Below, in pieces: positions 1 to 64,000 of a DNA stretch of 64,000 bases. The notes below the pieces were generated by a model. The model was not told where the DNA came from, made no database searches, and worked only from the letters and a program-made list of their open reading frames with translations. This stretch comes from Sphingobium boeckii (lineage in GTDB: Bacteria > Pseudomonadota > Alphaproteobacteria > Sphingomonadales > Sphingomonadaceae), in assembly GCF_014199215.1 (NCBI RefSeq), contig NZ_JACIJC010000001.1, positions 62,001-126,000 on the forward strand, given 5' to 3'. The position numbers and the translations under genes were made by a program. Positions within the stretch are counted from its first letter, which is position 1; each line of letters starts with the position of its first letter.

Positions 1-406
1 CGCTGGCGCGATCGCCCAGCCCCACCCAGGACAGCATTTCATTCACCGGTGCCTGGATATCCTTATCTTCCATCCCGCCAATCCGCAGCGGCAACGCGAT
101 ATTGTCGAATGCCGAAAGGTGCGGCACGAGCCGGAAATCCTGGAACACCACACCGATGCGACGGCGTAGCCCCGGCAGCCGCTTGCGCGGCAGCATCACG
201 GCATCCTCGCCAAATAGCCGGATCAGACCACGGCTGGGGCGTTGGGAGAGATAAAGCAGCTTCAGCAGCGAGGTTTTCCCCGCGCCGGAAGGGCCGGTGA
301 GGAAATAAAAGGAGCCGCGGGCCAGGCTGAAACTGACGTCGGACAGCGTTTCAGCGCCCGTGCCATAGCGCAGGCCGACATTTTCGAACTGCACGATGCT
401 GGTCAT
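1..406 (-). CDS. ftsE: Cell division ATP-binding protein FtsE (3' end outside window)
   Basis: ATPase of the FtsEX ABC-type complex at the inner membrane, which couples ATP hydrolysis to septal peptidoglycan hydrolase activation. The reverse strand reads from an ATG at 406 and is open to base 1, giving 135 residues. It shows the Walker A motif GPSGAGKTS and a Q-loop GVVFQDFRLVPH, both placed as in FtsE. The reading frame runs off the left edge, so the ABC signature, Walker B and the expected ftsX neighbour cannot be seen. Identification rests on the N-terminal half only; another small ABC ATPase is possible but less likely. Confidence 0.88.
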   Translation of the reverse strand, partial: MTSIVQFENVGLRYGTGAETLSDVSFSLARGSFYFLTGPSGAGKTSLLKLLYLSQRPSRGLIRLFGEDAVMLPRKRLPGLRRRIGVVFQDFRLVPHLSAFDNIALPLRIGGMEDKDIQAPVNEMLSWVGLGDRAS

Positions 407-598
407 GCGGCCCGATCCGCTCCCTTTGCCCCAAGGCCCGAATGCCCCTGAAGCGCCATCGCACAGCAAACTCGCCCCCGTAAAGCACATGTTATTGCCA
501 AAATGCGCCTCCACCCCCCTCTTTGCTTGCAAGATGCGCAGCCAACGTGTTTAGAATGTTACAGTGAGTAGCGCGCGCGAGATGGACCCAAGGCCCAA

Positions 599-1354
599 AT
601 GATCCTCACATGCCCCGAATGCCGGACCCGATATCTCGTCCCAGACACTGCCATTGGCGGTACGGGACGCACGGTTCGCTGCGCTTCATGCCGTCATAGC
701 TGGTTCCAGGAACCTGCGTTGCTCGATAGCCCCGCCTCAGCGGAAACGGCGGCGCTGCCGGCACCCGAACCGCAGCCATTCGCCGCATCACCCGCACCTT
801 CGATGCCCGCGCCGCCGCCGTTGCCCGAGATCGATCGGCCGTCGTTGGCCGCATCGACAGCGCCACAAGCCGAAGAACCCGGTTATGATGCCTTTGCGCA
901 TGAGCCGCCGTTCAAGCCGCGCCGCAATCCCGCACGGCGCTGGACCTTCGCCGCCGCCGCCGCCGCCGTGGTGATGGTTGGCGGGCTGGGCGCGGTTCAG
1001 TTTTTCGGCACCCCTGGCCTGGCAAGCTGGTTGGGGCTGCAATCGGCCGAGGTGGATATTCCGCTGCAACTCGATGTGCCGCGCAAACCCATCCGCACAC
1101 AGCAGCCTAGCGGCAACGAGCTGTTCGCGGTGTCCGGCCGCATCATCAATCCCACGGACCAGGCCCAGATCGTGCCCGATATTCTCGCCGAGCTGCGCGA
1201 TTCATCGGGTCGTGTGGTGTATGGCTGGCGGATCACCCCGCCCGTCCGCCGTCTGCCGCCCAAGGGATCGGCCCCGTTCGATAGCGCGGAGATGGATGTC
1301 CCGCGCACCGCGGATTCGCTGAACCTGAGCTTTTCGGGCGCGCCCGCGGGCTGA
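599..1354 (+). CDS. MJ0042-type zinc-ribbon, single-pass membrane protein
   Basis: A 251-residue protein of unknown function. Cysteine pairs C5/C8 and C28/C31 form the MJ0042-family zinc ribbon. A Pro/Ala-rich linker of about 70 residues follows, then one transmembrane helix near residues 115-135 preceded by arginines, and a C-terminal extracytoplasmic DUF3426-like domain. The layout suggests a cytosolic zinc finger linked to a periplasmic domain. It is divergent from ftsE with a 192-base gap between the starts, an arrangement I associate with ftsE in sphingomonads. A short CCG run encodes an alanine tract at the start of the helix. Confidence 0.75.
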
Positions 1355-1485
1355 TCCGCGGCGGAAACGGCGTTAACGGGGCTGGTCTTGCACGATAGGC
1401 CTTTCCAAGCCCCGCCCGCTTTGCTAGAGGCCGCGCCTTACCAGACGCCGGGCCGCTTTTTGGGGCATCGGTGGACAAGATCAGT

Positions 1486-1572
1486 GCGGTCGTGGCGGAA
1501 CTGGTAGACGCGCAACGTTGAGGTCGTTGTGGGCGAAAGCCCGTGGAAGTTCGAGTCTTCTCGACCGCACCA
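1486..1572 (+). tRNA. tRNA-Leu (anticodon GAG)
   Basis: The acceptor stem pairs GCGGTCG (1486-1492) with CGACCGC (1562-1568), followed by discriminator A and an encoded CCA (1570-1572). The anticodon arm is CAACG-TTGAGGT-CGTTG, which gives anticodon GAG and decodes CUC/CUU leucine. A long variable arm (gtgggcgaaagcccgt region) marks it as class II, and GTTCGAGTC forms the T arm. Length is 87 nucleotides including CCA. Confidence 0.95.
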
Positions 1573-1595
1573 ATTTTCTTCTGACATGGTGATCG

Positions 1596-1620
1596 GCAAA
1601 GTCGTCTGAGACGACTTTGC
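1596..1620. terminator. Perfect hairpin between tRNA-Leu and the usher gene
   Basis: An 11-bp perfect stem (GCAAAGTCGTC / GACGACTTTGC) with a TGA loop sits between the plus-strand tRNA and the minus-strand usher gene. Its last base is part of the usher stop codon. Neither side carries a real T-run, so it may be a Rho-dependent, RNA-stabilising or bidirectional transcript end rather than a classic intrinsic terminator. Confidence 0.45.
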
Positions 1621-4325
1621 TACTCGCCCGCTGCGGTTCGCAATATCATCGGATCGACGGGCACCGCGCCCAGATTGACGCTCGGCTGCCGATCGCCGAC
1701 CTGCGCGATTTTCGCGAGCAAAGGGCTCAACTTGGCGGCGTCCGCAGCGATTTTGCCGATGCGTAGCGTGTAGCGGCCGTAAGGCACGCCTTCGAACAGA
1801 AAATAGCCGTCGAATTCGCTGCGCGTAACCGCTGCGACACGCCCTTCCACGTCGATCAGTTCGATATCAACGCCTTCCAGCAGACCGCCACCCGCCCGGA
1901 CCAGCGTGCCTTCGACCTCGCCGGCGCTGCGCAAGGGCAGATCGACCGCAATGGCAATGCCCGGCCGCGGCGTGACGACCACACCCGGCCCGGCCGGCTG
2001 CACGAGCGGATCGGGCAGAGACGATGCGTCCACCCCGATCAATACGGGCTGGAACGGGGTCAGCCCATCAACGATCACCTGTCCGCCCGCGTCGGTCAAC
2101 GCATCGACCGGCACACGCCCCGCGGCGATCTGGACGTGCTTCTCCACCGGCTCATCCGCCTGGCGGATTCCGTCTCCGTTACGATCGCGATAGACCTGTG
2201 CGATCACCTGGCCCTGGCTGGCGAGCTTGGTCGTACTGATCCGCACGCCTGTTCCACGTGGATCACGGCCAAGGCTGAAGGCGAGATTGAGGCCGGCGGC
2301 CACCGACCCGTCGCTGGCGGCCTCCGCCGATGCAGACAGCGCAAAGCGTTTGAACCGCTTGCTATAGCCAAATCCGATCCGCGCGCGATCAAGCTCCCCA
2401 TCATAGCCCAGCTCCGTGCGCCAGTCCGCGCGCGGCCCTGCGGCCCATTCGGCCACGGCGGTCGCGCTGCGAAACTGCGTTTCCGGGGCCATGCGGAACC
2501 GGGTTTCGCCACGCAGGCGCACACGGCCGATGCGGGCGTTGGTCAACAATGCGGCTTCCAACCGGCTCGCCGGGTCAGGCCCGACCCTGCGCCGGTCATC
2601 GAAATAATCGACTTGGCCGGTGAGCGAAAATCCACGGAAATTTGAAGAAACGCGCGCCGAACTCTCGAAAGAATTGTTGCCGTCCGCACGCGTCTTATAA
2701 CGGGCATCGATATGGACGGGCATGAAGGCGCGGCCCAGCTTGATGCTGTGATCGAGTGAGACGACGTGCTGGCTGGTCACCAATGCCTCGATTCGTTCCG
2801 AACGGAAGCCGCCGCGCGCGAAGATCGATTCGGCGGAGAGATAACTGTTGCCGATCTGGCCGAGCATCTGCGCCCGCAGCGCGCTGGCCCCATTTGTCTC
2901 GAAGGAGGCCGAGATTTCGGTAATCGCAGGGCCGATCGCCCGGCGGACCAGCGCTTCGGCATAGCTGTGTCGATCGCCTTCGATCATCAGGCTGTGGACA
3001 TAAGCGGCGATCGACGTGCGCGTGTCGATGCCGCGCTCCAGCCCGAAACTGCCGCGCCACCCGCGCGTGCGAAAGTCGCGGTAGCGCGTTAGGCCGATCA
3101 GATCGGCGTCGGCTTCGTTGATGCCCGCCCAATAATACGTCCTTTCAGCCGGGATGCTCTCAAGCCCCACCGAAACCATCTTTTCATCGCGGCGCACCTG
3201 CCCCTGCGGACCATAAAGCACCACTTCGAACCTGTTTTGTCCGTAAAGCAGCGGCACATCGAGAAAAGCATAGCGTCCATCCGAGCGATCGTTGGCGAAA
3301 CCGAGCAATTGGCCATTGCGGTAAAGCTCGGCATCCCAGCCGGACGGCAATTCGCCACGAAAACTGGTGCGATCGAAGGTTTCGGGGCGGTCTACCGGCC
3401 GGTTAGTCACCGCAAACCCCCGCCCGATCGCGCTTTGCGACACCAGCGCGGTCGCGCTGCTGGTGACGTCGCCGATCGCGAAATGCGTAGCGTCGAGCGG
3501 ACCGAGCAGACCGCCCTCCGGCGCGGTGCGATAAGCGCGGAGGCGCAGGTTTTCAGGAATGCCATTTCGATCGGACGATAATCGGGCGTCGAACGACGCC
3601 TTTCCGATCTCGCCCGCGGCATAAAGCTCATAGCGTGCGTCGATCCGCCCCGAGCTGCGCGTGTCGTTGAGACCACCGATGCTGACCACCGCATCCAGGG
3701 AGGGCGTGCGCCACCATTGGAACGGCGCATCCGCCTTGGGCAAGGTTTTCAGATCGAAGCTTCTGGCGGGCCGGATGGACGCGGCGCGGGCGCGACGCTC
3801 GGCGGCCAGCTCGACGGGTAGGCGCGTCTTGGAATCGATCAGCAGCAGCGCATTGCCCGTATCGGCCCGCAAACTGACGCCAAGCCATTGCGACAGCGCC
3901 GGGATCGAAACACACCAGCCCTCGGGCGCGTCGTGAATCGCATCTTCACTCAGATCGGTGGCCGTCTCTCCGATCTGCAGGCGATTCATCGCGCGATCGA
4001 CCAGGATCGCGCGGCTTTCCGAAAATGCCCAGCCCGTGGCGCGGCCCAGGCGCTTGTCCAGCCGGATGGGCAAATCGAGCGCGAGAATGACATCGGCGAA
4101 ATCGACGCAGACGCCCTGCGGCCCCTGATAACCGCGCACGCCTTCGCCCAGCCGATATTGACCCGACCGGACATCGAGCAACAGCGCGTCATCCGCATTG
4201 GGCGTCCATCCCGCGCGGGCATGAAGCGTCGGACCGGCCAGCAGCGCCAGCAGCGCTGCCGCGCCGGCGATGATAGACCGGAATGGACGGAAATGGGGCA
4301 GCCGCATGATGCGCGCGCCCGCCAT
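1620..4325 (-). CDS. Outer-membrane usher of a DUF4402 chaperone-usher system
   Basis: A 901-residue exported protein. Residues about 15-37 are a signal peptide ending ALHARA-like. A periplasmic N-terminal region follows, then a long middle with beta-barrel character and usher-like plug segments (GELPSGWDAELYRNGQLLGF, then a QGQVRRDEKMVSVG-type strand). The C terminus carries beta-sandwich domains: an EF-hand-like DRNGDGIRQADEP stretch and a carboxypeptidase-regulatory-like fold (FDGYFLFEGVPYGRYTLRIG). Ushers translocate and assemble fibre subunits. The ATG at 4325 has GAGG 8-9 bases upstream and follows the chaperone stop after 11 bases. Class assignment (alpha, pi or other) is not possible by eye; the frame is too diverged from PapC. 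Confidence 0.72.
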   Translation of the reverse strand: MAGARIMRLPHFRPFRSIIAGAAALLALLAGPTLHARAGWTPNADDALLLDVRSGQYRLGEGVRGYQGPQGVCVDFADVILALDLPIRLDKRLGRATGWAFSESRAILVDRAMNRLQIGETATDLSEDAIHDAPEGWCVSIPALSQWLGVSLRADTGNALLLIDSKTRLPVELAAERRARAASIRPARSFDLKTLPKADAPFQWWRTPSLDAVVSIGGLNDTRSSGRIDARYELYAAGEIGKASFDARLSSDRNGIPENLRLRAYRTAPEGGLLGPLDATHFAIGDVTSSATALVSQSAIGRGFAVTNRPVDRPETFDRTSFRGELPSGWDAELYRNGQLLGFANDRSDGRYAFLDVPLLYGQNRFEVVLYGPQGQVRRDEKMVSVGLESIPAERTYYWAGINEADADLIGLTRYRDFRTRGWRGSFGLERGIDTRTSIAAYVHSLMIEGDRHSYAEALVRRAIGPAITEISASFETNGASALRAQMLGQIGNSYLSAESIFARGGFRSERIEALVTSQHVVSLDHSIKLGRAFMPVHIDARYKTRADGNNSFESSARVSSNFRGFSLTGQVDYFDDRRRVGPDPASRLEAALLTNARIGRVRLRGETRFRMAPETQFRSATAVAEWAAGPRADWRTELGYDGELDRARIGFGYSKRFKRFALSASAEAASDGSVAAGLNLAFSLGRDPRGTGVRISTTKLASQGQVIAQVYRDRNGDGIRQADEPVEKHVQIAAGRVPVDALTDAGGQVIVDGLTPFQPVLIGVDASSLPDPLVQPAGPGVVVTPRPGIAIAVDLPLRSAGEVEGTLVRAGGGLLEGVDIELIDVEGRVAAVTRSEFDGYFLFEGVPYGRYTLRIGKIAADAAKLSPLLAKIAQVGDRQPSVNLGAVPVDPMILRTAAGE

Positions 4326-4336
4326 TTACGCGCCTC

Positions 4337-5170
4337 TTACCGCAAGACCCCCTTCACCTCGGCCAGAAGACGGCCGCCGCTGTCGTTTTCCTCGACATAT
4401 TGGATCGTGACCGGGCCAAGCATATTGGCGGCAACCGTTTCGGAAACGGGCAGGGTCACGGTGCGCTGGCCGATCTCGGCATAGACCGCCACGCCGCGTG
4501 CGGCGAACACCGGTTCGGCCTGGCCCGGCTTGAGCACACGGATCGCGCCATAAACCGATCGATCCCCGGCGCGGGTAAGCGTGAACGCCAGCGCCTTGCC
4601 CGCACCTACGGCCACCAGCTTCGGATCAGCAAGCGCGGCTGTCGCTTGCAAACTGCCCTGACGGACGATCACTGGAATCGTCACGCCGTAGATCGGGGTG
4701 AGGGCGATCGAGAAGCCACCCTTTGCCGGATCGGTTTCGGCGGCGGGCAGAGCATCGGGAATCGCGCGAAACAGCATGTGGACGCGATATTCGCCATCGG
4801 CCAGGCCTTCGGGCGCGCGAATGCCGATACGGATCGATTGCGGCTGATTGGGTGCCAGCGTGACGCGGCGGGGTGCATAGGTGACCATCTGCAAGGCCGC
4901 AGCTTCCCGCGCATCGGCGCTTTCGGGCGCTATATCCTCAAGCTGGCCATCTTCCTTCATCCGGCGCAGTTCAAGCGAGATGCGGTACGTGGCGGGTTTG
5001 GTGCCGATATTGTTCAGGATCACTTCGGTCCCGCGCGCGCCGTCGAGCACGACACGGGTCGGCGCGACGAGCAGATCCCCGGCGGCGGACGCAGGCGGCG
5101 GAGCCAGCCCGGCGCACAGCGCCAGGATTGCCGCTGCGATGCGCAGCGGACGGCGCAAAGCCATCGTCAT
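4337..5170 (-). CDS. PapD-like periplasmic fimbrial chaperone
   Basis: Chaperone that caps and stabilises fibre subunits in the periplasm before delivery to the usher. A signal peptide (ALRRPLRIAAAILALCAGL through PASA) precedes a two-domain immunoglobulin-like protein. Recognisable chaperone features are the first strand LLVAPTRVVLDG, the RRVTLAPNQPQSIRIG segment that would form the subunit-binding strand, and DGEYRVHMLF. Two start codons compete: ATG 5179 and ATG 5170. The second is preferred because GGAG lies 9 bases upstream of it but almost touches the first. It lies downstream of the DUF4402 subunit gene, separated by an intrinsic terminator. Confidence 0.8.
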   Translation of the reverse strand: MTMALRRPLRIAAAILALCAGLAPPPASAAGDLLVAPTRVVLDGARGTEVILNNIGTKPATYRISLELRRMKEDGQLEDIAPESADAREAAALQMVTYAPRRVTLAPNQPQSIRIGIRAPEGLADGEYRVHMLFRAIPDALPAAETDPAKGGFSIALTPIYGVTIPVIVRQGSLQATAALADPKLVAVGAGKALAFTLTRAGDRSVYGAIRVLKPGQAEPVFAARGVAVYAEIGQRTVTLPVSETVAANMLGPVTIQYVEENDSGGRLLAEVKGVLR

Positions 5171-5277
5171 GGAAGTCATCTCCGGTCTTCATCATCCGCC
5201 CCACGCGGATGCCCCACAAACGGCACCTTGATCGAACAAGGTTACCATCCAGCTAACCACGGCGTGACGCGCGCCAC

Positions 5278-5312
5278 AAAAAAGGCCCGCCGGGCAAAGC
5301 GCGGCGGGCCTT
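5278..5312 (-). terminator. Intrinsic terminator after DUF4402 subunit A
   Basis: Read on the minus strand, an 8-bp GC stem (GGCCCGCC / GGCGGGCC) closes an 11-base loop and is followed by TTTTTT. It lies between subunit A and the chaperone gene. It should end most subunit transcripts and let only a fraction read into chaperone and usher. Confidence 0.85.
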
Positions 5313-5374
5313 CAGATGGGGAATGCTCCTGGCCGCCCCGCTAGCCGGAACGCGCATTCCCGTTCGTTATGCGA

Positions 5375-5866
5375 TCACTGATAATTGACGGTCACCGCGA
5401 AGGTGCCAGAATAATTGCCGTCGGCCTGATTGGCACCCACGTTGAGCGTGCCGCCCACGGTGAAAGCAGAACCCGCGGCCAGCGTCAGCGTGGCGGTGCT
5501 GGCGGCGAGCGATGCCGTCATGCTGTTCGCGCCCGACGTGAGCGAAACCGAAGCGGGTGCCGACACGGTGACGATGGCACCATTGGTGCCGGCAACACCA
5601 AAATTCGCTGCGGTGGTCGTGCCCTGACAGGTCAGGCCCGCGCCGCACGTGACGGCACCGGCAGACGAAACCGCAACGGTCGAAGCCGAAGCGCCCGTTA
5701 CGATCGTGCCGAAATTCAGGCTGGCGGTATTGGTGACAGTGATCTGCTGCAGAATGCGCGCCTGCGCCGTGGCGGTCGCGGTCGCGGCGTGCGCCGCTCC
5801 CGAACCCAGGCCAACGGCCAGAATCGCTGAAGAGGCCAGAACGGCCTTGAGCATACGGATTTTCAT
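5375..5866 (-). CDS. DUF4402 domain protein, probable major fibre subunit (subunit A)
   Basis: A 163-residue secreted protein, rich in Ala, Thr, Val and Ser. The signal peptide covers residues 1-27 or so (MKIRMLKAVLASSAILAVG to AAHA). The mature part begins ATATATAQARIL and has the beta-sandwich pattern of DUF4402 (SLNFGTIV near the N terminus, NYSGTFAVTVNYQ at the C terminus). Two cysteines (VTCGAGLTCQG) could form one disulfide. Start chosen at ATG 5866 because the signal peptide starts there. DUF4402 proteins are exported proteins of unknown function; the subunit role is inferred from the adjacent chaperone and usher. Confidence 0.75.
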   Translation of the reverse strand: MKIRMLKAVLASSAILAVGLGSGAAHAATATATAQARILQQITVTNTASLNFGTIVTGASASTVAVSSAGAVTCGAGLTCQGTTTAANFGVAGTNGAIVTVSAPASVSLTSGANSMTASLAASTATLTLAAGSAFTVGGTLNVGANQADGNYSGTFAVTVNYQ

Positions 5867-5889
5867 TGTGGTCTGGTCCCTTTCGAAGT

Positions 5890-5929
5890 GCATCCCCCAC
5901 GGATGCTGAGCGGAATGTCCCCGCCGCTC
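5890..5929 (-). promoter_or_regulatory. Two tandem stem-loops in the leader of subunit A
   Basis: Upstream of the subunit A start, the minus strand has two short hairpins in a row: GAGCGG / CCGCTC (5908-5913 with 5924-5929) and GCATCC / GGATGC (5890-5895 with 5901-5906). They would lie in the 5' untranslated RNA and could stabilise the message. No known riboswitch class is recognised. Confidence 0.35.
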
Positions 5930-6003
5930 ATGTCATCGCTTTAGAATGCGCTCCGTTCAGGAAACCCTCGCAATGATGGTTAACGCTGCGTTCGTATCCG
6001 GCG

Positions 6004-6528
6004 TTATTCGTAATCCGCGCGAATGGCGATGCGTCCGCGTAAATCTCCGGAAACCTGGCCGTTCACGGTGAGGCGACCGCCGAATCGGAAGCTCAGCCGG
6101 CCATCGGGGCCAAGCCGCGGGGTCGGTTGAAGATCGGTAACGATATCGCGTAATTCGGCGATGGAGCCATCCGGCGCGGAGAGAATCGCGCTTTGGGGCA
6201 TTTCGACTCGGATCAGCCGCCCCGGATCGCCCGACAGGCGCACCGTGCCGCTATATCCCATGCCTCCAAGATCGACCAGCGCGCCGCTGACCAGCCGGCC
6301 GCCGCTATGGGCGTCCAGAGCGACCACGCCTCCGCCCTGCCCGACGATGGCGACCCGGCTGAAATCGATGCCGGATTCGATCTCGATCGTCAGCGGGCGA
6401 TCGGGTTGCGTCTGGTCCGAAAGTATCGCGGTCTCCGCCGGCCCGCAAAGCTGGCACTGCGCATATGACGCTCCGGGCATGGCCAGCGTCATGGCCAGCA
6501 GGAGAGTCAAAGATCGGCGAAGAACCAT
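6004..6528 (-). CDS. DUF4402-like exported protein, probable minor subunit (subunit B)
   Basis: A 174-residue protein with an N-terminal signal peptide (MVLRRSLTLLLAMTLAMPG to SYA). The mature N terminus begins QCQLCGPAE, an unusual CxxC. The rest is a single beta-rich domain ending in the same pattern as subunit A (GQVSGDLRGRIAIRADYE), which supports a DUF4402-type fold. It is first of four minus-strand genes (B, A, chaperone, usher). Start chosen at ATG 6528; a GTG at 6549 is in frame but would add residues before the signal peptide. It could be a tip adhesin or initiator, though this is inference from order and divergence. Confidence 0.6.
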   Translation of the reverse strand: MVLRRSLTLLLAMTLAMPGASYAQCQLCGPAETAILSDQTQPDRPLTIEIESGIDFSRVAIVGQGGGVVALDAHSGGRLVSGALVDLGGMGYSGTVRLSGDPGRLIRVEMPQSAILSAPDGSIAELRDIVTDLQPTPRLGPDGRLSFRFGGRLTVNGQVSGDLRGRIAIRADYE

Positions 6529-6617
6529 CGTGTACGAATAATACCGCACGGCTCAATATTTTGCTAATCCATCAGCCAAGCGCCGCCATCAGAGCCGACG
6601 CGCAAAGGAAAGTTCGC

Positions 6618-7685
6618 GTGCCAGGCTCCGTCACCGCCCATTTGAACGCCATCGGGACCGCAACGCCGCGCCACGATATCCACCGTGCCTTCGTCGATTG
6701 GGCCGCGCCAAGGCTGGAGCCGCGAACCGGCAAGATCTTCAGGCGAATGGTGGAGCGTGCCGAGATCGATCACCGCTGGTCCGTCTTGCCCGAAGCGCCC
6801 GGCGGCGGCTCGCCCGTGTCGCCAGGCGGTTTTTATGCCGACGCCATTCTGCCGCCCACATCAGCGCGGATGGCGCTTTACGCGCACGCCGCGCCCGCAC
6901 TTGCGCTGGAAGCGATCGCAAATCTGGGAGAGGCTTTCGATCTGTCCCGGATCACGCATCTGGTCGTCGCGAGTTGCACCGGCTTTGTCGCGCCCGGCAT
7001 CGATCAGATCATCGCACGAAGGCTGGGCCTGTCCGGCAGCGTGGAGCGGCTGCTGATCGGTTTCATGGGATGCTATGCCGCGGTGAATGCGTTGCGCAGC
7101 GCGCGGCACATCGTCCGCTCGGAACCGGATTCGCGCGTGCTGGTGGTGACGGTGGAGCTTTCCACGCTGCATCTGCAAGATGAACGGCAGATCGAGCCGC
7201 TGCTGGCGATGCTCCAATTCGGTGACGGCGCGGCGGCGGCGATCGTCAGCGCCGATGCGAAGGGACTGGCGATCGGCGAAGGTTTCGCGGCCACTTTGCC
7301 CGATTCGGATGCGCTCATCCGCTGGGATGTGGGCGACACCGGTTTCGCCATGCACCTTTCCGGCGAAGTGCCGGGGCGGATCGGTCTGGCGCTTGCCGAT
7401 CCCGCAATTCGCGACGCACTCACCCGCGGTGCCGATATCCGCTATTGGGCCGTTCATGCCGGGGGTCGATCGATCCTCGATGCGGTCGAACACGGGCTGG
7501 GTCTGTCGGCTGACGCCCTGGCCGAATCGCGGTCGGTATTGCGGGAGAGCGGCAATATGTCGTCCGCCACATTGATGTTCGTGCTGGCCAGGTTAATCGG
7601 CAAGGGCGTGGAAGGGCCGGGGGTTGCGCTGGCCTTCGGGCCGGGGCTGGCCGCCGAAGGTTTCCGTTTCGGTCCCGCAGCATGA
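6618..7685 (+). CDS. Type III polyketide synthase (chalcone/alkylresorcinol synthase family)
   Basis: A 355-residue homodimeric condensing enzyme that extends a CoA- or carrier-linked starter with malonyl-CoA and cyclises the product. The catalytic triad is visible: C120 (VVASCTGF), H280 (WAVHAGG) and N313 (ESGNMSSA). The 33-residue His-Asn spacing matches the family. A second conserved block is GFMGCYAA. Start chosen at GTG 6618, with AAAGGA 8-9 bases upstream; the open frame extends further left but upstream residues are unlike the family. It overlaps the next gene by ATGA, so the three genes form one operon. Substrate is not predictable by eye. Confidence 0.93.
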   Translation: MPGSVTAHLNAIGTATPRHDIHRAFVDWAAPRLEPRTGKIFRRMVERAEIDHRWSVLPEAPGGGSPVSPGGFYADAILPPTSARMALYAHAAPALALEAIANLGEAFDLSRITHLVVASCTGFVAPGIDQIIARRLGLSGSVERLLIGFMGCYAAVNALRSARHIVRSEPDSRVLVVTVELSTLHLQDERQIEPLLAMLQFGDGAAAAIVSADAKGLAIGEGFAATLPDSDALIRWDVGDTGFAMHLSGEVPGRIGLALADPAIRDALTRGADIRYWAVHAGGRSILDAVEHGLGLSADALAESRSVLRESGNMSSATLMFVLARLIGKGVEGPGVALAFGPGLAAEGFRFGPAA

Positions 7686-8374
7686 AGCGCCTGGCCATCC
7701 GTGCGCTGGAGGAAGAGCGGATGGATGCGGCGGACCTCGATCCCCAAATCTATGCCGTGGTGATGGCCGATCTGGCCAAGGTGAACCGCATCACCATGGC
7801 GGCGCGGCCGACACTGGCGTTTCTCAGGCGCGCGCTGAAGGGGCGGACGCATTTTCGCCTGCTCGATGTGGGTTTTGGCGACGGGGACATGCTGAGGACG
7901 ATCGCGCGCTGGGCCGGTGCGCGCGGGCTGACGGCGCAATTGACGGGGATCGATCTCAATCCCAGCAGCGCGCCTGCGGCCCGCGCCCACACGCCGCCCG
8001 ATCTGATGATCGAATGGCGTACCGGCGATTATGCCGATTTGGCAGGAGACGGTTTCGATTTCGTGATTTCCAGCCTGGTGGCGCATCACATGACGCGAGC
8101 ACAATTGGTGGCCTTCCTGCATTTCATGGACGCAGAGGCTGCGACGGGCTGGTTCGTGAACGATCTTCATCGCCACGGTTTGGCCTGGCACGGCTTTCCG
8201 CTGCTCGCGCGCATCATGCGCTGGCACGAGATGGTGCGTCATGACGGCACGCTCTCGATCGCGCGCGCCTATCGTCCGCACGAGTGGCTGCCGATCCTGG
8301 CGGAGGCCGGCATTCCGGATGCCAAACCCTTCCGCGCTTTCCCTTTCAGATTATGCGTCGAACGGCTGCGCTGA
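7682..8374 (+). CDS. Class I SAM-dependent methyltransferase of the polyketide operon
   Basis: A 230-residue protein with the SAM-binding Rossmann motif I FRLLDVGFGDGDML (about residues 58-71), acidic motif LTGIDLN, and motif DGFDFVISSLVAHH. The start codon overlaps the polyketide synthase stop (ATGA), implying translational coupling. By analogy to the Streptomyces srsA-srsB-srsC phenolic-lipid genes, it may O- or C-methylate the phenolic product. That role is inference; the fold assignment is firm. Confidence 0.8.
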   Translation: MKRLAIRALEEERMDAADLDPQIYAVVMADLAKVNRITMAARPTLAFLRRALKGRTHFRLLDVGFGDGDMLRTIARWAGARGLTAQLTGIDLNPSSAPAARAHTPPDLMIEWRTGDYADLAGDGFDFVISSLVAHHMTRAQLVAFLHFMDAEAATGWFVNDLHRHGLAWHGFPLLARIMRWHEMVRHDGTLSIARAYRPHEWLPILAEAGIPDAKPFRAFPFRLCVERLR

Positions 8375-9447
8375 TCGCGGGCGGCGGGCCGGCGGGATCA
8401 GCCGCTGCGATCCGCTTGGCCCATAATGGTGCAAGGCCGCTGCTGATCGAGCGGACGCGCGAGACGGGGGATGCGTTGTGCGGCGGATTTCTAAGCTGGC
8501 GCACGCTGCAAAGCCTGGAGCTGCTGGGGCTATCAGCGGATGCGCTGGGCGGCCATGCGGTCAGCCGCGTGCGTGTCTTTGCCGAAGGCCGTGCCACCGA
8601 GGCGCATTTACCAGCGCCGGCCATCGGGCTTTCACGGCGCAGGCTTGATTCCCTGATGCTCGCCGCCGCCGCACGCGCCGGTGCAGGGATAGAGCGCGGC
8701 ACCTCCATCAGCAGTGCCGCGGCGGGATCGGTGGCCTTGGCGGATGGCGCAGACATCGCGTGCGACAGTCTGTTTCTCGCCACCGGCAAGCATGATTGCC
8801 GGGGATTGCCCCGCCCGCGTCCTGCAACGGACGATCCCGCATTGGGCCTGCGGCTGCGCCTGCCCGCATCCCCCCAGCTCGCCAAACGCGTGGGCGACGC
8901 CATCGAACTGCATCTGTTCCGCGGCGGCTATGCCGGGCTGGTGCTGCAGGAGGATGGCAGCGGCAATCTGTGCCTGGCGGTGCGCAAATCGCTTTTGACC
9001 GAAAGCGGTGGCGATGCCTGGCATTTGCTGAAGACCCTGGCGTCCGCTTCGCCCGCCTTCGCCGGGCGCATGGCGTGTGCCGACTCTTCCGCCACCATCA
9101 ATGCGATCGGATCGGTGCCCTATGGCTGGCGCGCGACCGCCGGCGTGGCGGGTCTGTTCCGTCTGGGCGATCAGGCCGCGGTGATCCCCTCGCTGGCGGG
9201 GGAAGGGATGGGCATTGCCATCGCCAGCGGGATGCGTTCCGCCGATGCCTGGCTGAAGCAGGGGCCGGCGGCCGCGATCGCGTTTCAAAGGGATCTCGCA
9301 CGGCGCACCGCGGCACCCGTGCGGCTGGCGTCATGGCTTCGTAATGCCGCAGAAACGCGCTGGAGCCGCCGCATGGCCCCCGCGCTGATCGGGCATATGC
9401 CCCGGTTGCTGGCATGGGTGGCGCATCACACGCGGATCGAATCCTGA
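8353..9447 (+). CDS. FAD-dependent oxidoreductase of the polyketide operon
   Basis: A 364-residue flavoprotein of the geranylgeranyl-reductase / aromatic hydroxylase superfamily. It shows an N-terminal dinucleotide-binding motif LIAGGGPAGSAAAIRLA, the residues ETGDALCGGFLSW typical of the reductase-like branch, and a second FAD motif LGDQAAVIPSLAGEGMG. The ATG at 8353 lies 22 bases inside the methyltransferase gene. In Streptomyces, SrsC hydroxylates methylated resorcinols. This protein could act similarly or reduce a side chain; sequence alone does not decide. Confidence 0.78.
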   Translation: MRRTAALIAGGGPAGSAAAIRLAHNGARPLLIERTRETGDALCGGFLSWRTLQSLELLGLSADALGGHAVSRVRVFAEGRATEAHLPAPAIGLSRRRLDSLMLAAAARAGAGIERGTSISSAAAGSVALADGADIACDSLFLATGKHDCRGLPRPRPATDDPALGLRLRLPASPQLAKRVGDAIELHLFRGGYAGLVLQEDGSGNLCLAVRKSLLTESGGDAWHLLKTLASASPAFAGRMACADSSATINAIGSVPYGWRATAGVAGLFRLGDQAAVIPSLAGEGMGIAIASGMRSADAWLKQGPAAAIAFQRDLARRTAAPVRLASWLRNAAETRWSRRMAPALIGHMPRLLAWVAHHTRIES

Positions 9448-9560
9448 CATCCTGTCTCCAGTCCGCATCGCGATCGATCGTGCAGCGCATAAGGATGGTT
9501 GATGCTTTTTTGATGCAGCCGCTTGGCACCGCCACGGATTGCACGTAAATCCCAAAAAAC

Positions 9561-11663
9561 ATGGCCACCCGTCGTTCCAAACCCGAGATATCCCGTTTCA
9601 GGGTCGTGGCCACAAGGATCGCGAAAATCTCCTTCTTCGCTGGCCTTGCCGGTCTGATCGCGCTCGTCGTCGCGGTCCTGATCCAGATGCAGAGCCTGCC
9701 CAGCTTTTCGGAGCTGAAGCGCGATCCCAACGGCCAGATGATCCGCGTCCACGCCGCCGACGGCACGGTGATCGTTTCGCTCGGCCCCAGTTTCGGTCAG
9801 TGGCTGGCGTATGAGGATATCCCCCCGATCATGGTGGACGCCATGATCGCGGTGGAGGACCGGCGCTATCGCTATCACCCCGGTGTCGATCCTGTGGGCG
9901 TTCTGCGCGGCATCCGGGTGAGCTTCCAGAAAAGCGGCAGCGTGCGCGGCGTTTCCACCATCACACAGCAGCTTGCCCGCAATGTGTTCCTCACCAACAG
10001 CCGGAGCTGGACCCGCAAGTTCAAGGAAGGGATTCTCGCGCTCGCGATGGAGCGCAAATTCTCCAAGGACGAGATCCTGGAGTTGTATCTCAACAAGGTG
10101 TATTTCGGCGGCGGTGCCTATGGCATCGATGCGGCTTCGCGCCGCTTCTTCGGCCATGAAGCGCGCCAATTGAGCACAGCCGAGGCCGCGATCATCGCGG
10201 GCCTGGTCAAGGCACCTTCCAGTTATTCGCCCACGGCTGACGCCGAAGCCGCCATCCAGCGTGCGCAGGTGGTGCTCACCTTGATGCGCAAGCAGGGCGT
10301 GATCACCGCGGCGGAAGCCGAGCAGGCCGATCTGGCCAATGTGAAACTCGCGCCCGAACCCAATCAGAATAGCGTGCGTTATTTCACGGACTGGGCACTG
10401 CCGCAGCTCGAAACGCTGGTGGAGGAAACCGAACGCCCGCTGGACGTGTGGACGACGCTGGATCTGAACATGCAGCGCGCCGCTGATTTCGCGATCAAGG
10501 GCAATACGCCCGCAGGTACGCAGGGCGCTTTGGTGTCGCTGGATCGCGACGGCGCGGTGCGCGCCATGGTGGGCGGCACCGATTATGTATCCTCCATCTA
10601 TAACCGCTCGACCCAGGCCGTGCGCCAGCCGGGATCCGCATGGAAGCTGTTCGTCTATCTCGCCGCGCTCGAATCAGGCTATAAGCCGACCGATATGGTC
10701 GTGGACGAACCCGTGACCATCAACGGCTGGAGCCCGCGCAACAGTTCGGGCCGCAATGCGGGCGAAATGTCTGTACGGACGGCGTTTACTTATTCGGTCA
10801 ACACCGTGGCGGCCAAGCTCGGCTCGGACGTCGGCTTTGCCACCGTCGCTGATATGGCGCGCCGCTTCGGCATCACCACGCCGATCAATACGCTGCCATC
10901 CATGGTGCTCGGCACATCCGACGTGCGCCTGATCGACATGACGCGCGCCTATGCTGCGGTGTCGAACAAGGGCGTGGCGGTGATCCCTTATGGGATCACC
11001 AAGGTGACCACGGACAATAATGAACTGCTCTATGAGCATAAGGTGGATCAATCGCGGGTGCTGGTGGCCCCCTGGGTCGCCGCGCAAATGACCGATCTGC
11101 TTCAGACCGCGGTTGCCGCGGGCACGGGCAAGGCCGCGCAGATCGGGCGGCCCGTGGCCGGCAAGACCGGCACGACCAGCTCCAACAAGGATGGCTGGTT
11201 CATGGGCTTTTCCAGCGGCCTCACCACCGGCGTCTGGATGGGGCGCGACGATGCAAAGCGCGTCGGCGGGCTGCAGGGCGGCACCGCGCCCGCCCGTGCC
11301 TTTGCGCAATATATGAAGATCGCCGTCGCCAAGCGCCCGATCGAGAATTTCGAGACCGACGTCACGCTGCCCGAATGGCAGCTCGAACCCGATGAAGAAG
11401 CCTATTATGGCGGGCCGGATGACACGCAGTTCGTCGATGAAGATGGCAATCCCGTCGAACGACCCGGCACCGGCATCGGCCCGGATGATCCCTCATCGCT
11501 GCCGCAGGACGACGAGGTGGAAGCACCGCAGAAGCTGGATCAGCAATGGCTGGACGAAGTGCTGGGTCGCAATCCGCCCAAGCCACGCGAAACGCAACCG
11601 ACACAGCCGCGTGTAACCCCGCCCCAAGCGCAGCGGGCTCAGGAGCCCCGGCCCACCCAGTGA
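9561..11663 (+). CDS. Class A penicillin-binding protein, PBP1A family
   Basis: Bifunctional peptidoglycan synthase, 700 residues, anchored by one helix near residues 18-40. The glycosyltransferase domain has VEDRRYRYH with E99, and STITQQLARN. The transpeptidase domain has the serine nucleophile in SAWK (S359, K362), SVN at 412-414, and KTGT at 535-538. A Pro/Gln/Glu-rich tail of about 90 residues closes it. It is shorter than E. coli PBP1A (about 850 residues), so an inserted domain may be missing. The last 25 bases overlap the convergent YgjP-like gene. Confidence 0.93.
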   Translation: MATRRSKPEISRFRVVATRIAKISFFAGLAGLIALVVAVLIQMQSLPSFSELKRDPNGQMIRVHAADGTVIVSLGPSFGQWLAYEDIPPIMVDAMIAVEDRRYRYHPGVDPVGVLRGIRVSFQKSGSVRGVSTITQQLARNVFLTNSRSWTRKFKEGILALAMERKFSKDEILELYLNKVYFGGGAYGIDAASRRFFGHEARQLSTAEAAIIAGLVKAPSSYSPTADAEAAIQRAQVVLTLMRKQGVITAAEAEQADLANVKLAPEPNQNSVRYFTDWALPQLETLVEETERPLDVWTTLDLNMQRAADFAIKGNTPAGTQGALVSLDRDGAVRAMVGGTDYVSSIYNRSTQAVRQPGSAWKLFVYLAALESGYKPTDMVVDEPVTINGWSPRNSSGRNAGEMSVRTAFTYSVNTVAAKLGSDVGFATVADMARRFGITTPINTLPSMVLGTSDVRLIDMTRAYAAVSNKGVAVIPYGITKVTTDNNELLYEHKVDQSRVLVAPWVAAQMTDLLQTAVAAGTGKAAQIGRPVAGKTGTTSSNKDGWFMGFSSGLTTGVWMGRDDAKRVGGLQGGTAPARAFAQYMKIAVAKRPIENFETDVTLPEWQLEPDEEAYYGGPDDTQFVDEDGNPVERPGTGIGPDDPSSLPQDDEVEAPQKLDQQWLDEVLGRNPPKPRETQPTQPRVTPPQAQRAQEPRPTQ

Positions 11664-12382
11664 AGCGCGCTGCCTTCGCGTCGCAGCCAGGCGCGGGCGA
11701 TAGCGGGATCGCTGCCCAGCAATTTTCTGGCCAGCGCATGAAAGGCCGGGCTGTGATCCATATGAACCCGATGCGCCACTTCGTGCGCCACGGTTGATCG
11801 CCGCACAAATGCGGGTGCCATGATCAGCCGCCAGCTATAGCGGATATCGCCATCCGCACTGCAACTGCCCCAGCGTGCGCGCGGATCCGCGATCGACACG
11901 CGCGCCACGCTGACTCCGGCCGACACGGCAATTTCCCGGGTCTCGCGCTCCAGCGTCTCGCGCGCCTGCCGTTTGAGCCAGGTCTGTACGCGCGACGAAA
12001 TCGATTCGGATGGCCCGCCGAACACCAGCCGGCCGGGTTCGTGACGCACCGTGCGGGTGAGCGCGGGTTGCCAGTCGATCAACAGTGGTTCGCCTTCGAA
12101 AGGCACGCTGCCGCCCGGCAGGATAGGACGCTCCTCGGGCAGCTTGGCAAGCGCTGCGTCGATCCAGCCGCGATGCGCCTCGGCCCAATCCAGCGCCGGC
12201 CGCAGGCTGGCGCGTTGGGGCAAAGAGAGAATTACCGCGCCATCGCGCGGATCGACGCTCAGCCGCATCCGCCGCGCCTGTGGATTGCGGCGAATCTGGA
12301 GCGGGCGTTCCTGTCCGCCTGCGCCGAAGATCAGATCAGAGCGGTCGGTCGACAATGTGATTTTCCAGATCGCCGGCTTCAT
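11639..12382 (-). CDS. YgjP-like zinc metallopeptidase family protein (DUF45/M48-type)
   Basis: A 247-residue cytosolic protein of the YgjP/DUF45 family. It has [12 protein letters not shown] and SLPQRAS blocks, the conserved [21 protein letters not shown] segment, and the zinc site HEVAH followed by a downstream MDHSPAFH. Family members are predicted metal-dependent hydrolases of unknown substrate. The ATG at 12382 lies 47 bases inside the YcgN gene, making this the last gene of a three-gene overlapping operon. The 3' end overlaps the opposing PBP gene by 25 bases. Confidence 0.85.
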
Positions 12383-12779
12383 CTTCGGAAACGGTCCATC
12401 CCCGCACGGACATGCCCGCCTCGTGAATGGTCTCCCGGTCTCCGCTCACCAGATGGTGCCATTGGGGCAAAGGATATCCTTCGTCGATCAGGCGGTAGGA
12501 ACAGCTATCGGGCAACCAGTCGATATCGCGCAACTTCGCGGGCGTGAGGCGGACGCATTCGGGCACATAGGCCTTGCGGTTCTTGTAATCGCTGCACTGT
12601 GCGCTGTGGCGATTGAGCAGGCGGCAGGCGACATTGGTGGCGTGAAGCTCACCTGTCTCCTCATCCTCCAGCTTGTGGATGCAGCATTTTCCGCATCCGT
12701 CGCACAGGCTTTCCCATTCGGCACGGCTCATTTCAGTGAGCGTCTTGGCCTCCCAGAACGGTTTGTTCAGCGCACCCAT
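12336..12779 (-). CDS. YcgN family cysteine-cluster protein (UPF0260)
   Basis: A 147-residue protein of the YcgN/UPF0260 family. The cluster [11 protein letters not shown] near residues 26-36 and the later cysteines of [20 protein letters not shown] and DSCSYR suggest a bound metal centre. Function is unknown. The start at ATG 12779 is chosen because conservation begins at [12 protein letters not shown]; it overlaps the SCO1 gene end by 13 bases. A much longer frame upstream on this strand is a shadow of the SCO1 gene. Confidence 0.88.
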
Positions 12780-13390
12780 TTGGCCAGCTCGTCCGCAATG
12801 AGTTGCGGCTTCCCGTCCTGGGTCAGCAACGCCACCGGCTCGCCCGTCGGCCCCATCAGATAGGCCTGTCGCGTATGATTGACGAGATAGGCCTTGGGGT
12901 CCGCCGAATCCTGCTTCTGGAAAAGGACGATATAGGCCGAAGCCACCTGCCTGATCGCGTCGAGACTCCCCGTGAGTCCCATCAGGCGGGGATGGAAATT
13001 GGCCGTGAATTCCTTCAGAACCTGCGGCGTATCGCGCTCGGGATCGACCGTGATGAACAGCGGCTGCACCTTGGCGGCGGCTTCCGGATTCATCTTTTCG
13101 AACAGCTTGAACCCGGCCATCAGATTCTGGACGTCGACCGGGCACACGTCCGGGCAGAAGGTATATCCGAAATAGAGGATGCGATATTTGCCGGCAAAAT
13201 CGGTATCGCGCACGGTCTTGCCATCCTGGCTGATCAGTGTGAACGGTCCGCCAATACGCGCACCGGCCAAAGGCGGCTCGCCCGGATCGGATGCGGCATT
13301 GCCGGCGGGGTTGCACGCGGCCAAAGCCAGCGCGCCGAACAGCGCCAACAGGCGCAGGATACGGAAATCGTTCATGGTGCGGCCAGCCAT
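12767..13390 (-). CDS. SCO1/SenC family copper-binding lipoprotein
   Basis: Membrane-anchored thioredoxin-like copper chaperone that helps assemble the CuA centre of cytochrome c oxidase. It has a lipobox (ALAAC), the copper ligands FCPDVCP, and the conserved downstream histidine in LVNHTRQAY. Length, 207 residues, is normal. ATG 13390 or ATG 13375 (MNDFRIL) could start it; the second gives the cleaner signal peptide and neither has an obvious ribosome site. It heads the operon with YcgN and YgjP-like genes. Confidence 0.92.
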
Positions 13391-13437
13391 GCTTTGCTAT
13401 GCGCTGGAACGCAAGCCAACAGGGATATCACGCTTAC

Positions 13438-14070
13438 ATGGTTTCACGTCTTTCGCTCCGCCATTTTGTCATGCTCTGCGGGCTCTCGCTCGCTTTGGTG
13501 GTGCCGATCGCAGCCCCAGCGCAGATCGGATCTGATAGCTATCAGTTTATCGAAGCGATCAAGAAAGTGGCCAAGGGCGATGATGGCGAACCCGCCAAAA
13601 AGGCTCAGGATTTCGTCAATGAACCGGGTTCGACGCTGATCAACACGCGGGAGCGCAGCACCAATCGCACCGCGCTGCATTATATGGCGGAATCGAACCG
13701 GCTGGATTGGGCTGGCTATCTTCTGGGACGCGGCGCAAAAACGGATTTCAAGGACAAGGACGGCAATACGCCCTTGATGCTCGCCACGTTGCGGCGCGGC
13801 TATGAAACCGCCGAACTGCTGCTGAAAGTGGGCGCGCGGGTGGACGAATCCAATAACAATGGCGAAACACCGCTGATCGCTGCAGTGCACGCCAGCGATG
13901 TGCGGCTCATGCGCATGTTGCTGGACAAGGGCGCCAATGCCGATCGCCCGGATACCTCTTCGGGCTATAGCGCGCGCGAACAGGCCGCCCGCAACACGCG
14001 CGCGCCACAATTGCTCCGCGCGATCGAAGAGAATGACAAGAAACCCAAAAAGGCGAAGATGGGGCCGTGA
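13438..14070 (+). CDS. Exported ankyrin-repeat protein
   Basis: A 210-residue protein with a signal peptide (SLRHFVMLCGLSLALVVPI to APAQ) followed by about four ankyrin repeats from residue 75: TALHYMAESNRLDWAGYLL, NTPLMLATLRRGYETAELLL, ETPLIAAVHASDVRLMRMLL and a degenerate last one. It ends in a lysine-rich tail. Likely periplasmic protein-binding role; no partner is indicated. Start chosen at ATG 13438, where the signal peptide begins. It is divergent from the SCO1 gene. Confidence 0.85.
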   Translation: MVSRLSLRHFVMLCGLSLALVVPIAAPAQIGSDSYQFIEAIKKVAKGDDGEPAKKAQDFVNEPGSTLINTRERSTNRTALHYMAESNRLDWAGYLLGRGAKTDFKDKDGNTPLMLATLRRGYETAELLLKVGARVDESNNNGETPLIAAVHASDVRLMRMLLDKGANADRPDTSSGYSAREQAARNTRAPQLLRAIEENDKKPKKAKMGP

Positions 14071-14079
14071 GCCCGGCGA

Positions 14080-14565
14080 TCAAAGGCCTTCGGGCATCGT
14101 CAGTTCTGAATCCATCAAATTCATGACCCGCCCCGCGGCGCGCCGGGCGAAGCGGAGCGTTTCCGATTTGCGGCGGGCAGGCGAGAGTGGCACGAACGGC
14201 GCGGCGCGCAGGATCGCACCATCATAGCGATCCGCCACGATCACCCCGGTGCGTTCGGGCAGGAAAAATGCGCCGTCGAGCGGTGACGCATCAAATCCCG
14301 GCGGGAGCGCCCAGAAGAAGCGATCGCAATAATCCAGATAATCCGGCCATTTCATATCCCCGAGAAGATCGCCGCGCGCGACCTTGACCTCGACGATCGT
14401 CACGCGCCCCGTGGCGTCCAGCGCCATGATATCGGCACGACGGCCATTGCCGAGTGGCACTTCACAGAGAGCCGCCATGCCATGCGCCAGAAACAGGCGC
14501 GATACGCCACGGCACACGTCAGCGGCGCAGGCAAAACTCGCGATTCGGGGGGCGTTGGCGGTCAT
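14080..14565 (-). CDS. mmcB: MmcB family DNA repair protein
   Basis: A 161-residue member of the alphaproteobacterial MmcB family; in Caulobacter mmcB is SOS-induced and linked to mitomycin C resistance. The protein has a restriction-endonuclease-like core: EVPLGNGRRADIMALD, then IVEVKVARGDLLGDMKW, in which D, E and K could form a PD-(D/E)xK site. Start taken at ATG 14565; a GTG directly before it (14568) is an alternative. It converges with the ankyrin gene. Confidence 0.85.
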   Translation of the reverse strand: MTANAPRIASFACAADVCRGVSRLFLAHGMAALCEVPLGNGRRADIMALDATGRVTIVEVKVARGDLLGDMKWPDYLDYCDRFFWALPPGFDASPLDGAFFLPERTGVIVADRYDGAILRAAPFVPLSPARRKSETLRFARRAAGRVMNLMDSELTMPEGL

Positions 14566-14595
14566 CACCGCTCATCATAGAACAATGAGGGAACA

Positions 14596-14634
14596 AAAGG
14601 AAAGGGGCGCAGCACCTGCGCGCTCCGCCCCTCC
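14596..14634 (-). terminator. Probable terminator after the SleB-type hydrolase
   Basis: On the minus strand GGGGCG / CGCCCC pairs around an inner GCGCAG-GTG-CTGCGC hairpin, followed by a T-rich TTTCCTTTT. It lies just past the hydrolase stop codon and before mmcB. Confidence 0.5.
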
Positions 14635-14654
14635 CGAATTCCCTGCAAGTGCCC

Positions 14655-15296
14655 TCAACGATAGAAGACGTGATTGCCCACCGTGGCGACGCGCTTCAGT
14701 CTCCAGCCCGGCGAAACGCGCGTGGCATGGAAGAATAGCGCCTTGGGGGCGGCGCTCTGCCAATCATCGTCCATCGCAACCCTCGCGACGGCGACAGCCT
14801 CGCGCCAATCGATGCTGGTACGGTTGATCGCCGGCATCCGGCCGCCACGCACGAAGCTGAACTGGCTCGGTTGATAGACCACGCCGCAGATCGATGAAGG
14901 AAACCGGCCGGATTCGGCACGGTTGATGACGACATCGGCCACGGCATGTTGGCCTTCCAGCGATTCGTTGCGCGATTCGAAATAGACGGCACCCGCGAGG
15001 CATTCTTCCTCGGCGCTCAGCGGCGCTTCGATATCCTCGGCGGCGACCAGCGCGCGGAGGGAAGACAAAACGGGCTCGGCCTCAACCGCATTCGACACCG
15101 GCTCGACAGCAATGGCTGGAACCTGGGCAGGGGCGGGGGCGCTATCGACCTTGAGTGTCTCTGCGCTCATGGGGGCCACTGATGTAGCGCCCGAAGCGAA
15201 AGATGGTGCGGCCTCTATAGCAGCGGCAAAAACGCAAAATGACACAGCCGCGAGGCTCGCGGCGCGTAACTTGGGACTCATTGATAATTCTGGCAT
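14655..15296 (-). CDS. SleB-type cell wall hydrolase (Hydrolase_2 family)
   Basis: Predicted peptidoglycan-cleaving enzyme. A signal peptide (MSPKLRAASLAAVSFCVF to SFAS) is followed by a low-complexity Ala/Pro/Glu region and a C-terminal catalytic domain with LAGAVYFESRNESLEGQ, the ADVVINR block and GVVYQPSQFSFV, all typical of the SleB/CwlJ fold. The glutamate in YFESR is the likely catalytic residue. Starts at ATG 15317, 15296 or 15281 are all in frame; 15281 gives the cleanest signal peptide. It may lack spore function here and act in wall turnover. Confidence 0.85.
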   Translation of the reverse strand: MPELSMSPKLRAASLAAVSFCVFAAAIEAAPSFASGATSVAPMSAETLKVDSAPAPAQVPAIAVEPVSNAVEAEPVLSSLRALVAAEDIEAPLSAEEECLAGAVYFESRNESLEGQHAVADVVINRAESGRFPSSICGVVYQPSQFSFVRGGRMPAINRTSIDWREAVAVARVAMDDDWQSAAPKALFFHATRVSPGWRLKRVATVGNHVFYR

Positions 15297-15447
15297 TGCG
15301 GTGGACCGGCCGAACACAGGATGCCCAATACTCTGGCATCCCTGGCTTGTCCCCCGACTGCGTTACCGGCCGTGCTTCATGAGATGCAACCGGTCTGACG
15401 CGTTGGTGATGCAAGCCCTTTGTTATGCGAGCGCAATGGAGTCAAGC

Positions 15448-15783
15448 TTAACAAATCGTTTCAGCGGCGAACCGTTCTGCCTCTGCGATATCCAGTTCGA
15501 TCACCCAGAGATCGGGATCCCGCCCCCGGCGGCGATCAATATAGTCCTGAATTTCAGATTGGTTATCAATATCTTGGGGACCACATTGGATCAGTTCCCA
15601 GCCGCCATTCATGGCAGGAGCGCGCTCTACCAGCTTGTGAATCCGTCCCTTTTCGGAACAGGCGATGACGATGGCACCTGCTGTTCGATCACCCTTGGCC
15701 AGCACCATGGCATGGCCACCGCCGCTTTCGGTTCGCCGGATCAGCGCGCCCACCAGCATGTCGCTGGACAGCCGCGGCTGCAT
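15448..15783 (-). CDS. DUF1491 family protein
   Basis: A 111-residue protein of the alphaproteobacterial DUF1491 family, unknown function. It has the opening RLSSDMLVGALIRR, a central GDRTAGAIVIAC and the C-terminal block YIDRRRGRDPDLWVIELD. No signal peptide or helix. The ATG overlaps the stop codon of the thioesterase gene (TGATG), so translation is coupled. Confidence 0.8.
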   Translation of the reverse strand: MQPRLSSDMLVGALIRRTESGGGHAMVLAKGDRTAGAIVIACSEKGRIHKLVERAPAMNGGWELIQCGPQDIDNQSEIQDYIDRRRGRDPDLWVIELDIAEAERFAAETIC

Positions 15784-16283
15784 CAAACCGCGCCTTTTTG
15801 CGCGTTCATCACCTCGGCATAGCCAGGCAGGGACGCCAGCGGGATGCGGGATCGCATGAACGTGCCGGTGCCGCGCGCGGCTTCTTCGCCATCGGCGTCG
15901 ATCAGCCGCGCATCGGCGACATAGACCCGGCGCTTCCCGCTGATCCAGCGCCCCTCGGCGATGATCGGCCCGCGCTTGATCGGCCGCGTGAACAGCAGAT
16001 TGAATGCGGTCGTCAGCAGGAAATGATCGGAAACCAGGCTGTTGGCGGCGTAAAAGGCGGCATCGTCGAGCATCTTGAAATAACTTGTGCCATGGACCGC
16101 GCCAGCGGCGTGATGCACGCTTTCATCCACATCGAAGCGGATGCGCGCAAAGCCGGCTTCGGTAATCGAAAGCTCGGACGGGAAAAGTCGATTGATCGGC
16201 GCGGTACGATAGAGCGATTCCAAGGCCCGGAAATGCGCCTCTTCCCCCGAGACTGGTCCCGCAGCCGCCGCTTCAGGCGGCAT
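15783..16283 (-). CDS. PaaI-like hotdog-fold thioesterase
   Basis: A 166-residue acyl-CoA thioesterase-type protein with a single hotdog domain. The characteristic turn is HHAAGAVHGTSYFKMLDDAAFYAAN, in which the H-x-A-x-G and downstream D line up with the PaaI active site, and the sheet continues through RPIKRGPIIAEGRW. The start at ATG 16283 overlaps the ptsN stop by 11 bases. Substrate is unknown. Confidence 0.8.
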   Translation of the reverse strand: MPPEAAAAGPVSGEEAHFRALESLYRTAPINRLFPSELSITEAGFARIRFDVDESVHHAAGAVHGTSYFKMLDDAAFYAANSLVSDHFLLTTAFNLLFTRPIKRGPIIAEGRWISGKRRVYVADARLIDADGEEAARGTGTFMRSRIPLASLPGYAEVMNAQKGAV

Positions 16284-16740
16284 CGCGGTTTTCGACCGAG
16301 ACGAGCAACGCATAAAGCGCGTCATCCGAACCCGCGCCGCGCAATTTGGCCAGATAGGGACGATCGCGAAGTGCGCGGCTCACCTTCGCCAGCGCCTTCA
16401 GATGCTCCGCACCCGCATCGGGCGGCGACAGGAGCATGAAGACGATATCGACGGGCATATCGTCGATCGCCTGGAAATCGATGGGCTGATCAAGGCGCGC
16501 GAAAACACCCACGACCTTGTTCAACCCCTCGATCTTGCCATGCGGGATGGCGACGCCGCCGCCAAATCCCGTCGAGCCCAGGCGCTCGCGCTCCTGGAGA
16601 CGTTCGATCACCAGCTTTGAATCGATTCCGCCATGTTTTTCCGCAAGTTGCGCGATCTGCTGAAAAAGCGCTTTCTTGCTTGTCACAGGCAGCCCGGCAA
16701 CCACCGTACCGGGCTGTAGAATCTCACTGAAATCCGTCAT
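16273..16740 (-). CDS. ptsN: PTS IIA-like nitrogen regulatory protein PtsN
   Basis: EIIA-Ntr, a 155-residue phosphoacceptor of the nitrogen-related phosphotransferase system. The phosphorylatable histidine is in GVAIPHGKIEGL, and the flanking LQERERLGSTGFGGG block is diagnostic. It follows hpf at 77 bases, the standard hpf-ptsN pairing. The rpoN gene that often precedes this pair is not present; dnaQ is there instead. Confidence 0.95.
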   Translation of the reverse strand: MTDFSEILQPGTVVAGLPVTSKKALFQQIAQLAEKHGGIDSKLVIERLQERERLGSTGFGGGVAIPHGKIEGLNKVVGVFARLDQPIDFQAIDDMPVDIVFMLLSPPDAGAEHLKALAKVSRALRDRPYLAKLRGAGSDDALYALLVSVENRDAA

Positions 16741-16817
16741 GTCATACCCGATTCAGCGGAAACCTTGCTTCCGCCAAAACCCCAAAAAAAGTTCGTAATT
16801 GGCTTATACTCAGCCAC

Positions 16818-17411
16818 TTAGCCGGTCGCGCGCTGCGGTTCCACCCAGCCAATCGTGCCGTCGCCGCGGCGGTAAACCATATTATGCGCCCCAGTGCCAC
16901 TGTTTTTGAAAAGCAGCGCGTTGGTGTTGCGCAAATCGAGCATCATCACGGCGTCCGAAACGCTCGCTTCGGGCACATCGACACGAGTTTCGGCGATGAT
17001 AGGGGGGTTGTCCGCGGGTTCTTCTTCTTCGTCGACGGAAACGAACACGGTATAGCCCGCATCGCCGTTGAAGCTTTGCAGTTCGGCATTGGCAGCGGCC
17101 TGCTGGGCGGTGTGATGATCCTTCAGCCGGCGCTTGTAGCGGCGCAACTGCGTTTCGATCCGTTCGGCGGCAGCATCGAATGCGGGATGCGCATCCTGGC
17201 CCTGACCCGTGCCCTTCAGGACCACGCCCTGCATCACATGGGCGACGATATCGCAGCGAAAACCGTGATCATGCGGGCCTTTGCCCATGGTGACCTGCGC
17301 GGAAAGCGTGCGGGAGAAATATTTGTCCGCGATGCCATTCAGACGTTCCTCGACATGCGCCTTGAGAGCCTCGCCGGTATCGACCTGATGACCTGAAACA
17401 CGGATATCCAT
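16818..17411 (-). CDS. hpf: Long-form ribosome hibernation promoting factor (HPF)
   Basis: A 197-residue protein that dimerises and inactivates 70S ribosomes in stationary phase. An N-terminal HPF/YfiA domain (MDIRVSGHQVDTGEALK, KGPHDHGFRCDIV, PAFDAAAERIETQLRRYKRR) is joined through an acidic linker to the long-form C-terminal dimerisation domain (DAVMMLDLRNTNALLFKNS, then RRGDGTIGWVEP). The start has GGAG 8 bases upstream. A CG-rich hairpin (about 17439-17456) lies between it and dnaQ, and a small GCGGAA/TTCCGC hairpin lies between it and ptsN. Confidence 0.95.
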   Translation of the reverse strand: MDIRVSGHQVDTGEALKAHVEERLNGIADKYFSRTLSAQVTMGKGPHDHGFRCDIVAHVMQGVVLKGTGQGQDAHPAFDAAAERIETQLRRYKRRLKDHHTAQQAAANAELQSFNGDAGYTVFVSVDEEEEPADNPPIIAETRVDVPEASVSDAVMMLDLRNTNALLFKNSGTGAHNMVYRRGDGTIGWVEPQRATG

Positions 17412-17466
17412 AATGTTTTCTCCATTCTGACTGCGGCGCGCGCGAGACTGCGCGCGACCATGACGA

Positions 17467-18177
17467 TCAGCCGATGGCGCTGCCCTGTCCCCAGAGCGGA
17501 TCCTTCAGACGGCTGATGAACGCGGCGTGGCGGGCAAGTTCCTCCGGGCTTGCAGCATGAGGACGGGGCGCACGGGCCGGACGACCCATGGCAAGAACGC
17601 GCGAAGATTCCAATTGGCTCCCCGCGGATGGGAGAGGGGTTTCGGCCGCCAGCGACAGGCCGATCTGACGGCCGCCGGTCAACTCGACATAAAGTTGCGC
17701 CAGCAATTGCGCATCAAGCAATGCGCCGTGGAGAATGCGGTGGCTGCGGTCGATTCCGTAGCGTGTGCAGAGCGCATCAAGGCTGTGCTTGGCACCGGGA
17801 TGCTTGGCGCGCGCCATTGCCAGCGTATCGATCATCCGATCGGGCAGGATGATCGCGCGGCCGCACTGGCCCAGCTCGTGATTGAGGAAGGAGAAATCGA
17901 ACTGCGCGTTATGCGCGATCAGCGGCGTGTCACCGATGAAGTCGAGCAAGGCCTCCACGGTATCGGAGAACAGGGGCTTGTCGGACAGGAATGTGTCGCT
18001 CAGTCCATGGATCGCCTGCGCTTCGCTCGGCATCGCCCGTTCGGGATTGAAATAAGCGTGGAACACCTGCCCCGTTTCCACCCGGTTGAAAAGCTCGACG
18101 CATCCGATCTCGACAAGCCTGTCGCCGCGCTGGGCGCTTAGGCCGGTGGTCTCGGTATCGAACACAATTTCCCGCAT
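17467..18177 (-). CDS. dnaQ: DNA polymerase III epsilon subunit (3'-5' proofreading exonuclease)
   Basis: A 236-residue DEDDh exonuclease that proofreads replication. Exo I is MREIVFDTETTGL with the D/E pair at residues 7 and 9, Exo II is LIAHNAQFDFSFLN, and the Exo III histidine and aspartate lie in HRILHGALLDAQLLAQLY. The C-terminal tail that binds the alpha subunit is short and variable. The start at ATG 18177 follows the coaE stop by 8 bases. Being next to coaE near the origin is the usual alphaproteobacterial order. Confidence 0.95.
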   Translation of the reverse strand: MREIVFDTETTGLSAQRGDRLVEIGCVELFNRVETGQVFHAYFNPERAMPSEAQAIHGLSDTFLSDKPLFSDTVEALLDFIGDTPLIAHNAQFDFSFLNHELGQCGRAIILPDRMIDTLAMARAKHPGAKHSLDALCTRYGIDRSHRILHGALLDAQLLAQLYVELTGGRQIGLSLAAETPLPSAGSQLESSRVLAMGRPARAPRPHAASPEELARHAAFISRLKDPLWGQGSAIG

Positions 18178-18185
18178 TCCTGCTA

Positions 18186-18779
18186 TTATCGGCGCGATTT
18201 GCCCTTGAGGCAAGTGACCAGATCAACGACTTGAGCCCGCGTTTCGCGCAGCCCGACCCCGGTATCGATCACCACGTCCGCGCGGCGACGTTTCTGCGCA
18301 TCGGGCATCTGGAGATCGAGGATCTGGCGGAATTTCCGGGGGGTCATGCCGGGCCGCGCCAGCACGCGGCGGCGCTGTTTCCAGGCGGGTGCCGAAACCA
18401 CCACGACCAGATCGACCTTGCCCGCTCCACCCCGTTCAAAAAGCAGGGGAATATCCAGCACCACCATCTGCCGCGATCGATGCCGCCGCAGAAATCTGCG
18501 GCGCGCCTCGCCCACAGCGGGGTGGACGATGCGCTCCAGCGCCTGGAGCGCCGCGGCGTTGCCAAACACCTGTTTTCCGATCGCGATCCGATCGAGTCCC
18601 GCGGGTCCGGTCGATCCCGGAAACAGCAATTCGAGCGCGGGCAGCAGCCGTCCGCCCGGCCCCTGAAGCCTGCGCACCGCCGCATCGGCATCGAACACCG
18701 GCACACCGAGCGACTCGAACATCGCGGCCACCGCCGATTTGCCCATGCCGATGGATCCGGTGAGTCCGATGACGATCAT
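18186..18779 (-). CDS. coaE: Dephospho-CoA kinase
   Basis: Last step of coenzyme A synthesis, phosphorylation of dephospho-CoA. The P-loop GLTGSIGMGKSAV is at residues 5-17, FDADAAVR follows near residue 29, and VVLDIPLLFERGGAGKVD is the lid region. Length, 197 residues, is typical. The start overlaps the aroE stop (ATGA). Confidence 0.96.
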   Translation of the reverse strand: MIVIGLTGSIGMGKSAVAAMFESLGVPVFDADAAVRRLQGPGGRLLPALELLFPGSTGPAGLDRIAIGKQVFGNAAALQALERIVHPAVGEARRRFLRRHRSRQMVVLDIPLLFERGGAGKVDLVVVVSAPAWKQRRRVLARPGMTPRKFRQILDLQMPDAQKRRRADVVIDTGVGLRETRAQVVDLVTCLKGKSRR

Positions 18780-19591
18780 GCGATCAGCAAAGCCCTCAAT
18801 GCCTCATCATGCTCACGCGGTGGCGCAGCGCCGAAAAACAGTTCGAACGCGACCGCCGCCTGGCCGACCAGCATTTCCAGCCCGTCGATCGTCGCCAGAT
18901 CGCGCGCTTCCGCCGCCGCCAGCAGACCGGTCTGCAGCGGCGCATAAACGATGTCGTAGACGATGCAATCTTCCGGCTGGGCGGACAGATCAGGCACGAA
19001 TGGCGGCATCGCCTTCATGCCGAGCGCGCTTGCGTTCACGATCAGCGCCGAAGGCGGGAGCATCGCATCCAGTGGCAACGCTTTCCCCTTCAACCCGAAG
19101 GCGGCGAGCAGCGACGCGCCTTTCAGCACGTTGCGGTTGAGGATGGTCACCGGCCCGACGCCGCAACGCGCCAAGGCGAACAGCACCGCGCGCGCACCGC
19201 CACCCGCGCCGATCACGGTCACCGGCTTACCCGCCAGATCGATCTCGGCCAGCGGTGCATAAAAGCCAGCCGCATCGGTGTTGGTGCCGATCAGCGCACC
19301 TTCCGGCGTGCGCAGAATGGTGTTCATCGCGCCGATGCTGGCGCGCACGCCGCCCCGATCCTCGGCAAAATCCATCACCGCCAATTTGTGCGGCACGGTG
19401 ACGTTGCAGCCGCGCCACAGCGGATCCGCCTTGCGGCTCTCGAAATAGGCCGCCAGTTCCTCATTTTTAACATGGGCCGTGCGGAACGCCGCATCGATGC
19501 CGAGTTTTTTCAGCCAGAACCCGTGAATGAGCGGCGATTTGGAGTGCGCGATCGGATCGCCGATCACCTCGGCATAGGGCGTGTCGTTCAT
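18776..19591 (-). CDS. aroE: Shikimate dehydrogenase
   Basis: Reduces 3-dehydroshikimate to shikimate with NADPH in aromatic amino acid synthesis. Substrate-binding IAHSKSPLIHGFW, catalytic lysine in NVTVPHKLAVM, and NADP-binding GAGGGARAVLFAL are present, as is the conserved DIVYAPLQTGLL. 271 residues from ATG 19591, which overlaps the maf stop (ATGA). Part of an overlapping leftward run ppsR-maf-aroE-coaE. Confidence 0.95.
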   Translation of the reverse strand: MNDTPYAEVIGDPIAHSKSPLIHGFWLKKLGIDAAFRTAHVKNEELAAYFESRKADPLWRGCNVTVPHKLAVMDFAEDRGGVRASIGAMNTILRTPEGALIGTNTDAAGFYAPLAEIDLAGKPVTVIGAGGGARAVLFALARCGVGPVTILNRNVLKGASLLAAFGLKGKALPLDAMLPPSALIVNASALGMKAMPPFVPDLSAQPEDCIVYDIVYAPLQTGLLAAAEARDLATIDGLEMLVGQAAVAFELFFGAAPPREHDEALRALLIA

Positions 19592-20184
19592 GTCTCGATA
19601 ATCCCCCGAATCCTCAGATAATCCAGCAATGGCAGCAAAGGCAGACCGAGAATCGTGAACTGGCTGCCTTCGATCTTCGCAAAGAGTTGCACACCCGGCC
19701 CCTCGATCCGGTAACAACCCACGCACCCGGCGACATGCTCATATTCCGCGTCGAGATAGGCTTCGATGTAAGCGTCCGAGAGCGTCCGCACCGTCATCTT
19801 GACCCGATCCACATGCCGCCAGACGGCGCGACCATGCTCCGCGATCACTCCTGCGCTGTAGAGACTGTGCGTCCGCCCCGATAGCAGCCGAAGCTGCGCC
19901 GCGGCCTCAGCGCGATCCCCCGGCTTGTCGAGCATGGTGCCATCGTCGAGCACCAGGGTCTGGTCAGCGCCCAAAACGAGCGCACCGGGCAAACGCCCGG
20001 AAACGCGCACCGCCTTCAACTCCGCCAGCGCATCGGCCAGATCACGCGCGCTCAATCCATCGGCCCGCAGACTGGCCTTGGCCGCTTCTTCGTCCACGCC
20101 TGCCGCCATGGCGTCATGTGGCACACCGGCGGCGTCGAGCATGGCGCGCCGGGCGGCGCTTTGCGATGCCAGCACCAGGGTCAT
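19588..20184 (-). CDS. Maf/YceF-type nucleoside triphosphate pyrophosphatase
   Basis: A 198-residue Maf-family protein that hydrolyses modified or canonical nucleotides (house-cleaning). The N terminus MTLVLASQSAARRAML is the phosphate-binding signature; LVLGADQTLVLDDGTMLDKP holds the acidic metal site. A cysteine-containing GCVGCYRIEGPGVQLF segment replaces the common AGGYQIQG; that is within known family variation. The start overlaps the ppsR stop (ATGA). Confidence 0.9.
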   Translation of the reverse strand: MTLVLASQSAARRAMLDAAGVPHDAMAAGVDEEAAKASLRADGLSARDLADALAELKAVRVSGRLPGALVLGADQTLVLDDGTMLDKPGDRAEAAAQLRLLSGRTHSLYSAGVIAEHGRAVWRHVDRVKMTVRTLSDAYIEAYLDAEYEHVAGCVGCYRIEGPGVQLFAKIEGSQFTILGLPLLPLLDYLRIRGIIET

Positions 20185-21005
20185 GCCGCGCCCTGCGCGC
20201 TATGGCGTTCGTTGAACAGGTTGATGATGGCCGCTGCGGTTTCCTCGATGGACCGTCGCGTCACATCGATCACCGGCCAGCCGTTATCGGCATAGATCCG
20301 TCGCGCGAACGCCACCTCGCGCGCAACAGCCTCTTGATCGACATAGTCGGTTTCGGGTGCCTGATTGAGCGAAAGCAGCCGGTTCCGCCGGATCTGCACC
20401 AGTCGGTCCGGACTGGTCGTCAGCCCCACGACAAGCGGGTTTTTGAGATTGTAGAGCGTGTCCGGCGGCGGCGATTCCAGCACGATCGGTATATTCGCGG
20501 TCTTGTAACCGCGATTGGCCAGATAGATGGATGTCGGGGTTTTGGAGCAACGCGATACGCCGGCAAGAACGATATCGGCCGCCTCCCAGTTTTCCCAGCC
20601 CACGCCATCGTCATGCGCGATGGTAAACTGAATCGCATCCACGCGCGCGAAATACGCCGCATCGAGGATATGCTGTCGGCCTGGCCGGGCCTTGGCTTCC
20701 TGGCCCAGCAGGTTTGACAGTGCATCGGTCACCGGATCAAGCGCGGCTACCATGGGCAGGCCCAGCGCCAGGCAGCGCGTTTCCAGCTTGCGTCGGGTTT
20801 CGGCATTGACCAGCGTGAAGAGCACCAGCCCGGGATTTTGCGCGATATCGATGAGGATTCGATCCAGATGGCCTTCGGAGCGCACCATCGGCCAGAAATG
20901 TTTGATGGTCTCCACCCCATCGAACTGGGCGAGCGCGGCCTTGGCGATATTCTCCAGCGTTTCGCCGGTGGAGTCCGAGAGCAAATGGAGGTGAAGCCGG
21001 GTCAT
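20181..21005 (-). CDS. ppsR: Pyruvate, water/phosphate dikinase regulatory kinase-pyrophosphorylase (DUF299)
   Basis: A 274-residue bifunctional enzyme that inactivates PEP synthase or PPDK by ADP-dependent phosphorylation and reverses it with phosphate. The start MTRLHLHLLSDSTGETL and the P-loop-like GVSRCSKTPTSIYLA are diagnostic. This is the RP001 homologue that flanks the origin in Rickettsia and Caulobacter. The start at ATG 21005 lies 10 bases from the first DnaA box, so replication and expression elements are close together. The dikinase target is outside the window. Confidence 0.92.
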   Translation of the reverse strand: MTRLHLHLLSDSTGETLENIAKAALAQFDGVETIKHFWPMVRSEGHLDRILIDIAQNPGLVLFTLVNAETRRKLETRCLALGLPMVAALDPVTDALSNLLGQEAKARPGRQHILDAAYFARVDAIQFTIAHDDGVGWENWEAADIVLAGVSRCSKTPTSIYLANRGYKTANIPIVLESPPPDTLYNLKNPLVVGLTTSPDRLVQIRRNRLLSLNQAPETDYVDQEAVAREVAFARRIYADNGWPVIDVTRRSIEETAAAIINLFNERHSAQGAA

Positions 21006-21015
21006 TGCGCTTCTT

Positions 21016-21024
21016 TGTGGATAA
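21016..21024 (-). promoter_or_regulatory. DnaA box, perfect
   Basis: Plus strand TGTGGATAA, the exact complement of TTATCCACA. It lies 11 bases upstream of the ppsR start. Confidence 0.85.
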
Positions 21025-21094
21025 AACCGGGATATTTCCAGCAAAAGACGCATCCGCGTCCCGATCGACGATTCCATCCCCGCTCGGATGGATT

Positions 21095-21103
21095 TCATCC
21101 ACA
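21095..21103 (+). promoter_or_regulatory. DnaA box, one mismatch
   Basis: TCATCCACA matches TTATCCACA at 8 of 9 positions and is in opposite orientation to the two perfect boxes. Confidence 0.6.
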
Positions 21104-21137
21104 GCTTGTCCCCGGTCGATCGTCAAAGTCCAATGCC

Positions 21138-21146
21138 TGTGGATAA
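21138..21146 (-). promoter_or_regulatory. DnaA box, perfect
   Basis: Plus strand TGTGGATAA, second exact match, central in the ppsR-hemE gap. Confidence 0.85.
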
Positions 21147-21260
21147 CGGGGATCAAGAACACGAATCCGAGCCTTTATGGAGCTTTTGCGCGGTCAAGCT
21201 GTTGGCAAAAATGCGGACAGCGAATAAGCCCCGTCATCCACGCGACCAACTACCACTCCA

Positions 21261-21290
21261 ATCCAATTAAAGAATCTTTCTATTATAGAA
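21261..21290. other. AT-rich candidate DNA unwinding element
   Basis: Six of these 30 bases are G or C (20%) in an otherwise GC-rich region. It sits at the hemE end of the gap beyond the DnaA boxes, as expected for a duplex unwinding element. It could also carry the hemE promoter. Confidence 0.5.
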
Positions 21291-21312
21291 GAGGGGACAC
21301 GCTCTGTCCGAA

Positions 21313-22329
21313 ATGCCGAAATTGCTCCGTGTGCTCAAAGGCGCGCAGGAAGAGGTTCCGCCCATCTGGCTCATGCGTCAGGCGGGCCGTTATCTGCCCG
21401 AATATCGCGCATTGCGTGCGGACAAGGGCGGGTTCCTGGCGCTGGTGAACGACAGCACCGCAGCGGCGGAAATCACGCTTCAGCCGATCAAGCGGTTTGG
21501 CTTTGACGGCGCGATCCTCTTTTCCGACATTCTGGTGATCCCGCACGCTTTGGGCCAGGATCTGCGTTTCGAAGCGGGTGAGGGGCCACGGCTTTCGCCG
21601 CCGCTGGTGGATCACGCGCTGGAGGCTTTGCAGGTTGTTCCTGAGCGGCTGGCACCGGTCTATGAGACGGTGCGGCAGGTTCGCGCAGCCTTGCCCCCCC
21701 AAACCACCTTTCTCGGCTTTGCAGGCAGCCCCTGGACCGTGGCGACCTATATGGTGGCGGGGCAGGGGAGCAAGGAGCAGGGCGAAACGCGGCGTTATGC
21801 CTATCGTGATCCCGCGGCTTTTCAGGCGATCATCGATGCGATTGCGACGGCCACGGTGGATTATCTCTCCGGCCAGATCGAGGCGGGGGTCGACGCGGTT
21901 CAGTTGTTCGACAGCTGGTCGGGCAGCCTTTCGCCCGCGCAATTCGAACAATGGGTGATCGCGCCGACGGTGAAGATCGTCCAGGCGCTCCGTGCACGGC
22001 ATCCTGAAACCGTCATCATCGGCTTTCCAAAGGGTGCGGGTGGAAAGCTCCCCGCTTATGCCCGCGAAACCGGTGTGGATGCGATCGGCGTGGACGAGAC
22101 GGTCGATCCCGCATGGGCACATGCCAATCTGCCGGCGGATATGCCCGTCCAGGGCAATCTCGATCCCCTGGCATTGATCACAGGTGGTGAGACATTGAAA
22201 TCTGCAGCGCACCGCATCCTTGCGGCGTTCAAGGGACGTCCCCATATCTTCAATCTGGGCCACGGCATCCTGCCAGACACGCCGATCGCGCATGTCGAGC
22301 AATTGCTGTCCATCGTGCGGGATCGATAA
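21313..22329 (+). CDS. hemE: Uroporphyrinogen decarboxylase
   Basis: Converts uroporphyrinogen III to coproporphyrinogen III in haem synthesis. 338 residues, normal length. The N-terminal signature PIWLMRQAGRYLPEYR with the two substrate-binding arginines is intact, as is GFAGSPWTVATYMV. It is the gene immediately to the right of the origin, followed after 3 bases by hemJ. The ATG at 21313 has a GAGGGG about 15 bases upstream, rather far; a closer non-ATG start is possible. Confidence 0.96.
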   Translation: MPKLLRVLKGAQEEVPPIWLMRQAGRYLPEYRALRADKGGFLALVNDSTAAAEITLQPIKRFGFDGAILFSDILVIPHALGQDLRFEAGEGPRLSPPLVDHALEALQVVPERLAPVYETVRQVRAALPPQTTFLGFAGSPWTVATYMVAGQGSKEQGETRRYAYRDPAAFQAIIDAIATATVDYLSGQIEAGVDAVQLFDSWSGSLSPAQFEQWVIAPTVKIVQALRARHPETVIIGFPKGAGGKLPAYARETGVDAIGVDETVDPAWAHANLPADMPVQGNLDPLALITGGETLKSAAHRILAAFKGRPHIFNLGHGILPDTPIAHVEQLLSIVRDR

Positions 22330-22332
22330 GCA

Positions 22333-22776
22333 ATGATCGGATTTCTGGGTGCTGCCTGGCTCTGGGTGAAGGCCGCTCACATCATCTTCGTCATCTTCTG
22401 GATGGCCGGGCTGTTCATGCTGCCGCGCTTCTTCGTCTATCATCAGGAATCTGTTGCCGGATCGTCCGAGGATGCTCGCTGGATCGAGCGTGAAACGCGG
22501 CTGATCAGGATCATCCTCAATCCTTCGATGATCATCGTCTGGCTGCTGGGATTGGCGCTGGCTTTGAATATCGGCGCTTTTTCGCAAGGCTGGTTTCATG
22601 CAAAGCTGCTCTTTGTCCTGGCGCTAAGCGGTTATCACGGCTGGATGTCGGGCTATGCGAAAAAGCTGGCACGGGGCGAACAGCCTTTGGCAGACAGGAA
22701 ATTGCGGATGCTCAACGAAGTGCCGGGCGCCGCTGCCGCTGTCATCGTGATCCTAGCGGTCGTCCGCCCTTTCTGA
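22333..22776 (+). CDS. hemJ: Protoporphyrinogen IX oxidase HemJ
   Basis: A 147-residue inner-membrane protein with four helices that oxidises protoporphyrinogen IX, the next-to-last haem step. The HemJ motif is [20 protein letters not shown] with FVYH after it, providing the haem-ligand histidine and conserved residues, and LRMLNEVP lies before the last helix. Starting 3 bases after hemE, it is co-transcribed with it. Confidence 0.92.
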
Positions 22777-22924
22777 ACCATGTGGATTGACTTGGAAACC
22801 GCCGCCGCGTAATTCGTGCGACGACCATCCTCTGCCGTTCGCGCAAGAGAGACACCCATATTTTCGTACCGCTGTTTCAAGCGGACCCATCCAGACATCA
22901 CCGAACACCAATCGGAATCTCATT

Positions 22925-24181
22925 ATGCACCTTAAAGAACTCAAGAAAAAAGCGCCCGCCGAACTGGTCGAAATGGCCGAAGAGCTGGGCGTCGAAGGCG
23001 CGTCGACCCTGCGCAAGCAGGATCTGCTCTTCGCTATCCTCAAAGTGGAAGCCGAAAACGGCACCCAGATCATGGGCGAAGGCACGATCGAAGTGCTCCA
23101 GGATGGCTTCGGCTTCCTGCGCAGCCCCCAGGCCAATTATCTCGCCGGGCCGGACGATATCTATATTTCCCCCAATCAGGTCCGCAAATTCGGTTTGCGC
23201 ACCGGGGACACCGTGGAAGGCGAAATCCGCGGCCCCAAGGATGGCGAACGCTATTTCGCGCTGACCAAGCTGGTGTCCGTCAATTTCGACGATCCCGATG
23301 CCGTGCGCCATCGTGTCAATTTCGACAATCTGACGCCGCTCTATCCCGAGCAGAAGCTCAACCTTGATACGCTCGATCCCACGGTGAAGGACAAGTCCGC
23401 CCGCGTGATCGATATCATCTCGCCGCAGGGCAAGGGCCAGCGCGCCTTGATCGTCGCACCGCCGCGTGTTGGTAAAACGGTTCTGCTCCAGAACATCGCC
23501 AAGGCCATTACGGACAATCATCCCGAAGTGTTCCTGATCGTACTTTTGATCGACGAACGTCCCGAAGAAGTGACCGATATGCAGCGCAGCGTGAAGGGTG
23601 AGGTGATTTCCTCCACCTTTGACGAACCGGCGCAGCGCCACGTCCAGGTCGCCGAAATGGTGATCGAAAAGGCCAAGCGTCTCGTCGAGCATAAGAAGGA
23701 TGTCGTCATCCTGCTCGATTCGATCACCCGTCTCGGGCGTGCCTACAACACCGTGGTGCCTTCATCCGGCAAGGTGCTGACGGGCGGCGTGGACGCCAAC
23801 GCGCTCCAGCGTCCGAAGCGTTTCTTCGGTGCTGCGCGCAATATCGAAGAAGGGGGTTCGCTCTCCATCATCGCGACGGCGCTGATCGATACCGGCAGCC
23901 GCATGGACGAAGTGATTTTCGAGGAATTCAAGGGCACGGGTAACTCCGAAATCGTGCTCGATCGCAAGGTGGCTGACAAGCGCATCTTCCCGGCGCTCGA
24001 TGTGGGCAAGTCCGGCACGCGCAAGGAAGAGCTTCTGGTCGACAAGTCCAAGCTGTCCAAAATGTGGGTATTGCGCCGCATCCTCATGCAGATGGGCACC
24101 ATCGATGCGATGGAGTTCCTGCTCGACAAGATGAAGGATTCGAAGACCAACGAAGACTTTTTCGATTCGATGAACCAGTAA
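22925..24181 (+). CDS. rho: Transcription termination factor Rho
   Basis: Hexameric RNA helicase that ends transcription. 418 residues: Rho N-domain ([20 protein letters not shown]), cold-shock-like RNA-binding domain ([13 protein letters not shown]), P-loop [12 protein letters not shown] and Walker [18 protein letters not shown]. The start MHLKELK is the family start, preceded by CGGAA; a 148-base leader separates it from hemJ and may carry autoregulation, which is common for rho. Part of the conserved origin-proximal order. Confidence 0.97.
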
Positions 24182-24203
24182 ACCGGAGCCGCGTTCAAAC
24201 CTC

Positions 24204-24929
24204 ATGATTGATCTGCTCGCCTTCGCGTCCGCCGCGATTTCCACGCCCGGCCTTGGCTCCCCCGCGGAGATCTGGGGTCATATCGTCAATGATTTCTCGA
24301 ACATCTCCTCGCCCAGCCAGCTTGCTGCGTTCGGGCAGGTGCTGATGATCGATATCATGCTGGCGGGTGACAACGCCATCGTGGTCGGGGCGCTGGCGGC
24401 GGGCCTGCCCGCGGCGCAGCGCAAGAAGGTGATCCTGATCGGCATCATTGCCGCGCTCGTGTTGCGCATCGGCTTTGCCCTGGTGGTGAGCCAGCTCATG
24501 CAGATCGTCGGATTGATCCTGGCGGGCGGCCTGTTGCTATTGTGGGTTTCCTGGAAAATGTACCGCGAATTGCACCCGGCCGGCAGCAGCGCGGGTTCGG
24601 AAGAGATTGAAGGCGACGAACATAGCGGCGTAAAGCCTGCCAAGAGCTTTGCCGCTGCCGCATGGGCCGTGGCCGTGGCTGACGTATCGATGAGCCTGGA
24701 CAATGTTTTGGCGGTCGCGGGTGCGGCGCGGGACCATCCCGGCATCCTGATCATCGGCCTGATCCTGTCCGTGGCCTTGATGGGCATCGCGGCCAACGTC
24801 ATCGCCAAATATATCGAGCGCTTCCGCTGGATCGCCTATATCGGGCTTCTGGTGATCATCTATGTCGCCGGCAAGATGATCTATGAAGGCGTGATCGATC
24901 CCAATGTGGGCTTGATGACCCTGTTTTAG
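24204..24929 (+). CDS. TerC family integral membrane protein (YjbE-like)
   Basis: A 241-residue membrane protein with about seven helices. The TerC signatures are present: DIMLAGDNAIVVGALAAGLP with the acidic GDN, and DVSMSLDNVLAVAGAA. Members export manganese or other metals or act in tellurium resistance. No yybP-ykoY-like riboswitch fits in the 22-base gap after rho, so metal control, if any, is elsewhere. Confidence 0.88.
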   Translation: MIDLLAFASAAISTPGLGSPAEIWGHIVNDFSNISSPSQLAAFGQVLMIDIMLAGDNAIVVGALAAGLPAAQRKKVILIGIIAALVLRIGFALVVSQLMQIVGLILAGGLLLLWVSWKMYRELHPAGSSAGSEEIEGDEHSGVKPAKSFAAAAWAVAVADVSMSLDNVLAVAGAARDHPGILIIGLILSVALMGIAANVIAKYIERFRWIAYIGLLVIIYVAGKMIYEGVIDPNVGLMTLF

Positions 24930-24961
24930 GCCAAGCATGGTCCGGCGGAGCGGGGGGCGAA

Positions 24962-26020
24962 TTGCGCAATCTGGAAGACCGGACCTTTCTTGTCCTGATC
25001 GCGATCGTATCGCTGGCACTGGCCTGGGTGATTGCGCCGTTTTTCGGGGCAATCCTTTGGGGTCTGGTCGCCGCGATCCTGTTCGCGCCGCTCAATCGAC
25101 GGCTGACGATCGCTTTCTCCGGCCGGCGCAATAGCGCAGCGGCGGTCACGTTGCTTGTGATCATCGCCATGATCATCCTGCCCGCCATTCTGCTGGGCAT
25201 TTTCCTGCTTCAGGAGGCGGCGTCGATCTATGTCCGCATCCAGAGCGGACAGATCGATTTCGCGCATTATTTCCAGCAGATGCAGAGCATCTTGCCGGGA
25301 TGGGCCACCGCATTGCTCCGCCGGCTGGGCCTGACCAATGTGGGCGAGGTCCGTGAAACGATCGCCGCGGGCATTACCGACAGGTTTCAGGCTCTGGCCG
25401 CCCAGGCCTTTATAATCGGTCAAAGCGCCTTCGTGTTTTTCGTCGCCTTGGGCGTCATGCTCTATCTGCTCTTCTTCCTGTTGCGTGATGGCGATGAGAT
25501 CGAGGCGAAGGTGCGTCGCGCCATTCCCCTGCGGGCTGAACAAAGCGAAGCCTTGGCGGAAAAGTTCGTCGCGGTGATCCGTGCCACGATCAAGGGCAGT
25601 GTGATCGTGGCGATCATTCAGGGAACGATCGGGGGGCTGGTATTCTGGTCCATCGGCGTCGAGGGCGCGCTGATCTGGGGCGTGCTGATGGGGTTCTTCT
25701 CATTGCTGCCCGCGATCGGCACGGGCCTGGTCTGGGTGCCCGTCGCCATTTACATGTTTGTGACCGGGGCGGTGTGGGAAGGGGCCGTCCTGGTGGTCTG
25801 CGGGCTGTTCGTGATTGGCATGGTGGACAATATCCTGCGTCCGATCCTGGTCGGCCGCGAAGCCCGTATGCCCGATTATATCGTATTGGTCTCCACCCTG
25901 GGCGGTATCGAGGTGTTCGGCTTTCACGGCTTCATCATCGGCCCGGTGATTGCCGCGCTGTTCATGGCCGCCTGGGATATCCTGACCAATTTGCGCACGG
26001 CCGCTCCGCAACAGGGTTAG
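24962..26020 (+). CDS. AI-2E family transporter (PerM-type)
   Basis: A 352-residue membrane protein with around eight helices in two groups separated by an extracellular region rich in Gln. The C-terminal half carries the family block GFFSLLPAIGTGLVWVPVAIY and VDNILRPILVGREARMPDYIVLVSTLGG. The start is TTG 24962 with a G-rich stretch just upstream; no in-frame ATG exists near it. Family members include an autoinducer-2 exporter and a sodium/proton antiporter; function here is unspecified. Confidence 0.85.
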   Translation: MRNLEDRTFLVLIAIVSLALAWVIAPFFGAILWGLVAAILFAPLNRRLTIAFSGRRNSAAAVTLLVIIAMIILPAILLGIFLLQEAASIYVRIQSGQIDFAHYFQQMQSILPGWATALLRRLGLTNVGEVRETIAAGITDRFQALAAQAFIIGQSAFVFFVALGVMLYLLFFLLRDGDEIEAKVRRAIPLRAEQSEALAEKFVAVIRATIKGSVIVAIIQGTIGGLVFWSIGVEGALIWGVLMGFFSLLPAIGTGLVWVPVAIYMFVTGAVWEGAVLVVCGLFVIGMVDNILRPILVGREARMPDYIVLVSTLGGIEVFGFHGFIIGPVIAALFMAAWDILTNLRTAAPQQG

Positions 26021-26060
26021 TCTGTCGTCTTTCCCGATGGTCAGGGGTGGGTTGTAACCC

Positions 26061-26759
26061 TTATTCCAGATGCTCCGCGAAAAAGGCAGCCGTGCGGCTA
26101 TCCGCCAGCGCCGCACCGGCCGCGTCGCGGCGCTGGCCCATTTCTGCGGCAAAGCCGTGATCCAGGCCGTCATAGTCATAGATCGTCACTTTGGGATGGT
26201 CGTCCAGCCCCGCGTGCATCGCAGCTTGCGCTTCGGGAGAGACGAAATGATCGGCTTTGGGCACATGGAGCAGGACAGGATGAGCAATGGCGTGCTTCTC
26301 GCCCAATAACCCATCTATCCCCACGCCATAATAACCCACGCTGGCATTCACATCGGTGCGCGCGGCGGTCATGAAGGCCAGCCTTCCACCCAGACAGTAA
26401 CCGACGCAGCCGACCTTGCCGCCGCCGATGAGCGCGCGGGCTTCATGGATGCTGGCTTCGATATCGGCGATGGCCAGAGTCTGGTCCATCTGGCCCATCA
26501 GCGCCAGTGCCGCCTGGAAATCCTCCGGCACGTCGGCATCCAGCTCCACGCCCGGCTTGATCCGCCAGAACAGATCGGGCGCGATGGCGAGATAGCCCGC
26601 CGCCGCCCAATCGTCGCATTTCTTGCGGATGCCCGGATTCACCCCGAAAATTTCCTGAATCACGATGATCGCCGCTTTCGCCGCGCCCGCGGGCTTCGCG
26701 CAATAAGCGGAAAACTGGCCGTCCTTCGCCAGCGTTTCGATCGAGATAGGGCTGCCCAT
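26061..26759 (-). CDS. Dienelactone hydrolase family protein
   Basis: A 232-residue alpha/beta hydrolase of the DLH family. The nucleophile is a cysteine in VGYCLGGRLAF, with the acid in LLHVPKADHFVS and the base in DYDGLDHGFA. IIVIQEIFGVNPGIRK is the conserved N-terminal oxyanion region. A role in chloroaromatic degradation is not implied by its neighbours. It converges with the transporter gene after a 40-base gap holding a short GGGTT-GT-AACCC palindrome. Confidence 0.9.
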   Translation of the reverse strand: MGSPISIETLAKDGQFSAYCAKPAGAAKAAIIVIQEIFGVNPGIRKKCDDWAAAGYLAIAPDLFWRIKPGVELDADVPEDFQAALALMGQMDQTLAIADIEASIHEARALIGGGKVGCVGYCLGGRLAFMTAARTDVNASVGYYGVGIDGLLGEKHAIAHPVLLHVPKADHFVSPEAQAAMHAGLDDHPKVTIYDYDGLDHGFAAEMGQRRDAAGAALADSRTAAFFAEHLE

Positions 26760-26769
26760 GATATGCCTT

Positions 26770-27243
26770 TCAGATGTGACGGGATTCGTGATCGAGAAGC
26801 CATTGTTTCGTCAATGGCCCGTCGCCCGCGGAATATGCGCCCAGCGCGCCGCCCGAAGCCAGGATGCGGTGGCATGGGATGATCAGCGGGTAGGGGTTGC
26901 GCGCACACGCCTGGCCGATCGCGCGCGCACCCGAACCGATCGTGCGGGCGAGCGCGCCATAGCTCAGCGTCTGCCCATAACCCACGCTGGCAATGCCCTC
27001 GCGCAAGACATCGCCGCGTTCGCTCCGGATGGCGATCAGCGGCAGATCGAAATCCTTGAGCGCGCCGGCGAAATAGGCGCGGATCTGCGCCACGGCTTCC
27101 ACCACGGCTTTCGACCGCCCTTGCTCTTCCGCCTGATCCTTCGAACCATCGATCAGCACGCGCCCAATCGCATCTTCATCACCTGAAATGCGGATCATGC
27201 CGATGGGCGTTGCGATCAGGGCGTGGTCAAGCGCATAAGCCAT
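26770..27243 (-). CDS. ogt: Methylated-DNA-protein-cysteine methyltransferase (Ogt type)
   Basis: Removes O6-alkyl groups from guanine in DNA by transferring them to its own cysteine. The active site IIPCHRIL places the acceptor at C124, preceded by the DNA-contact ARNPYPL. The Ogt-like N terminus MAYALDHALIATPIGM is short, and no N-terminal AdaA domain is present. 157 residues. It lies 10 bases upstream of the hydrolase gene on the same strand. Confidence 0.93.
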   Translation of the reverse strand: MAYALDHALIATPIGMIRISGDEDAIGRVLIDGSKDQAEEQGRSKAVVEAVAQIRAYFAGALKDFDLPLIAIRSERGDVLREGIASVGYGQTLSYGALARTIGSGARAIGQACARNPYPLIIPCHRILASGGALGAYSAGDGPLTKQWLLDHESRHI

Positions 27244-27292
27244 GGTCAGAGCCTAGCAGTGCTGCCAAGGCTTGCTCAAGGGGAGACTGGCC

Positions 27293-27523
27293 GTGAAGAT
27301 CAATGTCGAAGTGGATTGCACGCCGGAAGAGGCGCGTCGCTTCATGGGGCTGCCAGATTTTTCGCCTGTGCATGAAAAATATATCGGTAACATACTGGAA
27401 TCCATGGATAATGGTATAAATCCGGAATTCATGGAAAATCTGTTCAAGAATTGGGCGCCGATGGGAGAAGCCGGGGTGAAGATGTGGCGGCAGATGATGG
27501 AGAATATGGGCGGCCCAAAGTAA
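27293..27523 (+). CDS. Small conserved protein, DUF6489-like
   Basis: A 76-residue protein: MKINVEVDCTPEEARRFMG, then an acidic/aromatic middle and KMWRQMMENMG at the end. It matches my recollection of the DUF6489 family found in alphaproteobacteria, but I cannot check this. GTG 27293 is chosen as start because GGGGAG lies 7 bases before it; a TTG at 27272 is possible. It sits directly before mnmE on the same strand, 16 bases away. Confidence 0.7.
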   Translation: MKINVEVDCTPEEARRFMGLPDFSPVHEKYIGNILESMDNGINPEFMENLFKNWAPMGEAGVKMWRQMMENMGGPK

Positions 27524-27539
27524 CGCTGCACGACTTTTC

Positions 27540-28829
27540 ATGACCGACACGATTTTCGCCCTTTCGAGCGGACAGCCGCCCGCCGCGGTCGCGATCATCC
27601 GGATCAGCGGCCCGCGTGCCGGAGCCGCGCTGGAAATGCTGTCCGGGCGATTGCCCGTCCCGCGCCGCGCAACACTGACGCGCCTGTTGGACCCCGTCAC
27701 GGGTGAAGGTCTCGATCGCGCGCTGATGCTCTGGTTTCCCGGACCCGCCAGCGCGACGGGTGAGGATTTGGCGGAACTGCATCTCCATGGCGGTCGCGCG
27801 GTGGTTGCCCGCGTGATGCTCAGCCTGTCCGCGATCGAAAGTCTCGTCCTGGCTGAACCGGGCGCGTTCACGCGCCGCGCATTCGAGCATGGGCGGATGG
27901 ATCTTGCGGAGGCGGAAGGGCTGTCCGATCTGCTTTTTGCGGAAACCGAATGGCAGCGGCGCAGCGCCTTGGTGATGGCCGAGGGTGGATTGAGCGCGCG
28001 GGTCAAGGGATGGCAAGACCGATTGCTCGGCCTGTCCGCAGAGGTGGAGGCGATGCTCGATTTCGCGGATGAAGGCGATGTCGAGGATCAGGGGGAGAGC
28101 GTCGCATCGCTCAATGCCCGCATTGCCATTTTGGCCGCGGATATCCGCGTCATGCTGGATCGCCCGTCAGGCGAGAGGCTGCGTGATGGTATCCGCGTCG
28201 TGCTGGCCGGGCCGCCCAATGCGGGCAAGTCGACTCTGCTTAATGCCTTGGCCGGTCGGGAAGCCGCTATCGTTTCGCCGCGGCCCGGCACCACGCGTGA
28301 CACCATCGAAGTGCCGCTGGGGATCGCAGGGCGACCCTTTCTGTTTATCGACACCGCGGGGCTTCACGAAGGGACGGGGGACGAGATCGAAGCGATCGGA
28401 ATGGACCGCGCCCATGCGGCGATCGGCGCTGCGGACGTCATACTCTGGCTTGATGAGACCAGCGAAAGCCCCGCGCCCGAGCGGACCATCGCCCTTTATC
28501 CGCGCGGTGATGCGGAGGGCCGGTCGATGTCCCCAAATGGGGACATGATCGTGGTTTCGGCGGCAAGCGGGGCAGGGCTGGATGCGCTTGTGGCGGCAAT
28601 CCTGGAACGGGCCGATCATCTTCTGCCGCGCACGGGCGAAATCGCGCTCAATCGTCGGCAGCGCGAATGTCTCGCGTCATCCCATGCTGCGCTCCAAACG
28701 GACGATGATCTGTTGATCGTGGCGGAGAACCTCCGTGTCGCGCGCGCCGATCTTGATCGGCTGACGGGGCGGGCGGGGACAGAAGATATGCTCGACGCCC
28801 TGTTTGGCAAATTCTGCATCGGCAAATAG
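27540..28829 (+). CDS. mnmE: tRNA uridine-5-carboxymethylaminomethyl GTPase MnmE
   Basis: With MnmG installs the wobble-uridine modification of several tRNAs. 429 residues: N-terminal folate-binding domain (DTIFALSSGQPPAAVAIIRI, ARVMLSLSAIE), helical domain, G domain with P-loop GPPNAGKSTLLNA (K230) and PGTTRDTIEV, and the C-terminal CIGK motif with C426. A ParB site lies just after the stop codon. The gene order mnmE-mnmG-rsmG-parA-parB is classic for origins. Confidence 0.97.
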   Translation: MTDTIFALSSGQPPAAVAIIRISGPRAGAALEMLSGRLPVPRRATLTRLLDPVTGEGLDRALMLWFPGPASATGEDLAELHLHGGRAVVARVMLSLSAIESLVLAEPGAFTRRAFEHGRMDLAEAEGLSDLLFAETEWQRRSALVMAEGGLSARVKGWQDRLLGLSAEVEAMLDFADEGDVEDQGESVASLNARIAILAADIRVMLDRPSGERLRDGIRVVLAGPPNAGKSTLLNALAGREAAIVSPRPGTTRDTIEVPLGIAGRPFLFIDTAGLHEGTGDEIEAIGMDRAHAAIGAADVILWLDETSESPAPERTIALYPRGDAEGRSMSPNGDMIVVSAASGAGLDALVAAILERADHLLPRTGEIALNRRQRECLASSHAALQTDDDLLIVAENLRVARADLDRLTGRAGTEDMLDALFGKFCIGK

Positions 28830-28831
28830 AC

Positions 28832-28847
28832 TGTTCCACGTGGAACA
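28832..28847. promoter_or_regulatory. parS: parS-type ParB binding site 1
   Basis: The 16-base palindrome TGTTCCACGTGGAACA is centred on CACGTG in the mnmE-mnmG gap. It differs from the classical parS TGTTTCACGTGAAACA at two symmetrical positions. Confidence 0.85.
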
Positions 28848-28887
28848 TTTTGACTTGGACGCCGCGCTGCCCTAGCGAAAATCCATC

Positions 28888-30744
28888 ATGACAGACCGGT
28901 TCGACATCATTGTGGTGGGCGGGGGCCATGCGGGGTGCGAAGCGGCGGCCGCAGCGGCGCGCATGGGCGCGCGCGTGGCACTGGTCAGCTTTGCCCGCGA
29001 TTCCATCGGTGCCATGTCCTGCAATCCCGCCATCGGCGGACTGGGCAAGGGTCATCTGGTCCGCGAGGTGGACGCGTTCGATGGGTTGATCGCGCGCGCC
29101 GCCGATCATGCCGCGATCCATTACCGGATGCTCAACGCCAGCAAGGGTGCTGCTGTCCAAGGGCCGCGTATCCAGGCGGATCGCAAGCGCTATAAGGACG
29201 CGATCCACACGCTGCTGGACGATCAGGCCGGCCTTCATATTGTCGAAGACGAAGCGCGCGCGCTGACATTAGATCATTCAGACAGCGTGACCGGTCTCGC
29301 GCTCGGTTCGGGCCGGATCTTGTCCGGCAAGGCCGTTGTATTGGCGACGGGTACGTTTCTCAACGCGCGGATGTTTTGCGGCGCTGATATAGCGGTCGGC
29401 GGGCGGGTCGGCGAGCGGGCAGCGCAGTCGCTCGGTGATCAGCTTCGCGCGCGCCATCTGCCGATCGGCCGGTTGAAGACGGGGACACCCCCGCGGCTGG
29501 ACGGCCGCACCATCGACTGGGGCGTGCTTGAAGAGCAGCCGTCGGACGGCGGGGACTGGACGATGTCGCCCCTGGGACCGGGCCGCGCGGCACCCCAGCT
29601 TTTCTGCGCGATCACCCGAACCAACGCCCGGACCCATGAGATCATCCGCGCCGGACTGGATCGTTCGCCGCTTTACACCGGCGCGATCGGCGCGCAGGGG
29701 CCGCGCTACTGCCCCTCTATCGAGGATAAGGTGGTGCGTTTCGGCGATCGCGACGGCCATCAGATCTTCCTAGAGCCCGAAGGGCTGGACGATCCATTGG
29801 TCTATCCCAATGGCGTCTCGACCTCGCTGCCCGCCGACATTCAGACGGCGTTGATCCGCAGCATGGCGGGCCTTGAGCGCGCCGAGATCGTTCAACCGGG
29901 CTATGCGGTGGAGTATGATCATATCGATCCGCGCGCGCTCGATGCCAGTCTGGCGGTCCGTGCGATCCCCGGCCTGTATTGCGCGGGGCAGATCAACGGC
30001 ACCACCGGCTATGAGGAGGCGGCCGCGCAAGGATTGATCGCCGGCATCAACGCCACGGCCTTCGCTGGCGGGCGCGCGCCGCTCATTCTTGACCGCGCAA
30101 GCAGCTATATGGGCGTCATGATCGACGATTTGGTGTTGCAGGGGATCACAGAACCCTATCGGATGCTGACTGCGCGGGCGGAATATCGTCTACGGCTGCG
30201 GGCGGACAATGCGTCCACCCGCTTGACCTCGATCGCGCAGGCTGTCGGCTGTCTAGGGTCTGCGCGAGCTGACTGGTTTAACAGCAGGATCCGCGTTCGC
30301 GAGGCTCTCCTGACGAAGCTGGAGAAAGAGTCGGTGTCGTCCGAAAGGTTTGCAGAGGCCGGGGTCGACGTCAGCCGTGATGGGTCGCGTCGTTCGCTGT
30401 TCGAATGGCTGCGCTTCCCGAACGTAGACGCTGCCGCCATTTCCCGCGTGTCGGACGTGTTCGATAATGTCGATCCAGCTTTGATCGCGGAGATCGCGGA
30501 GGATGCGCATTATGCGCCCTATCTCGCGCGGCAGGAGGCAGAAATCCGCGGCCTGCGCGCCAATGAATCCGTGCCGATCGATCCCGCCCTCGATTATCGC
30601 GCCATCGCCGGACTGTCCAACGAGATGACCGAGCGCCTCGAACGGGCTCGCCCCGAAACGCTGGCCGCTGCGGGTCGGATCCGCGGTATTACCCCGGCGG
30701 CTCTGTCCGCCATCCTCGTTCACGCCAAGCGCCGCGCCGCATGA
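28888..30744 (+). CDS. mnmG: tRNA uridine-5-carboxymethylaminomethyl modification enzyme MnmG
   Basis: FAD-dependent partner of MnmE. 618 residues: FAD-binding [21 protein letters not shown] at the N terminus, [18 protein letters not shown], the conserved [10 protein letters not shown] segment, [13 protein letters not shown] and the C-terminal helical region. Its stop codon overlaps the rsmG start (ATGATG). Clearly intact. Confidence 0.97.
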
Positions 30745-31379
30745 TGACGGAGGATGAGGCCAGGGCATGGTTGGCGGCTCAGCATGTTTCACGTGAAACA
30801 GTGGATTCCATCACGGCATTTGTCGATTTCCTGTTTCAGGAAGGGGAAAGCCAGAATCTGATTTCCGCATCGAGCCGCGCCCATGTGTGGGCGCGTCATA
30901 TCGTCGATTCCGCGCAACTGGCGTTCATAGCCCAAGCGCAAGAGGCGCCTGATGGGCCGTGGCTGGATCTGGGTTCGGGTGCGGGATTTCCCGGACTGAT
31001 CATCGCCGCCCTGATGCACCGCCCCGTGATTTTGGTGGAATCACGGCGTAAGCGCGCAGATTTCCTGATTGCCGCTGCTGATATCCTGGGCGTTTCGGAT
31101 CATGTGAAGGTGGATGGACGCCGGCTGGAGTTGATCGAAACCCAAAAGGTGGGGGTTATCAGCGCCCGCGCTTTCGCGCCGCTGGAACGCCTGTTCCCTC
31201 TGGCCGAGCGATTTTCCCGTTCCGAGACGCTGTGGCTGCTGCCAAAAGGACGAAGTGCGCAAAGCGAACTGGCAGACGCACGAAAGACGTGGCAGGGTGC
31301 GTTTCACGTGGAACAGAGCGTTACCGACCCGGAAGCCGCGATCATCGTGGCCCGCGGGGTCCGGCGAGGGAAAAAATGA
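30741..31379 (+). CDS. rsmG: 16S rRNA (guanine527-N7) methyltransferase RsmG
   Basis: 212 residues, methylates G527 of 16S rRNA. SAM motif [14 protein letters not shown], preceded by the substrate region [19 protein letters not shown]. Residues 15-20 (HVSRET) are encoded by a perfect parS site, so the protein sequence is constrained by segregation DNA. The last bases overlap parA (ATGA). Confidence 0.96.
30785..30800. promoter_or_regulatory. parS: parS ParB binding site 2 (perfect consensus)
   Basis: TGTTTCACGTGAAACA, an exact match to the Bacillus/Caulobacter parS consensus, lies within the first 60 bases of rsmG. Confidence 0.95.
31300..31315. promoter_or_regulatory. parS: parS-type ParB binding site 3
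   Basis: CGTTTCACGTGGAACA near the end of rsmG, a hybrid of sites 1 and 2 with one mismatch at the outer base. Confidence 0.8.
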
Positions 31380-32158
31380 TCCGGATCGCAATCGCAAATC
31401 AAAAGGGTGGGGTCGGCAAGACCACCACCGCCATCAATCTGGCCACAGCGCTCGCAGCAACAGGCTGGAAAGTCTTGCTGATTGATCTGGATCCACAGGG
31501 TAACGCTTCGACCGGGCTGGGGGTCTATCAGGCGCAGCGCGTTTATTCATCCTATGAGCTGCTCACGGGCAATTGCACGATGGATGACGCCGTGATCGCC
31601 ACCAAGGTGCCGCGGCTTGATCTGATCGCTTCGACGCAGGATCTCTCAGGCGCGGAGATCGAACTCGTCGATTTCGAGAATCGCACGCATCTTCTGGAAA
31701 ATGCGCTGAACAGCGCGCCTGGCCGATGGGATATCTGTCTGATCGATTGCCCGCCTTCGCTGGGCCTGCTGACAATCAACGCGATGGTCGCCGCACGATT
31801 GCTGCTCGTGCCGCTGCAATGCGAATTCTTTGCGCTGGAAGGGTTGAGCCAGTTGCTGACGACGGTCGATCGTATCCGGATGCGATTCAATCAGGGGCTG
31901 TCGATCATCGGCGTCGCGCTGACGATGTATGATCGCCGTAACCGCTTGACCGAGCAAGTCGCGCAGGATGTCCGCGCTGTGCTCGGCAAGGTCGTGTTCG
32001 ATACGGTGATCCCGCGCAACGTCCGTCTGTCCGAAGCCCCGAGCCACGGGATGCCGGCCTTGATCTATGATATCCGCTGCGCCGGATCGGAAGCCTATAT
32101 GGGCCTGGCGCGCGAGTTGCTTGGGCGCTTGCCCAAAAATGCGCAGGTTGCGGCATGA
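31376..32158 (+). CDS. parA: Chromosome partitioning ATPase ParA
   Basis: 260-residue deviant-Walker ATPase that forms gradients pulling the ParB-parS complex. The KGGVGKTT motif gives K10 and K15; DLDPQGNASTGLG is the Walker A' region and ICLIDCPPSLGLLT holds Walker B. It starts at ATG 31376 over the rsmG stop; no N-terminal HTH is present, typical of chromosomal ParA/Soj. It is co-transcribed with parB. Confidence 0.97.
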   Translation: MIRIAIANQKGGVGKTTTAINLATALAATGWKVLLIDLDPQGNASTGLGVYQAQRVYSSYELLTGNCTMDDAVIATKVPRLDLIASTQDLSGAEIELVDFENRTHLLENALNSAPGRWDICLIDCPPSLGLLTINAMVAARLLLVPLQCEFFALEGLSQLLTTVDRIRMRFNQGLSIIGVALTMYDRRNRLTEQVAQDVRAVLGKVVFDTVIPRNVRLSEAPSHGMPALIYDIRCAGSEAYMGLARELLGRLPKNAQVAA

Positions 32159-33051
32159 GTGAAGATTCAGCGCCTCGCAAGCAGCGGCCGGCAGCACTGG
32201 GCCGAGGTCTGAGCGCCTTGCTGGGGGATGTGGCCCGCGAAGAGCCGGTCGCGCCCGGCCAGTCGCGATCGGGCGGCGTGCAGATGATTTCGGTAACGGA
32301 TATGAAGCCGCATCCGGGCCAGCCGCGTCGTCATTTCGATGCGGATGCGCTCGCCGAATTGGCGCTATCGATCGCCAAGCGCGGCGTGATCCAGCCGATC
32401 GTGGTCCGCCCCTTTGGCAGCGGCTATCAGATCGTGGCGGGCGAACGGCGCTGGCGCGCGGCGCAACAGGCGCAATTGCATCAAGTTCCTGTAATAATTA
32501 GAGAATTTGACGATTCCGAGACGCTGGAAATCGCGCTGATCGAGAATATCCAGCGTGAAGACCTCAATGCGATCGAAGAGGCCGAAGCCTATAAGAAGCT
32601 GGGCGCGGAATTTGGGCATAGTCAGGAAGCCTTGGCCAAGCTGGTCCATAAATCCCGCAGCCACGTCGCCAATCTCGTTCGGCTGCTCGATCTGCCGGCC
32701 AAGGTGCGGGAGCGTGTGGCGGATGGCAGCCTGTCGATGGGCCATGCGCGCGCGCTGATCACCGCGTCCGATCCCGCAGCGCTGGCCGAAGAGGTGATCA
32801 GCCGCGGCCTGTCCGTGCGCGAGACCGAAAAGCTCGCGCGGGGTGCCAAACCGGCTAGCGCGCGGCAGGCGCCGATGGAATATAAGGGCGGCAGCGCTGA
32901 TATCTATGCGCTGGAGCGGCAATTGGGTGATCTGCTCGGGCTGAAAGTCAGCATCAAACATGCCGTGAAAAGCGGGACAGTAACGCTCGCTTATAATTCG
33001 CTCGATCAGCTCGACATGATCTGCCAGCGGCTGAGCGGCGAGAAGATCTAG
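32155..33051 (+). CDS. parB: Chromosome partitioning protein ParB
   Basis: 298-residue CTP-dependent DNA clamp that loads at parS. The start overlaps parA (ATGA). The N terminus has the ParA-activating basic peptide KQRPAALGRGLSALLG, then the CTP-binding motifs (QPRRHFDADALAELA, then VAGERRWRAAQ), the HTH with SQEALAKLVHKSRSHVANLV and a C-terminal dimerisation region. It converges with holA with one base between the stops. Confidence 0.97.
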   Translation: MSEDSAPRKQRPAALGRGLSALLGDVAREEPVAPGQSRSGGVQMISVTDMKPHPGQPRRHFDADALAELALSIAKRGVIQPIVVRPFGSGYQIVAGERRWRAAQQAQLHQVPVIIREFDDSETLEIALIENIQREDLNAIEEAEAYKKLGAEFGHSQEALAKLVHKSRSHVANLVRLLDLPAKVRERVADGSLSMGHARALITASDPAALAEEVISRGLSVRETEKLARGAKPASARQAPMEYKGGSADIYALERQLGDLLGLKVSIKHAVKSGTVTLAYNSLDQLDMICQRLSGEKI

Positions 33052-33052
33052 T

Positions 33053-34084
33053 TTAGCGGCTCCGCGCGGCGGCGCGGCTGATCGCCAGCAATTCAGCCTC
33101 CGCGGCCACCGCGCCCAGCGATCCCGAGGATTTAACGGCGCGTTCTGCCGCCATCAGGCGCGACAGCGCGGTCGCCAGCCGGTCCGAGCGCCAGAGCCCG
33201 AGCTGGCGCTGCACGGTCGCCTTGTCCTTCCAGAAAAGGGATTTGCCCGCGGCGGCCAGCACGGCGTCGATCGAACTGCCCTGATCCACCTCCGCGCGAT
33301 AGCCGGCAAGCTGTTGCGCACGCTTCATCACCGCGCGGAGCAGCGGAATGCCCTCGATTCCGACGCTGGCGAGCTTGCCCACTTCGTCGCTGACACCCGC
33401 CGGATTGCCGCCCATGACCGCATCGACCAGGCGGGCGGTATCGCCATCATCCGAATCCGCGCCCAGCGCATCAAGCGCCGCATGATCGAGTTCACCCGGA
33501 CGATCGGGCGCGGCATCCAGATAGAGCGCGAATTTCTCGATCTCCTGCGCCAATATCGCGCGGTCTCCAGAGGCGGCAGCAGCAAGGCGCTTGCCCACAT
33601 CGCTTCCGGACAGGCGCAGGCCGGCATCGCGCGCCATCGCCGTCGCCAGTCGATCGGCATCCTGTCCCTCGGGCACATAGCTGGCAAAGCTCATGATGGC
33701 GGGTTCAGACAGCGCATATTTGAGCAGGGCGCTGGTGCCGCGCAGCGTGCCCGCCATCGCCACGACGGGATTGCCCGCTTGCGGCGATTCGATCAGCGCC
33801 TGAATTGCCGCCAAAGCGTCTTCAGCACCCGCCAGAGCCAGCCGGATATGGCGCGCGCCGCCGAAGAGCGAGAGGGAGGCTGCTTCGTCCGCCAGGCGTG
33901 CAGGATCGCCTTTCAGCCCGGCGGAATCGAGATCGATCCGCTCCGCATCCGGCCCCATGGCGCGCTCCAGCCGATCGGCCAGCGCGCGCGATCCCGATTC
34001 ATCGGGGCCGTGGAGCAGGAACATCCGGATATCGGCGGGCGGCGCATCGAGCGCGCGCTCGATCTGGCCCTTATTGGCCTTCAT
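33053..34084 (-). CDS. holA: DNA polymerase III delta subunit
   Basis: Clamp-loader wrench subunit, 343 residues. It has the HolA N-terminal ATPase-like fold (MKANKGQIERAL, RMFLLHGPDESGSRALAD), the clamp-binding SLSLFGGARHIRL, and a helical C-terminal domain. The start lies 14 bases inside lptE on the same strand, so leuS-lptE-holA are one operon. Confidence 0.93.
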   Translation of the reverse strand: MKANKGQIERALDAPPADIRMFLLHGPDESGSRALADRLERAMGPDAERIDLDSAGLKGDPARLADEAASLSLFGGARHIRLALAGAEDALAAIQALIESPQAGNPVVAMAGTLRGTSALLKYALSEPAIMSFASYVPEGQDADRLATAMARDAGLRLSGSDVGKRLAAAASGDRAILAQEIEKFALYLDAAPDRPGELDHAALDALGADSDDGDTARLVDAVMGGNPAGVSDEVGKLASVGIEGIPLLRAVMKRAQQLAGYRAEVDQGSSIDAVLAAAGKSLFWKDKATVQRQLGLWRSDRLATALSRLMAAERAVKSSGSLGAVAAEAELLAISRAAARSR

Positions 34085-34589
34085 CCGGACCTTGCCCGGC
34101 AGAGCGCTGTGCGAAGAGGGCGATCCGGCTCACGATCTGATCGGCCACCACTTGGGAGAGATTTTCCAATGCGGTGTTTTCAGCCGCGATTGTGGCATAT
34201 TCGGAGGAGACGATATCGATGCCCGCGTCCGATCCCGCCGTGGCATCAAGCACCACCGTGCTTTTGGTGGCCTCGATCAGCCGGTAACGCGCGCGCAGAG
34301 TGCGGCGTTCCCGCGTCACGGCGTCATCCGAACGGATGCCGAAGCCGGTGATCTGATCGTCCAGCTCCACTTCAAGGCGATAGATCGCCGCGCTCTTGCC
34401 CGCGCCCATGCGGTCGTTCAGCGCATTGCGCATCAGCCAGCCCGCCTTGCCCTCGATCGGCGCGACTTCGATCTGGCCGAGCGTCTGCGCCACCGCGCCT
34501 TTGGAGCCACCGCCATAAAGCGGCCGCAACCCGCAGCCCGAGAGCGCAAGCGTGGCGAGGATCAGAAGCGGGATGGAAAGTTTACGCAT
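34071..34589 (-). CDS. lptE: LPS assembly lipoprotein LptE
   Basis: Outer-membrane lipoprotein that pairs with LptD to insert lipopolysaccharide. 172 residues from ATG 34589 with a lipobox (LALSGCG) after a signal peptide; GLRPLYG follows the cysteine as usual in LptE. The earlier TTG at 34610 would lengthen the signal region. Position between leuS and holA is the conserved arrangement in proteobacteria. Confidence 0.92.
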   Translation of the reverse strand: MRKLSIPLLILATLALSGCGLRPLYGGGSKGAVAQTLGQIEVAPIEGKAGWLMRNALNDRMGAGKSAAIYRLEVELDDQITGFGIRSDDAVTRERRTLRARYRLIEATKSTVVLDATAGSDAGIDIVSSEYATIAAENTALENLSQVVADQIVSRIALFAQRSAGQGPDEGQ

Positions 34590-34635
34590 CAAGCCTGTCC
34601 CATACACCAATCTAACGGAAATTGGGTGCGACCCG

Positions 34636-37158
34636 TCATGCGACGATATTCACGAGGCGATCGGGCACCACGATGATCTTCTTGGGGGTTTCCCCATCGA
34701 GCTGACGCACCACATTGGGTGCTGCCAGCGCGAGCGCCTCCAGTTCGTCCTTGGGCATCCCCTTGGCCACGGTCAGCGTATCGCGCAGCTTGCCGTTGAT
34801 CTGGACCGCGATGGTCACTTCATCGTCGATCAGCAGGGCGGGATCGGCGGTGGGCCATGCGGCGTCAGCCACCAGCCCGGTCTCGCCCAATGTCTCCCAG
34901 CCTTCTTCGGCCAGATGCGGCGCCATCGGCGCGACGAGGCGGACGAGCGTCCGGATCGCGGTCGCGCGCGAGGCGGAGGGTTTGGCCTTTTCGATCGCGC
35001 CGGTCAGCTCATAGAGCTTGGCGACCGCCTTGTTGAAGCCCAGCGCCTCGATATCGGTGGCGACACCCGCGATCGTCTTGTGCAGCTTGCGGTCAAGATC
35101 CTTGTCCTGGCCCTGCGCCGCGTCCTCGATCCCGTCGATCAGCCGCCACAGCCGGTTCACGAAGCGCCAGCAGCCTTCGATCCCCGCCTCGCTCCACGGC
35201 AGATCGCGCTCGGGCGGGCTATCAGACAGCATGAACCAGCGCACCGCATCCGCGCCATATTGATCGACGATCAGGTCCGGATCGACGACATTCTTCTTCG
35301 ATTTGGACATCTTCTCGATGCGCCCGATCGTGACCTTCGCACCGCTGTCTTTCAACGTCGCGATCTGCCCATCGCTATTCACATCCTCGGGGCCATACCA
35401 GAGGATCTTGCCGTCGGCTTCCTTCTGGAAATAGGTGATGTGCGTCACCATCCCCTGCGTAAACAGCCCCTGGAACGGCTCCGCCACATCGATCTTGCCG
35501 ATATGTTTCAGCGCGCGCGTCCAGAAGCGGGCATAGAGCAGATGCAGGATCGCATGTTCCACGCCGCCGATATATTGCCCCACGGGCAACCAGCTTTCGG
35601 CCACGGCTCTGTCGAATGGCTGATCATCGGGCTGGCTGGCGAAGCGGATGAAATACCAGCTCGAATCCACGAAGGTATCGAGTGTGTCGGTTTCACGCCG
35701 CGCCGGTTTTTGGCATTGCGGACAATCGACATGCTTCCAGGTCGGATGCCGGTCGAGCGGATTGCCGGGAATGTCGAAGCTGACATCCTCGGGCAGCTTC
35801 ACGGGCAATTGGCTCTTGGGCACGGGCACCACGCCACACTCATCGCAATGAATGAACGGAATGGGTGTGCCCCAATAGCGCTGGCGCGATACGCCCCAGT
35901 CGCGCAGCCGCCAGACGGTGGTGCCGATGCCCCAGCCTTCATGCTGCGCGCGTGCCACGATCGCCGCTTTGGCGTCTTCCACGGCCATGCCGTTCAGGAA
36001 ATGCGAGTTCACCAGCCTGCCGGGGCCGGTATAGGCCTCGCTGCCGATCGCCACGCCGTCCTCGCCTTCGGGCGCGACCACCCGCGTGACGGGCAGATCA
36101 TATTTGCGCGCGAAATCGAGATCGCGCTGGTCATGCGCCGGGCAGCCGAAAACAGCGCCCGTGCCATAGTCCATCAGCACGAAATTCGCTACATAGAGCG
36201 GCAGATGCCAATTCGGGTCGAGCGGATGTGTCACGCGCAGACCGGTGTCGAAACCCTTTTTCTCCGCCGTTTCGATATCCGCTGCCGCGGTGCCGGTCGC
36301 CTGGCAATCGGCGATGAACGCCTGCAATTCCGGGCTGTTCCTGGCCAGTTCCTGCGCGATCGGATGCTCGGCGGCGATCGCGGTGAAGCTCGCGCCATAA
36401 AGCGTATCGGGCCGCGTGGTGAACACTTCGAACCCGCCCGGCGCGCCGGAGAAGTGGAAGGTCAGCCGCATCCCCTGGCTCTTGCCGATCCAGTTTTCCT
36501 GCATCAGCCGGACCTTTTCGGGCCAGTCCTTCAGATCGCCCAGACCCGCCAGCAAATCGTCCGCGAAATCGGTGATCTTCAAAAACCACTGGCTGAGCTT
36601 GCGCTTCTCGACCACCGCGCCGGAGCGCCAGCCCTTGCCGTCGATCACTTGCTCATTGGCAAGCACGGTCATGTCGACCGGATCCCAATTGACCGCGGAT
36701 TCCTTGCGGTAGACCAGCCCCGATTTGTAGAGATCGAGGAACAGTGCCTGCTCATGGCCGTAATATTCGGGTTCGCAGGTGGCGAGTTCGCGGCTCCAGT
36801 CCAGCGCGAAGCCCAGCCGCTTCAATTGCTTTTTCATCGACTGGATATTGGCGCGGGTCCATGTGCCGGGATGCACCTTCTTCTCCATCGCCGCATTTTC
36901 GGCGGGCATACCAAAGGCGTCCCAGCCCATCGGATGCAGCACTTCATGGCCCGTCATCCGGCGAAAGCGCGCGAGCACGTCCCCCATGGTGTAATTGCGG
37001 ACATGGCCCATGTGGATGCGGCCCGATGGATAGGGAAACATCTCGAGCACATAGGATTTTGGCTTGGCGCTGGCATCGTCCGCGCGGAAAGTCTCCCGCT
37101 CGTCCCAGATTTTTTGCCAGCGCGCATCGGCCGCAAGCGGATTGAAGCGCGTGTGCAT
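34636..37158 (-). CDS. leuS: Leucyl-tRNA synthetase
   Basis: 840-residue class I synthetase that charges tRNA-Leu. Motif HMGH (signature HIGH variant) at residues near 51, the inserted editing domain with [10 protein letters not shown], and KMSKS around K616. The Zn-ribbon C-x2-C pairs (HCDECGVVP and DCPQCQK) are visible. The gene follows the DUF3576 lipoprotein after 4 bases. A plus-strand 884-codon frame lies opposite it and is treated as a shadow. Confidence 0.97.
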
Positions 37159-37162
37159 CGGA

Positions 37163-37651
37163 TCAGCCGTCGATGGCGCTGCGTCTCAGATCACGCGCCT
37201 TGGTGAGGATGATTTCCTCAAGCTTCTGGACGGTCGCGGCCTGAACGGCGCTATCGACCCACTGACCATTTTGATTCACCTGGCGCGCGGCGGAAACGCG
37301 CAACGCATCGGCGCGCAGATCCTGATCGAGGATGGTGACGGTCACCTTCATGCGCTCGCTCGGCGTATTGGGATTGGCATACCAGTCGGTCACGATCACG
37401 CCGCCGTTGGAATCGGTCTGCAGCAAGGGCATGAACGAAAGTGTGTCGAGGCTGGCGCGCCAGAGATAGGCGTTCACGCCGATGGTGGTCACCTTGGATG
37501 CCGCCAGATCCGCCTTCTGCGTGGAGGTCGCGCCATCGTCGCTGGCACCGATGCCGAAGAATCCCTTGCTGAGATCCTGCTTGATCGCATTGCAGGCTGG
37601 CAGGGTGGAAACAAGGGCCATCGCGACTGCGATGCGGAAACGGCGGGACAT
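37163..37651 (-). CDS. DUF3576 family lipoprotein
   Basis: A 162-residue exported protein of unknown function, with a lipobox after [20 protein letters not shown]. The mature part has [19 protein letters not shown] and [18 protein letters not shown], the DUF3576 core, restricted as far as I know to alphaproteobacteria. ATG 37651 is preferred, with AGGA 9 bases upstream. It leads the leuS-lptE-holA operon. Confidence 0.85.
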
Positions 37652-37847
37652 AGGTGCAATCCTTGGGAATACGGTCAATCGGCGTCGTTATAGATGCTCC
37701 GGCGCGCCTCGCAAGCGCGCGTTTTCCGGACGCTCGGGCGGATTCTGTGTGTGTTGTGCAACAGGCGGATAAAAATCGCGTGCAAGTGGGTTTATATTCC
37801 CGCGAACATCATGATATGGGCAGAGTGAAGCAAGGGGTTTTTGCGTG

Positions 37848-38582
37848 ATGTTGGCGAGTCGGAAGACATGGGCATGGACGGGGGCGGCATTAGCCGTGCT
37901 CGCTATTGTCGCGTCTCCCACGATCAGCGCCGCGCAGCAGACATCGCTGGCTTCGGTCAAGGCGCGCATGACGGCAGCGCCGCGTTCGGGAATCGGTTCC
38001 TTCACGCCGGCTGCCGCCGATCCCAAGCTGGCCGCTTTGATGGCGCGCAGTGATCTGGCGGGGGCAGGCTTCCGCTTCACGCCAACGGGCGAAGCCGGGC
38101 GTAATCGCAAGGTCACCGTGGCGGTCCGGGCACGCACCAGCGCGCCGGCGCAGATATTCTCGTCCAGCCGCGGACTCGGCAATCCGCTGATCGCATCGCT
38201 GGGCATCACGCCTTCGGCTTATAATCTCGGCGCATCGATCGGCTGGAAGCGGTTTGCGCTTTCGGGTGATGTCGCGCGGATCGATACCGGCCTTCAGCCG
38301 GGCAGCAGCGAATCGGTGCGCGCCGGTGCCAGCTATAATGCACCGCGCTGGAGCGGCCGCGTGATGGTCGATGCCGAGCGTGGCCTGGGTGTCCAGCCGC
38401 GCGCGATCACGCCTGAAAAGAGCTATTCGGTCGATCTCGGCGGCAGTTACAAGCTGACCCGCAATCTGGATGTGACCGCGGGCGTGCGTTACAAGATGCA
38501 GGATCGCGATCGTCTGCAGACCGTGACCGACGATCGGCGTGACAGCCAGGCCGTCTATGTAGGCACCGCCTTCAAATTCTGA
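37848..38582 (+). CDS. Outer-membrane beta-barrel-like exported protein
   Basis: A 244-residue protein with a signal peptide (residues 1-30, ending ISAAQQ), a Ser/Ala-rich spacer, then repeated alternating strands (ASIGWKRFALSGDVARID, then RAGASYNAPRWSGRVMVDAE, SVDLGGSYKLTRNLDV) and the C-terminal phenylalanine GTAFKF that barrel proteins carry. No family name recognised. The ATG 37848 follows a GTG that could also start it; AGGGG is upstream. Its 3' end overlaps the opposing gene by 11 bases. Confidence 0.65.
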   Translation: MLASRKTWAWTGAALAVLAIVASPTISAAQQTSLASVKARMTAAPRSGIGSFTPAAADPKLAALMARSDLAGAGFRFTPTGEAGRNRKVTVAVRARTSAPAQIFSSSRGLGNPLIASLGITPSAYNLGASIGWKRFALSGDVARIDTGLQPGSSESVRAGASYNAPRWSGRVMVDAERGLGVQPRAITPEKSYSVDLGGSYKLTRNLDVTAGVRYKMQDRDRLQTVTDDRRDSQAVYVGTAFKF

Positions 38583-39126
38583 TGCGGCCGGCGGGCGTCA
38601 GCCCGTCTATTCCTGCCCAGCCATAGGAATTGAGCGTTCTGATCGCGCGCGCGCGCCGGGCATTCATGCCGCCGAGTGCGACCACCTTCAATTGTGTCTG
38701 GCGGGCGATCATGCCGAATCGCAACGGTCCCAGCGGCGTGGCACCGGGATGTGATCGCGTGGCATGAACCGGAGAGAGCAGCACCAGGCCCGCGCCATTG
38801 CGCGCAGCGTTGCGCAGTTCCGGCAGATCATGCGCCGGTGCGGTGTGAAGCAGTTCGGGATAGGCGTGTCCGGGGCGACGCCCATGAAAGCCGTCCGCGT
38901 GCCACGCGCGCGCCAGTTGGGGCGGGCCGGCGAGGATCAGCATCAGGCCGCGCGCGCGCGCCACGCTCCTGATTCTTGCAAACATTGCCTTTCTGGCCGC
39001 GGGGCTGAGCGCATAATGCCGGACGATCACGCCCGCGCCGCGCGGGAGCGCGTGCAGCGCGTCCCAAAGCTCATTGCCTTGTCGTTCGTCGGTCATCAGC
39101 CAAAGGCGGGGGTAGCGGGGCGGCAT
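38572..39126 (-). CDS. Thiamine phosphate synthase family protein
   Basis: A 184-residue TIM-barrel protein of the ThiE/TenI family. RLWLMTDERQ begins strand 1, LVLLSPVHATRSHPGATPLG holds the pyrophosphate-binding turn and VVALGGMNARRARAI the C-terminal GGM phosphate site. It lacks the length of typical ThiE and may be TenI-like, so a true synthase role is uncertain. The start at ATG 39126 lies 22 bases from the oppositely oriented YggS gene. Confidence 0.75.
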   Translation of the reverse strand: MPPRYPRLWLMTDERQGNELWDALHALPRGAGVIVRHYALSPAARKAMFARIRSVARARGLMLILAGPPQLARAWHADGFHGRRPGHAYPELLHTAPAHDLPELRNAARNGAGLVLLSPVHATRSHPGATPLGPLRFGMIARQTQLKVVALGGMNARRARAIRTLNSYGWAGIDGLTPAGRIRI

Positions 39127-39148
39127 CGTGCTGCCTATAGCAGCCGCA

Positions 39149-39829
39149 ATGGATGGGCATGAAGCAGTTATCGACGCCGCCGCACGGCTGGCCGAAGTCA
39201 ACGAACGCATCGCGCGCACCGCGAAGCTGGCGCGCCGCGCGCCGGCAGACGTGGCGCTGATCGCGATCTCCAAGACCAAGCCGGTGGAAGAGATTCGCCC
39301 GCTGATTGCCACGGGGCATAGGCTGTTCGGGGAGAATCGCGTGCAGGAGGCGGAGGCCAAATGGCCGGCGCTGCGCGCGGAGACGCCCGATATCGTGCTG
39401 CATCTGGTCGGCAGTCTGCAGTCCAACAAGGCGGAGGCTGCGGTTGCCTTGTTCGATGCGATCCATTCGGTGGATCGCTCGTCGCTGGTCAAGGCGCTTG
39501 CGCAGGCGATGGACAAGGCCGGGAAGCGCCCGGATTGCTTCATCCAGGTGAATATCGGCGAGGAAGATCAGAAGGGCGGTTGTGCCATCGCCGATCTCCC
39601 CGCGCTGCTGGCAGACGCCCGCGCCGCCCATCTGCCGGTCGTAGGGCTGATGTGCGTGCCCCCCGCCGATCTGGAGCCCGCGCCCTGGTTTGCCCTGCTC
39701 GCGAAGCTGGCGCGCGATCATGATCTGAACGGGCTCAGCATGGGCATGTCTGGCGATCTGGAGGCGGGCGTCATGCTCGGTGCCACGCATGTCCGCGTCG
39801 GCACCGCGCTGTTCGGCGCGCGTGGATGA
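39149..39829 (+). CDS. YggS family pyridoxal-phosphate homeostasis protein
   Basis: A 226-residue PLP-binding protein without known reaction, involved in vitamin B6 homeostasis. The lysine that binds PLP is in ALIAISKTKP; LFGENRVQEAEAKWPAL and IHSVDRSSLVKAL follow, and LSMGMSGDLEAGVMLGATHVR carries the phosphate site. Start chosen at ATG 39149 (a GTG at 39128 is also in frame). It overlaps the next gene by ATGA. Confidence 0.92.
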   Translation: MDGHEAVIDAAARLAEVNERIARTAKLARRAPADVALIAISKTKPVEEIRPLIATGHRLFGENRVQEAEAKWPALRAETPDIVLHLVGSLQSNKAEAAVALFDAIHSVDRSSLVKALAQAMDKAGKRPDCFIQVNIGEEDQKGGCAIADLPALLADARAAHLPVVGLMCVPPADLEPAPWFALLAKLARDHDLNGLSMGMSGDLEAGVMLGATHVRVGTALFGARG

Positions 39830-40488
39830 AATTTGATGCGATCATCTTCGATTTCGACGGAGTCATCCTCGAAAGCGAATATGCCGGAAACCGTCATCTG
39901 GCCGAGACGCTGACGTCATTGGGCCATCCGGTCTCCGTCGACGAATCGATGGCGCATTTCATGGGGTTGGCCGGGCAGGATTTTCTCGACGCCATCGTCG
40001 CGCGGATCGGTCATCCGATTCCGCAGGGGTTTGCAGCGCTGCGGGCCGAGGAAGACCGGCGCGCGATCGAAGAGGGGATCGAGGCGGTGGCCGGGGCCGC
40101 CGATTTCGTGCGGAGCCTGCCGCGCACGCTGCCCCGCGCGATCGCCTCCTCCAGTGCGACCCGCTGGATCGAGGCGCATCTCGATCATCTCGACCTGCGC
40201 GCCTGTTTCGGGGCACACATTTATAGCGGGCGTGAACATGTCACCCGCGGCAAGCCCGCGCCGGATCTCTATCTCCATGCCGCCGATGCGCTGGGCATCG
40301 ATATCGCGCGCTGCCTGATCATCGAAGACTCCCCCGTGGGCGTCACCGGGGCTGTTGCATCGGGTGCCCATGTGATCGGGCTGACGGCCGGGCAGCATTG
40401 CGGCCCTGGTCATGGCGCGCGATTGCTGGCGCTCGGTGTTCCCGAAGTGGCAGGATCGTTCGAGGAACTGGCGCGTCTGATCGCCTGA
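39826..40488 (+). CDS. HAD family hydrolase (phosphatase-type, subfamily IA)
   Basis: A 220-residue phosphatase-type protein. Motif I FDFDGVILESE holds the nucleophile aspartate D9 or D11; motif II ASSSATRWIE, motif III lysine RGKPAPDLYLHAA and motif IV IIEDSPVGVTGAVASG are in order. The cap resembles phosphoglycolate-type and beta-phosphoglucomutase-like enzymes; substrate is unknown. It is coupled to the YggS gene. Confidence 0.88.
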   Translation: MKFDAIIFDFDGVILESEYAGNRHLAETLTSLGHPVSVDESMAHFMGLAGQDFLDAIVARIGHPIPQGFAALRAEEDRRAIEEGIEAVAGAADFVRSLPRTLPRAIASSSATRWIEAHLDHLDLRACFGAHIYSGREHVTRGKPAPDLYLHAADALGIDIARCLIIEDSPVGVTGAVASGAHVIGLTAGQHCGPGHGARLLALGVPEVAGSFEELARLIA

Positions 40489-40503
40489 GAAGATCGGAGC
40501 ATA

Positions 40504-40620
40504 ATGCCTCTGTCCTACAGCGAAAACATCTGTTTAGATAAGATCGGCTCTTTGAGATCGTCGACCGCTCCACAGGGGCTTGAACCGAAAATTCAAACCG
40601 CGTTTCAGGTGCGACCCTAG
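40504..40620 (+). other. Gap after the HAD gene, with a possible 38-codon reading frame
   Basis: The 161-base gap between the HAD gene and ribA (40489-40649) holds an ATG at 40504 with GGAG 4 bases upstream, opening a 38-codon frame. Nothing in its predicted sequence is recognisable. A weak hairpin (GGTTTGAA / TTCAAGCC on the minus strand) lies inside. Most likely non-coding; recorded so that it can be tested. Confidence 0.15.
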
Positions 40621-40649
40621 TGTGACCTTAGGCAGCAATCCGCCACTCG

Positions 40650-41708
40650 CTAAAGCTGGTGCCCGGTCCGGTCCCGCTTGGCGTCCAGATAGCCGCGATT
40701 ATGCACATTGGCCTCGATTCGGTGCGGCACGCGCTCGATCACATCCACGCCCAGAGACCGCAATTTTTCCACCTTGTTCGGATTGTTCGTCAGCAAACGG
40801 ATGGTCGTCTGTCCGATCAGCGTGAGCATTCGCGCTGCCACCCCGAAATCGCGCGCGTCGATCGCAAAGCCCAGCCGCAGATTGGCGTCCACCGTATCGA
40901 AGCCCTGATCCTGAAGGCTGTAGGCGCGCAGCTTGTTGATCAGGCCGATGCCGCGGCCTTCCTGTCGCAGATAGAGCAATATCCCCCAATGCGCGGCGAT
41001 CTCGTGCAGCGCGCCATGGAGTTGCGGGCCGCAATCGCATTTCAGCGATCCCAGCACATCCCCCGTCAGGCATTCGCTGTGCAGACGTACCAGCGGCGGC
41101 GTGCCATCGGGCTGACCGATGATCAGCGCAACATGCTCGCCCGATTGATCGGCGCTGCGAAACGCCACGATCTCGCTATTCTCGGCCACCGCGATCGGCA
41201 ACCGGGCGCGCGCCGCGATCACCAGCTCGGCGGAATCGTCATAGGCGGCGATATCGTCCGGGGCGATGGTCACTTCAGGTAAGCCCGTGCCGCCGATGAA
41301 GAAAGCGGGCAGCAATCCAGCCAGCCGCGCCAGTTCCAGCGCCGCGCCAGCCGCATCGGCGTGCAAAACGGGCAGCGCGCGATATGGCCCCTTGAGCGGC
41401 GTCGCCAGATCCAGCGCCGGATCGGCCAGCGCCACCGCGCCGGAAAGATCGATCCACGGCGCACGCGCCACGATCACCGGCTTTTCAGGGTGTGCGGCGT
41501 CCATCTGATTGGCCAGTTTGAGCGTGACCGCCCGCGCCGCGGAGATCAGGATGGCGGCCTGTTGTGCGGGGTCGAAAGCCGCCAGCCGGCCCCCATCGGC
41601 GGTTTCGATCGCCAGCAGGGTCAGCGCGCCTTCGGCCCCCGCAATCGCGATCGGCCAGCCACGCCGGAGCGCGTCGATGGCGCGGGCGGCGGCGCGCGGG
41701 TCGCTCAA
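40650..41708 (-). CDS. ribA: GTP cyclohydrolase II with degenerate DHBP-synthase-like N-terminal region
   Basis: First step of riboflavin synthesis from GTP. The C-terminal GTPCH II domain has the zinc cysteines C-x10-C-x-C (HSECLTGDVLGSLKCDCG) and the LLYLRQEGRGIGL segment. The N-terminal 150 residues resemble RibB (AIDALRRGWPIAIAGAEGA and LARLAGLLPAFFI) but lack the acidic catalytic cluster DDEDRENEGD. The start TTG 41708 overlaps the xthA stop (TTGA), so the two genes are coupled. A separate RibB would be needed elsewhere. Confidence 0.9.
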   Translation of the reverse strand: MSDPRAAARAIDALRRGWPIAIAGAEGALTLLAIETADGGRLAAFDPAQQAAILISAARAVTLKLANQMDAAHPEKPVIVARAPWIDLSGAVALADPALDLATPLKGPYRALPVLHADAAGAALELARLAGLLPAFFIGGTGLPEVTIAPDDIAAYDDSAELVIAARARLPIAVAENSEIVAFRSADQSGEHVALIIGQPDGTPPLVRLHSECLTGDVLGSLKCDCGPQLHGALHEIAAHWGILLYLRQEGRGIGLINKLRAYSLQDQGFDTVDANLRLGFAIDARDFGVAARMLTLIGQTTIRLLTNNPNKVEKLRSLGVDVIERVPHRIEANVHNRGYLDAKRDRTGHQL

Positions 41709-42499
41709 AAGCGAAACTCCGTGACGAGCGGCACATGATCGGATGGCTTGAGCCAGTTGCGGCAGGGTTCGCAGACCCGGTGCGCTATGGCTTTTTGGGC
41801 GATTTCCGGGCTGGCCCACATATGATCCAGCCGGCGGCCGCGATCGTTCACGGTCCAGTCCTTGGAACGATAGCTCCACCAGGTGTGGAGCCGTGCCGGG
41901 GCGGGATAGAAATGGCGGCCGAGATCGACCCAGTCATGCGCTGCCTGGAGCCGGCCCAGCGTTTCCACCTCGATCGGTGTGTGGCTCACCACGCCCAGCA
42001 ATTGCTTATGGTTCCACACATCCGATTCCAGCGGCGCGATGTTGAAGTCGCCCACCAGCAAAGTCGGCACATCGAGCTTGCCTGACCAGTCGATCATGCG
42101 CTCGAGGAAGTCGAGCTTCTGGCCGAATTTGGGATTGGCATCGCGATCGGGAATATCGCCCCCGGCGGGAACATAGACATTCTCCAGACGCAGGCCGTTA
42201 TCCAGCCGGACGCCCACATGCCGGGCCTCGCCATTGGCCTGCCAGTCCAGCCGGTCGTCCTCATGAATGGGGATCTTGCTGACGATGGCGACGCCATGGT
42301 GCATCCGCTGACCATGGAGAATCTGGTGCTTATAGCCCAATGCGCGGAAGGCGGCGGCGGGGAACGTGGCATCCTCGGTCTTGGTTTCCTGAAGGCACAG
42401 GATATCCGGTGCGTCCTCCCGCAGGAAGCGCTCCACGATTTCCATGCGGAAACGGACCGAATTGATGTTCCAGGAAGCGATTGTGAGCGTGTCGGCCAT
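41705..42499 (-). CDS. xthA: Exodeoxyribonuclease III
   Basis: AP endonuclease/3' exonuclease of base-excision repair, 264 residues. The DNase I-like fold shows ASWNINSVRFR, LCLQETKTED (metal glutamate), LLVGDFNIAP (catalytic aspartate and asparagine) and DRGRRLDHMW plus KPSDHVPL. The last histidine supports activity. It precedes ribA with a 4-base overlap. Confidence 0.95.
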   Translation of the reverse strand: MADTLTIASWNINSVRFRMEIVERFLREDAPDILCLQETKTEDATFPAAAFRALGYKHQILHGQRMHHGVAIVSKIPIHEDDRLDWQANGEARHVGVRLDNGLRLENVYVPAGGDIPDRDANPKFGQKLDFLERMIDWSGKLDVPTLLVGDFNIAPLESDVWNHKQLLGVVSHTPIEVETLGRLQAAHDWVDLGRHFYPAPARLHTWWSYRSKDWTVNDRGRRLDHMWASPEIAQKAIAHRVCEPCRNWLKPSDHVPLVTEFRF

Positions 42500-42548
42500 G
42501 AAGTCCTGTAGCCTCCGGGCTGACAGGGCCGCAAGGCCGGGGTTTCCG

Positions 42549-42590
42549 AAAAAGGAAAGGCCCCCGCTCCGGGGGCGTGGAGCGAGGGCC
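42549..42590 (-). terminator. Intrinsic terminator after LolA-like gene
   Basis: On the minus strand GGCCCTCGCTCC pairs with GGAGCGGGGGCC (one mismatch) around an 8-base loop, then TTTCCTTTTT. It lies in the 219-base gap between the LolA-like gene and xthA and should separate them. Nothing else is seen in that gap. Confidence 0.8.
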
Positions 42591-42718
42591 GACCTGGCGT
42601 TTCGTCACGCGAGGCGGGGCGTGAGGCCGATTGGGCAACAGGGGGAAATCCCGATCTGGCCCCACGTCCGCAAATTGGTTTTAGGCCTATGGACCTGTCG
42701 CCAATATGAACAGGATCG

Positions 42719-43348
42719 TCAGCGACCGCGATTTTGCGGGCGTGGGTCGCGCCATTTGAACGTGTTGTCGGACACGGCGACATTGAACTTCTGGTTCGAT
42801 AGCCGGATCGACGTTCGATTATTCTGAGAATCGAGCGCCACCCAACCCTGCAGCATCAGACCGCCGGGCGCGCCGGCATTGCGCTGGAATGCCAGCGTCA
42901 GGGTGCCAAACTCGGGTTTCTTGGGATCGCGCGCTTCGACAAGAACAATCCGGTTGTCAGCCGTGGGCACCACTCTGGCCACACTCGCCAGATTGCCGGC
43001 CGGATTGAGCAATACGGCCAGCGGCGATTTGCCGATCGGCCAGCGCTGCACCTGATTCACCTGATAATCGATCATGGTCAGCGCCTTGCCATCGCCGACG
43101 ATCAGCAAGGGCACACCCTTTTGATATTGGAACCGGATCTTGCCCGGCCGCTTCAGCGTGAGTTCGCCGGTGAGCACCTTGCCTGCGCGGTCGGTCTGCG
43201 TGAAGCCGGCCGTCATGCTGGCCACCGCTTGAAGGTGCGCCGAAACCCTGTCCAGATCGGCCGAAGGCGCAGCGGCCACGCCCGGCATGGCGATCCCGGT
43301 CAGAATCAGCGGCGCAGCGGCCAAAGCGAGGGCGTATCGGCGAAACAT
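42719..43348 (-). CDS. lolA: LolA family outer-membrane lipoprotein carrier
   Basis: A 209-residue periplasmic protein with a signal peptide (MFRRYALALAAAPLIL to VAAA). Mature features are LDRVSAHLQAVASMTAGFTQT, LTGELTLKRPGKIRFQY and DYQVNQVQRWPI, the concave hydrophobic cradle that carries lipoproteins from LolCDE to the outer membrane. The ATG at 43348 has AGGAG 7 bases upstream. It follows ftsK on the same strand, the usual ftsK-lolA pairing. Confidence 0.88.
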   Translation of the reverse strand: MFRRYALALAAAPLILTGIAMPGVAAAPSADLDRVSAHLQAVASMTAGFTQTDRAGKVLTGELTLKRPGKIRFQYQKGVPLLIVGDGKALTMIDYQVNQVQRWPIGKSPLAVLLNPAGNLASVARVVPTADNRIVLVEARDPKKPEFGTLTLAFQRNAGAPGGLMLQGWVALDSQNNRTSIRLSNQKFNVAVSDNTFKWRDPRPQNRGR

Positions 43349-43398
43349 CGAAAACTCCTGAACTGTTCGGAAAGAGCCTATGGAGCCCATGGCTTGAA

Positions 43399-43439
43399 TG
43401 CCAAGTGAACCCCGGCAGACCCGCGCCGGTTCCTTGGCA
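43399..43439. other. Long imperfect hairpin between ftsK and lolA
   Basis: A stem with TGCCAAG and GAACC arms pairing with GGTTC and CTTGGCA, with single- and double-base bulges, spans 41 bases. No T-run follows. It may be an intercistronic RNA element or a weak terminator for ftsK. Confidence 0.3.
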
Positions 43440-43447
43440 CGGTCTCG

Positions 43448-45781
43448 CTAAAGCGGCCGTCCGTCCGTATCCATCAGAACTTCGCGGCGGCCGACATGAT
43501 CGGGACGACCGACATGGCCTTCCTTTTCCATCCGTTCGATCAGGCGCGCGGCGCGGTTATAGCCGATGCGCAACTGCCGCTGGAGCCAGCTTGTGGAGGC
43601 CTTCTGGCTTTCGGCGACGAGCTGAACCGCCTTGCGATATTCCTGCTCTTCCGGGCTATCTTCGCCATCGGGCGCGCCATCCATCAGATAGCCGCCGTCC
43701 TCCGGTTCTTCGGTGACGGCCTGCACATATTCGGGGCTGCCCTGGCCACGCCAGTGATCCGCCACGCGCATCACCTCTTCATCCGAAACGAACGGGCCGT
43801 GGACACGCGCGATCTGCTTGCCGCCGGGCATATAGAGCATGTCGCCCTTGCCTAGAAGCTGTTCGGCACCCTGCTCGCCCAGAATGGTGCGCGAATCGAT
43901 CTTGCTGGTGACGGAAAAGCTGATGCGTGTCGGCAGATTGGCCTTGATCACGCCGGTGATCACATCGACCGACGGGCGTTGCGTGGCCATGATCAGATGG
44001 ATGCCCGCCGCGCGCGCCTTCTGGGCGAGTCGCTGGATCAGGAATTCGACTTCCTTGCCCGCGGTCATCATCAGATCGGCCAGCTCATCGACGATGACCA
44101 CGATCTGGGGCAGCGGCTGATAATCGAGCTGCTCTTCCTCATAGATCGGCTGGCCGGTCTCGGCATCATAGCCCGTCTGGACGCGGCGGCCGAGCTTCTG
44201 CCCCTTCACCCGCGCCGCACGCACCTTGTCGTTAAAGCCGGCAAGCCCGCGCACGCCGACCGAAGCCATCATCCGATAGCGCTCCTCCATCTGCTCCACC
44301 GCCCATTTGAGCGCGCGCACCGCCTTCAATGGATCCGTCACCACGGGGGAGAGGAGATGGGGAATGCCCTCATAGCTCGAAAGCTCGAGATGCTTGGGAT
44401 CGATCATGATCATCCGGCACTGATCCGGGCTGAGCCGATAGAGCAGCGACAGGATCATGCTGTTAAGCCCGACCGATTTGCCCGAGCCCGTGGTGCCCGC
44501 CACCAGCAGATGCGGCATCGGTGCCAGATCGGCGATCACCGGATCGCCTGCGATATTCTTGCCAAGGATCAGCGCCAGTTGTGCGGTCTGATCGGTGAAT
44601 TGATGCGATGTCACCATTTCATGGAAGGACACCGCCTCGCGGATCTTGTTGGGCAGCTCGATGCCGATCACATTCCTACCGGGGATGGTGGCGACGCGGG
44701 CGGACTGGGCGGACATGTTGCGCGCGATATCGTCGGCCAATTGGATGACGCGGCTGGCCCTGATGCCCGGAGCCGGCTCAAGCTCATACATGGTGACGAC
44801 CGGGCCGGGGCGGACCTCGACGATCGCGCCTTTCACATGGAAATCGTCCAGCACGGTCTCCAGCAGCCGGGCATTGCGCTCAAGCGTGGCCTTATCGAGC
44901 ACTGGCGTGGTCGATGGTGGCGCGGGGATCAGCAAATCGGGCGACGGCATGGTATAGCGGTCGCGCAGATCGAACGCCGTCTGCACCGCGCCCTGCGGCT
45001 TCTTCTCCGGCTGCGGCTCCTTCTTGCCGGGCAGCGAGATGATCGGCGGTTTGCGATCTTCGGCGACCTGGATCTTGCGCGGCTCCGCCTGCACGTCCTC
45101 GCGCTTGGGCCGTGAAGGGGCTTCGAAGGCCAGTGGCTCATCCTCGGCATCGTCATGCGCATCGGCCCGATTGCGGCGACGGAATAGCCAGGCGCGTTCG
45201 CCGTCGTCCAGCCCAAGGCTCTTGGCCCAGATCACGATGCCCGCGCCGGCGAACAGCAACAGCGCCGCGATCTTCACCCAACCACGAATGTCCGCATGGC
45301 CGATAAAGGCCAACGCCCATTGCACCACGCCGGCGATGGCAATGCCCACCGCGCCCCCGAACCCGCCCGGCAGCGCAGGAACCGCGTTGGCACGGAACAG
45401 CGCCAGCGACGCACCGACCAGCGAAATGCCGAGCAGCGATCCCACCAACATGCTGCGCCAATGACCAACCTGAACCCCGCGGCAGAGCCTCAATCCGAAC
45501 ACCAGCGTCAGCGGCACGATCAAAACGATCGCCGGTCCGAACACCCAGAGCAGCAAATCAGCGGTCCACGCACCGCCGCCGCCGACCAGATTTCGCGCCG
45601 GACCAGCGGCGGCCGTCATCATCGAAGGATCACTTGGACGGTAGCTGGCGAGCGCCAGAATGAGCAAAAGCGTGAACACTATCAAAGCCATGCCGCCGAA
45701 CAGCGCGCTGCTGCGCACAGCGCCGCGCTTCATCGATTCGCGCCATACCGGCTCCGTCTTGACCAGACTGCGGCTTGCCAT
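43448..45781 (-). CDS. ftsK: DNA translocase FtsK
   Basis: 777 residues. Four transmembrane helices lie in residues 30-190, a charged linker follows, and the motor is C-terminal: Walker [16 protein letters not shown] (K435), Walker [29 protein letters not shown] and the DNA-reading gamma domain ([20 protein letters not shown]). It clears DNA from the septum and activates XerCD at dif. A shorter linker than in E. coli is usual in this group. Confidence 0.96.
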
Positions 45782-45932
45782 GCTGTCCCCATTCGCTCCG
45801 AAACATGTGTCTCGTCACGGCACAATGCGCTTTAGCGGGAGTCTGCGTCAAGAGTCGGGCTTAAGAGACTGGATTCCCGCGATGAGTCGATGTGCTCTTT
45901 TGCTTGTGCGGCGATGGGTTTAGGAGCGGTTT

Positions 45933-47153
45933 ATGGAACGCGCCGATGTGATCATATTGGGCGGCGGGCTGGTTGGCCTCACGCTCGCAATCGCGCTTGA
46001 TGCGCATGGCCTTTCGAGCATCGTGATCGATGTGGCCAATCCCGAAACCCAGATTGCGCCAGGCTTCGACGGGCGGGCGTCCGCCGTGGCGAGCGCAAGC
46101 TGGAAGATGCTGGAAGCGATCGGCGTGGGCGCGCGGCTGGAGGGGCAGGGCTGCCCGATCCGCGAGATCCGCGTGAGCGATGGCCTTTCGAAAGGCACAT
46201 TGAATTTTGCGCCCGATCCGGCCGAAGGGCCGCTCGGCATCATGTTCGAGAATCGCGCGCTCCGCCTGGCCTTGCGGGAGACCGCGCTGGCCGCGCAGAA
46301 TATCACGCTGGTGATGCCCGCGCGCGCCGCCGATGTGCAGCGCGACGAGCACGGCGTGACCGTCACGCTGGAGGACGGCCGCATCTTCACCGGATCGCTG
46401 TTGATCGCTGCCGAAGGCCGCAAATCGCCGACGCGCGCCGCCGCCGGGATCAATATCGCGCACTGGACCTATGATCATGTCGCGATCATCTCGGCGCTCG
46501 CCCATGATGTGCCTCATGGCAATGTCGCCTATGAGATTTTCTATCCGGCCGGGCCTTTTGCATTGCTGCCGATGTTGCCCGGCGCAGATGGGTCACCGCG
46601 GTCCGCTATCGTGTGGACGGTGAAGGCATCCGACGCCCCCGCCATGCTGGCATTGTCCGATCGCGCCTTTCTGGCGGAGGCGGACAAGCGCATGGGCGGG
46701 ATGCTGGGCGCATTGCGCGCCGCAGCACCGCGCTCCAGCTATCCGCTTGGCTTTCAGCATACCGCGAAGATCACGGCGCAGCGGCTCGCGCTGGTGGGCG
46801 ATTCGGCGCACGGCATCCATCCGATCGCAGGGCAGGGGCTCAATCTGGGGTTCCGCGATGTGGGCGCGCTGGCGGAGGTGCTGATCGATGGCGTGCGGAT
46901 CGGGCTCGATCCGGGCGATCCGCAATTGCTGGCGCGCTATGAACGCTGGCGTTCGCTCGACAGCCTGATGGTGGCCGCGTCCACCGACGGATTGACCCGG
47001 CTGTTTGGCGTGCCGGGCAAGACCGCGCTGGCGATCCGCCGTTTCGGCCTGGGTGCGGTCCAGCGTATCCCGGCGCTCAAGGCGCGTTTCATGGATGAGG
47101 CGCGGGGCGAATCGGGCGCATTGCCAAAGCTGCTGCAGGGTCTGACCGTCTAG
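45933..47153 (+). CDS. UbiH/UbiF/VisC/COQ6 family ubiquinone hydroxylase
   Basis: FAD monooxygenase of ubiquinone synthesis, 406 residues. N-terminal GGGLVGLTLAIALDA motif, DG-type FAD contacts, and the family signature LVGDSAHGIHPIAGQGLNLG. The ring position hydroxylated (C5, C6 or C1) cannot be told by eye. The ATG 45933 has AGGAG 6 bases upstream. The divergent ftsK start is 151 bases away. Confidence 0.9.
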   Translation: MERADVIILGGGLVGLTLAIALDAHGLSSIVIDVANPETQIAPGFDGRASAVASASWKMLEAIGVGARLEGQGCPIREIRVSDGLSKGTLNFAPDPAEGPLGIMFENRALRLALRETALAAQNITLVMPARAADVQRDEHGVTVTLEDGRIFTGSLLIAAEGRKSPTRAAAGINIAHWTYDHVAIISALAHDVPHGNVAYEIFYPAGPFALLPMLPGADGSPRSAIVWTVKASDAPAMLALSDRAFLAEADKRMGGMLGALRAAAPRSSYPLGFQHTAKITAQRLALVGDSAHGIHPIAGQGLNLGFRDVGALAEVLIDGVRIGLDPGDPQLLARYERWRSLDSLMVAASTDGLTRLFGVPGKTALAIRRFGLGAVQRIPALKARFMDEARGESGALPKLLQGLTV

Positions 47154-47209
47154 CGCGTGCTCATTCGCGCGGCTATTGAGCGCGGTCACAGGCTTTGAAA
47201 GGATATCCA

Positions 47210-48079
47210 ATGCAGGCGATTGGCGTGATCGGTGCGGGGCAGATGGGGGCCGGAATCGCCCAGGTTTCGGCGCAGGCCGGCTATCACGTCTATCTGGCCG
47301 ATGCGAAGCTGGAGATTGCCGAGCGCGCGAAGGAGAGCATCGCCAAACAGCTCGGGCGCCTGGTCGAAAAGGAAAAGATCGCGGCGGAAGCGCGGGATCA
47401 GGCGCTGGCCCGGATCGAGCCGGTGGCGACGTTCGAGCCGATGGCCGCTGCCGGTCTGGTGATCGAGGCGGCCACCGAACGCGAAGAGGTGAAGCGCGCC
47501 ATTTTTGCCGAGGTCGGCAAGATATTGGGGCATCAGGCGGTGCTGGCTTCCAACACATCGTCCATTCCGATCACGCGGCTGGCACAGGCTTCGCCTGATC
47601 CCAAGCGCTTCGTAGGCGTGCATTTCTTCAATCCCGTGCCGCTCATGGGATTGATCGAACTGATCCGCGGGCTGGCGACGTCAGACGAGACGGTGAAACT
47701 GGTCGAGACCTATGCCATCGCGTTGGGCAAGAAGGTGGTCCACGCCAATGATGCCCCTGGGTTCATCGTGAACCGCATCCTGCTGCCAATGCTCAACGAA
47801 GCGTGCTTTGCGCTGGGCGAGGGCGTGGCGACGGTGCGCGATATCGACACCGCGGTTCAGCTAGGCCTCAATCATCCCATGGGTCCGCTGACGCTGGCCG
47901 ATTTCATCGGATTGGATACCTGCCTCGAAATCTGCCGTGTTCTGCAGGACGGCACGGGCGATCCCAAATACCGCCCGGCCCCCTTGCTGGTGAAATATGT
48001 GGAAGCCGGCTGGCTCGGCCGCAAGACGGGGCGCGGTTTCTACGATTATTCGGGCGACGAACCGGTGCCGACGCGCTGA
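47210..48079 (+). CDS. 3-hydroxyacyl-CoA (3-hydroxybutyryl-CoA) dehydrogenase
   Basis: 289-residue NAD-dependent dehydrogenase of beta-oxidation or PHB/butyrate metabolism. N-terminal Rossmann [14 protein letters not shown], catalytic region [22 protein letters not shown] (His and Asn), [16 protein letters not shown] and the C-terminal helices TGRGFYDY. Start chosen at ATG 47210, with AAAGGA 7 bases upstream; TTG 47195 is in frame. Confidence 0.93.
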
Positions 48080-48128
48080 GGATCGGGATCTATTGAGCGC
48101 TTTTGCTTCTCCACTTCCACGCCTTTGT

Positions 48129-48216
48129 GGAGGGGTTGGGGGTGGCCTTCTTCTGATTTCACCTGATTGAGAAGAAGAGAAACCACCCCCAGCCCCTCCA
48201 GCAAAGGCTGGAGGGG
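48129..48216. repeat. Nested inverted repeats in the 245-base gap before yhhQ
   Basis: GGAGGGGTTGGGGGTGG (48129-48145) pairs with CCACCCCCAGCCCCTCC (48183-48199), one mismatch; an inner CTTCTTCT / AGAAGAAG extends the stem. The right half also starts a second hairpin with GCTGGAGGGG (48207-48216). The three related segments can therefore form alternative structures. Resembles scattered intergenic repeats in this bacterial group. The rest of the 48080-48324 gap shows nothing else. Confidence 0.6.
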
Positions 48217-48324
48217 AGCAGGAAAGGCGCGGCCCGAATGGTTTCGGGACGCTTGAGCATTTGGGTTTCCGCATTCCGCACAAGGCGCTATGCGGGCCAA
48301 TCCAGTCCGGGGCCGGGGAAATCC

Positions 48325-48963
48325 ATGCCAGTCACGATATCACGTTCTCTGTTCGTATTTTCGGTGTTGTATGGCGGCATGACCTGCATCGCGGGCGTGC
48401 TGGGCGTGAAGCAGGTGGCGCTGGGGCCGCTGGCGGTGGAAGCGGGTATCTTCGGCTTTCTTCTGCTCGTGGTGATCAGCAGCGCGATCGCCGAACTGCA
48501 CGGGCAGAAGACGGCGACGTCGCTCGTGCGGCTGGGCTTCATTCCGCTGATCGTCTCGGCATTGCTGATCCAGATCGTGCTCGCGCTGCCGCATGATTCA
48601 GGCATGTATCCGCCCGCCGTGGACGCCTTTCCGATCGTGGTGGGGCAAAGCGCGCGGATGATGATCGCCGGCCTGGTGTCCTACGGCATTTCGCAGACGC
48701 TCAACGTGCTGATCTTTTCGCGGCTTTCGCGCGGCGAAGGCAAATTGGTGTGGTTGCGTGGAATCATCGCCAGCGTCATATCGCAGGTGATCGATACATT
48801 GCTTTTCATCTCGATCTCGTTCCTCGGCGAAAGGCCGATCATGGCGCTGATGGCCGGGCAGATGCTCGCCAAGGTGGTGCTTTCGATCGTGCTGGTGCCG
48901 TTCCTTATCATGTTCTTTGTCGCCATCGGGAAGAAGCTCGATGCCGGAGTAAATACACAATGA
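48325..48963 (+). CDS. yhhQ: Queuosine precursor transporter (YhhQ/VUT family)
   Basis: 212-residue membrane protein with six helices that imports a queuosine precursor. [17 protein letters not shown] and [16 protein letters not shown], then [13 protein letters not shown] are the family segments. ATG 48325 chosen, GGGGAA upstream; an upstream ATG at 48238 is in frame. I saw no preQ1 riboswitch upstream. Its stop overlaps the argB start (ATGA), heading the argB operon. Confidence 0.88.
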
Positions 48964-49862
48964 ATCTCGATCATCTTCCCGATCCCGCCATGCTTGCCAA
49001 AGCGGAAACGCTGACCGAGGCGCTGCCTTATCTGCAGCGCTACGCCGGCCAGACCTTTGTTGTAAAATATGGCGGCCATGCGATGGGCGATCCGGAGCTG
49101 GCGCGCGATTTCGCCGAGGATGTGGTGCTGCTGAAAGCGGTCGGCATCAATCCCGTGGTCGTGCATGGCGGCGGGCCGCAGATCGGCGCGATGCTGAAAA
49201 AACTGGGTGTCGAGACGCAATTCGTCAACGGCCTGCGCGTGACCGATGCGGAAACCGCCCGGATCGCGGAGATGGTGCTCGCCGGATCGATCAACAAGGA
49301 AATCGTAAGCTGGATTGCGGGTGCCGGCGGCCGGGCCACGGGCATCTCGGGCAAGGACGCCGGGCTGGTCACTGCGCGCAAGGTGGGCCGGGAGACGGCG
49401 GACCCGTTGCAAGGCATCGAACGGCACGTCGATCTGGGCTTCGTGGGCGAGCCCGTAGCGGTGGACCGGCGCATCCTTGATACGCTGTCCGCCGCCGGGA
49501 TCATTCCCGTGGTCGCGCCGATCGCGATGGGGGCTGACGGGCACACTTATAATATCAATGCGGATACGATGGCCGGCGCGATCGCGGCCGAGCTGAAGGC
49601 GGCGCGCTTTTTCCTGCTGACCGATGTGGCGGGCGTTTTGGACAAATCCGGGGCGCTGGTGAGCGATCTCGATCCGGCGGGAATCGAGGCGCTGAAAGCC
49701 GACGGCACGATCTCCGGCGGGATGATCCCCAAGGTGGAGACCTGCGTGAATGCAGTGGAACAGGGCGTGGACGCCGCGGTCATCCTCGATGGCCGCATTC
49801 CCCATGCGATGCTGCTGGAAATCTTCACCCGTCAGGGCGCAGGCACGCTGGTGCATCGCTAG
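48960..49862 (+). CDS. argB: Acetylglutamate kinase
   Basis: Second step of arginine synthesis, 300 residues. [16 protein letters not shown] is the substrate/ATP region, [14 protein letters not shown] the acetylglutamate loop and GISGKDAGL and [15 protein letters not shown] the rest of the amino acid kinase fold. Start ATG 48960 overlaps yhhQ. argG lies 8 kb to the right on the other strand. Confidence 0.96.
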
Positions 49863-49921
49863 ACCGCGAATTGCCGATCGGTTACAGGCTGCGATAACGC
49901 AATGAGGAAAAACACAGCGTC

Positions 49922-50227
49922 ATGATCCTGCTTCTTCAGACCATCGATTTTCTGTTGATGATATTCACCTATATCATCGTCATCCAGGCGGTCCTGTCCT
50001 GGCTGGTCGCGTTCAACGTGATCAACATGCAGAGCCAGTTCGTCCGCAATCTGCTGGAGGCGCTGCACCGGATGACGGAGCCCTTCTACCGGCCGATCCG
50101 CAAGATCATGCCCGATCTGGGGATGCTCGATCTCTCGCCGCTGGTGGTGTTGCTGATCCTCATGTTCCTGCGCGGCACGCTGATCCCCTATCTGATCACG
50201 ATGTTCGCCAATCAGGGGCTGGGCTGA
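49922..50227 (+). CDS. YggT family membrane protein
   Basis: 101-residue protein with two helices, MILLLQTIDFLLMIFTYIIV and a second near LSPLVVLLILMFLRG, joined by a loop with LHRMTEPFYRPIRKIMPD, the YggT signature. It is usually coupled to a DUF167 gene as here (3-base gap). Suggested role in ion or osmotic homeostasis, unproven. Confidence 0.88.
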   Translation: MILLLQTIDFLLMIFTYIIVIQAVLSWLVAFNVINMQSQFVRNLLEALHRMTEPFYRPIRKIMPDLGMLDLSPLVVLLILMFLRGTLIPYLITMFANQGLG

Positions 50228-50230
50228 GGC

Positions 50231-50530
50231 TTGCCGGCCTGGACCCGTCTTGACGACGGGATCCGGATCGCCGTCCGCGTGACGCCAAGGGCGTCGCGCG
50301 ATGCGATTGCCGGCGGGGATGACTGGTTTCAGGTGAGGCTCCGCGCGCCTCCCGTGGAGGGCGCTGCCAATGAAGCGCTGGTGTATTTTCTGGCCAAGGC
50401 GTTCGATCTGGCGAAGCGCGATGTGACGCTGATCGCGGGGGAAACGGCGCGGTTGAAGCGTCTGCATTTGAAAGGCGATCCACAGCGGCTGGAAAGCTGC
50501 GCGCTTAGGCTTTACAGCGCGGTCCCATGA
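50231..50530 (+). CDS. DUF167 family protein (YggU-like)
   Basis: 99-residue protein of unknown function. It has [33 protein letters not shown] and [12 protein letters not shown], the DUF167 core. Start is TTG 50231, directly after yggT; no ATG exists nearby in frame. The stop overlaps the folD start (ATGA). Confidence 0.85.
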
Positions 50531-51417
50531 CAGAAAATATCATCGACGGAAAAGCCTTTGCGGCGGGGCTCAGGGCGCGGATCGCGGATGGCGTTGCCGC
50601 CTTTGTGGCCAAGGCTGGTCGCGCACCTGGGCTCGCCGTTGTGCTGGTGGGCGAAAATCCCGCCAGCCAGGTCTATGTGCGCGCCAAGCACAAGGCGACG
50701 ATCGAGGCCGGGATGGAAAGCTTCGAGCATCGCTTGTCTGCCGATACGACCCAAGCCGCGCTGCTGGCGCTGGTCGCACAGCTCAATGCCGATCCCGCGG
50801 TGGACGGCATCCTGGTGCAATTGCCTTTGCCCAGGCATATCGACGAAAATGCGGTGATCGCTGCGATCGATCCGGACAAGGATGTGGATGGCTTCCATCC
50901 GGTCAATGCCGGCCGACTGGCCACCGGGATCGAAGGGTTCGTGCCCTGCACGCCGCTGGGCTGCCTGATGCTGCTAAAAGACCGGTTGGGTGACCTTTCA
51001 GGGCTGAATGCGGTGGTCATCGGCCGCTCCAATATCGTCGGAAAACCGATGGCGCAGCTCCTGCTGGCCGAAAGCTGCACGGTCACGGTCGCACATTCAC
51101 GCACACGCGATCTGCCCGCCGTGGTGCGCGCCGCCGATATCGTGGTGGCGGCCGTGGGTCGACCGGAAATGATCAGGGGCGATTGGCTGAAGCCCGGTGC
51201 CGCCGTGATCGACGTCGGGATCAACCGCATTCCCGCCGATGGCGGCAAGAGCCGGCTGGTGGGCGATGTGGATTTCGTCAGCGCCGCCGCGGTCGCAGGC
51301 GCGATCACGCCGGTGCCGGGCGGCGTCGGCCCCATGACGATCGCGGTGCTGCTCCGTAACACGCTGGTGGCGGCGCATCGCAATGCGGATGTGCCTTTCG
51401 AGGCGGTATCCCTGTGA
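50527..51417 (+). CDS. folD: Methylenetetrahydrofolate dehydrogenase / cyclohydrolase
   Basis: 296-residue bifunctional enzyme of one-carbon metabolism. Catalytic lysine region [43 protein letters not shown] and the NADP-binding [17 protein letters not shown], then [12 protein letters not shown]. Start overlaps DUF167 and end overlaps marC (GTGA). Confidence 0.96.
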
Positions 51418-52034
51418 TCGAGCTGTTCGTCTCGGCCTTCATCACTTTTCTGGTGGTGATCGATCCGCCGGGTTGTGCGCCGATCTATGCGTCGCTCACG
51501 CATGGTGCCACCGCCGCGCATCGGCGCGCCATGGCGATCCGCGCGGTCGTCGTCGCGGCGATCATCCTGTTGATCTTCGCGCTGTTCGGCGAAAAGCTGC
51601 TGGGCGCGCTGGGAATCAGCCTCGACAGCTTTCGCATCGCCGGCGGCATCATGCTCTTTTTGATCGCGCTGGAGATGGTGTTCGAGAAACGCACCCAGCG
51701 ACGGGAAGAGCGCGCCAAGGAGGTGATGGAAACGCCGCAGGTGGAGGATGTTTCGATCTTCCCCATGGCGATCCCGATGATCGCCGGGCCGGGCTCGATC
51801 GCCTCCACCATGCTGATGATGGCGCGCAGCCAAGGGATCGAACAGACCTTCGTCGTGCTCGCCGCGCTTGGTGCCGTGCTGGCGATAACGCTGATCGCGC
51901 TGCTGCTGGCAGGACCGCTGATGACGCTGATCGGCCATAAGGTGGAAACCGTCGTCACGCGTCTGCTCGGCGTCTTGCTCGCCGCGCTTGCCGCCCAATT
52001 CGTGATCGACGGGATCCGCGCCAGCTTTACCTGA
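51414..52034 (+). CDS. MarC family integral membrane protein
   Basis: 206-residue protein with six helices and the MarC signatures [17 protein letters not shown] and [20 protein letters not shown]. Function unknown; MarC itself is not a drug exporter. Start GTG 51414 overlaps folD. It ends the yhhQ-argB operon and its stop converges on the next gene by 8 bases. Confidence 0.88.
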
Positions 52035-53793
52035 CGCGCCAGACCTTGAACGGCGATCCCTTGGGCAGCGTCACCGGATCGAGCCATGCGGGCACCGTGC
52101 CCGCTTCGATCTGCGCATAAAAGCCCTTGGGGCTGCGCGCCTTATAGACCGTGCCCTCCGCGAAATCCGGGCAGATCATCAGCAGCGTCGCTCCGTGCTT
52201 CTTCGCGATCGCGCGCGCCGCCTCCGGTGTGCCGTCGAACGCATGGTGCATGTCCAGGATCGCTTCGCCATTGCGGTGATATGGCCCCGCAATCGCATTA
52301 TGATGCGTCAGCGTGATCAGCCGCGGCCCCAGATCGACCATCGTCATGATCGTCGCCCTGGGCAGCGTGTTCAATCCCGCCATGGACGGGATGGTGGAGC
52401 AGCGCGCGCCGGCCAGATTGACCTTTTTGTAAACCGGCTTTTCGGCCTTTTCGGGGATCGCCTGAATGCCAAGCTGGATGAACAGGCCCGATCCCACCAG
52501 GAACAGCGCGGGCGTGCCCAATACGCGCGCCAGCATATTCTTCTGCCCGCGCACCCAGGGCAGCGCAATCCACATCAAGGCAAGACCACCGGGCACGGCC
52601 AGCAATTGCGCCGCGGCCGTGGCGCGCGACTGGAAAAACATCATCCCCAGGCTCACCAGGCACAGCGTCGCCACGCCGCACCAGGCCATCAGCCGCTTTT
52701 GATCCCGCCTGTGGATCCACAGGCTGAGCAGGCTTCCGATCGCGCCGATCACCGGCAATGCGAGCATCGCCCACATCATCTTCCATTCCTGCCGGTAAAC
52801 GGGTTTGACCTCGCGGATATTATCGAGCCACTTGGCCTGTAGTTCGGGAGATACGCCTTCAGGCCGGCCAAGGCATTGCGGCCAGAACAGGATGAAGAAC
52901 CCACCGACAATGGCCGCCGCCACGATGCCCGCGCCCAGCCGCATCAGGCGTCCGCGCAAGGGCAGCCGCGCCAGCACGGTGAGCAGCGCGCCGGTCAGAA
53001 CCATCGTCGACATCCACACCGGGGAGAGCACGTCGCATCGCGGCGCGGCATTGTCCCAGGATGCAAAGAGCGCATAGCCGAGCGCAGAGCCGCCCGCGAG
53101 CATCACGCCATAGGTCTGCAGGCGCGCAGCCTCTTCGCGCTCCCAGACCCAGAACAGCGCCATGATCGCACCGGCCAGTGCGAGATAGGGCATCATCTCG
53201 AATCCGATCACCAGCGACAGGACGCTTGCGCCGCCGACCAGCAGGCCGCCGCGCCGCCGATCCGGATTCGCGATCCCCGCCACAAGCAGCGCCATCATCG
53301 CCAACTGCCAGCCATGGTGATCGATCCGTGCCGGCTGGAACATGCCCATTGTGGACTGCGCGGTGAGCAGCAGCGCCGCCGCCAAGGCGAAACTGAGCGG
53401 CGCGACAAGACGCCGTGTGGTGAGCGCGACACCGAACAATGCGACGCCCAGTGGCAGCAACGGCGCGATCGCAATGGCAGCGCGCTCGGCGATCGCCGTC
53501 CCGAAAAACGGTTTGACCGCCAGGATGATGCCCGCGATCGGGATGTCCACCAGGCGTGACCAGTGAATGTTGAAGCCCTGGGGCGGGTTCAGTCGATATT
53601 GCCGCAGGTCATACCAGCCCTGACCATTCAGCCAGGCGCGCACTTCCATCAGCCGCATATTGTCATCGGTGTCGCCCAGCGCGAGCCAGTGAATCCGGCC
53701 CCAGCGCCATGCAATCAACCCTGCGGACGCAATCAGCCAGATCAGGATCAGCCACAATTTCCAGCGGTCCTTGCCCGCTCCGGTTTCGATCAC
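52027..53793 (-). CDS. GT-C / STT3-like integral membrane protein, putative glycosyltransferase
   Basis: 588-residue protein with about 13 helices. The first outer loop carries GDTDDNMRLMEVRAWLNGQ, the acidic DD motif of GT-C enzymes, and RIDHHGWQ follows, matching the DHH element seen in STT3/PglB/AglB oligosaccharyltransferases. The C-terminal globular part has THHNAIAGPYHRNGEAILDM, like the region after the last helix of that class. WWD(G) of true STT3 is not seen. GTG 53793 with GGGG 8 bases upstream is chosen; TTG 53874 is the outermost possibility. Close relatives are often mis-named in databases. Confidence 0.6.
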   Translation of the reverse strand: MIETGAGKDRWKLWLILIWLIASAGLIAWRWGRIHWLALGDTDDNMRLMEVRAWLNGQGWYDLRQYRLNPPQGFNIHWSRLVDIPIAGIILAVKPFFGTAIAERAAIAIAPLLPLGVALFGVALTTRRLVAPLSFALAAALLLTAQSTMGMFQPARIDHHGWQLAMMALLVAGIANPDRRRGGLLVGGASVLSLVIGFEMMPYLALAGAIMALFWVWEREEAARLQTYGVMLAGGSALGYALFASWDNAAPRCDVLSPVWMSTMVLTGALLTVLARLPLRGRLMRLGAGIVAAAIVGGFFILFWPQCLGRPEGVSPELQAKWLDNIREVKPVYRQEWKMMWAMLALPVIGAIGSLLSLWIHRRDQKRLMAWCGVATLCLVSLGMMFFQSRATAAAQLLAVPGGLALMWIALPWVRGQKNMLARVLGTPALFLVGSGLFIQLGIQAIPEKAEKPVYKKVNLAGARCSTIPSMAGLNTLPRATIMTMVDLGPRLITLTHHNAIAGPYHRNGEAILDMHHAFDGTPEAARAIAKKHGATLLMICPDFAEGTVYKARSPKGFYAQIEAGTVPAWLDPVTLPKGSPFKVWRVR

Positions 53794-53887
53794 GGCTTGA
53801 GCCCCAATATTCCCATGATGTTCACCGCTTGAATGGTCGAACGAATGCTTTAAGGCGACGGCGCTAAAGGGCAAGCATAGTGCATCA

Positions 53888-54292
53888 ATGATCGATACTC
53901 TGGAAAAGCGTCAAACATTGGGCCAGTTGCTGCGCTATGGCCTGGCAGGTGGGGCGATCACCTTGCTTGGCGCGGTCACCTATTGGCTGTTCGTGGCACC
54001 GCTCGGCATGAGTCCGCGCATGGCGGTCACGCTCTCTTTCCTGCTCTGTCTTGCGTGCGGATTTGGCGTGCACAGCGGCTACAGTTTTCGCGATCACGGT
54101 GACCGGGATAATATGCGGCAGCGCATGATGATGTTCGTGGCGGTCAATCTGGTGGCTTTTGCGATGAACTGGCTGTGGGTTTTCGCGCTGGTCGAGCATT
54201 GGGCGCAACCCGATTGGGCACCGATGATTCCGATGATATTCGTTACGCCGCTGGCGAGCTTCGTCATGCACCGCCGCTGGACGTTCGGCTGA
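53888..54292 (+). CDS. GtrA family membrane protein
   Basis: 134-residue protein with four helices: RYGLAGGAITLLGAVTYWLF, then LSFLLCLACGFGVHSGYSF, FVAVNLVAFAMNWLWVF and a last helix before HRRWTFG, the GtrA pattern. GtrA proteins are thought to flip undecaprenyl-linked sugars. It is divergent from the GT-C gene with 94 bases between starts and leads the methyltransferase/GT87 genes. Confidence 0.85.
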   Translation: MIDTLEKRQTLGQLLRYGLAGGAITLLGAVTYWLFVAPLGMSPRMAVTLSFLLCLACGFGVHSGYSFRDHGDRDNMRQRMMMFVAVNLVAFAMNWLWVFALVEHWAQPDWAPMIPMIFVTPLASFVMHRRWTFG

Positions 54293-54305
54293 CAGGACCG
54301 ATTCA

Positions 54306-55004
54306 ATGAAACGCGAAACCACCAACATGATCCGCACCGTGCTTGAAGAGGCGATCCCGCCCTTCATCCGCGATTCGGGTGCGATGCGCTGGCTGTTCCG
54401 TCGTCACTGGGGGCCGCTGGTCGACGACATCGAACGCTTCCGCGAACGCATTCCTTTCGTGACGGCGGAAGAATATCGCCATGTCTATGAACGGATGCCG
54501 CGGGTTCAGGACGAGACCGACAATTCGGCCGCGTGTCTTGAGCGGATCCAGACCGATGTCGTGGGAGAAGCGGTGCTCGATGTGGGTTGCGGCACGGGCT
54601 ATCTGCTGGATTGGCTCAAGCACCGCCGTCCCGATCTGGCGCTGACCGGGACCGATTTCATCATCGAGGAGGGCACCCGCACGCGCCATCCCGATATCCG
54701 GTTCGTCGAGGGCCATGTCGAGCGTCTGCCGTTTGACGATGACAGCTTCGATACCGTCATCTGCACGCATGTTCTGGAGCATATTCTGGAATTTAGAACG
54801 GCGCTGACGGAGCTGCGTCGCGTGGCAAAAAAGCGGCTGATCGTGGTGGTGCCGCAGGAACGCGAATATCGCTTCACCTTCAATCCGCACCTCCACTTCT
54901 TTCCCTATCCGCACAGTCTGTTGCGCTATCTCACGCCCATTCCGGAAGGACATGCGATCGAGGGCATCGGACGGGACATCTATTATCGTGAGGACGGACT
55001 CTGA
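54306..55004 (+). CDS. Class I SAM-dependent methyltransferase of the glycosylation locus
   Basis: 232 residues. SAM-binding LDVGCGTGYLLDWL, LTGTDFIIEEG, GHVERLPFDDDSFDTVICTHVLEH and the rest of the Methyltransf_11 fold. An N-terminal helical region precedes it. The gene lies 13 bases after GtrA and 5 before the first GT87 gene, so it is likely co-transcribed. Substrate, perhaps a lipid-linked sugar, is not known. Confidence 0.82.
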   Translation: MKRETTNMIRTVLEEAIPPFIRDSGAMRWLFRRHWGPLVDDIERFRERIPFVTAEEYRHVYERMPRVQDETDNSAACLERIQTDVVGEAVLDVGCGTGYLLDWLKHRRPDLALTGTDFIIEEGTRTRHPDIRFVEGHVERLPFDDDSFDTVICTHVLEHILEFRTALTELRRVAKKRLIVVVPQEREYRFTFNPHLHFFPYPHSLLRYLTPIPEGHAIEGIGRDIYYREDGL

Positions 55005-55009
55005 ACGCG

Positions 55010-56209
55010 ATGATGCGCGAATTGGGGCGGGGTTTCCTCAAGCTGGTCATGGTTTTCGGGCTTTGGGGCGTGGCTGTATGGCCGGCGACGGGATGGTATA
55101 GTTACAAGCTGATCCACAAGGAATTGACGGGAATGCAGGGTTTGCATGTCAATTCGCAGGCGCTGATCGGTCGTGATTTCATCAACATCTGGCATGGCGG
55201 ACAGGAAGCTCTGCACCATGGCGCGGCGGGCGTTTATGACCGCGACATCTATCGCAAAACGCTGTTCGAGAAGGCCGGTTTCGCCGGGCTTTACGCCTAT
55301 TCCTATCCGCCGCACATGCTTCTGCTCTCGCTGCCCTTCGGCATGACGGGCTATCTGGTCGCGCTGGCGGCCTGGCTGATCCTCACCTTCGGCCTGTTTT
55401 GCCACGCCGCGCGCCCGTGGCTCCGCGATCTTGGACTGCCGGGCTGGGCGGGGCTGATCCTGCCGGCAACGATCGTCAATATCTGGGCCGGGCATTTCGG
55501 TTTCCTGATCGGCGCGCTTGCGCTTTATGGCTGGCGGCGCGCGGAGAACAATCCGATGCGCAGCGGCCTCGCCTTCGCCGTGATGACCGTGAAACCGCAT
55601 ATGGGCATTTTGGTGCCGCTGGTGCTGGCGATGAAGCGGCAGTGGAAGACCGCTTATTGGGCGGCTGCGGGGACGGGCGCGCTCGTGGCGCTATCGATAC
55701 TGGTTTTTGGATCTTGGTCCTGGACGACCTGGCTCAGTTCCACACTCAGCTTTCAGGCCGGCCTGATCGAGATCGTGCCGACCCAGCCCTATAGCTATAT
55801 GATGCCCACATCGGGACGGATGCTGTATGCGCTGACCCGCGATCCGGGACTGGTCATGATCGGCCAGATCGTGATCGGGTTCTATGCGGTGGCGACTCTG
55901 ATCTGGGCCCATAAGCGCAGTGTGCCGATCCGTGACCTCGGCCTGCTGAGCATCGTCGCGATCCCGCTGATCCTGCCCTATAGCTTCAATTATGACATGG
56001 TCGCGCTGTGCGTGGTGGCGCTGGTGTGTGCGGCGCGGTTCGGCGTGAAATGGTATAGCCCGGATCGGGCAGTCTATGCGGCGGCGTTCATGATTCCGCT
56101 GATCTTGGTGCCGCTGGCCAGGCTCAATCTATGGCCGTCACCGATTATATTGATGCTGTTTCTGGGATGTGCGGCTTGGCGGATGGTGCCGGGAAGAAAC
56201 TCGATATGA
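55010..56209 (+). CDS. GT87 / DUF2029 family membrane glycosyltransferase (copy 1)
   Basis: 399-residue polytopic protein of the polyprenol-phosphate-mannose-dependent mannosyltransferase group. The acidic GT-C loop is ALIGRDFINIWHGGQEALHH, followed by [35 protein letters not shown] and AFAVMTVKPHMGILVPLVLA. About ten helices. ATG 55010 chosen; ATG 55013 also fits. Its stop overlaps the next gene (ATGA). Confidence 0.8.
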   Translation: MMRELGRGFLKLVMVFGLWGVAVWPATGWYSYKLIHKELTGMQGLHVNSQALIGRDFINIWHGGQEALHHGAAGVYDRDIYRKTLFEKAGFAGLYAYSYPPHMLLLSLPFGMTGYLVALAAWLILTFGLFCHAARPWLRDLGLPGWAGLILPATIVNIWAGHFGFLIGALALYGWRRAENNPMRSGLAFAVMTVKPHMGILVPLVLAMKRQWKTAYWAAAGTGALVALSILVFGSWSWTTWLSSTLSFQAGLIEIVPTQPYSYMMPTSGRMLYALTRDPGLVMIGQIVIGFYAVATLIWAHKRSVPIRDLGLLSIVAIPLILPYSFNYDMVALCVVALVCAARFGVKWYSPDRAVYAAAFMIPLILVPLARLNLWPSPIILMLFLGCAAWRMVPGRNSI

Positions 56210-57420
56210 ATAGAAAGCGGAGGCAACCCTTTGGGGATTGGAGCTTCGTTATCGCTGCTACAATTTTAATTATGGGCTTTTCATTTTTGGTCCGCGACTT
56301 TCTAACGATCCATGATGGTCTTGCGATCAATCAATATATTCGACTAGGACGCGATTTTGTTAATGTCTGGCACGGCGGAACGCTTGCTCTGGCAGATCAA
56401 TCTCGACTTATTTATGATCTAGACGCTTATCGAGAGACGCTATGGGCCGCGCTCGGCGTTAAAGGTATATATGCTTATTCCTATCCGCCTCACAGCTTGT
56501 TTCTGGCGGCGGCATTTTCTCTTTTGCCATATGGGCTCGCCTTGGCGGTATGGACTGCGTTGGGTCTCGCACTTTTCACACACGCGGCGAAGCCATATCT
56601 TGTTGCGTCAGATGTTCCGTGGTGGTGGGCTGCCCTTCTTCCCGCGGGTTTTGTAAACATCTGGGCGGCGCACTACGGCTTTCTGATCGGTGCGCTTGCG
56701 CTTTATGGCTGGCGTTGGCTCGATACTTTTCCAAAACGGGCGGGTTTTGCGTTCGCTGTCATGACCATCAAACCCCACATGGGGGTGTTGGTCTTCCTTG
56801 TCCTCGCATTGCGTCGAGAGGTAAAGGTTATGATATGGGCCACGACCTTCAGCATTTTATTGGGCGTGGTGGCAAGCCTGTTCTTTGGCGGACATTTATG
56901 GATTCTCTATGTCACCCAAACTCTGAGCTTTCAGGCTAGCCTGATTGATATGTCGGGCATGGCTTTCCTCTCGATGATGCCAACAACCACGGTTTCCATG
57001 CTTCAATTGGGTGCCACACGCATCCTAGCGAACGTTGCGCAGGCCATTTCCGCCATTGTCGCAATAACCATCGTCATTCGTGCAATTGCGATCCGCATTC
57101 CGATAATGGACATTGGGCTGCTCGCGGGCACAGCGATCTTTCTCGTTCTGCCTTATGCTTTTATCTATGATATGCCCGTTCAGTCTCTGGCTGCCCTGGT
57201 GTTCGCTGCGCGGGCAAACGGCTTGGACGCAAAAAGACAGAAAGCCATACTCGCTGCCGCATTCGTACTTCCATTTTTTCAAATGACGCTCGTCCAAGTT
57301 GGACTGCCCGTTGCGCCATTGATTTTGCTTGCAGCTTTGATCGAGCAAGATCGTATCGCACGTCGTCAATTAAAAGCGCATTCAGGCGTGGTCGCGGCGA
57401 CCGAGCAGCCGCAGCCTTAG
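56206..57420 (+). CDS. GT87 / DUF2029 family membrane glycosyltransferase (copy 2, low GC)
   Basis: 404-residue paralogue of the preceding gene, with matching blocks [48 protein letters not shown] and [19 protein letters not shown]. Base use differs from its neighbours: by hand count, 56221-56400 is about 45% GC against 67% for 55441-55500. This points to acquisition or replacement. The start at ATG 56206 overlaps copy 1; its last 39 bases overlap argG on the other strand. Confidence 0.78.
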
Positions 57421-58602
57421 CGCGTTCAGCTTGATGAAGCCTTCCGCGTCGCGCTGGTCATAGGCACCCTGATCATCCTCGAAGGTGACGACTTTTTCCG
57501 AATAGAGCGAATGGGGCGATTTGCGGCCCGTGATCGAGACGCTGCCCTTGTAGAGCTTGAGGCGGACGGTGCCCGTCACCTTCTCCTGGCTATAGTCGAT
57601 CGCCGCCTGGAGCATCTCGCGCTCGGGGCTGAACCAGAAGCCGTTGTAGAGCAGTTCGGCATAACGCGGCATCAGTTCGTCCTTGAGGTGCGCCGCGCCG
57701 CGATCCAGCGTCACCTGCTCCACGCCGCGATGCGCCAGATGCAGGATCGTCCCGCCGGGGGTTTCATACATGCCGCGTGATTTCATGCCGACGAAGCGGT
57801 TCTCGACCAGATCGAGCCGGCCGATGCCATGCGCGCGGCCAAGATCGTTGAGCTTCGCCAGCAATGTCGCGGGGCTCATCCCCTCGCCATTGATCGCCAC
57901 CGCATCGCCGCGCTCGAAATCGACCGTGATCACTTGCGGAACGTCCGGCGCATCCTCGGGATTGACCGTTCGCGAATAGACGTAATCGGGGACCTCGTCC
58001 CACGGATCCTCGAGCACCTTGCCCTCGGACGAGGTGTGGAGGATGTTGGCGTCGGTCGAGAAGGGGCTTTCGCCGCGTTTGTCCTTGCTCACCGGGATCT
58101 GGTGCTGCTCGGCGAATTCGATCAGGCGGGTGCGGCTCGTGAGATCCCATTCGCGCCACGGCGCGATCACCTTAATGTCCGGAGCCAGCGCATAATAGCC
58201 CAGTTCGAAGCGGACCTGATCATTGCCCTTGCCGGTGGCACCGTGGCTGACCGCATCGGCATTGACCATCCGCGCGATCTCGATCTGGCGCTTGGCGATC
58301 AGCGGCCGCGCGATCGAGGTGCCCAGCAGATAAAGACCCTCATAGAGCGCATTGGCGCGCATCATCGGGTAGATGTAATCCTTGACGAATTCCTCGCGCA
58401 GATCGTCGACGAAGATATGCTCGGGCTTGACGCCCATCATTTCGGCCTTCGCACGCGCGGGCTCCAGCTCCTCGCCCTGACCCAGATCGGCCGTGAAGGT
58501 CACGACTTCGCAGCCATAGGTCTGCTGGAGCCATTTCAGGATCACGCTGGTATCCAGGCCACCGGAATAGGCCAGCACCACGCGGTTGATCTTTTCGCTC
58601 AT
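57382..58602 (-). CDS. argG: Argininosuccinate synthase
   Basis: 406-residue enzyme that joins citrulline and aspartate in arginine synthesis. N-terminal PP-loop [42 protein letters not shown] and [10 protein letters not shown] are present. Length typical. Convergent overlap with the GT87 copy 2 suggests that the latter extended or inserted up to argG. Confidence 0.96.
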
Positions 58603-58640
58603 TCCCGGTCCTTCATCTGCTCGAATTCACGTCAGCGCGC

Positions 58641-59246
58641 CTATGCGTTTCTCGCGTTTTGCGCAACCTCGTGCCTGAAGCCGCTGGCGGCCATCAGCGC
58701 GAAATTCTCGAGTGATGCCGCGCTGGCATTGTCGCGGGCGGCGGATGACATGCCCTTCATCGCAATCATCACCATTTCAGAGAGCGTTCTGGCGCGGTCC
58801 GGATAATCGCGGGCGATATAATCCTCTACCATCGCCCGTGACCGGTCCGTCATGCCGCCCGTGATCGTGCGCGCCTCGATATCGCTGCTGTTACGCGTGG
58901 AATCGAGCACGAGGCAGCCCGATTTCATGCCCTGGCGCGCATAGATATGCGCGGCGGTGAGCAGCAGCCGCTCAATGCCATCGACGACGCGACCATCGCC
59001 CGCCAGCGCCTCCGTGGTGAAGCGACCTTCTGTGTCAGCATAGCGCGCGATCACTTCGGCAAAGAGGCCCGCCTTGCTGCCGAAGGCGCTGTAAAAACTC
59101 GGCGGCTTGATCCCCATTGCGGTCCCGAGATTGGCGACGCTCACGCCATCATAGCCGTGTTCATGAAAAAGCTGCTGCGCGGTGGCGATGGCTGCGTCCT
59201 TGTCGAACGAGCGCGGCCGACCGCGCGGGGATGTTTTTGTAGTCAT
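58641..59246 (-). CDS. bdcR: TetR family regulator, BdcR-like
   Basis: 201-residue repressor. HTH from residues 8-55 with GRPRSFDKDAAIATAQQLFH and VSVANLGTAMGIKPPSFYSAFGSKAGLF; a ligand-binding domain follows. It is divergent from a BdcA-like reductase, as BdcR is in E. coli, so bdcA is the probable target. Start at ATG 59246 chosen where TetR homology begins. Confidence 0.7.
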   Translation of the reverse strand: MTTKTSPRGRPRSFDKDAAIATAQQLFHEHGYDGVSVANLGTAMGIKPPSFYSAFGSKAGLFAEVIARYADTEGRFTTEALAGDGRVVDGIERLLLTAAHIYARQGMKSGCLVLDSTRNSSDIEARTITGGMTDRSRAMVEDYIARDYPDRARTLSEMVMIAMKGMSSAARDNASAASLENFALMAASGFRHEVAQNARNA

Positions 59247-59260
59247 CGCTAATTTAATCC

Positions 59261-59304
59261 TTGCGATCCGCTCCACGAGCTTTATATAGCGTTCATTACA
59301 TAAA
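59261..59304. promoter_or_regulatory. Promoter of the bdcA-like gene with overlapping inverted repeat
   Basis: A -35 TTGCGA (59261-59266), a 16-base spacer and a -10 TATATA (59283-59288) precede the gene on the plus strand. An imperfect inverted repeat TTTATATA / TACATAAA (59281-59304) overlaps the -10 and is the obvious candidate operator for the divergent TetR protein. A full AAGGAGG ribosome site follows at 59309-59315. Confidence 0.5.
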
Positions 59305-59320
59305 TCTCAAGGAGGTTTTG

Positions 59321-60034
59321 ATGACCGATTTTACCGCCAGGAAAGTGCTCGTTTTAGGAGGAAGCCGCGGTATCGGTGCCGCCATCGTCAAGCGATTCGC
59401 AAGGGATGGTGCAGAGGTTACGTTCAGCTTTGCCGGATCGACCGATGCAGCCAAGGCATTGTCCGATGACACGGGTGCCAATGCCGTGCAGGCCGATAGC
59501 GCCGACCGCGACGCCTTGATTGCCGCGGTGGCGGCTCAAGGGGCGCTCGACGTGCTGGTCATCAACGCGGGAACGCTCGCACTGGGCGATCCGCTGACGA
59601 TCGATCCCGATGCCATAGACAAGATGATCGATGTCAACGTGCGTGCGCCCTATCATGCCGCGGTGGAAGCCGCGCGCCGCATGAAGGACGGCGGCCGGAT
59701 CATCGTGATCGGATCCACCAATGGCGATCGCATACCGTTTGAGGGCGGGGCCGCCTACGCGATGACCAAATCCGCCATGCAGGGCATGGTGCGCGGTCTC
59801 GCGCGTGACTTCGGAGACCGCCGGATTACGGTCAACAGCATCCAGCCGGGGCCGACCGATACCGACATGAATCCCGCCGAAGGCCCGATGGCCGAACTGA
59901 TGCACAGCTTCATGGCGATCAAGCGCCACGTTCATGCCGATGAAATCGCGGGGCTGGCCGCCTATCTCGCCGGGCCTGAAGCCGGGATGATCACCGGATC
60001 GATGCAGACGATCGACGGCGGCTTCGGCGCCTGA
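59321..60034 (+). CDS. bdcA: Short-chain dehydrogenase, BdcA-like (c-di-GMP-linked dispersal)
   Basis: 237-residue SDR. NADP-binding VLVLGGSRGIGAAIVKRF, catalytic YAMTKSAMQGM (Tyr and Lys of YxxxK) and QPGPTDTDMNP. The sequence closely recalls E. coli BdcA, reported to bind c-di-GMP and promote biofilm dispersal; paired with a TetR gene as bdcR-bdcA. A perfect AAGGAGG ribosome site sets the ATG 59321. Whether it acts as a reductase here is open. Confidence 0.82.
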   Translation: MTDFTARKVLVLGGSRGIGAAIVKRFARDGAEVTFSFAGSTDAAKALSDDTGANAVQADSADRDALIAAVAAQGALDVLVINAGTLALGDPLTIDPDAIDKMIDVNVRAPYHAAVEAARRMKDGGRIIVIGSTNGDRIPFEGGAAYAMTKSAMQGMVRGLARDFGDRRITVNSIQPGPTDTDMNPAEGPMAELMHSFMAIKRHVHADEIAGLAAYLAGPEAGMITGSMQTIDGGFGA

Positions 60035-60037
60035 TCG

Positions 60038-61270
60038 TCAAGCCCGCGCGGCGATGCGTTTCTCCTCCACCGTGATCCAGTCGCGGGTGAGGGGGATCGC
60101 ATCGCGCTTGCGGGTGTAGAGGATCTGGTAATTGCCCATGCCGCCGCTTTCGAACGTGGCGATCGCGCCGGCGAGATAGAAGAGCCACATCCGCAGGAAG
60201 CGCGCGTCATACATGGCGGTAATGGCGTCGGCCTTTTCCAAGGTGCGGCTATACCAATGGCGGACGGTCATGGCGTAATGCAGGCGCAGCGTTTCCACAT
60301 CCGCTGCGATCAGCTTGCTCTTCTCGCTGGCCGCCAGCGTCTCGGACAGCGCCGGGATATAGCCACCGGGAAAGATGTATTTGCGGGTGAAGGCGTCCGT
60401 CGTTCCGGGACCGCCGAAACGGCCGATCGTATGGATCAGCATCACGCCGTCCTCAGTCAGAAGATTCCGGCATGTCTGGAAGAACTGGCGGAAGTGCGGC
60501 GGACCGACATGCTCGAACATGCCGACGGACACGATCCGATCGAACTGCCCCTCCAGATTGCGATAATCGATCAGCGCGAATTTCACATGATCCGAGACCC
60601 CGGTCGCGGCGGCGCGTTCGCGCGCGATCTTAAGCTGCTCTTCGGAGAGCGTGATGCCGAGGATATCCACGCCACAGGTCTTGTGGAGGAACAGCGCCAT
60701 GCCGCCCCAGCCGCAACCGATATCAAGCACGCGCTGGCCCGGTTTCAGGCAGAGCTTGGCGGCGATATGCGCTTTCTTGTCCACCTGCGCCTGCTCCAGG
60801 CTGTTGGCAGGATCGGTGAAATAGGCGCAGCTATATTGCATGTCCGCATCGAGAAAGAGGCGGTAGAAGTCATTCCCCAGATCATAATGATGCGCCACAT
60901 TCTGTTTGGAGCGCCCCTGCCAGTTCAGCCTGTCGAACTGACTGCCCCAACGGCTCAGCGTGCGGCGGATGGGATTGCGAATCTTCAGATCGCCGCCCTT
61001 CTCCCACGGCGCATTCTTGCGGATCAGCGTGATGAGATCGAGGATATCGCCGCGCTCGATGACCATCCGGCCATCCATATAGGCTTCCGCTGCGCCCAGC
61101 CGGGGGTGGCGCACCACATAATTTTCAGCGCCGGCGTCGGTGAAGCGAATGGTGACATCGCCATAGTCTGCGTCCGGCGTGCCGAACGTCCGGCTTCGCC
61201 CGGAGTGGTCGATCAGGGTCAGCGTCCCGCGTTTGACGATGCGGGTGAGAAAAGTATCGATCAGCGCCAT
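60038..61270 (-). CDS. cfa: Cyclopropane-fatty-acyl-phospholipid synthase family protein
   Basis: 410-residue SAM-dependent enzyme acting on membrane phospholipid acyl chains. N-terminal lipid-binding domain, then QNVAHHYDLGNDFYRLFLD, DIGCGWGGMALFL, ITLSEEQLKIARER, and VGMFEHVGPPHF (bicarbonate/active site). GGAGG lies 5 bases before ATG 61270. It converges on bdcA with 3 bases between the stops. Confidence 0.92.
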   Translation of the reverse strand: MALIDTFLTRIVKRGTLTLIDHSGRSRTFGTPDADYGDVTIRFTDAGAENYVVRHPRLGAAEAYMDGRMVIERGDILDLITLIRKNAPWEKGGDLKIRNPIRRTLSRWGSQFDRLNWQGRSKQNVAHHYDLGNDFYRLFLDADMQYSCAYFTDPANSLEQAQVDKKAHIAAKLCLKPGQRVLDIGCGWGGMALFLHKTCGVDILGITLSEEQLKIARERAAATGVSDHVKFALIDYRNLEGQFDRIVSVGMFEHVGPPHFRQFFQTCRNLLTEDGVMLIHTIGRFGGPGTTDAFTRKYIFPGGYIPALSETLAASEKSKLIAADVETLRLHYAMTVRHWYSRTLEKADAITAMYDARFLRMWLFYLAGAIATFESGGMGNYQILYTRKRDAIPLTRDWITVEEKRIAARA

Positions 61271-61345
61271 TCGGCCTCCGTTCAAACCAGCCCCCCGGCT
61301 GCGCTCTCAATGAAAAGAGACGGCCGCGCGGTCAAGCCATCGGCT

Positions 61346-62110
61346 TCAGATCCCGGCATACCATTCATATCCGGCGCGATCCTCCCAGAAGCCACCCTTG
61401 CCGAGGCCGATGCCATCCAGACTGGCCACCGCTTCTATCCGCTGGACATATTTGGCGTGCTTATACCCCAGATGCCGCTCCACCCGGAGCCTGAGCGGCG
61501 CGCCATTGCGAATGGGCAGCACCGCGTCGTTGAGCGCCCAGGCCATGATCGTCTGGGGGTGAAAGGCGTCGATCAGATCGATCGATTCATAATATTGCGT
61601 GCCGCCCCCGCTATCGTCGGCACAGTGAAACACGATGTAGCGCGCGCCATCGCGCAGCCCGGCTTGATCGAGCAGCATTTTGAGCGGGACACCCGTCCAT
61701 TTGCCGATCGCGCTCCACCCTTCCACACAATCATGTCGCGTGATCTGCGTCCGTTGCGGCATGGATCGGATCTGCGCCATGGACAGCGTCTCGGGGCGGC
61801 TCACCAGTCCGTCGATTGCCACGCGCCAATCGCTGAAATTGGCGGCGGCATGGGCCTGATAATTCGGATCCTGCGGGTTTTGCGATCCATTGCCACGGAA
61901 GAAGGGGGAAAGATCGCTCTGGTCAAACTCCCGCGCCAGTGCCTCACGATCGGTCAGCAGACGTTGGGCGTGGCGGTTCATCGCGTCGGCGGAAAACAGG
62001 ATTTTGCGAAACCCCTCATTCTCGCCGAGCTTGTCGCAGCCTGCCAGCAAGCCACCTGCGCCCAGCGCTGCCCCGGTGATGAGCCGCCGCCGGGTGAGGA
62101 TCGCGCTCAT
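61346..62110 (-). CDS. Molybdopterin-dependent oxidoreductase (sulfite oxidase / YedY-like)
   Basis: 254-residue exported protein with a twin-arginine/lipobox signal (RRRLITGAALGAGGLLAGC). The Mo-binding cysteine is in TRHDCVEGWSAIGKW. LRLRVERHLGYKHAKYVQRIEAV is the substrate-side region. Short length fits the YedY/MsrP-type fold. The next upstream gene encodes a cytochrome b-like protein with a 4-base overlap (ATGA), so electrons likely pass to or from it. Substrate not defined. Confidence 0.85.
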   Translation of the reverse strand: MSAILTRRRLITGAALGAGGLLAGCDKLGENEGFRKILFSADAMNRHAQRLLTDREALAREFDQSDLSPFFRGNGSQNPQDPNYQAHAAANFSDWRVAIDGLVSRPETLSMAQIRSMPQRTQITRHDCVEGWSAIGKWTGVPLKMLLDQAGLRDGARYIVFHCADDSGGGTQYYESIDLIDAFHPQTIMAWALNDAVLPIRNGAPLRLRVERHLGYKHAKYVQRIEAVASLDGIGLGKGGFWEDRAGYEWYAGI

Positions 62111-62922
62111 TGCGCCTTCTCCGCGGGCAGCCTGAACCAACCGGTGATCATGGAGCGGATGCCGTTCACCGGGCCGGAGAGCAGCACCAAGGCGAGGTGG
62201 ACGATGATGAAGCCGACCAGAAGCCCCGCCACGATGAAATGGATCGAACGCGCCGACTGTCGCCCGCCGAACAGATCGAGCAGCCACGGCCAGGCGGCGT
62301 TCAGGCCCGGAGACATTGTGAGCCCGGTCAGGATCATCAGCGGCAGCAGGATGAAGATCACGCCGACATAGCTGAATTTCTGGAGAATATTGAACCGCGC
62401 ATCCCCGTGGTGAAAGCGCAGTTTCAGATGATCCATGATATCGCGCCCGATCGCGGCGGGGCGGATATCCGTGCGGCCGATGGCCAGATCCTTGCGGATG
62501 TGCCCGTTCCACAGCGATCGGATCATGAAGAACAAAAGTCCGAATGCGAAGACCCAGGCGAAGGTCAGATGCCAGCGCCGGGCCATCGCCAGATTATAGG
62601 TGGAGGGGATCGTCGCCCATCCCGGGAAAGCGCCGCGGCCGACATTGCCCTGGCCATCCTTCCAATAGCCGAGCACGCCGGAGGTATCCCAGCGACGGTC
62701 GCCGATCTTGAGATAACCCTCGGTCCCGGTCGATCCGATCTCGAGCCAGGCGGAATCCGCATTGGCCCCATATTGCCCCCAATAGAGCCGGGGATGCGCG
62801 TTGAAGATCATCAGGCCACTCATCAGCAGCGTGACGAGCGCCACCACATTCACCCAATGCCAGAGGCGGGTGGAAAGCCGGTGGCGGAATACGGAGCGGG
62901 CGGGCGGGGCATCGATCACCAT
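62107..62922 (-). CDS. Cytochrome b/b6 domain membrane protein (partner of the oxidoreductase)
   Basis: 271-residue protein with about five helices and histidine pairs for haem: RLSTRLWHWVNVV, RRWHLTFAWVFAF, then SARSIHFIVAGLLVGFIIVHLAL. It resembles the membrane subunit of dihaem dehydrogenases. ATG 62922 chosen; TTG 62952 possible. It overlaps the oxidoreductase gene and follows the TauE gene in the same direction. Confidence 0.8.
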   Translation of the reverse strand: MVIDAPPARSVFRHRLSTRLWHWVNVVALVTLLMSGLMIFNAHPRLYWGQYGANADSAWLEIGSTGTEGYLKIGDRRWDTSGVLGYWKDGQGNVGRGAFPGWATIPSTYNLAMARRWHLTFAWVFAFGLLFFMIRSLWNGHIRKDLAIGRTDIRPAAIGRDIMDHLKLRFHHGDARFNILQKFSYVGVIFILLPLMILTGLTMSPGLNAAWPWLLDLFGGRQSARSIHFIVAGLLVGFIIVHLALVLLSGPVNGIRSMITGWFRLPAEKAQ

Positions 62923-62967
62923 GCAGCGAACATCCCACTGTGCGCCGATCAAGTAAAGCGGCGCGCG

Positions 62968-63753
62968 TCAGTGATAGGCGCGGATGAAGAAGACGACCGT
63001 CATGCCCGCGGTGACCAGCAATGTGACGATGCGGATGATGTAGGGCGGCAGGATCCGGCCCAGCCTGGCACCCAATATGCCGCCCACGATCCCACCCAGC
63101 ATCATCGGGACAGCGAATTGCCATACCACCATCGCGCTTGAGACGAAGATGGTCGCCGCCGCCGCATTGGCCATGGCCAGCATCAGCGTGCGCGGCGCGG
63201 CCAGATGATGGGGGGCATGGCCGGCGAGCAATCCCCAGGCGGCGGTCATCATCAGGCCCACGCCACCGCCGAAATAGCCGCCATAGATGCCGAGCAGGAA
63301 CTGAACCACGATCAGCGTCCTCCGCCCGATGGCCACCCGGCTGTGCAGCGCATTGGAGGCATGTTTGCCGAATGCCAGCACCAGCGTGGCCATCAGCAGC
63401 AGCCAGGGGACGATGACGTCGAAGGTCCGCACGGGCGTCGCCACGAGCAGCAGGCTCCCGCCCAGCCCGCCGATGAAGGTGATGATCGTCAGCGCCCGCA
63501 AGCTGAGGCCACCAAGGGGTGCCAATCCGTCCCGATAGGTCCAGGCGCTGGCGATGGCACCGGGCTGGAGCGCGACATTGCTCGTGGCGTTGGCGATGGG
63601 CGACGGCAGGCCCAGCACGATCAGCGCGGGCATGGTGGCGAATGTGCCGCCGCCCGCCAGCGCGTTCATCGCGCCGCCGAGCAATCCTGCGCCTGCAGCC
63701 AGCGGAAGGAAGGAGATATCGTACACCCTGCGCCCATCGCCGGTGACGGCCAT
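62968..63753 (-). CDS. Sulfite exporter TauE/SafE family protein
   Basis: 261-residue membrane protein with eight helices: AAGAGLLGGAMNALAGGGTF, NATSNVALQPGAIAS, LGIYGGYFGGGVGLMMTAAW and GGIVGGILGARLGRILP, the TauE pattern. Transports sulfite or related anions in some members. ATG 63753 chosen; TTG 63774 is an alternative. It lies upstream of the cytochrome b gene, 45 bases apart. Confidence 0.85.
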   Translation of the reverse strand: MAVTGDGRRVYDISFLPLAAGAGLLGGAMNALAGGGTFATMPALIVLGLPSPIANATSNVALQPGAIASAWTYRDGLAPLGGLSLRALTIITFIGGLGGSLLLVATPVRTFDVIVPWLLLMATLVLAFGKHASNALHSRVAIGRRTLIVVQFLLGIYGGYFGGGVGLMMTAAWGLLAGHAPHHLAAPRTLMLAMANAAAATIFVSSAMVVWQFAVPMMLGGIVGGILGARLGRILPPYIIRIVTLLVTAGMTVVFFIRAYH

Positions 63754-63868
63754 AATGTCGAGCAGAGAAGGCAATCCACGCCGCTGGCGGATTGACGAGC
63801 CTCGGCGCTAGGCCGATGATCAGTGAAAGGTCCGATGCCATGAGAAACGGATCGAGGGGATGATCAGC

Positions 63869-64000
63869 ATGAACAAGAAGCTTGAAGGCAAGGTCGTTCT
63901 AGTGGCGGGCGCGGGCGGCATCGGCAATGCCTTGGCCATTCGATACGCCGAAGAAGGGGCCAAAATCGTGCTCGGTGATATCGAACTGGCAACGGCGGAG
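63869..64000 (+). CDS. Short-chain dehydrogenase (3' end outside window)
   Basis: At least 44 residues of an SDR: MNKKLEGKVVLVAGAGGIG with the NAD(P) motif GAGGIGNALA, and EEGAKIVLGDIELA. The ATG 63869 has AGGGGA 8 bases upstream; ATG 63860 is in frame. The rest lies beyond base 64000. Confidence 0.75.
   Translation, partial: MNKKLEGKVVLVAGAGGIGNALAIRYAEEGAKIVLGDIELATAE

Follow-up and report, generated by a model that had tools for sequence, protein, structure and literature searches.

The ppsR/hemE intergenic gap of Sphingobium boeckii as a candidate chromosomal replication origin, and its comparative layout among sphingomonad relatives

Genomic setting of the ppsR/hemE gap

The window analysed here (64,000 nucleotides; bases 62001-126000 of contig C1 in a Sphingobium boeckii genome of 4.03 Mb in 14 contigs) contains an intergenic gap of 307 bp that separates two divergent genes, ppsR (COG1806, the RP001 homologue) and hemE (Table 1). 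The original prediction had described a gap of this length between these two neighbours, with the genes on both sides transcribed away from it: the profile scores confirm the identity of both, and the gene starts (ppsR at 21005 on the minus strand, hemE at 21313 on the plus strand) confirm their orientation. The ppsR product scored above the cut-off of its subfamily model (NF003742: 325.9 bits, cut-off 225) and below that of the narrower PpsR model (NF049928: 151.6, cut-off 350). An alternative ppsR frame that uses an upstream ATG runs to 21098 (i.e. into the gap), and the ppsR alignments in three congeners (L057-L059) start at residue 1 of the shorter form, which was the form compared. The gene order reads coaE-aroE-maf-ppsR on one side of the gap and hemE-hemJ-rho, with mnmE-mnmG-rsmG-parA-parB further on, at the other. 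A profile scan of ten proteins placed ppsR, hemE, rho, mnmE and mnmG above the cut-off of their best model, coaE and parB above that of another matching model, and hemJ, rsmG and aroE below theirs (maf and parA were named by eye from the translations). The AT content of the gap reaches 0.492 (vs 0.374 in the window and 0.80 in the best 30 bp); thus, the locus shows the size (200-1000 bp), the flanking hemE and/or COG1806 and the AT content above that of the genome by which alphaproteobacterial hemE-side origins have been delimited (PMC1914354).

Table 1. Coordinates of the candidate origin, its flanking genes and associated sequence features (positions in the window)
Feature	Position	Strand	Remarks
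oriC candidate (whole gap)	21006..21312		307 bp, between divergent ppsR and hemE
ppsR / COG1806 (RP001 homologue)	20181..21005	-	left boundary gene; NF003742 325.9 bits
hemE	21313..22329	+	right boundary gene; TIGR01464 395.5 bits, cut-off 302.95
DnaA box A, TTATCCACA	21016..21024	-	perfect; counterparts near ppsR in many relatives
GANTC site 1	21070..21074		CcrM-type
DnaA box B, TCATCCACA	21095..21103	+	8/9
DnaA box C, TTATCCACA	21138-21146	-	perfect; W-box-like TCCCCG adjoining at 21147-21152 (joint feature 21138..21152)
GANTC site 2	21163..21167		in CGANTC; aligned across the 17 closest listed gaps
Conserved element GTCAAGCTGTTGGCAA	21193..21208	+	IHF-like (TCAAN4TTG) and/or hemE promoter -35
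Conserved block ATAAGCCCCG	21224..21233	+	15 nt after the GTCAAGCTGTTGGCAA element
Weak DnaA box D, TCATCCACG	21234..21242	+	7/9; faces the AT-rich element; boxes also in relatives
G-free run	21245..21271	+	27 nt; candidate single-strand DnaA-binding tract
AT-rich element	21261..21290		candidate unwinding element; 30 bp at 80% AT, including GANTC site 3
GANTC site 3	21272-21276		inside AT-rich element
parS-like	2250..2265		one mismatch; ppsR side; C1:64250-64265
parS	28832..28847		perfect to TGTTNCACGTGNAACA; C1:90832-90847
parS	30785..30800		perfect; C1:92785-92800
parS	31300..31315		one mismatch; C1:93300-93315

DnaA boxes in the gap and in the genome

The two perfect DnaA boxes and the single 8/9 match that had been predicted within the gap could all be located (boxes A, C and B, respectively). 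Three occurrences of TTATNCACA were found in the window (vs 0.48 expected), a number reached in none of 100 shuffles. Genome-wide (4.03 Mb), TTATNCACA occurs 25 times and TTATCCACA 16 times, so that by simple arithmetic two copies of the latter would fall in a given 307-bp stretch with p of about 7e-7 (about 0.01 genome-wide). The gap constitutes the top cluster among 121 near boxes (at most one mismatch) in the 1,131,001 bases scanned (28% of the genome), and no second triple cluster was seen in these 1.13 Mb or among the sites listed for C1:1-989 kb. The one-mismatch search of the whole genome returned 402 sites (vs 344 for a reversed-pattern control), which were listed for C1:1-989 kb, near boxes on the other contigs being covered where these were sampled. 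DnaA boxes are hence more frequent in the gap than elsewhere, as expected of a hemE-side oriC, judging by near boxes in 28% of the genome and by perfect boxes genome-wide. Perfect boxes paired within 310 bp are present at two places in the genome, the gap and C5:425148-425179.

The latter pair was rejected as a rival origin, since it lies beside genes that we take, from their protein sequences, to be rpsB- and tsf-like, just upstream of a small ORF. Its two boxes (L016:10148-10179) are arranged head-to-head near GAAC-N7-GAAC (presumably a LexA-like motif), and the short ORF that follows has, by eye, a membrane-like start; it possibly encodes a DnaA- and SOS-linked small protein. In the complete genome of a congener (G004), three perfect DnaA boxes were observed within 146 bp (C1:2322615-2322760, L180) beside an ABC-F-like ATPase gene; this triplet is situated apart from the skew minimum, gave no match in a blastn comparison with the C5 pair, and could be a DnaA-titrating site.

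A layout shared among the gaps of relatives

The hemE matches listed in named records belong mostly to Sphingomonas and other Sphingomonadales, and ppsR stands divergently beside hemE in 80 of the 85 listed hemE loci, with gaps of 283-439 bp (median 325.5, 80 listed gaps). As the named loci are the best 80 of at least 589 relatives found, the set leans to close relatives; furthermore, the 80 gaps are related by descent, and the counts and z-scores given below are therefore not independent events. The shuffled gaps used as controls were first-order Markov copies (motif counts, run lengths, trio rule and GANTC) or plain letter shuffles (recurrence and box-D tests). Two records, titled Microvirga (L079) and Bacillus (L109), contain hemE loci that resemble those of sphingomonads (74% and 70% identity, respectively), and their titles may be wrong.

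Comparison of these gaps suggests a layout common to about half of the 80 and open to testing, in which boxes A and C are followed by an IHF-like element, a second block, a weak box, a G-free run and AT-rich DNA. The 15-mer TGTGGATAATGGGGA (box C extended; on the other strand TCCCCA joined to TTATCCACA) was present at 13/15 or better in 44/80 listed gaps (vs 2/800 shuffled), and TCCCCA itself had a mean of 1.18 per gap (80 listed gaps; 0.31 shuffled). This hexamer is the Caulobacter W-box (PMC1914354, PMC4468827, PMC4285127, as far as the accessible text of these papers goes), and the S. boeckii gap carries TCCCCG in its place. The sequence GTCAAnnTGTTnGCAA was recovered with at most one of its 13 positions mismatched in 38/80 listed gaps (0/800 shuffled), the other 42, many of them titled Erythrobacter, Novosphingobium and kin, having no good match. 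Its only exact occurrence in the S. boeckii genome is that in the gap; allowing one mismatch adds no further site and allowing two adds 57, as compared to a total of 37 for the reversed-pattern control. The ATAArCCCC block begins exactly 15 nt past GTCAAnnTGTTnGCAA in 32 of the 37 listed gaps that pass both score limits, and box C lies 55-57 bp from the IHF-like element in 32 of 33 measurable listed gaps. The distance between boxes A and C (measurable in 32 of the 38 gaps with the element) falls into two classes, 110-114 bp (8 gaps) and 121-125 bp (24 gaps) with none between, that differ by about one helical turn.

Five loci lack ppsR beside hemE (L068, L095, L104, L119 and, on a short contig, L080) and stand outside the 80 gaps. 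One of them (L104) has maf- and aroE-like ORFs (by eye) in place of ppsR, and upstream of its hemE we found a perfect box TTATCCACA, TGATCCACA and the IHF-like GGCAACCTGTTGGCAA (one mismatch). Where a coaE-like ORF occupies the ppsR side (L119), one near box accompanies a TGTTGGCAA block recognised by eye, and where a maf-like ORF does so (L095) a block of the TGTTGGCAA type is visible by eye with no near box. In L068, where hemE follows a hemF-like ORF and has apparently been relocated, the perfect box, TGATCCACA and the IHF-like element are all absent from the 1600 bp upstream of hemE. The contrast between these loci, few as they are, suggests that the origin features are tied to the chromosomal slot rather than to hemE alone.

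The IHF-like element admits two readings. On the one hand, it presents the conserved IHF core TCAAN4TTG (the leading WA being absent), it is similar by eye to the published Caulobacter IHF site TAACGCTCTGTT (PMC1914354, PMC4468827, PMC4285127; accessible text), and the genome encodes IHF beta (C2:559424, both curated cut-offs passed) and alpha (C6:44874, one of two passed). The best match to WATCAANNNNTTR was 8/9 in 35/80 listed gaps (124/800 shuffled) and 9/9 in 0/80 (5/800 shuffled). On the other hand, GTCAAnnTGTTnGCAA-N15-ATAArCCCC might be the -35/-10 pair of a hemE promoter and no IHF site, a reading that concerns this sub-element only: the 15-nt spacing recurs in most of the gaps that pass both score limits, TTGGCA resembles a -35, and CATAAT occurs at the second block in some gaps. 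Against this, the conservation extends beyond the -35 in a manner that fits the IHF core TCAAN4TTR, and the site was not reported by a promoter consensus scan. We consider the promoter reading quite possible without favouring it, and the two roles can coexist at GTCAAnnTGTTnGCAA.

Assignment of the chromosomal origin

The partitioning sites lie close to the gap. Whole-genome searches with TGTTNCACGTGNAACA, which we take to be the parS motif, returned four sites with at most one mismatch, all of them within C1:64250-93315 and less than 20 kb from the gap (C1:83006-83312); four further places elsewhere in the genome have two mismatches (a total of 8 at up to two mismatches, vs 3 for the reversed-pattern control). 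A comparable arrangement was found in the complete congener genome G004, where three perfect parS (1840723-1843202) are positioned 7-10 kb from the gap (near 1.851 Mb; hemE at 1849665-1850663). The GC skew of this genome (40 sampled 20-kb stretches) was negative in 17 of the 21 stretches starting below 1.81 Mb and positive in 14 of the 17 starting at 1.98 Mb or above, the sampled cumulative skew being lowest at 1.89-1.91 Mb (about 40 kb or more from the gap, on the ppsR side).

The skew of S. boeckii itself, computed on a draft of 14 contigs, is weak and gives no position for the origin, so the location is taken from the other evidence. A switch at about 21.1 kb had been anticipated, and this expectation was weakly borne out: the minimum within the window (23.75 kb) agrees with it, while that over C1:1-166000 (60001-62000 missing) is found at 5 kb (78 kb from the gap) and speaks against it. 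The skew falls only locally, from 55 to 87 kb of C1, and C1:1-60000 is not negative. In both genomes (C1:1-166000; G004 near 1.85-1.98 Mb) the skew minimum was observed on the ppsR side of the gap, at a distance of tens of kb. A terminus-type change (from positive to negative) is visible on C5 between about 340 and 415 kb, and a weaker one on C4. A hexamer strand classifier trained on G004 (24/31 correct in leave-one-out) labelled 62-83 kb negative and four stretches over 83-166 kb positive; as C1:1-60 kb is also positive, it supports an origin at the gap weakly.

Taken together, the ppsR-hemE synteny, the parS sites, the skew of the congener and the lack of a box cluster at dnaA support the original prediction, and we conclude from these sequence comparisons that the 307-bp gap is very probably the sphingomonad chromosomal origin oriC, at the same place as the Caulobacter Cori. 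The further claim that a precise origin can be read directly from the sequence holds for its location and not for the start point of synthesis.

A different account would have the gap serve as the divergent promoter region of ppsR and hemE only, with DnaA boxes that regulate transcription and an origin elsewhere. In its favour, the other pair of perfect boxes (C5:425148-425179) sits in a promoter-looking region, TTGGCA...TAAGCC could be a hemE promoter, and the consensus scan of 20900-21400 returned one promoter-like site (minus strand, 21310-21282, towards ppsR; 10/12, 0.2 expected). We regard this account as very improbable, given that the triple cluster has no counterpart in the DNA scanned or listed, that the dnaA region contains three scattered near boxes in 10 kb and no perfect one, and that parS, congener skew and synteny all indicate the gap. 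The promoter-like site on the minus strand (21282-21310) falls in the AT-rich element. Bacterial origins generally lie at dnaA (here C2:145081-146409), and an origin there, for which this general rule speaks, was rejected as barely credible, since TTATNCACA is absent within 40 kb of the gene, its near boxes are few and dispersed, and all nine sampled C2 stretches are negative in skew (i.e. no origin-type switch is seen in the C2 sample); accordingly, neither the alternative box cluster nor the skew switch near dnaA that would have spoken against the gap appeared in the stretches sampled.

The putative opening side

The hemE-proximal part of the gap, as assigned to oriC above, combines weak box D with a G-free run and an AT-rich element. 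The longest G-free run in the last 130 nt before hemE had a median of 26 nt in the 80 listed gaps (12 shuffled) and exceeded the shuffled 95% limit in 53 of them; for the longest C-free run the corresponding median is 20, so AT-richness explains part of this excess. Among the 55 listed gaps whose G-free run reaches 20 nt or more (the 25 with shorter runs were left out of the recurrence test), C recurred most strongly at 3 nt (z 8.7; 4.7 at 4 nt and 5.6 at 7 nt), and the 3-nt recurrence of A and T gave z 4.4 and 4.7, respectively. Read in frame from the anchor the C signal was weaker (z 3.8, -0.7 and -3.0 for the three frames), in a tract profile where 10 of the 80 gaps have no anchor and some (e.g. 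L060, L063) have it elsewhere. Of the anchored listed gaps, 27/70 have a box of no more than two mismatches at a distance of up to 16 nt on the upstream side of the anchor (10/1400 shuffled).

This part of the gap resembles, in its DnaA box, short GC patch, tract with 3-nt recurrence and AT-rich DNA, the basal unwinding system (PMC8287927), whose published rule, in the text available, calls for a DnaA box (at most two mismatches) within 16 bp of at least three NAN trios. The S. boeckii gap differs in this respect, its best stretch having two trios, and in view of the order of its elements it resembles a basal unwinding system without the defining trio. Across the 80 listed gaps the rule was satisfied in 19 toward hemE (3.2 shuffled; 10 at the tract and 9 far upstream) and in 12 toward ppsR. 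The strongest 3-nt recurrence in the relatives is that of C on the plus strand, unlike the trios of the basal unwinding system.

GANTC density and CtrA sites

The listed gaps are rich in GANTC: the mean per gap was 4.76 (80 listed gaps; 1.49 shuffled), three or more were present in 71/80 (15.6 shuffled), and the density of the motif was 6.3 times that of the flanking DNA (77 listed loci for both). Seven palindromes built like GANTC served as controls: six had ratios of 0.59-1.34 and the seventh (AGNCT) 2.74, as compared to 4.38 for GANTC. The gap of G004 is the top GANTC cluster of the DNA sampled and ranks first of 106 intergenic segments (a ranking made for G004 only); that of S. boeckii holds only three sites, and 310-bp stretches elsewhere in the genome have 4 to 7. 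The genome also codes for GcrA and a RAMA-domain protein. According to the accessible parts of the literature, GANTC ranks first in abundance among the methylated motifs of Sphingomonas sp. AAP5 (PMC8067484), its intergenic enrichment is known in Alphaproteobacteria, several GANTC motifs have been published for the Caulobacter origin, and deletion of ccrM in Caulobacter leaves a DNA-content profile like that of the wild type, with initiation not altered (PMC3973325). A limited literature search, in the texts accessible to it, returned no report of GANTC enrichment at sphingomonad origins.

CtrA sites (TTAAN7TTAA) were not enriched, with one perfect match in the 80 listed gaps and matches of at least 7/8 in 7/80 (about 4 from shuffles). 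Their number at hemE-side origins is described as variable, and as zero in some (PMC1914354, available text), and an influence of CtrA on replication has been shown in Sphingomonas melonis (PMC8116508, available text), which counts against dismissing CtrA.

Relation to known origins and a proposed mechanism

Origins on the hemE side are already in print for Sphingomonadaceae, most of those in DoriC being predicted near hemE (PMC4741004). The origin of Sphingopyxis granuli TFA and those of other Sphingomonadaceae share with our gap the hemE-side position, conserved DnaA boxes, a putative DUE and conserved neighbours, while the accessible text of that account does not mention the IHF-like element, the box spacing or the GANTC load. 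As this origin type is already recognised there, the gap would be a further example of it, and the value added over the known location is the comparative layout. The Caulobacter Cori (PMC1914354, PMC4468827, PMC4285127), as described in the text available, is likewise located between hemE and COG1806 and combines an IHF site, two classes of DnaA sites and an AT-rich element; it differs in its G-boxes TGATCCACA, where the S. boeckii gap has perfect TTATCCACA boxes, and in that CtrA sites are not enriched in the listed gaps.

On the basis of this layout, the following succession of events may be envisaged. DnaA would bind the strong boxes A and C and the weaker box B, and IHF would bend the DNA at GTCAAnnTGTTnGCAA, bringing the DnaA complex to weak box D. 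From there ATP-DnaA might spread past the short GC patch to reach the G-free run, whereupon the AT-rich element (21261-21290) would open and the helicase would be loaded. The hemE transcript probably has its start within the origin, and its synthesis may assist opening; CcrM methylation of the GANTC sites may add a timing signal. In its most general form the proposal holds that sphingomonad origins possess an opening module of their own, in which a weak DnaA box and a GC patch feed DnaA onto a G-free tract (with a 3-nt recurrence of C replacing the DnaA-trios). This module would keep a constant helical spacing to a composite IHF/promoter element specific to origins, and dense GANTC methylation would time it. 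We put this proposal forward as speculative, and as a whole it is rather unlikely to be right. If it were, the dense GANTC timing would be the alphaproteobacterial counterpart of the GATC control at the E. coli oriC. The known location rule is confirmed in a draft genome, and the layout supplies the exact bases to mutate. It also raises the questions of whether hemE-side origins use a variant basal unwinding system, and whether GANTC density is relevant to the timing of sphingomonad replication.

Other features of the window

Away from the gap, type III polyketide synthase-, methyltransferase- and FAD reductase-like ORFs follow one another (by eye) at 6465-9447. The neighbouring ORFs 55010-56209 and 56131-57420 have common motifs, e.g. 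FAVMT(V/I)KPHMG, and look like a tandem duplication of a membrane protein.
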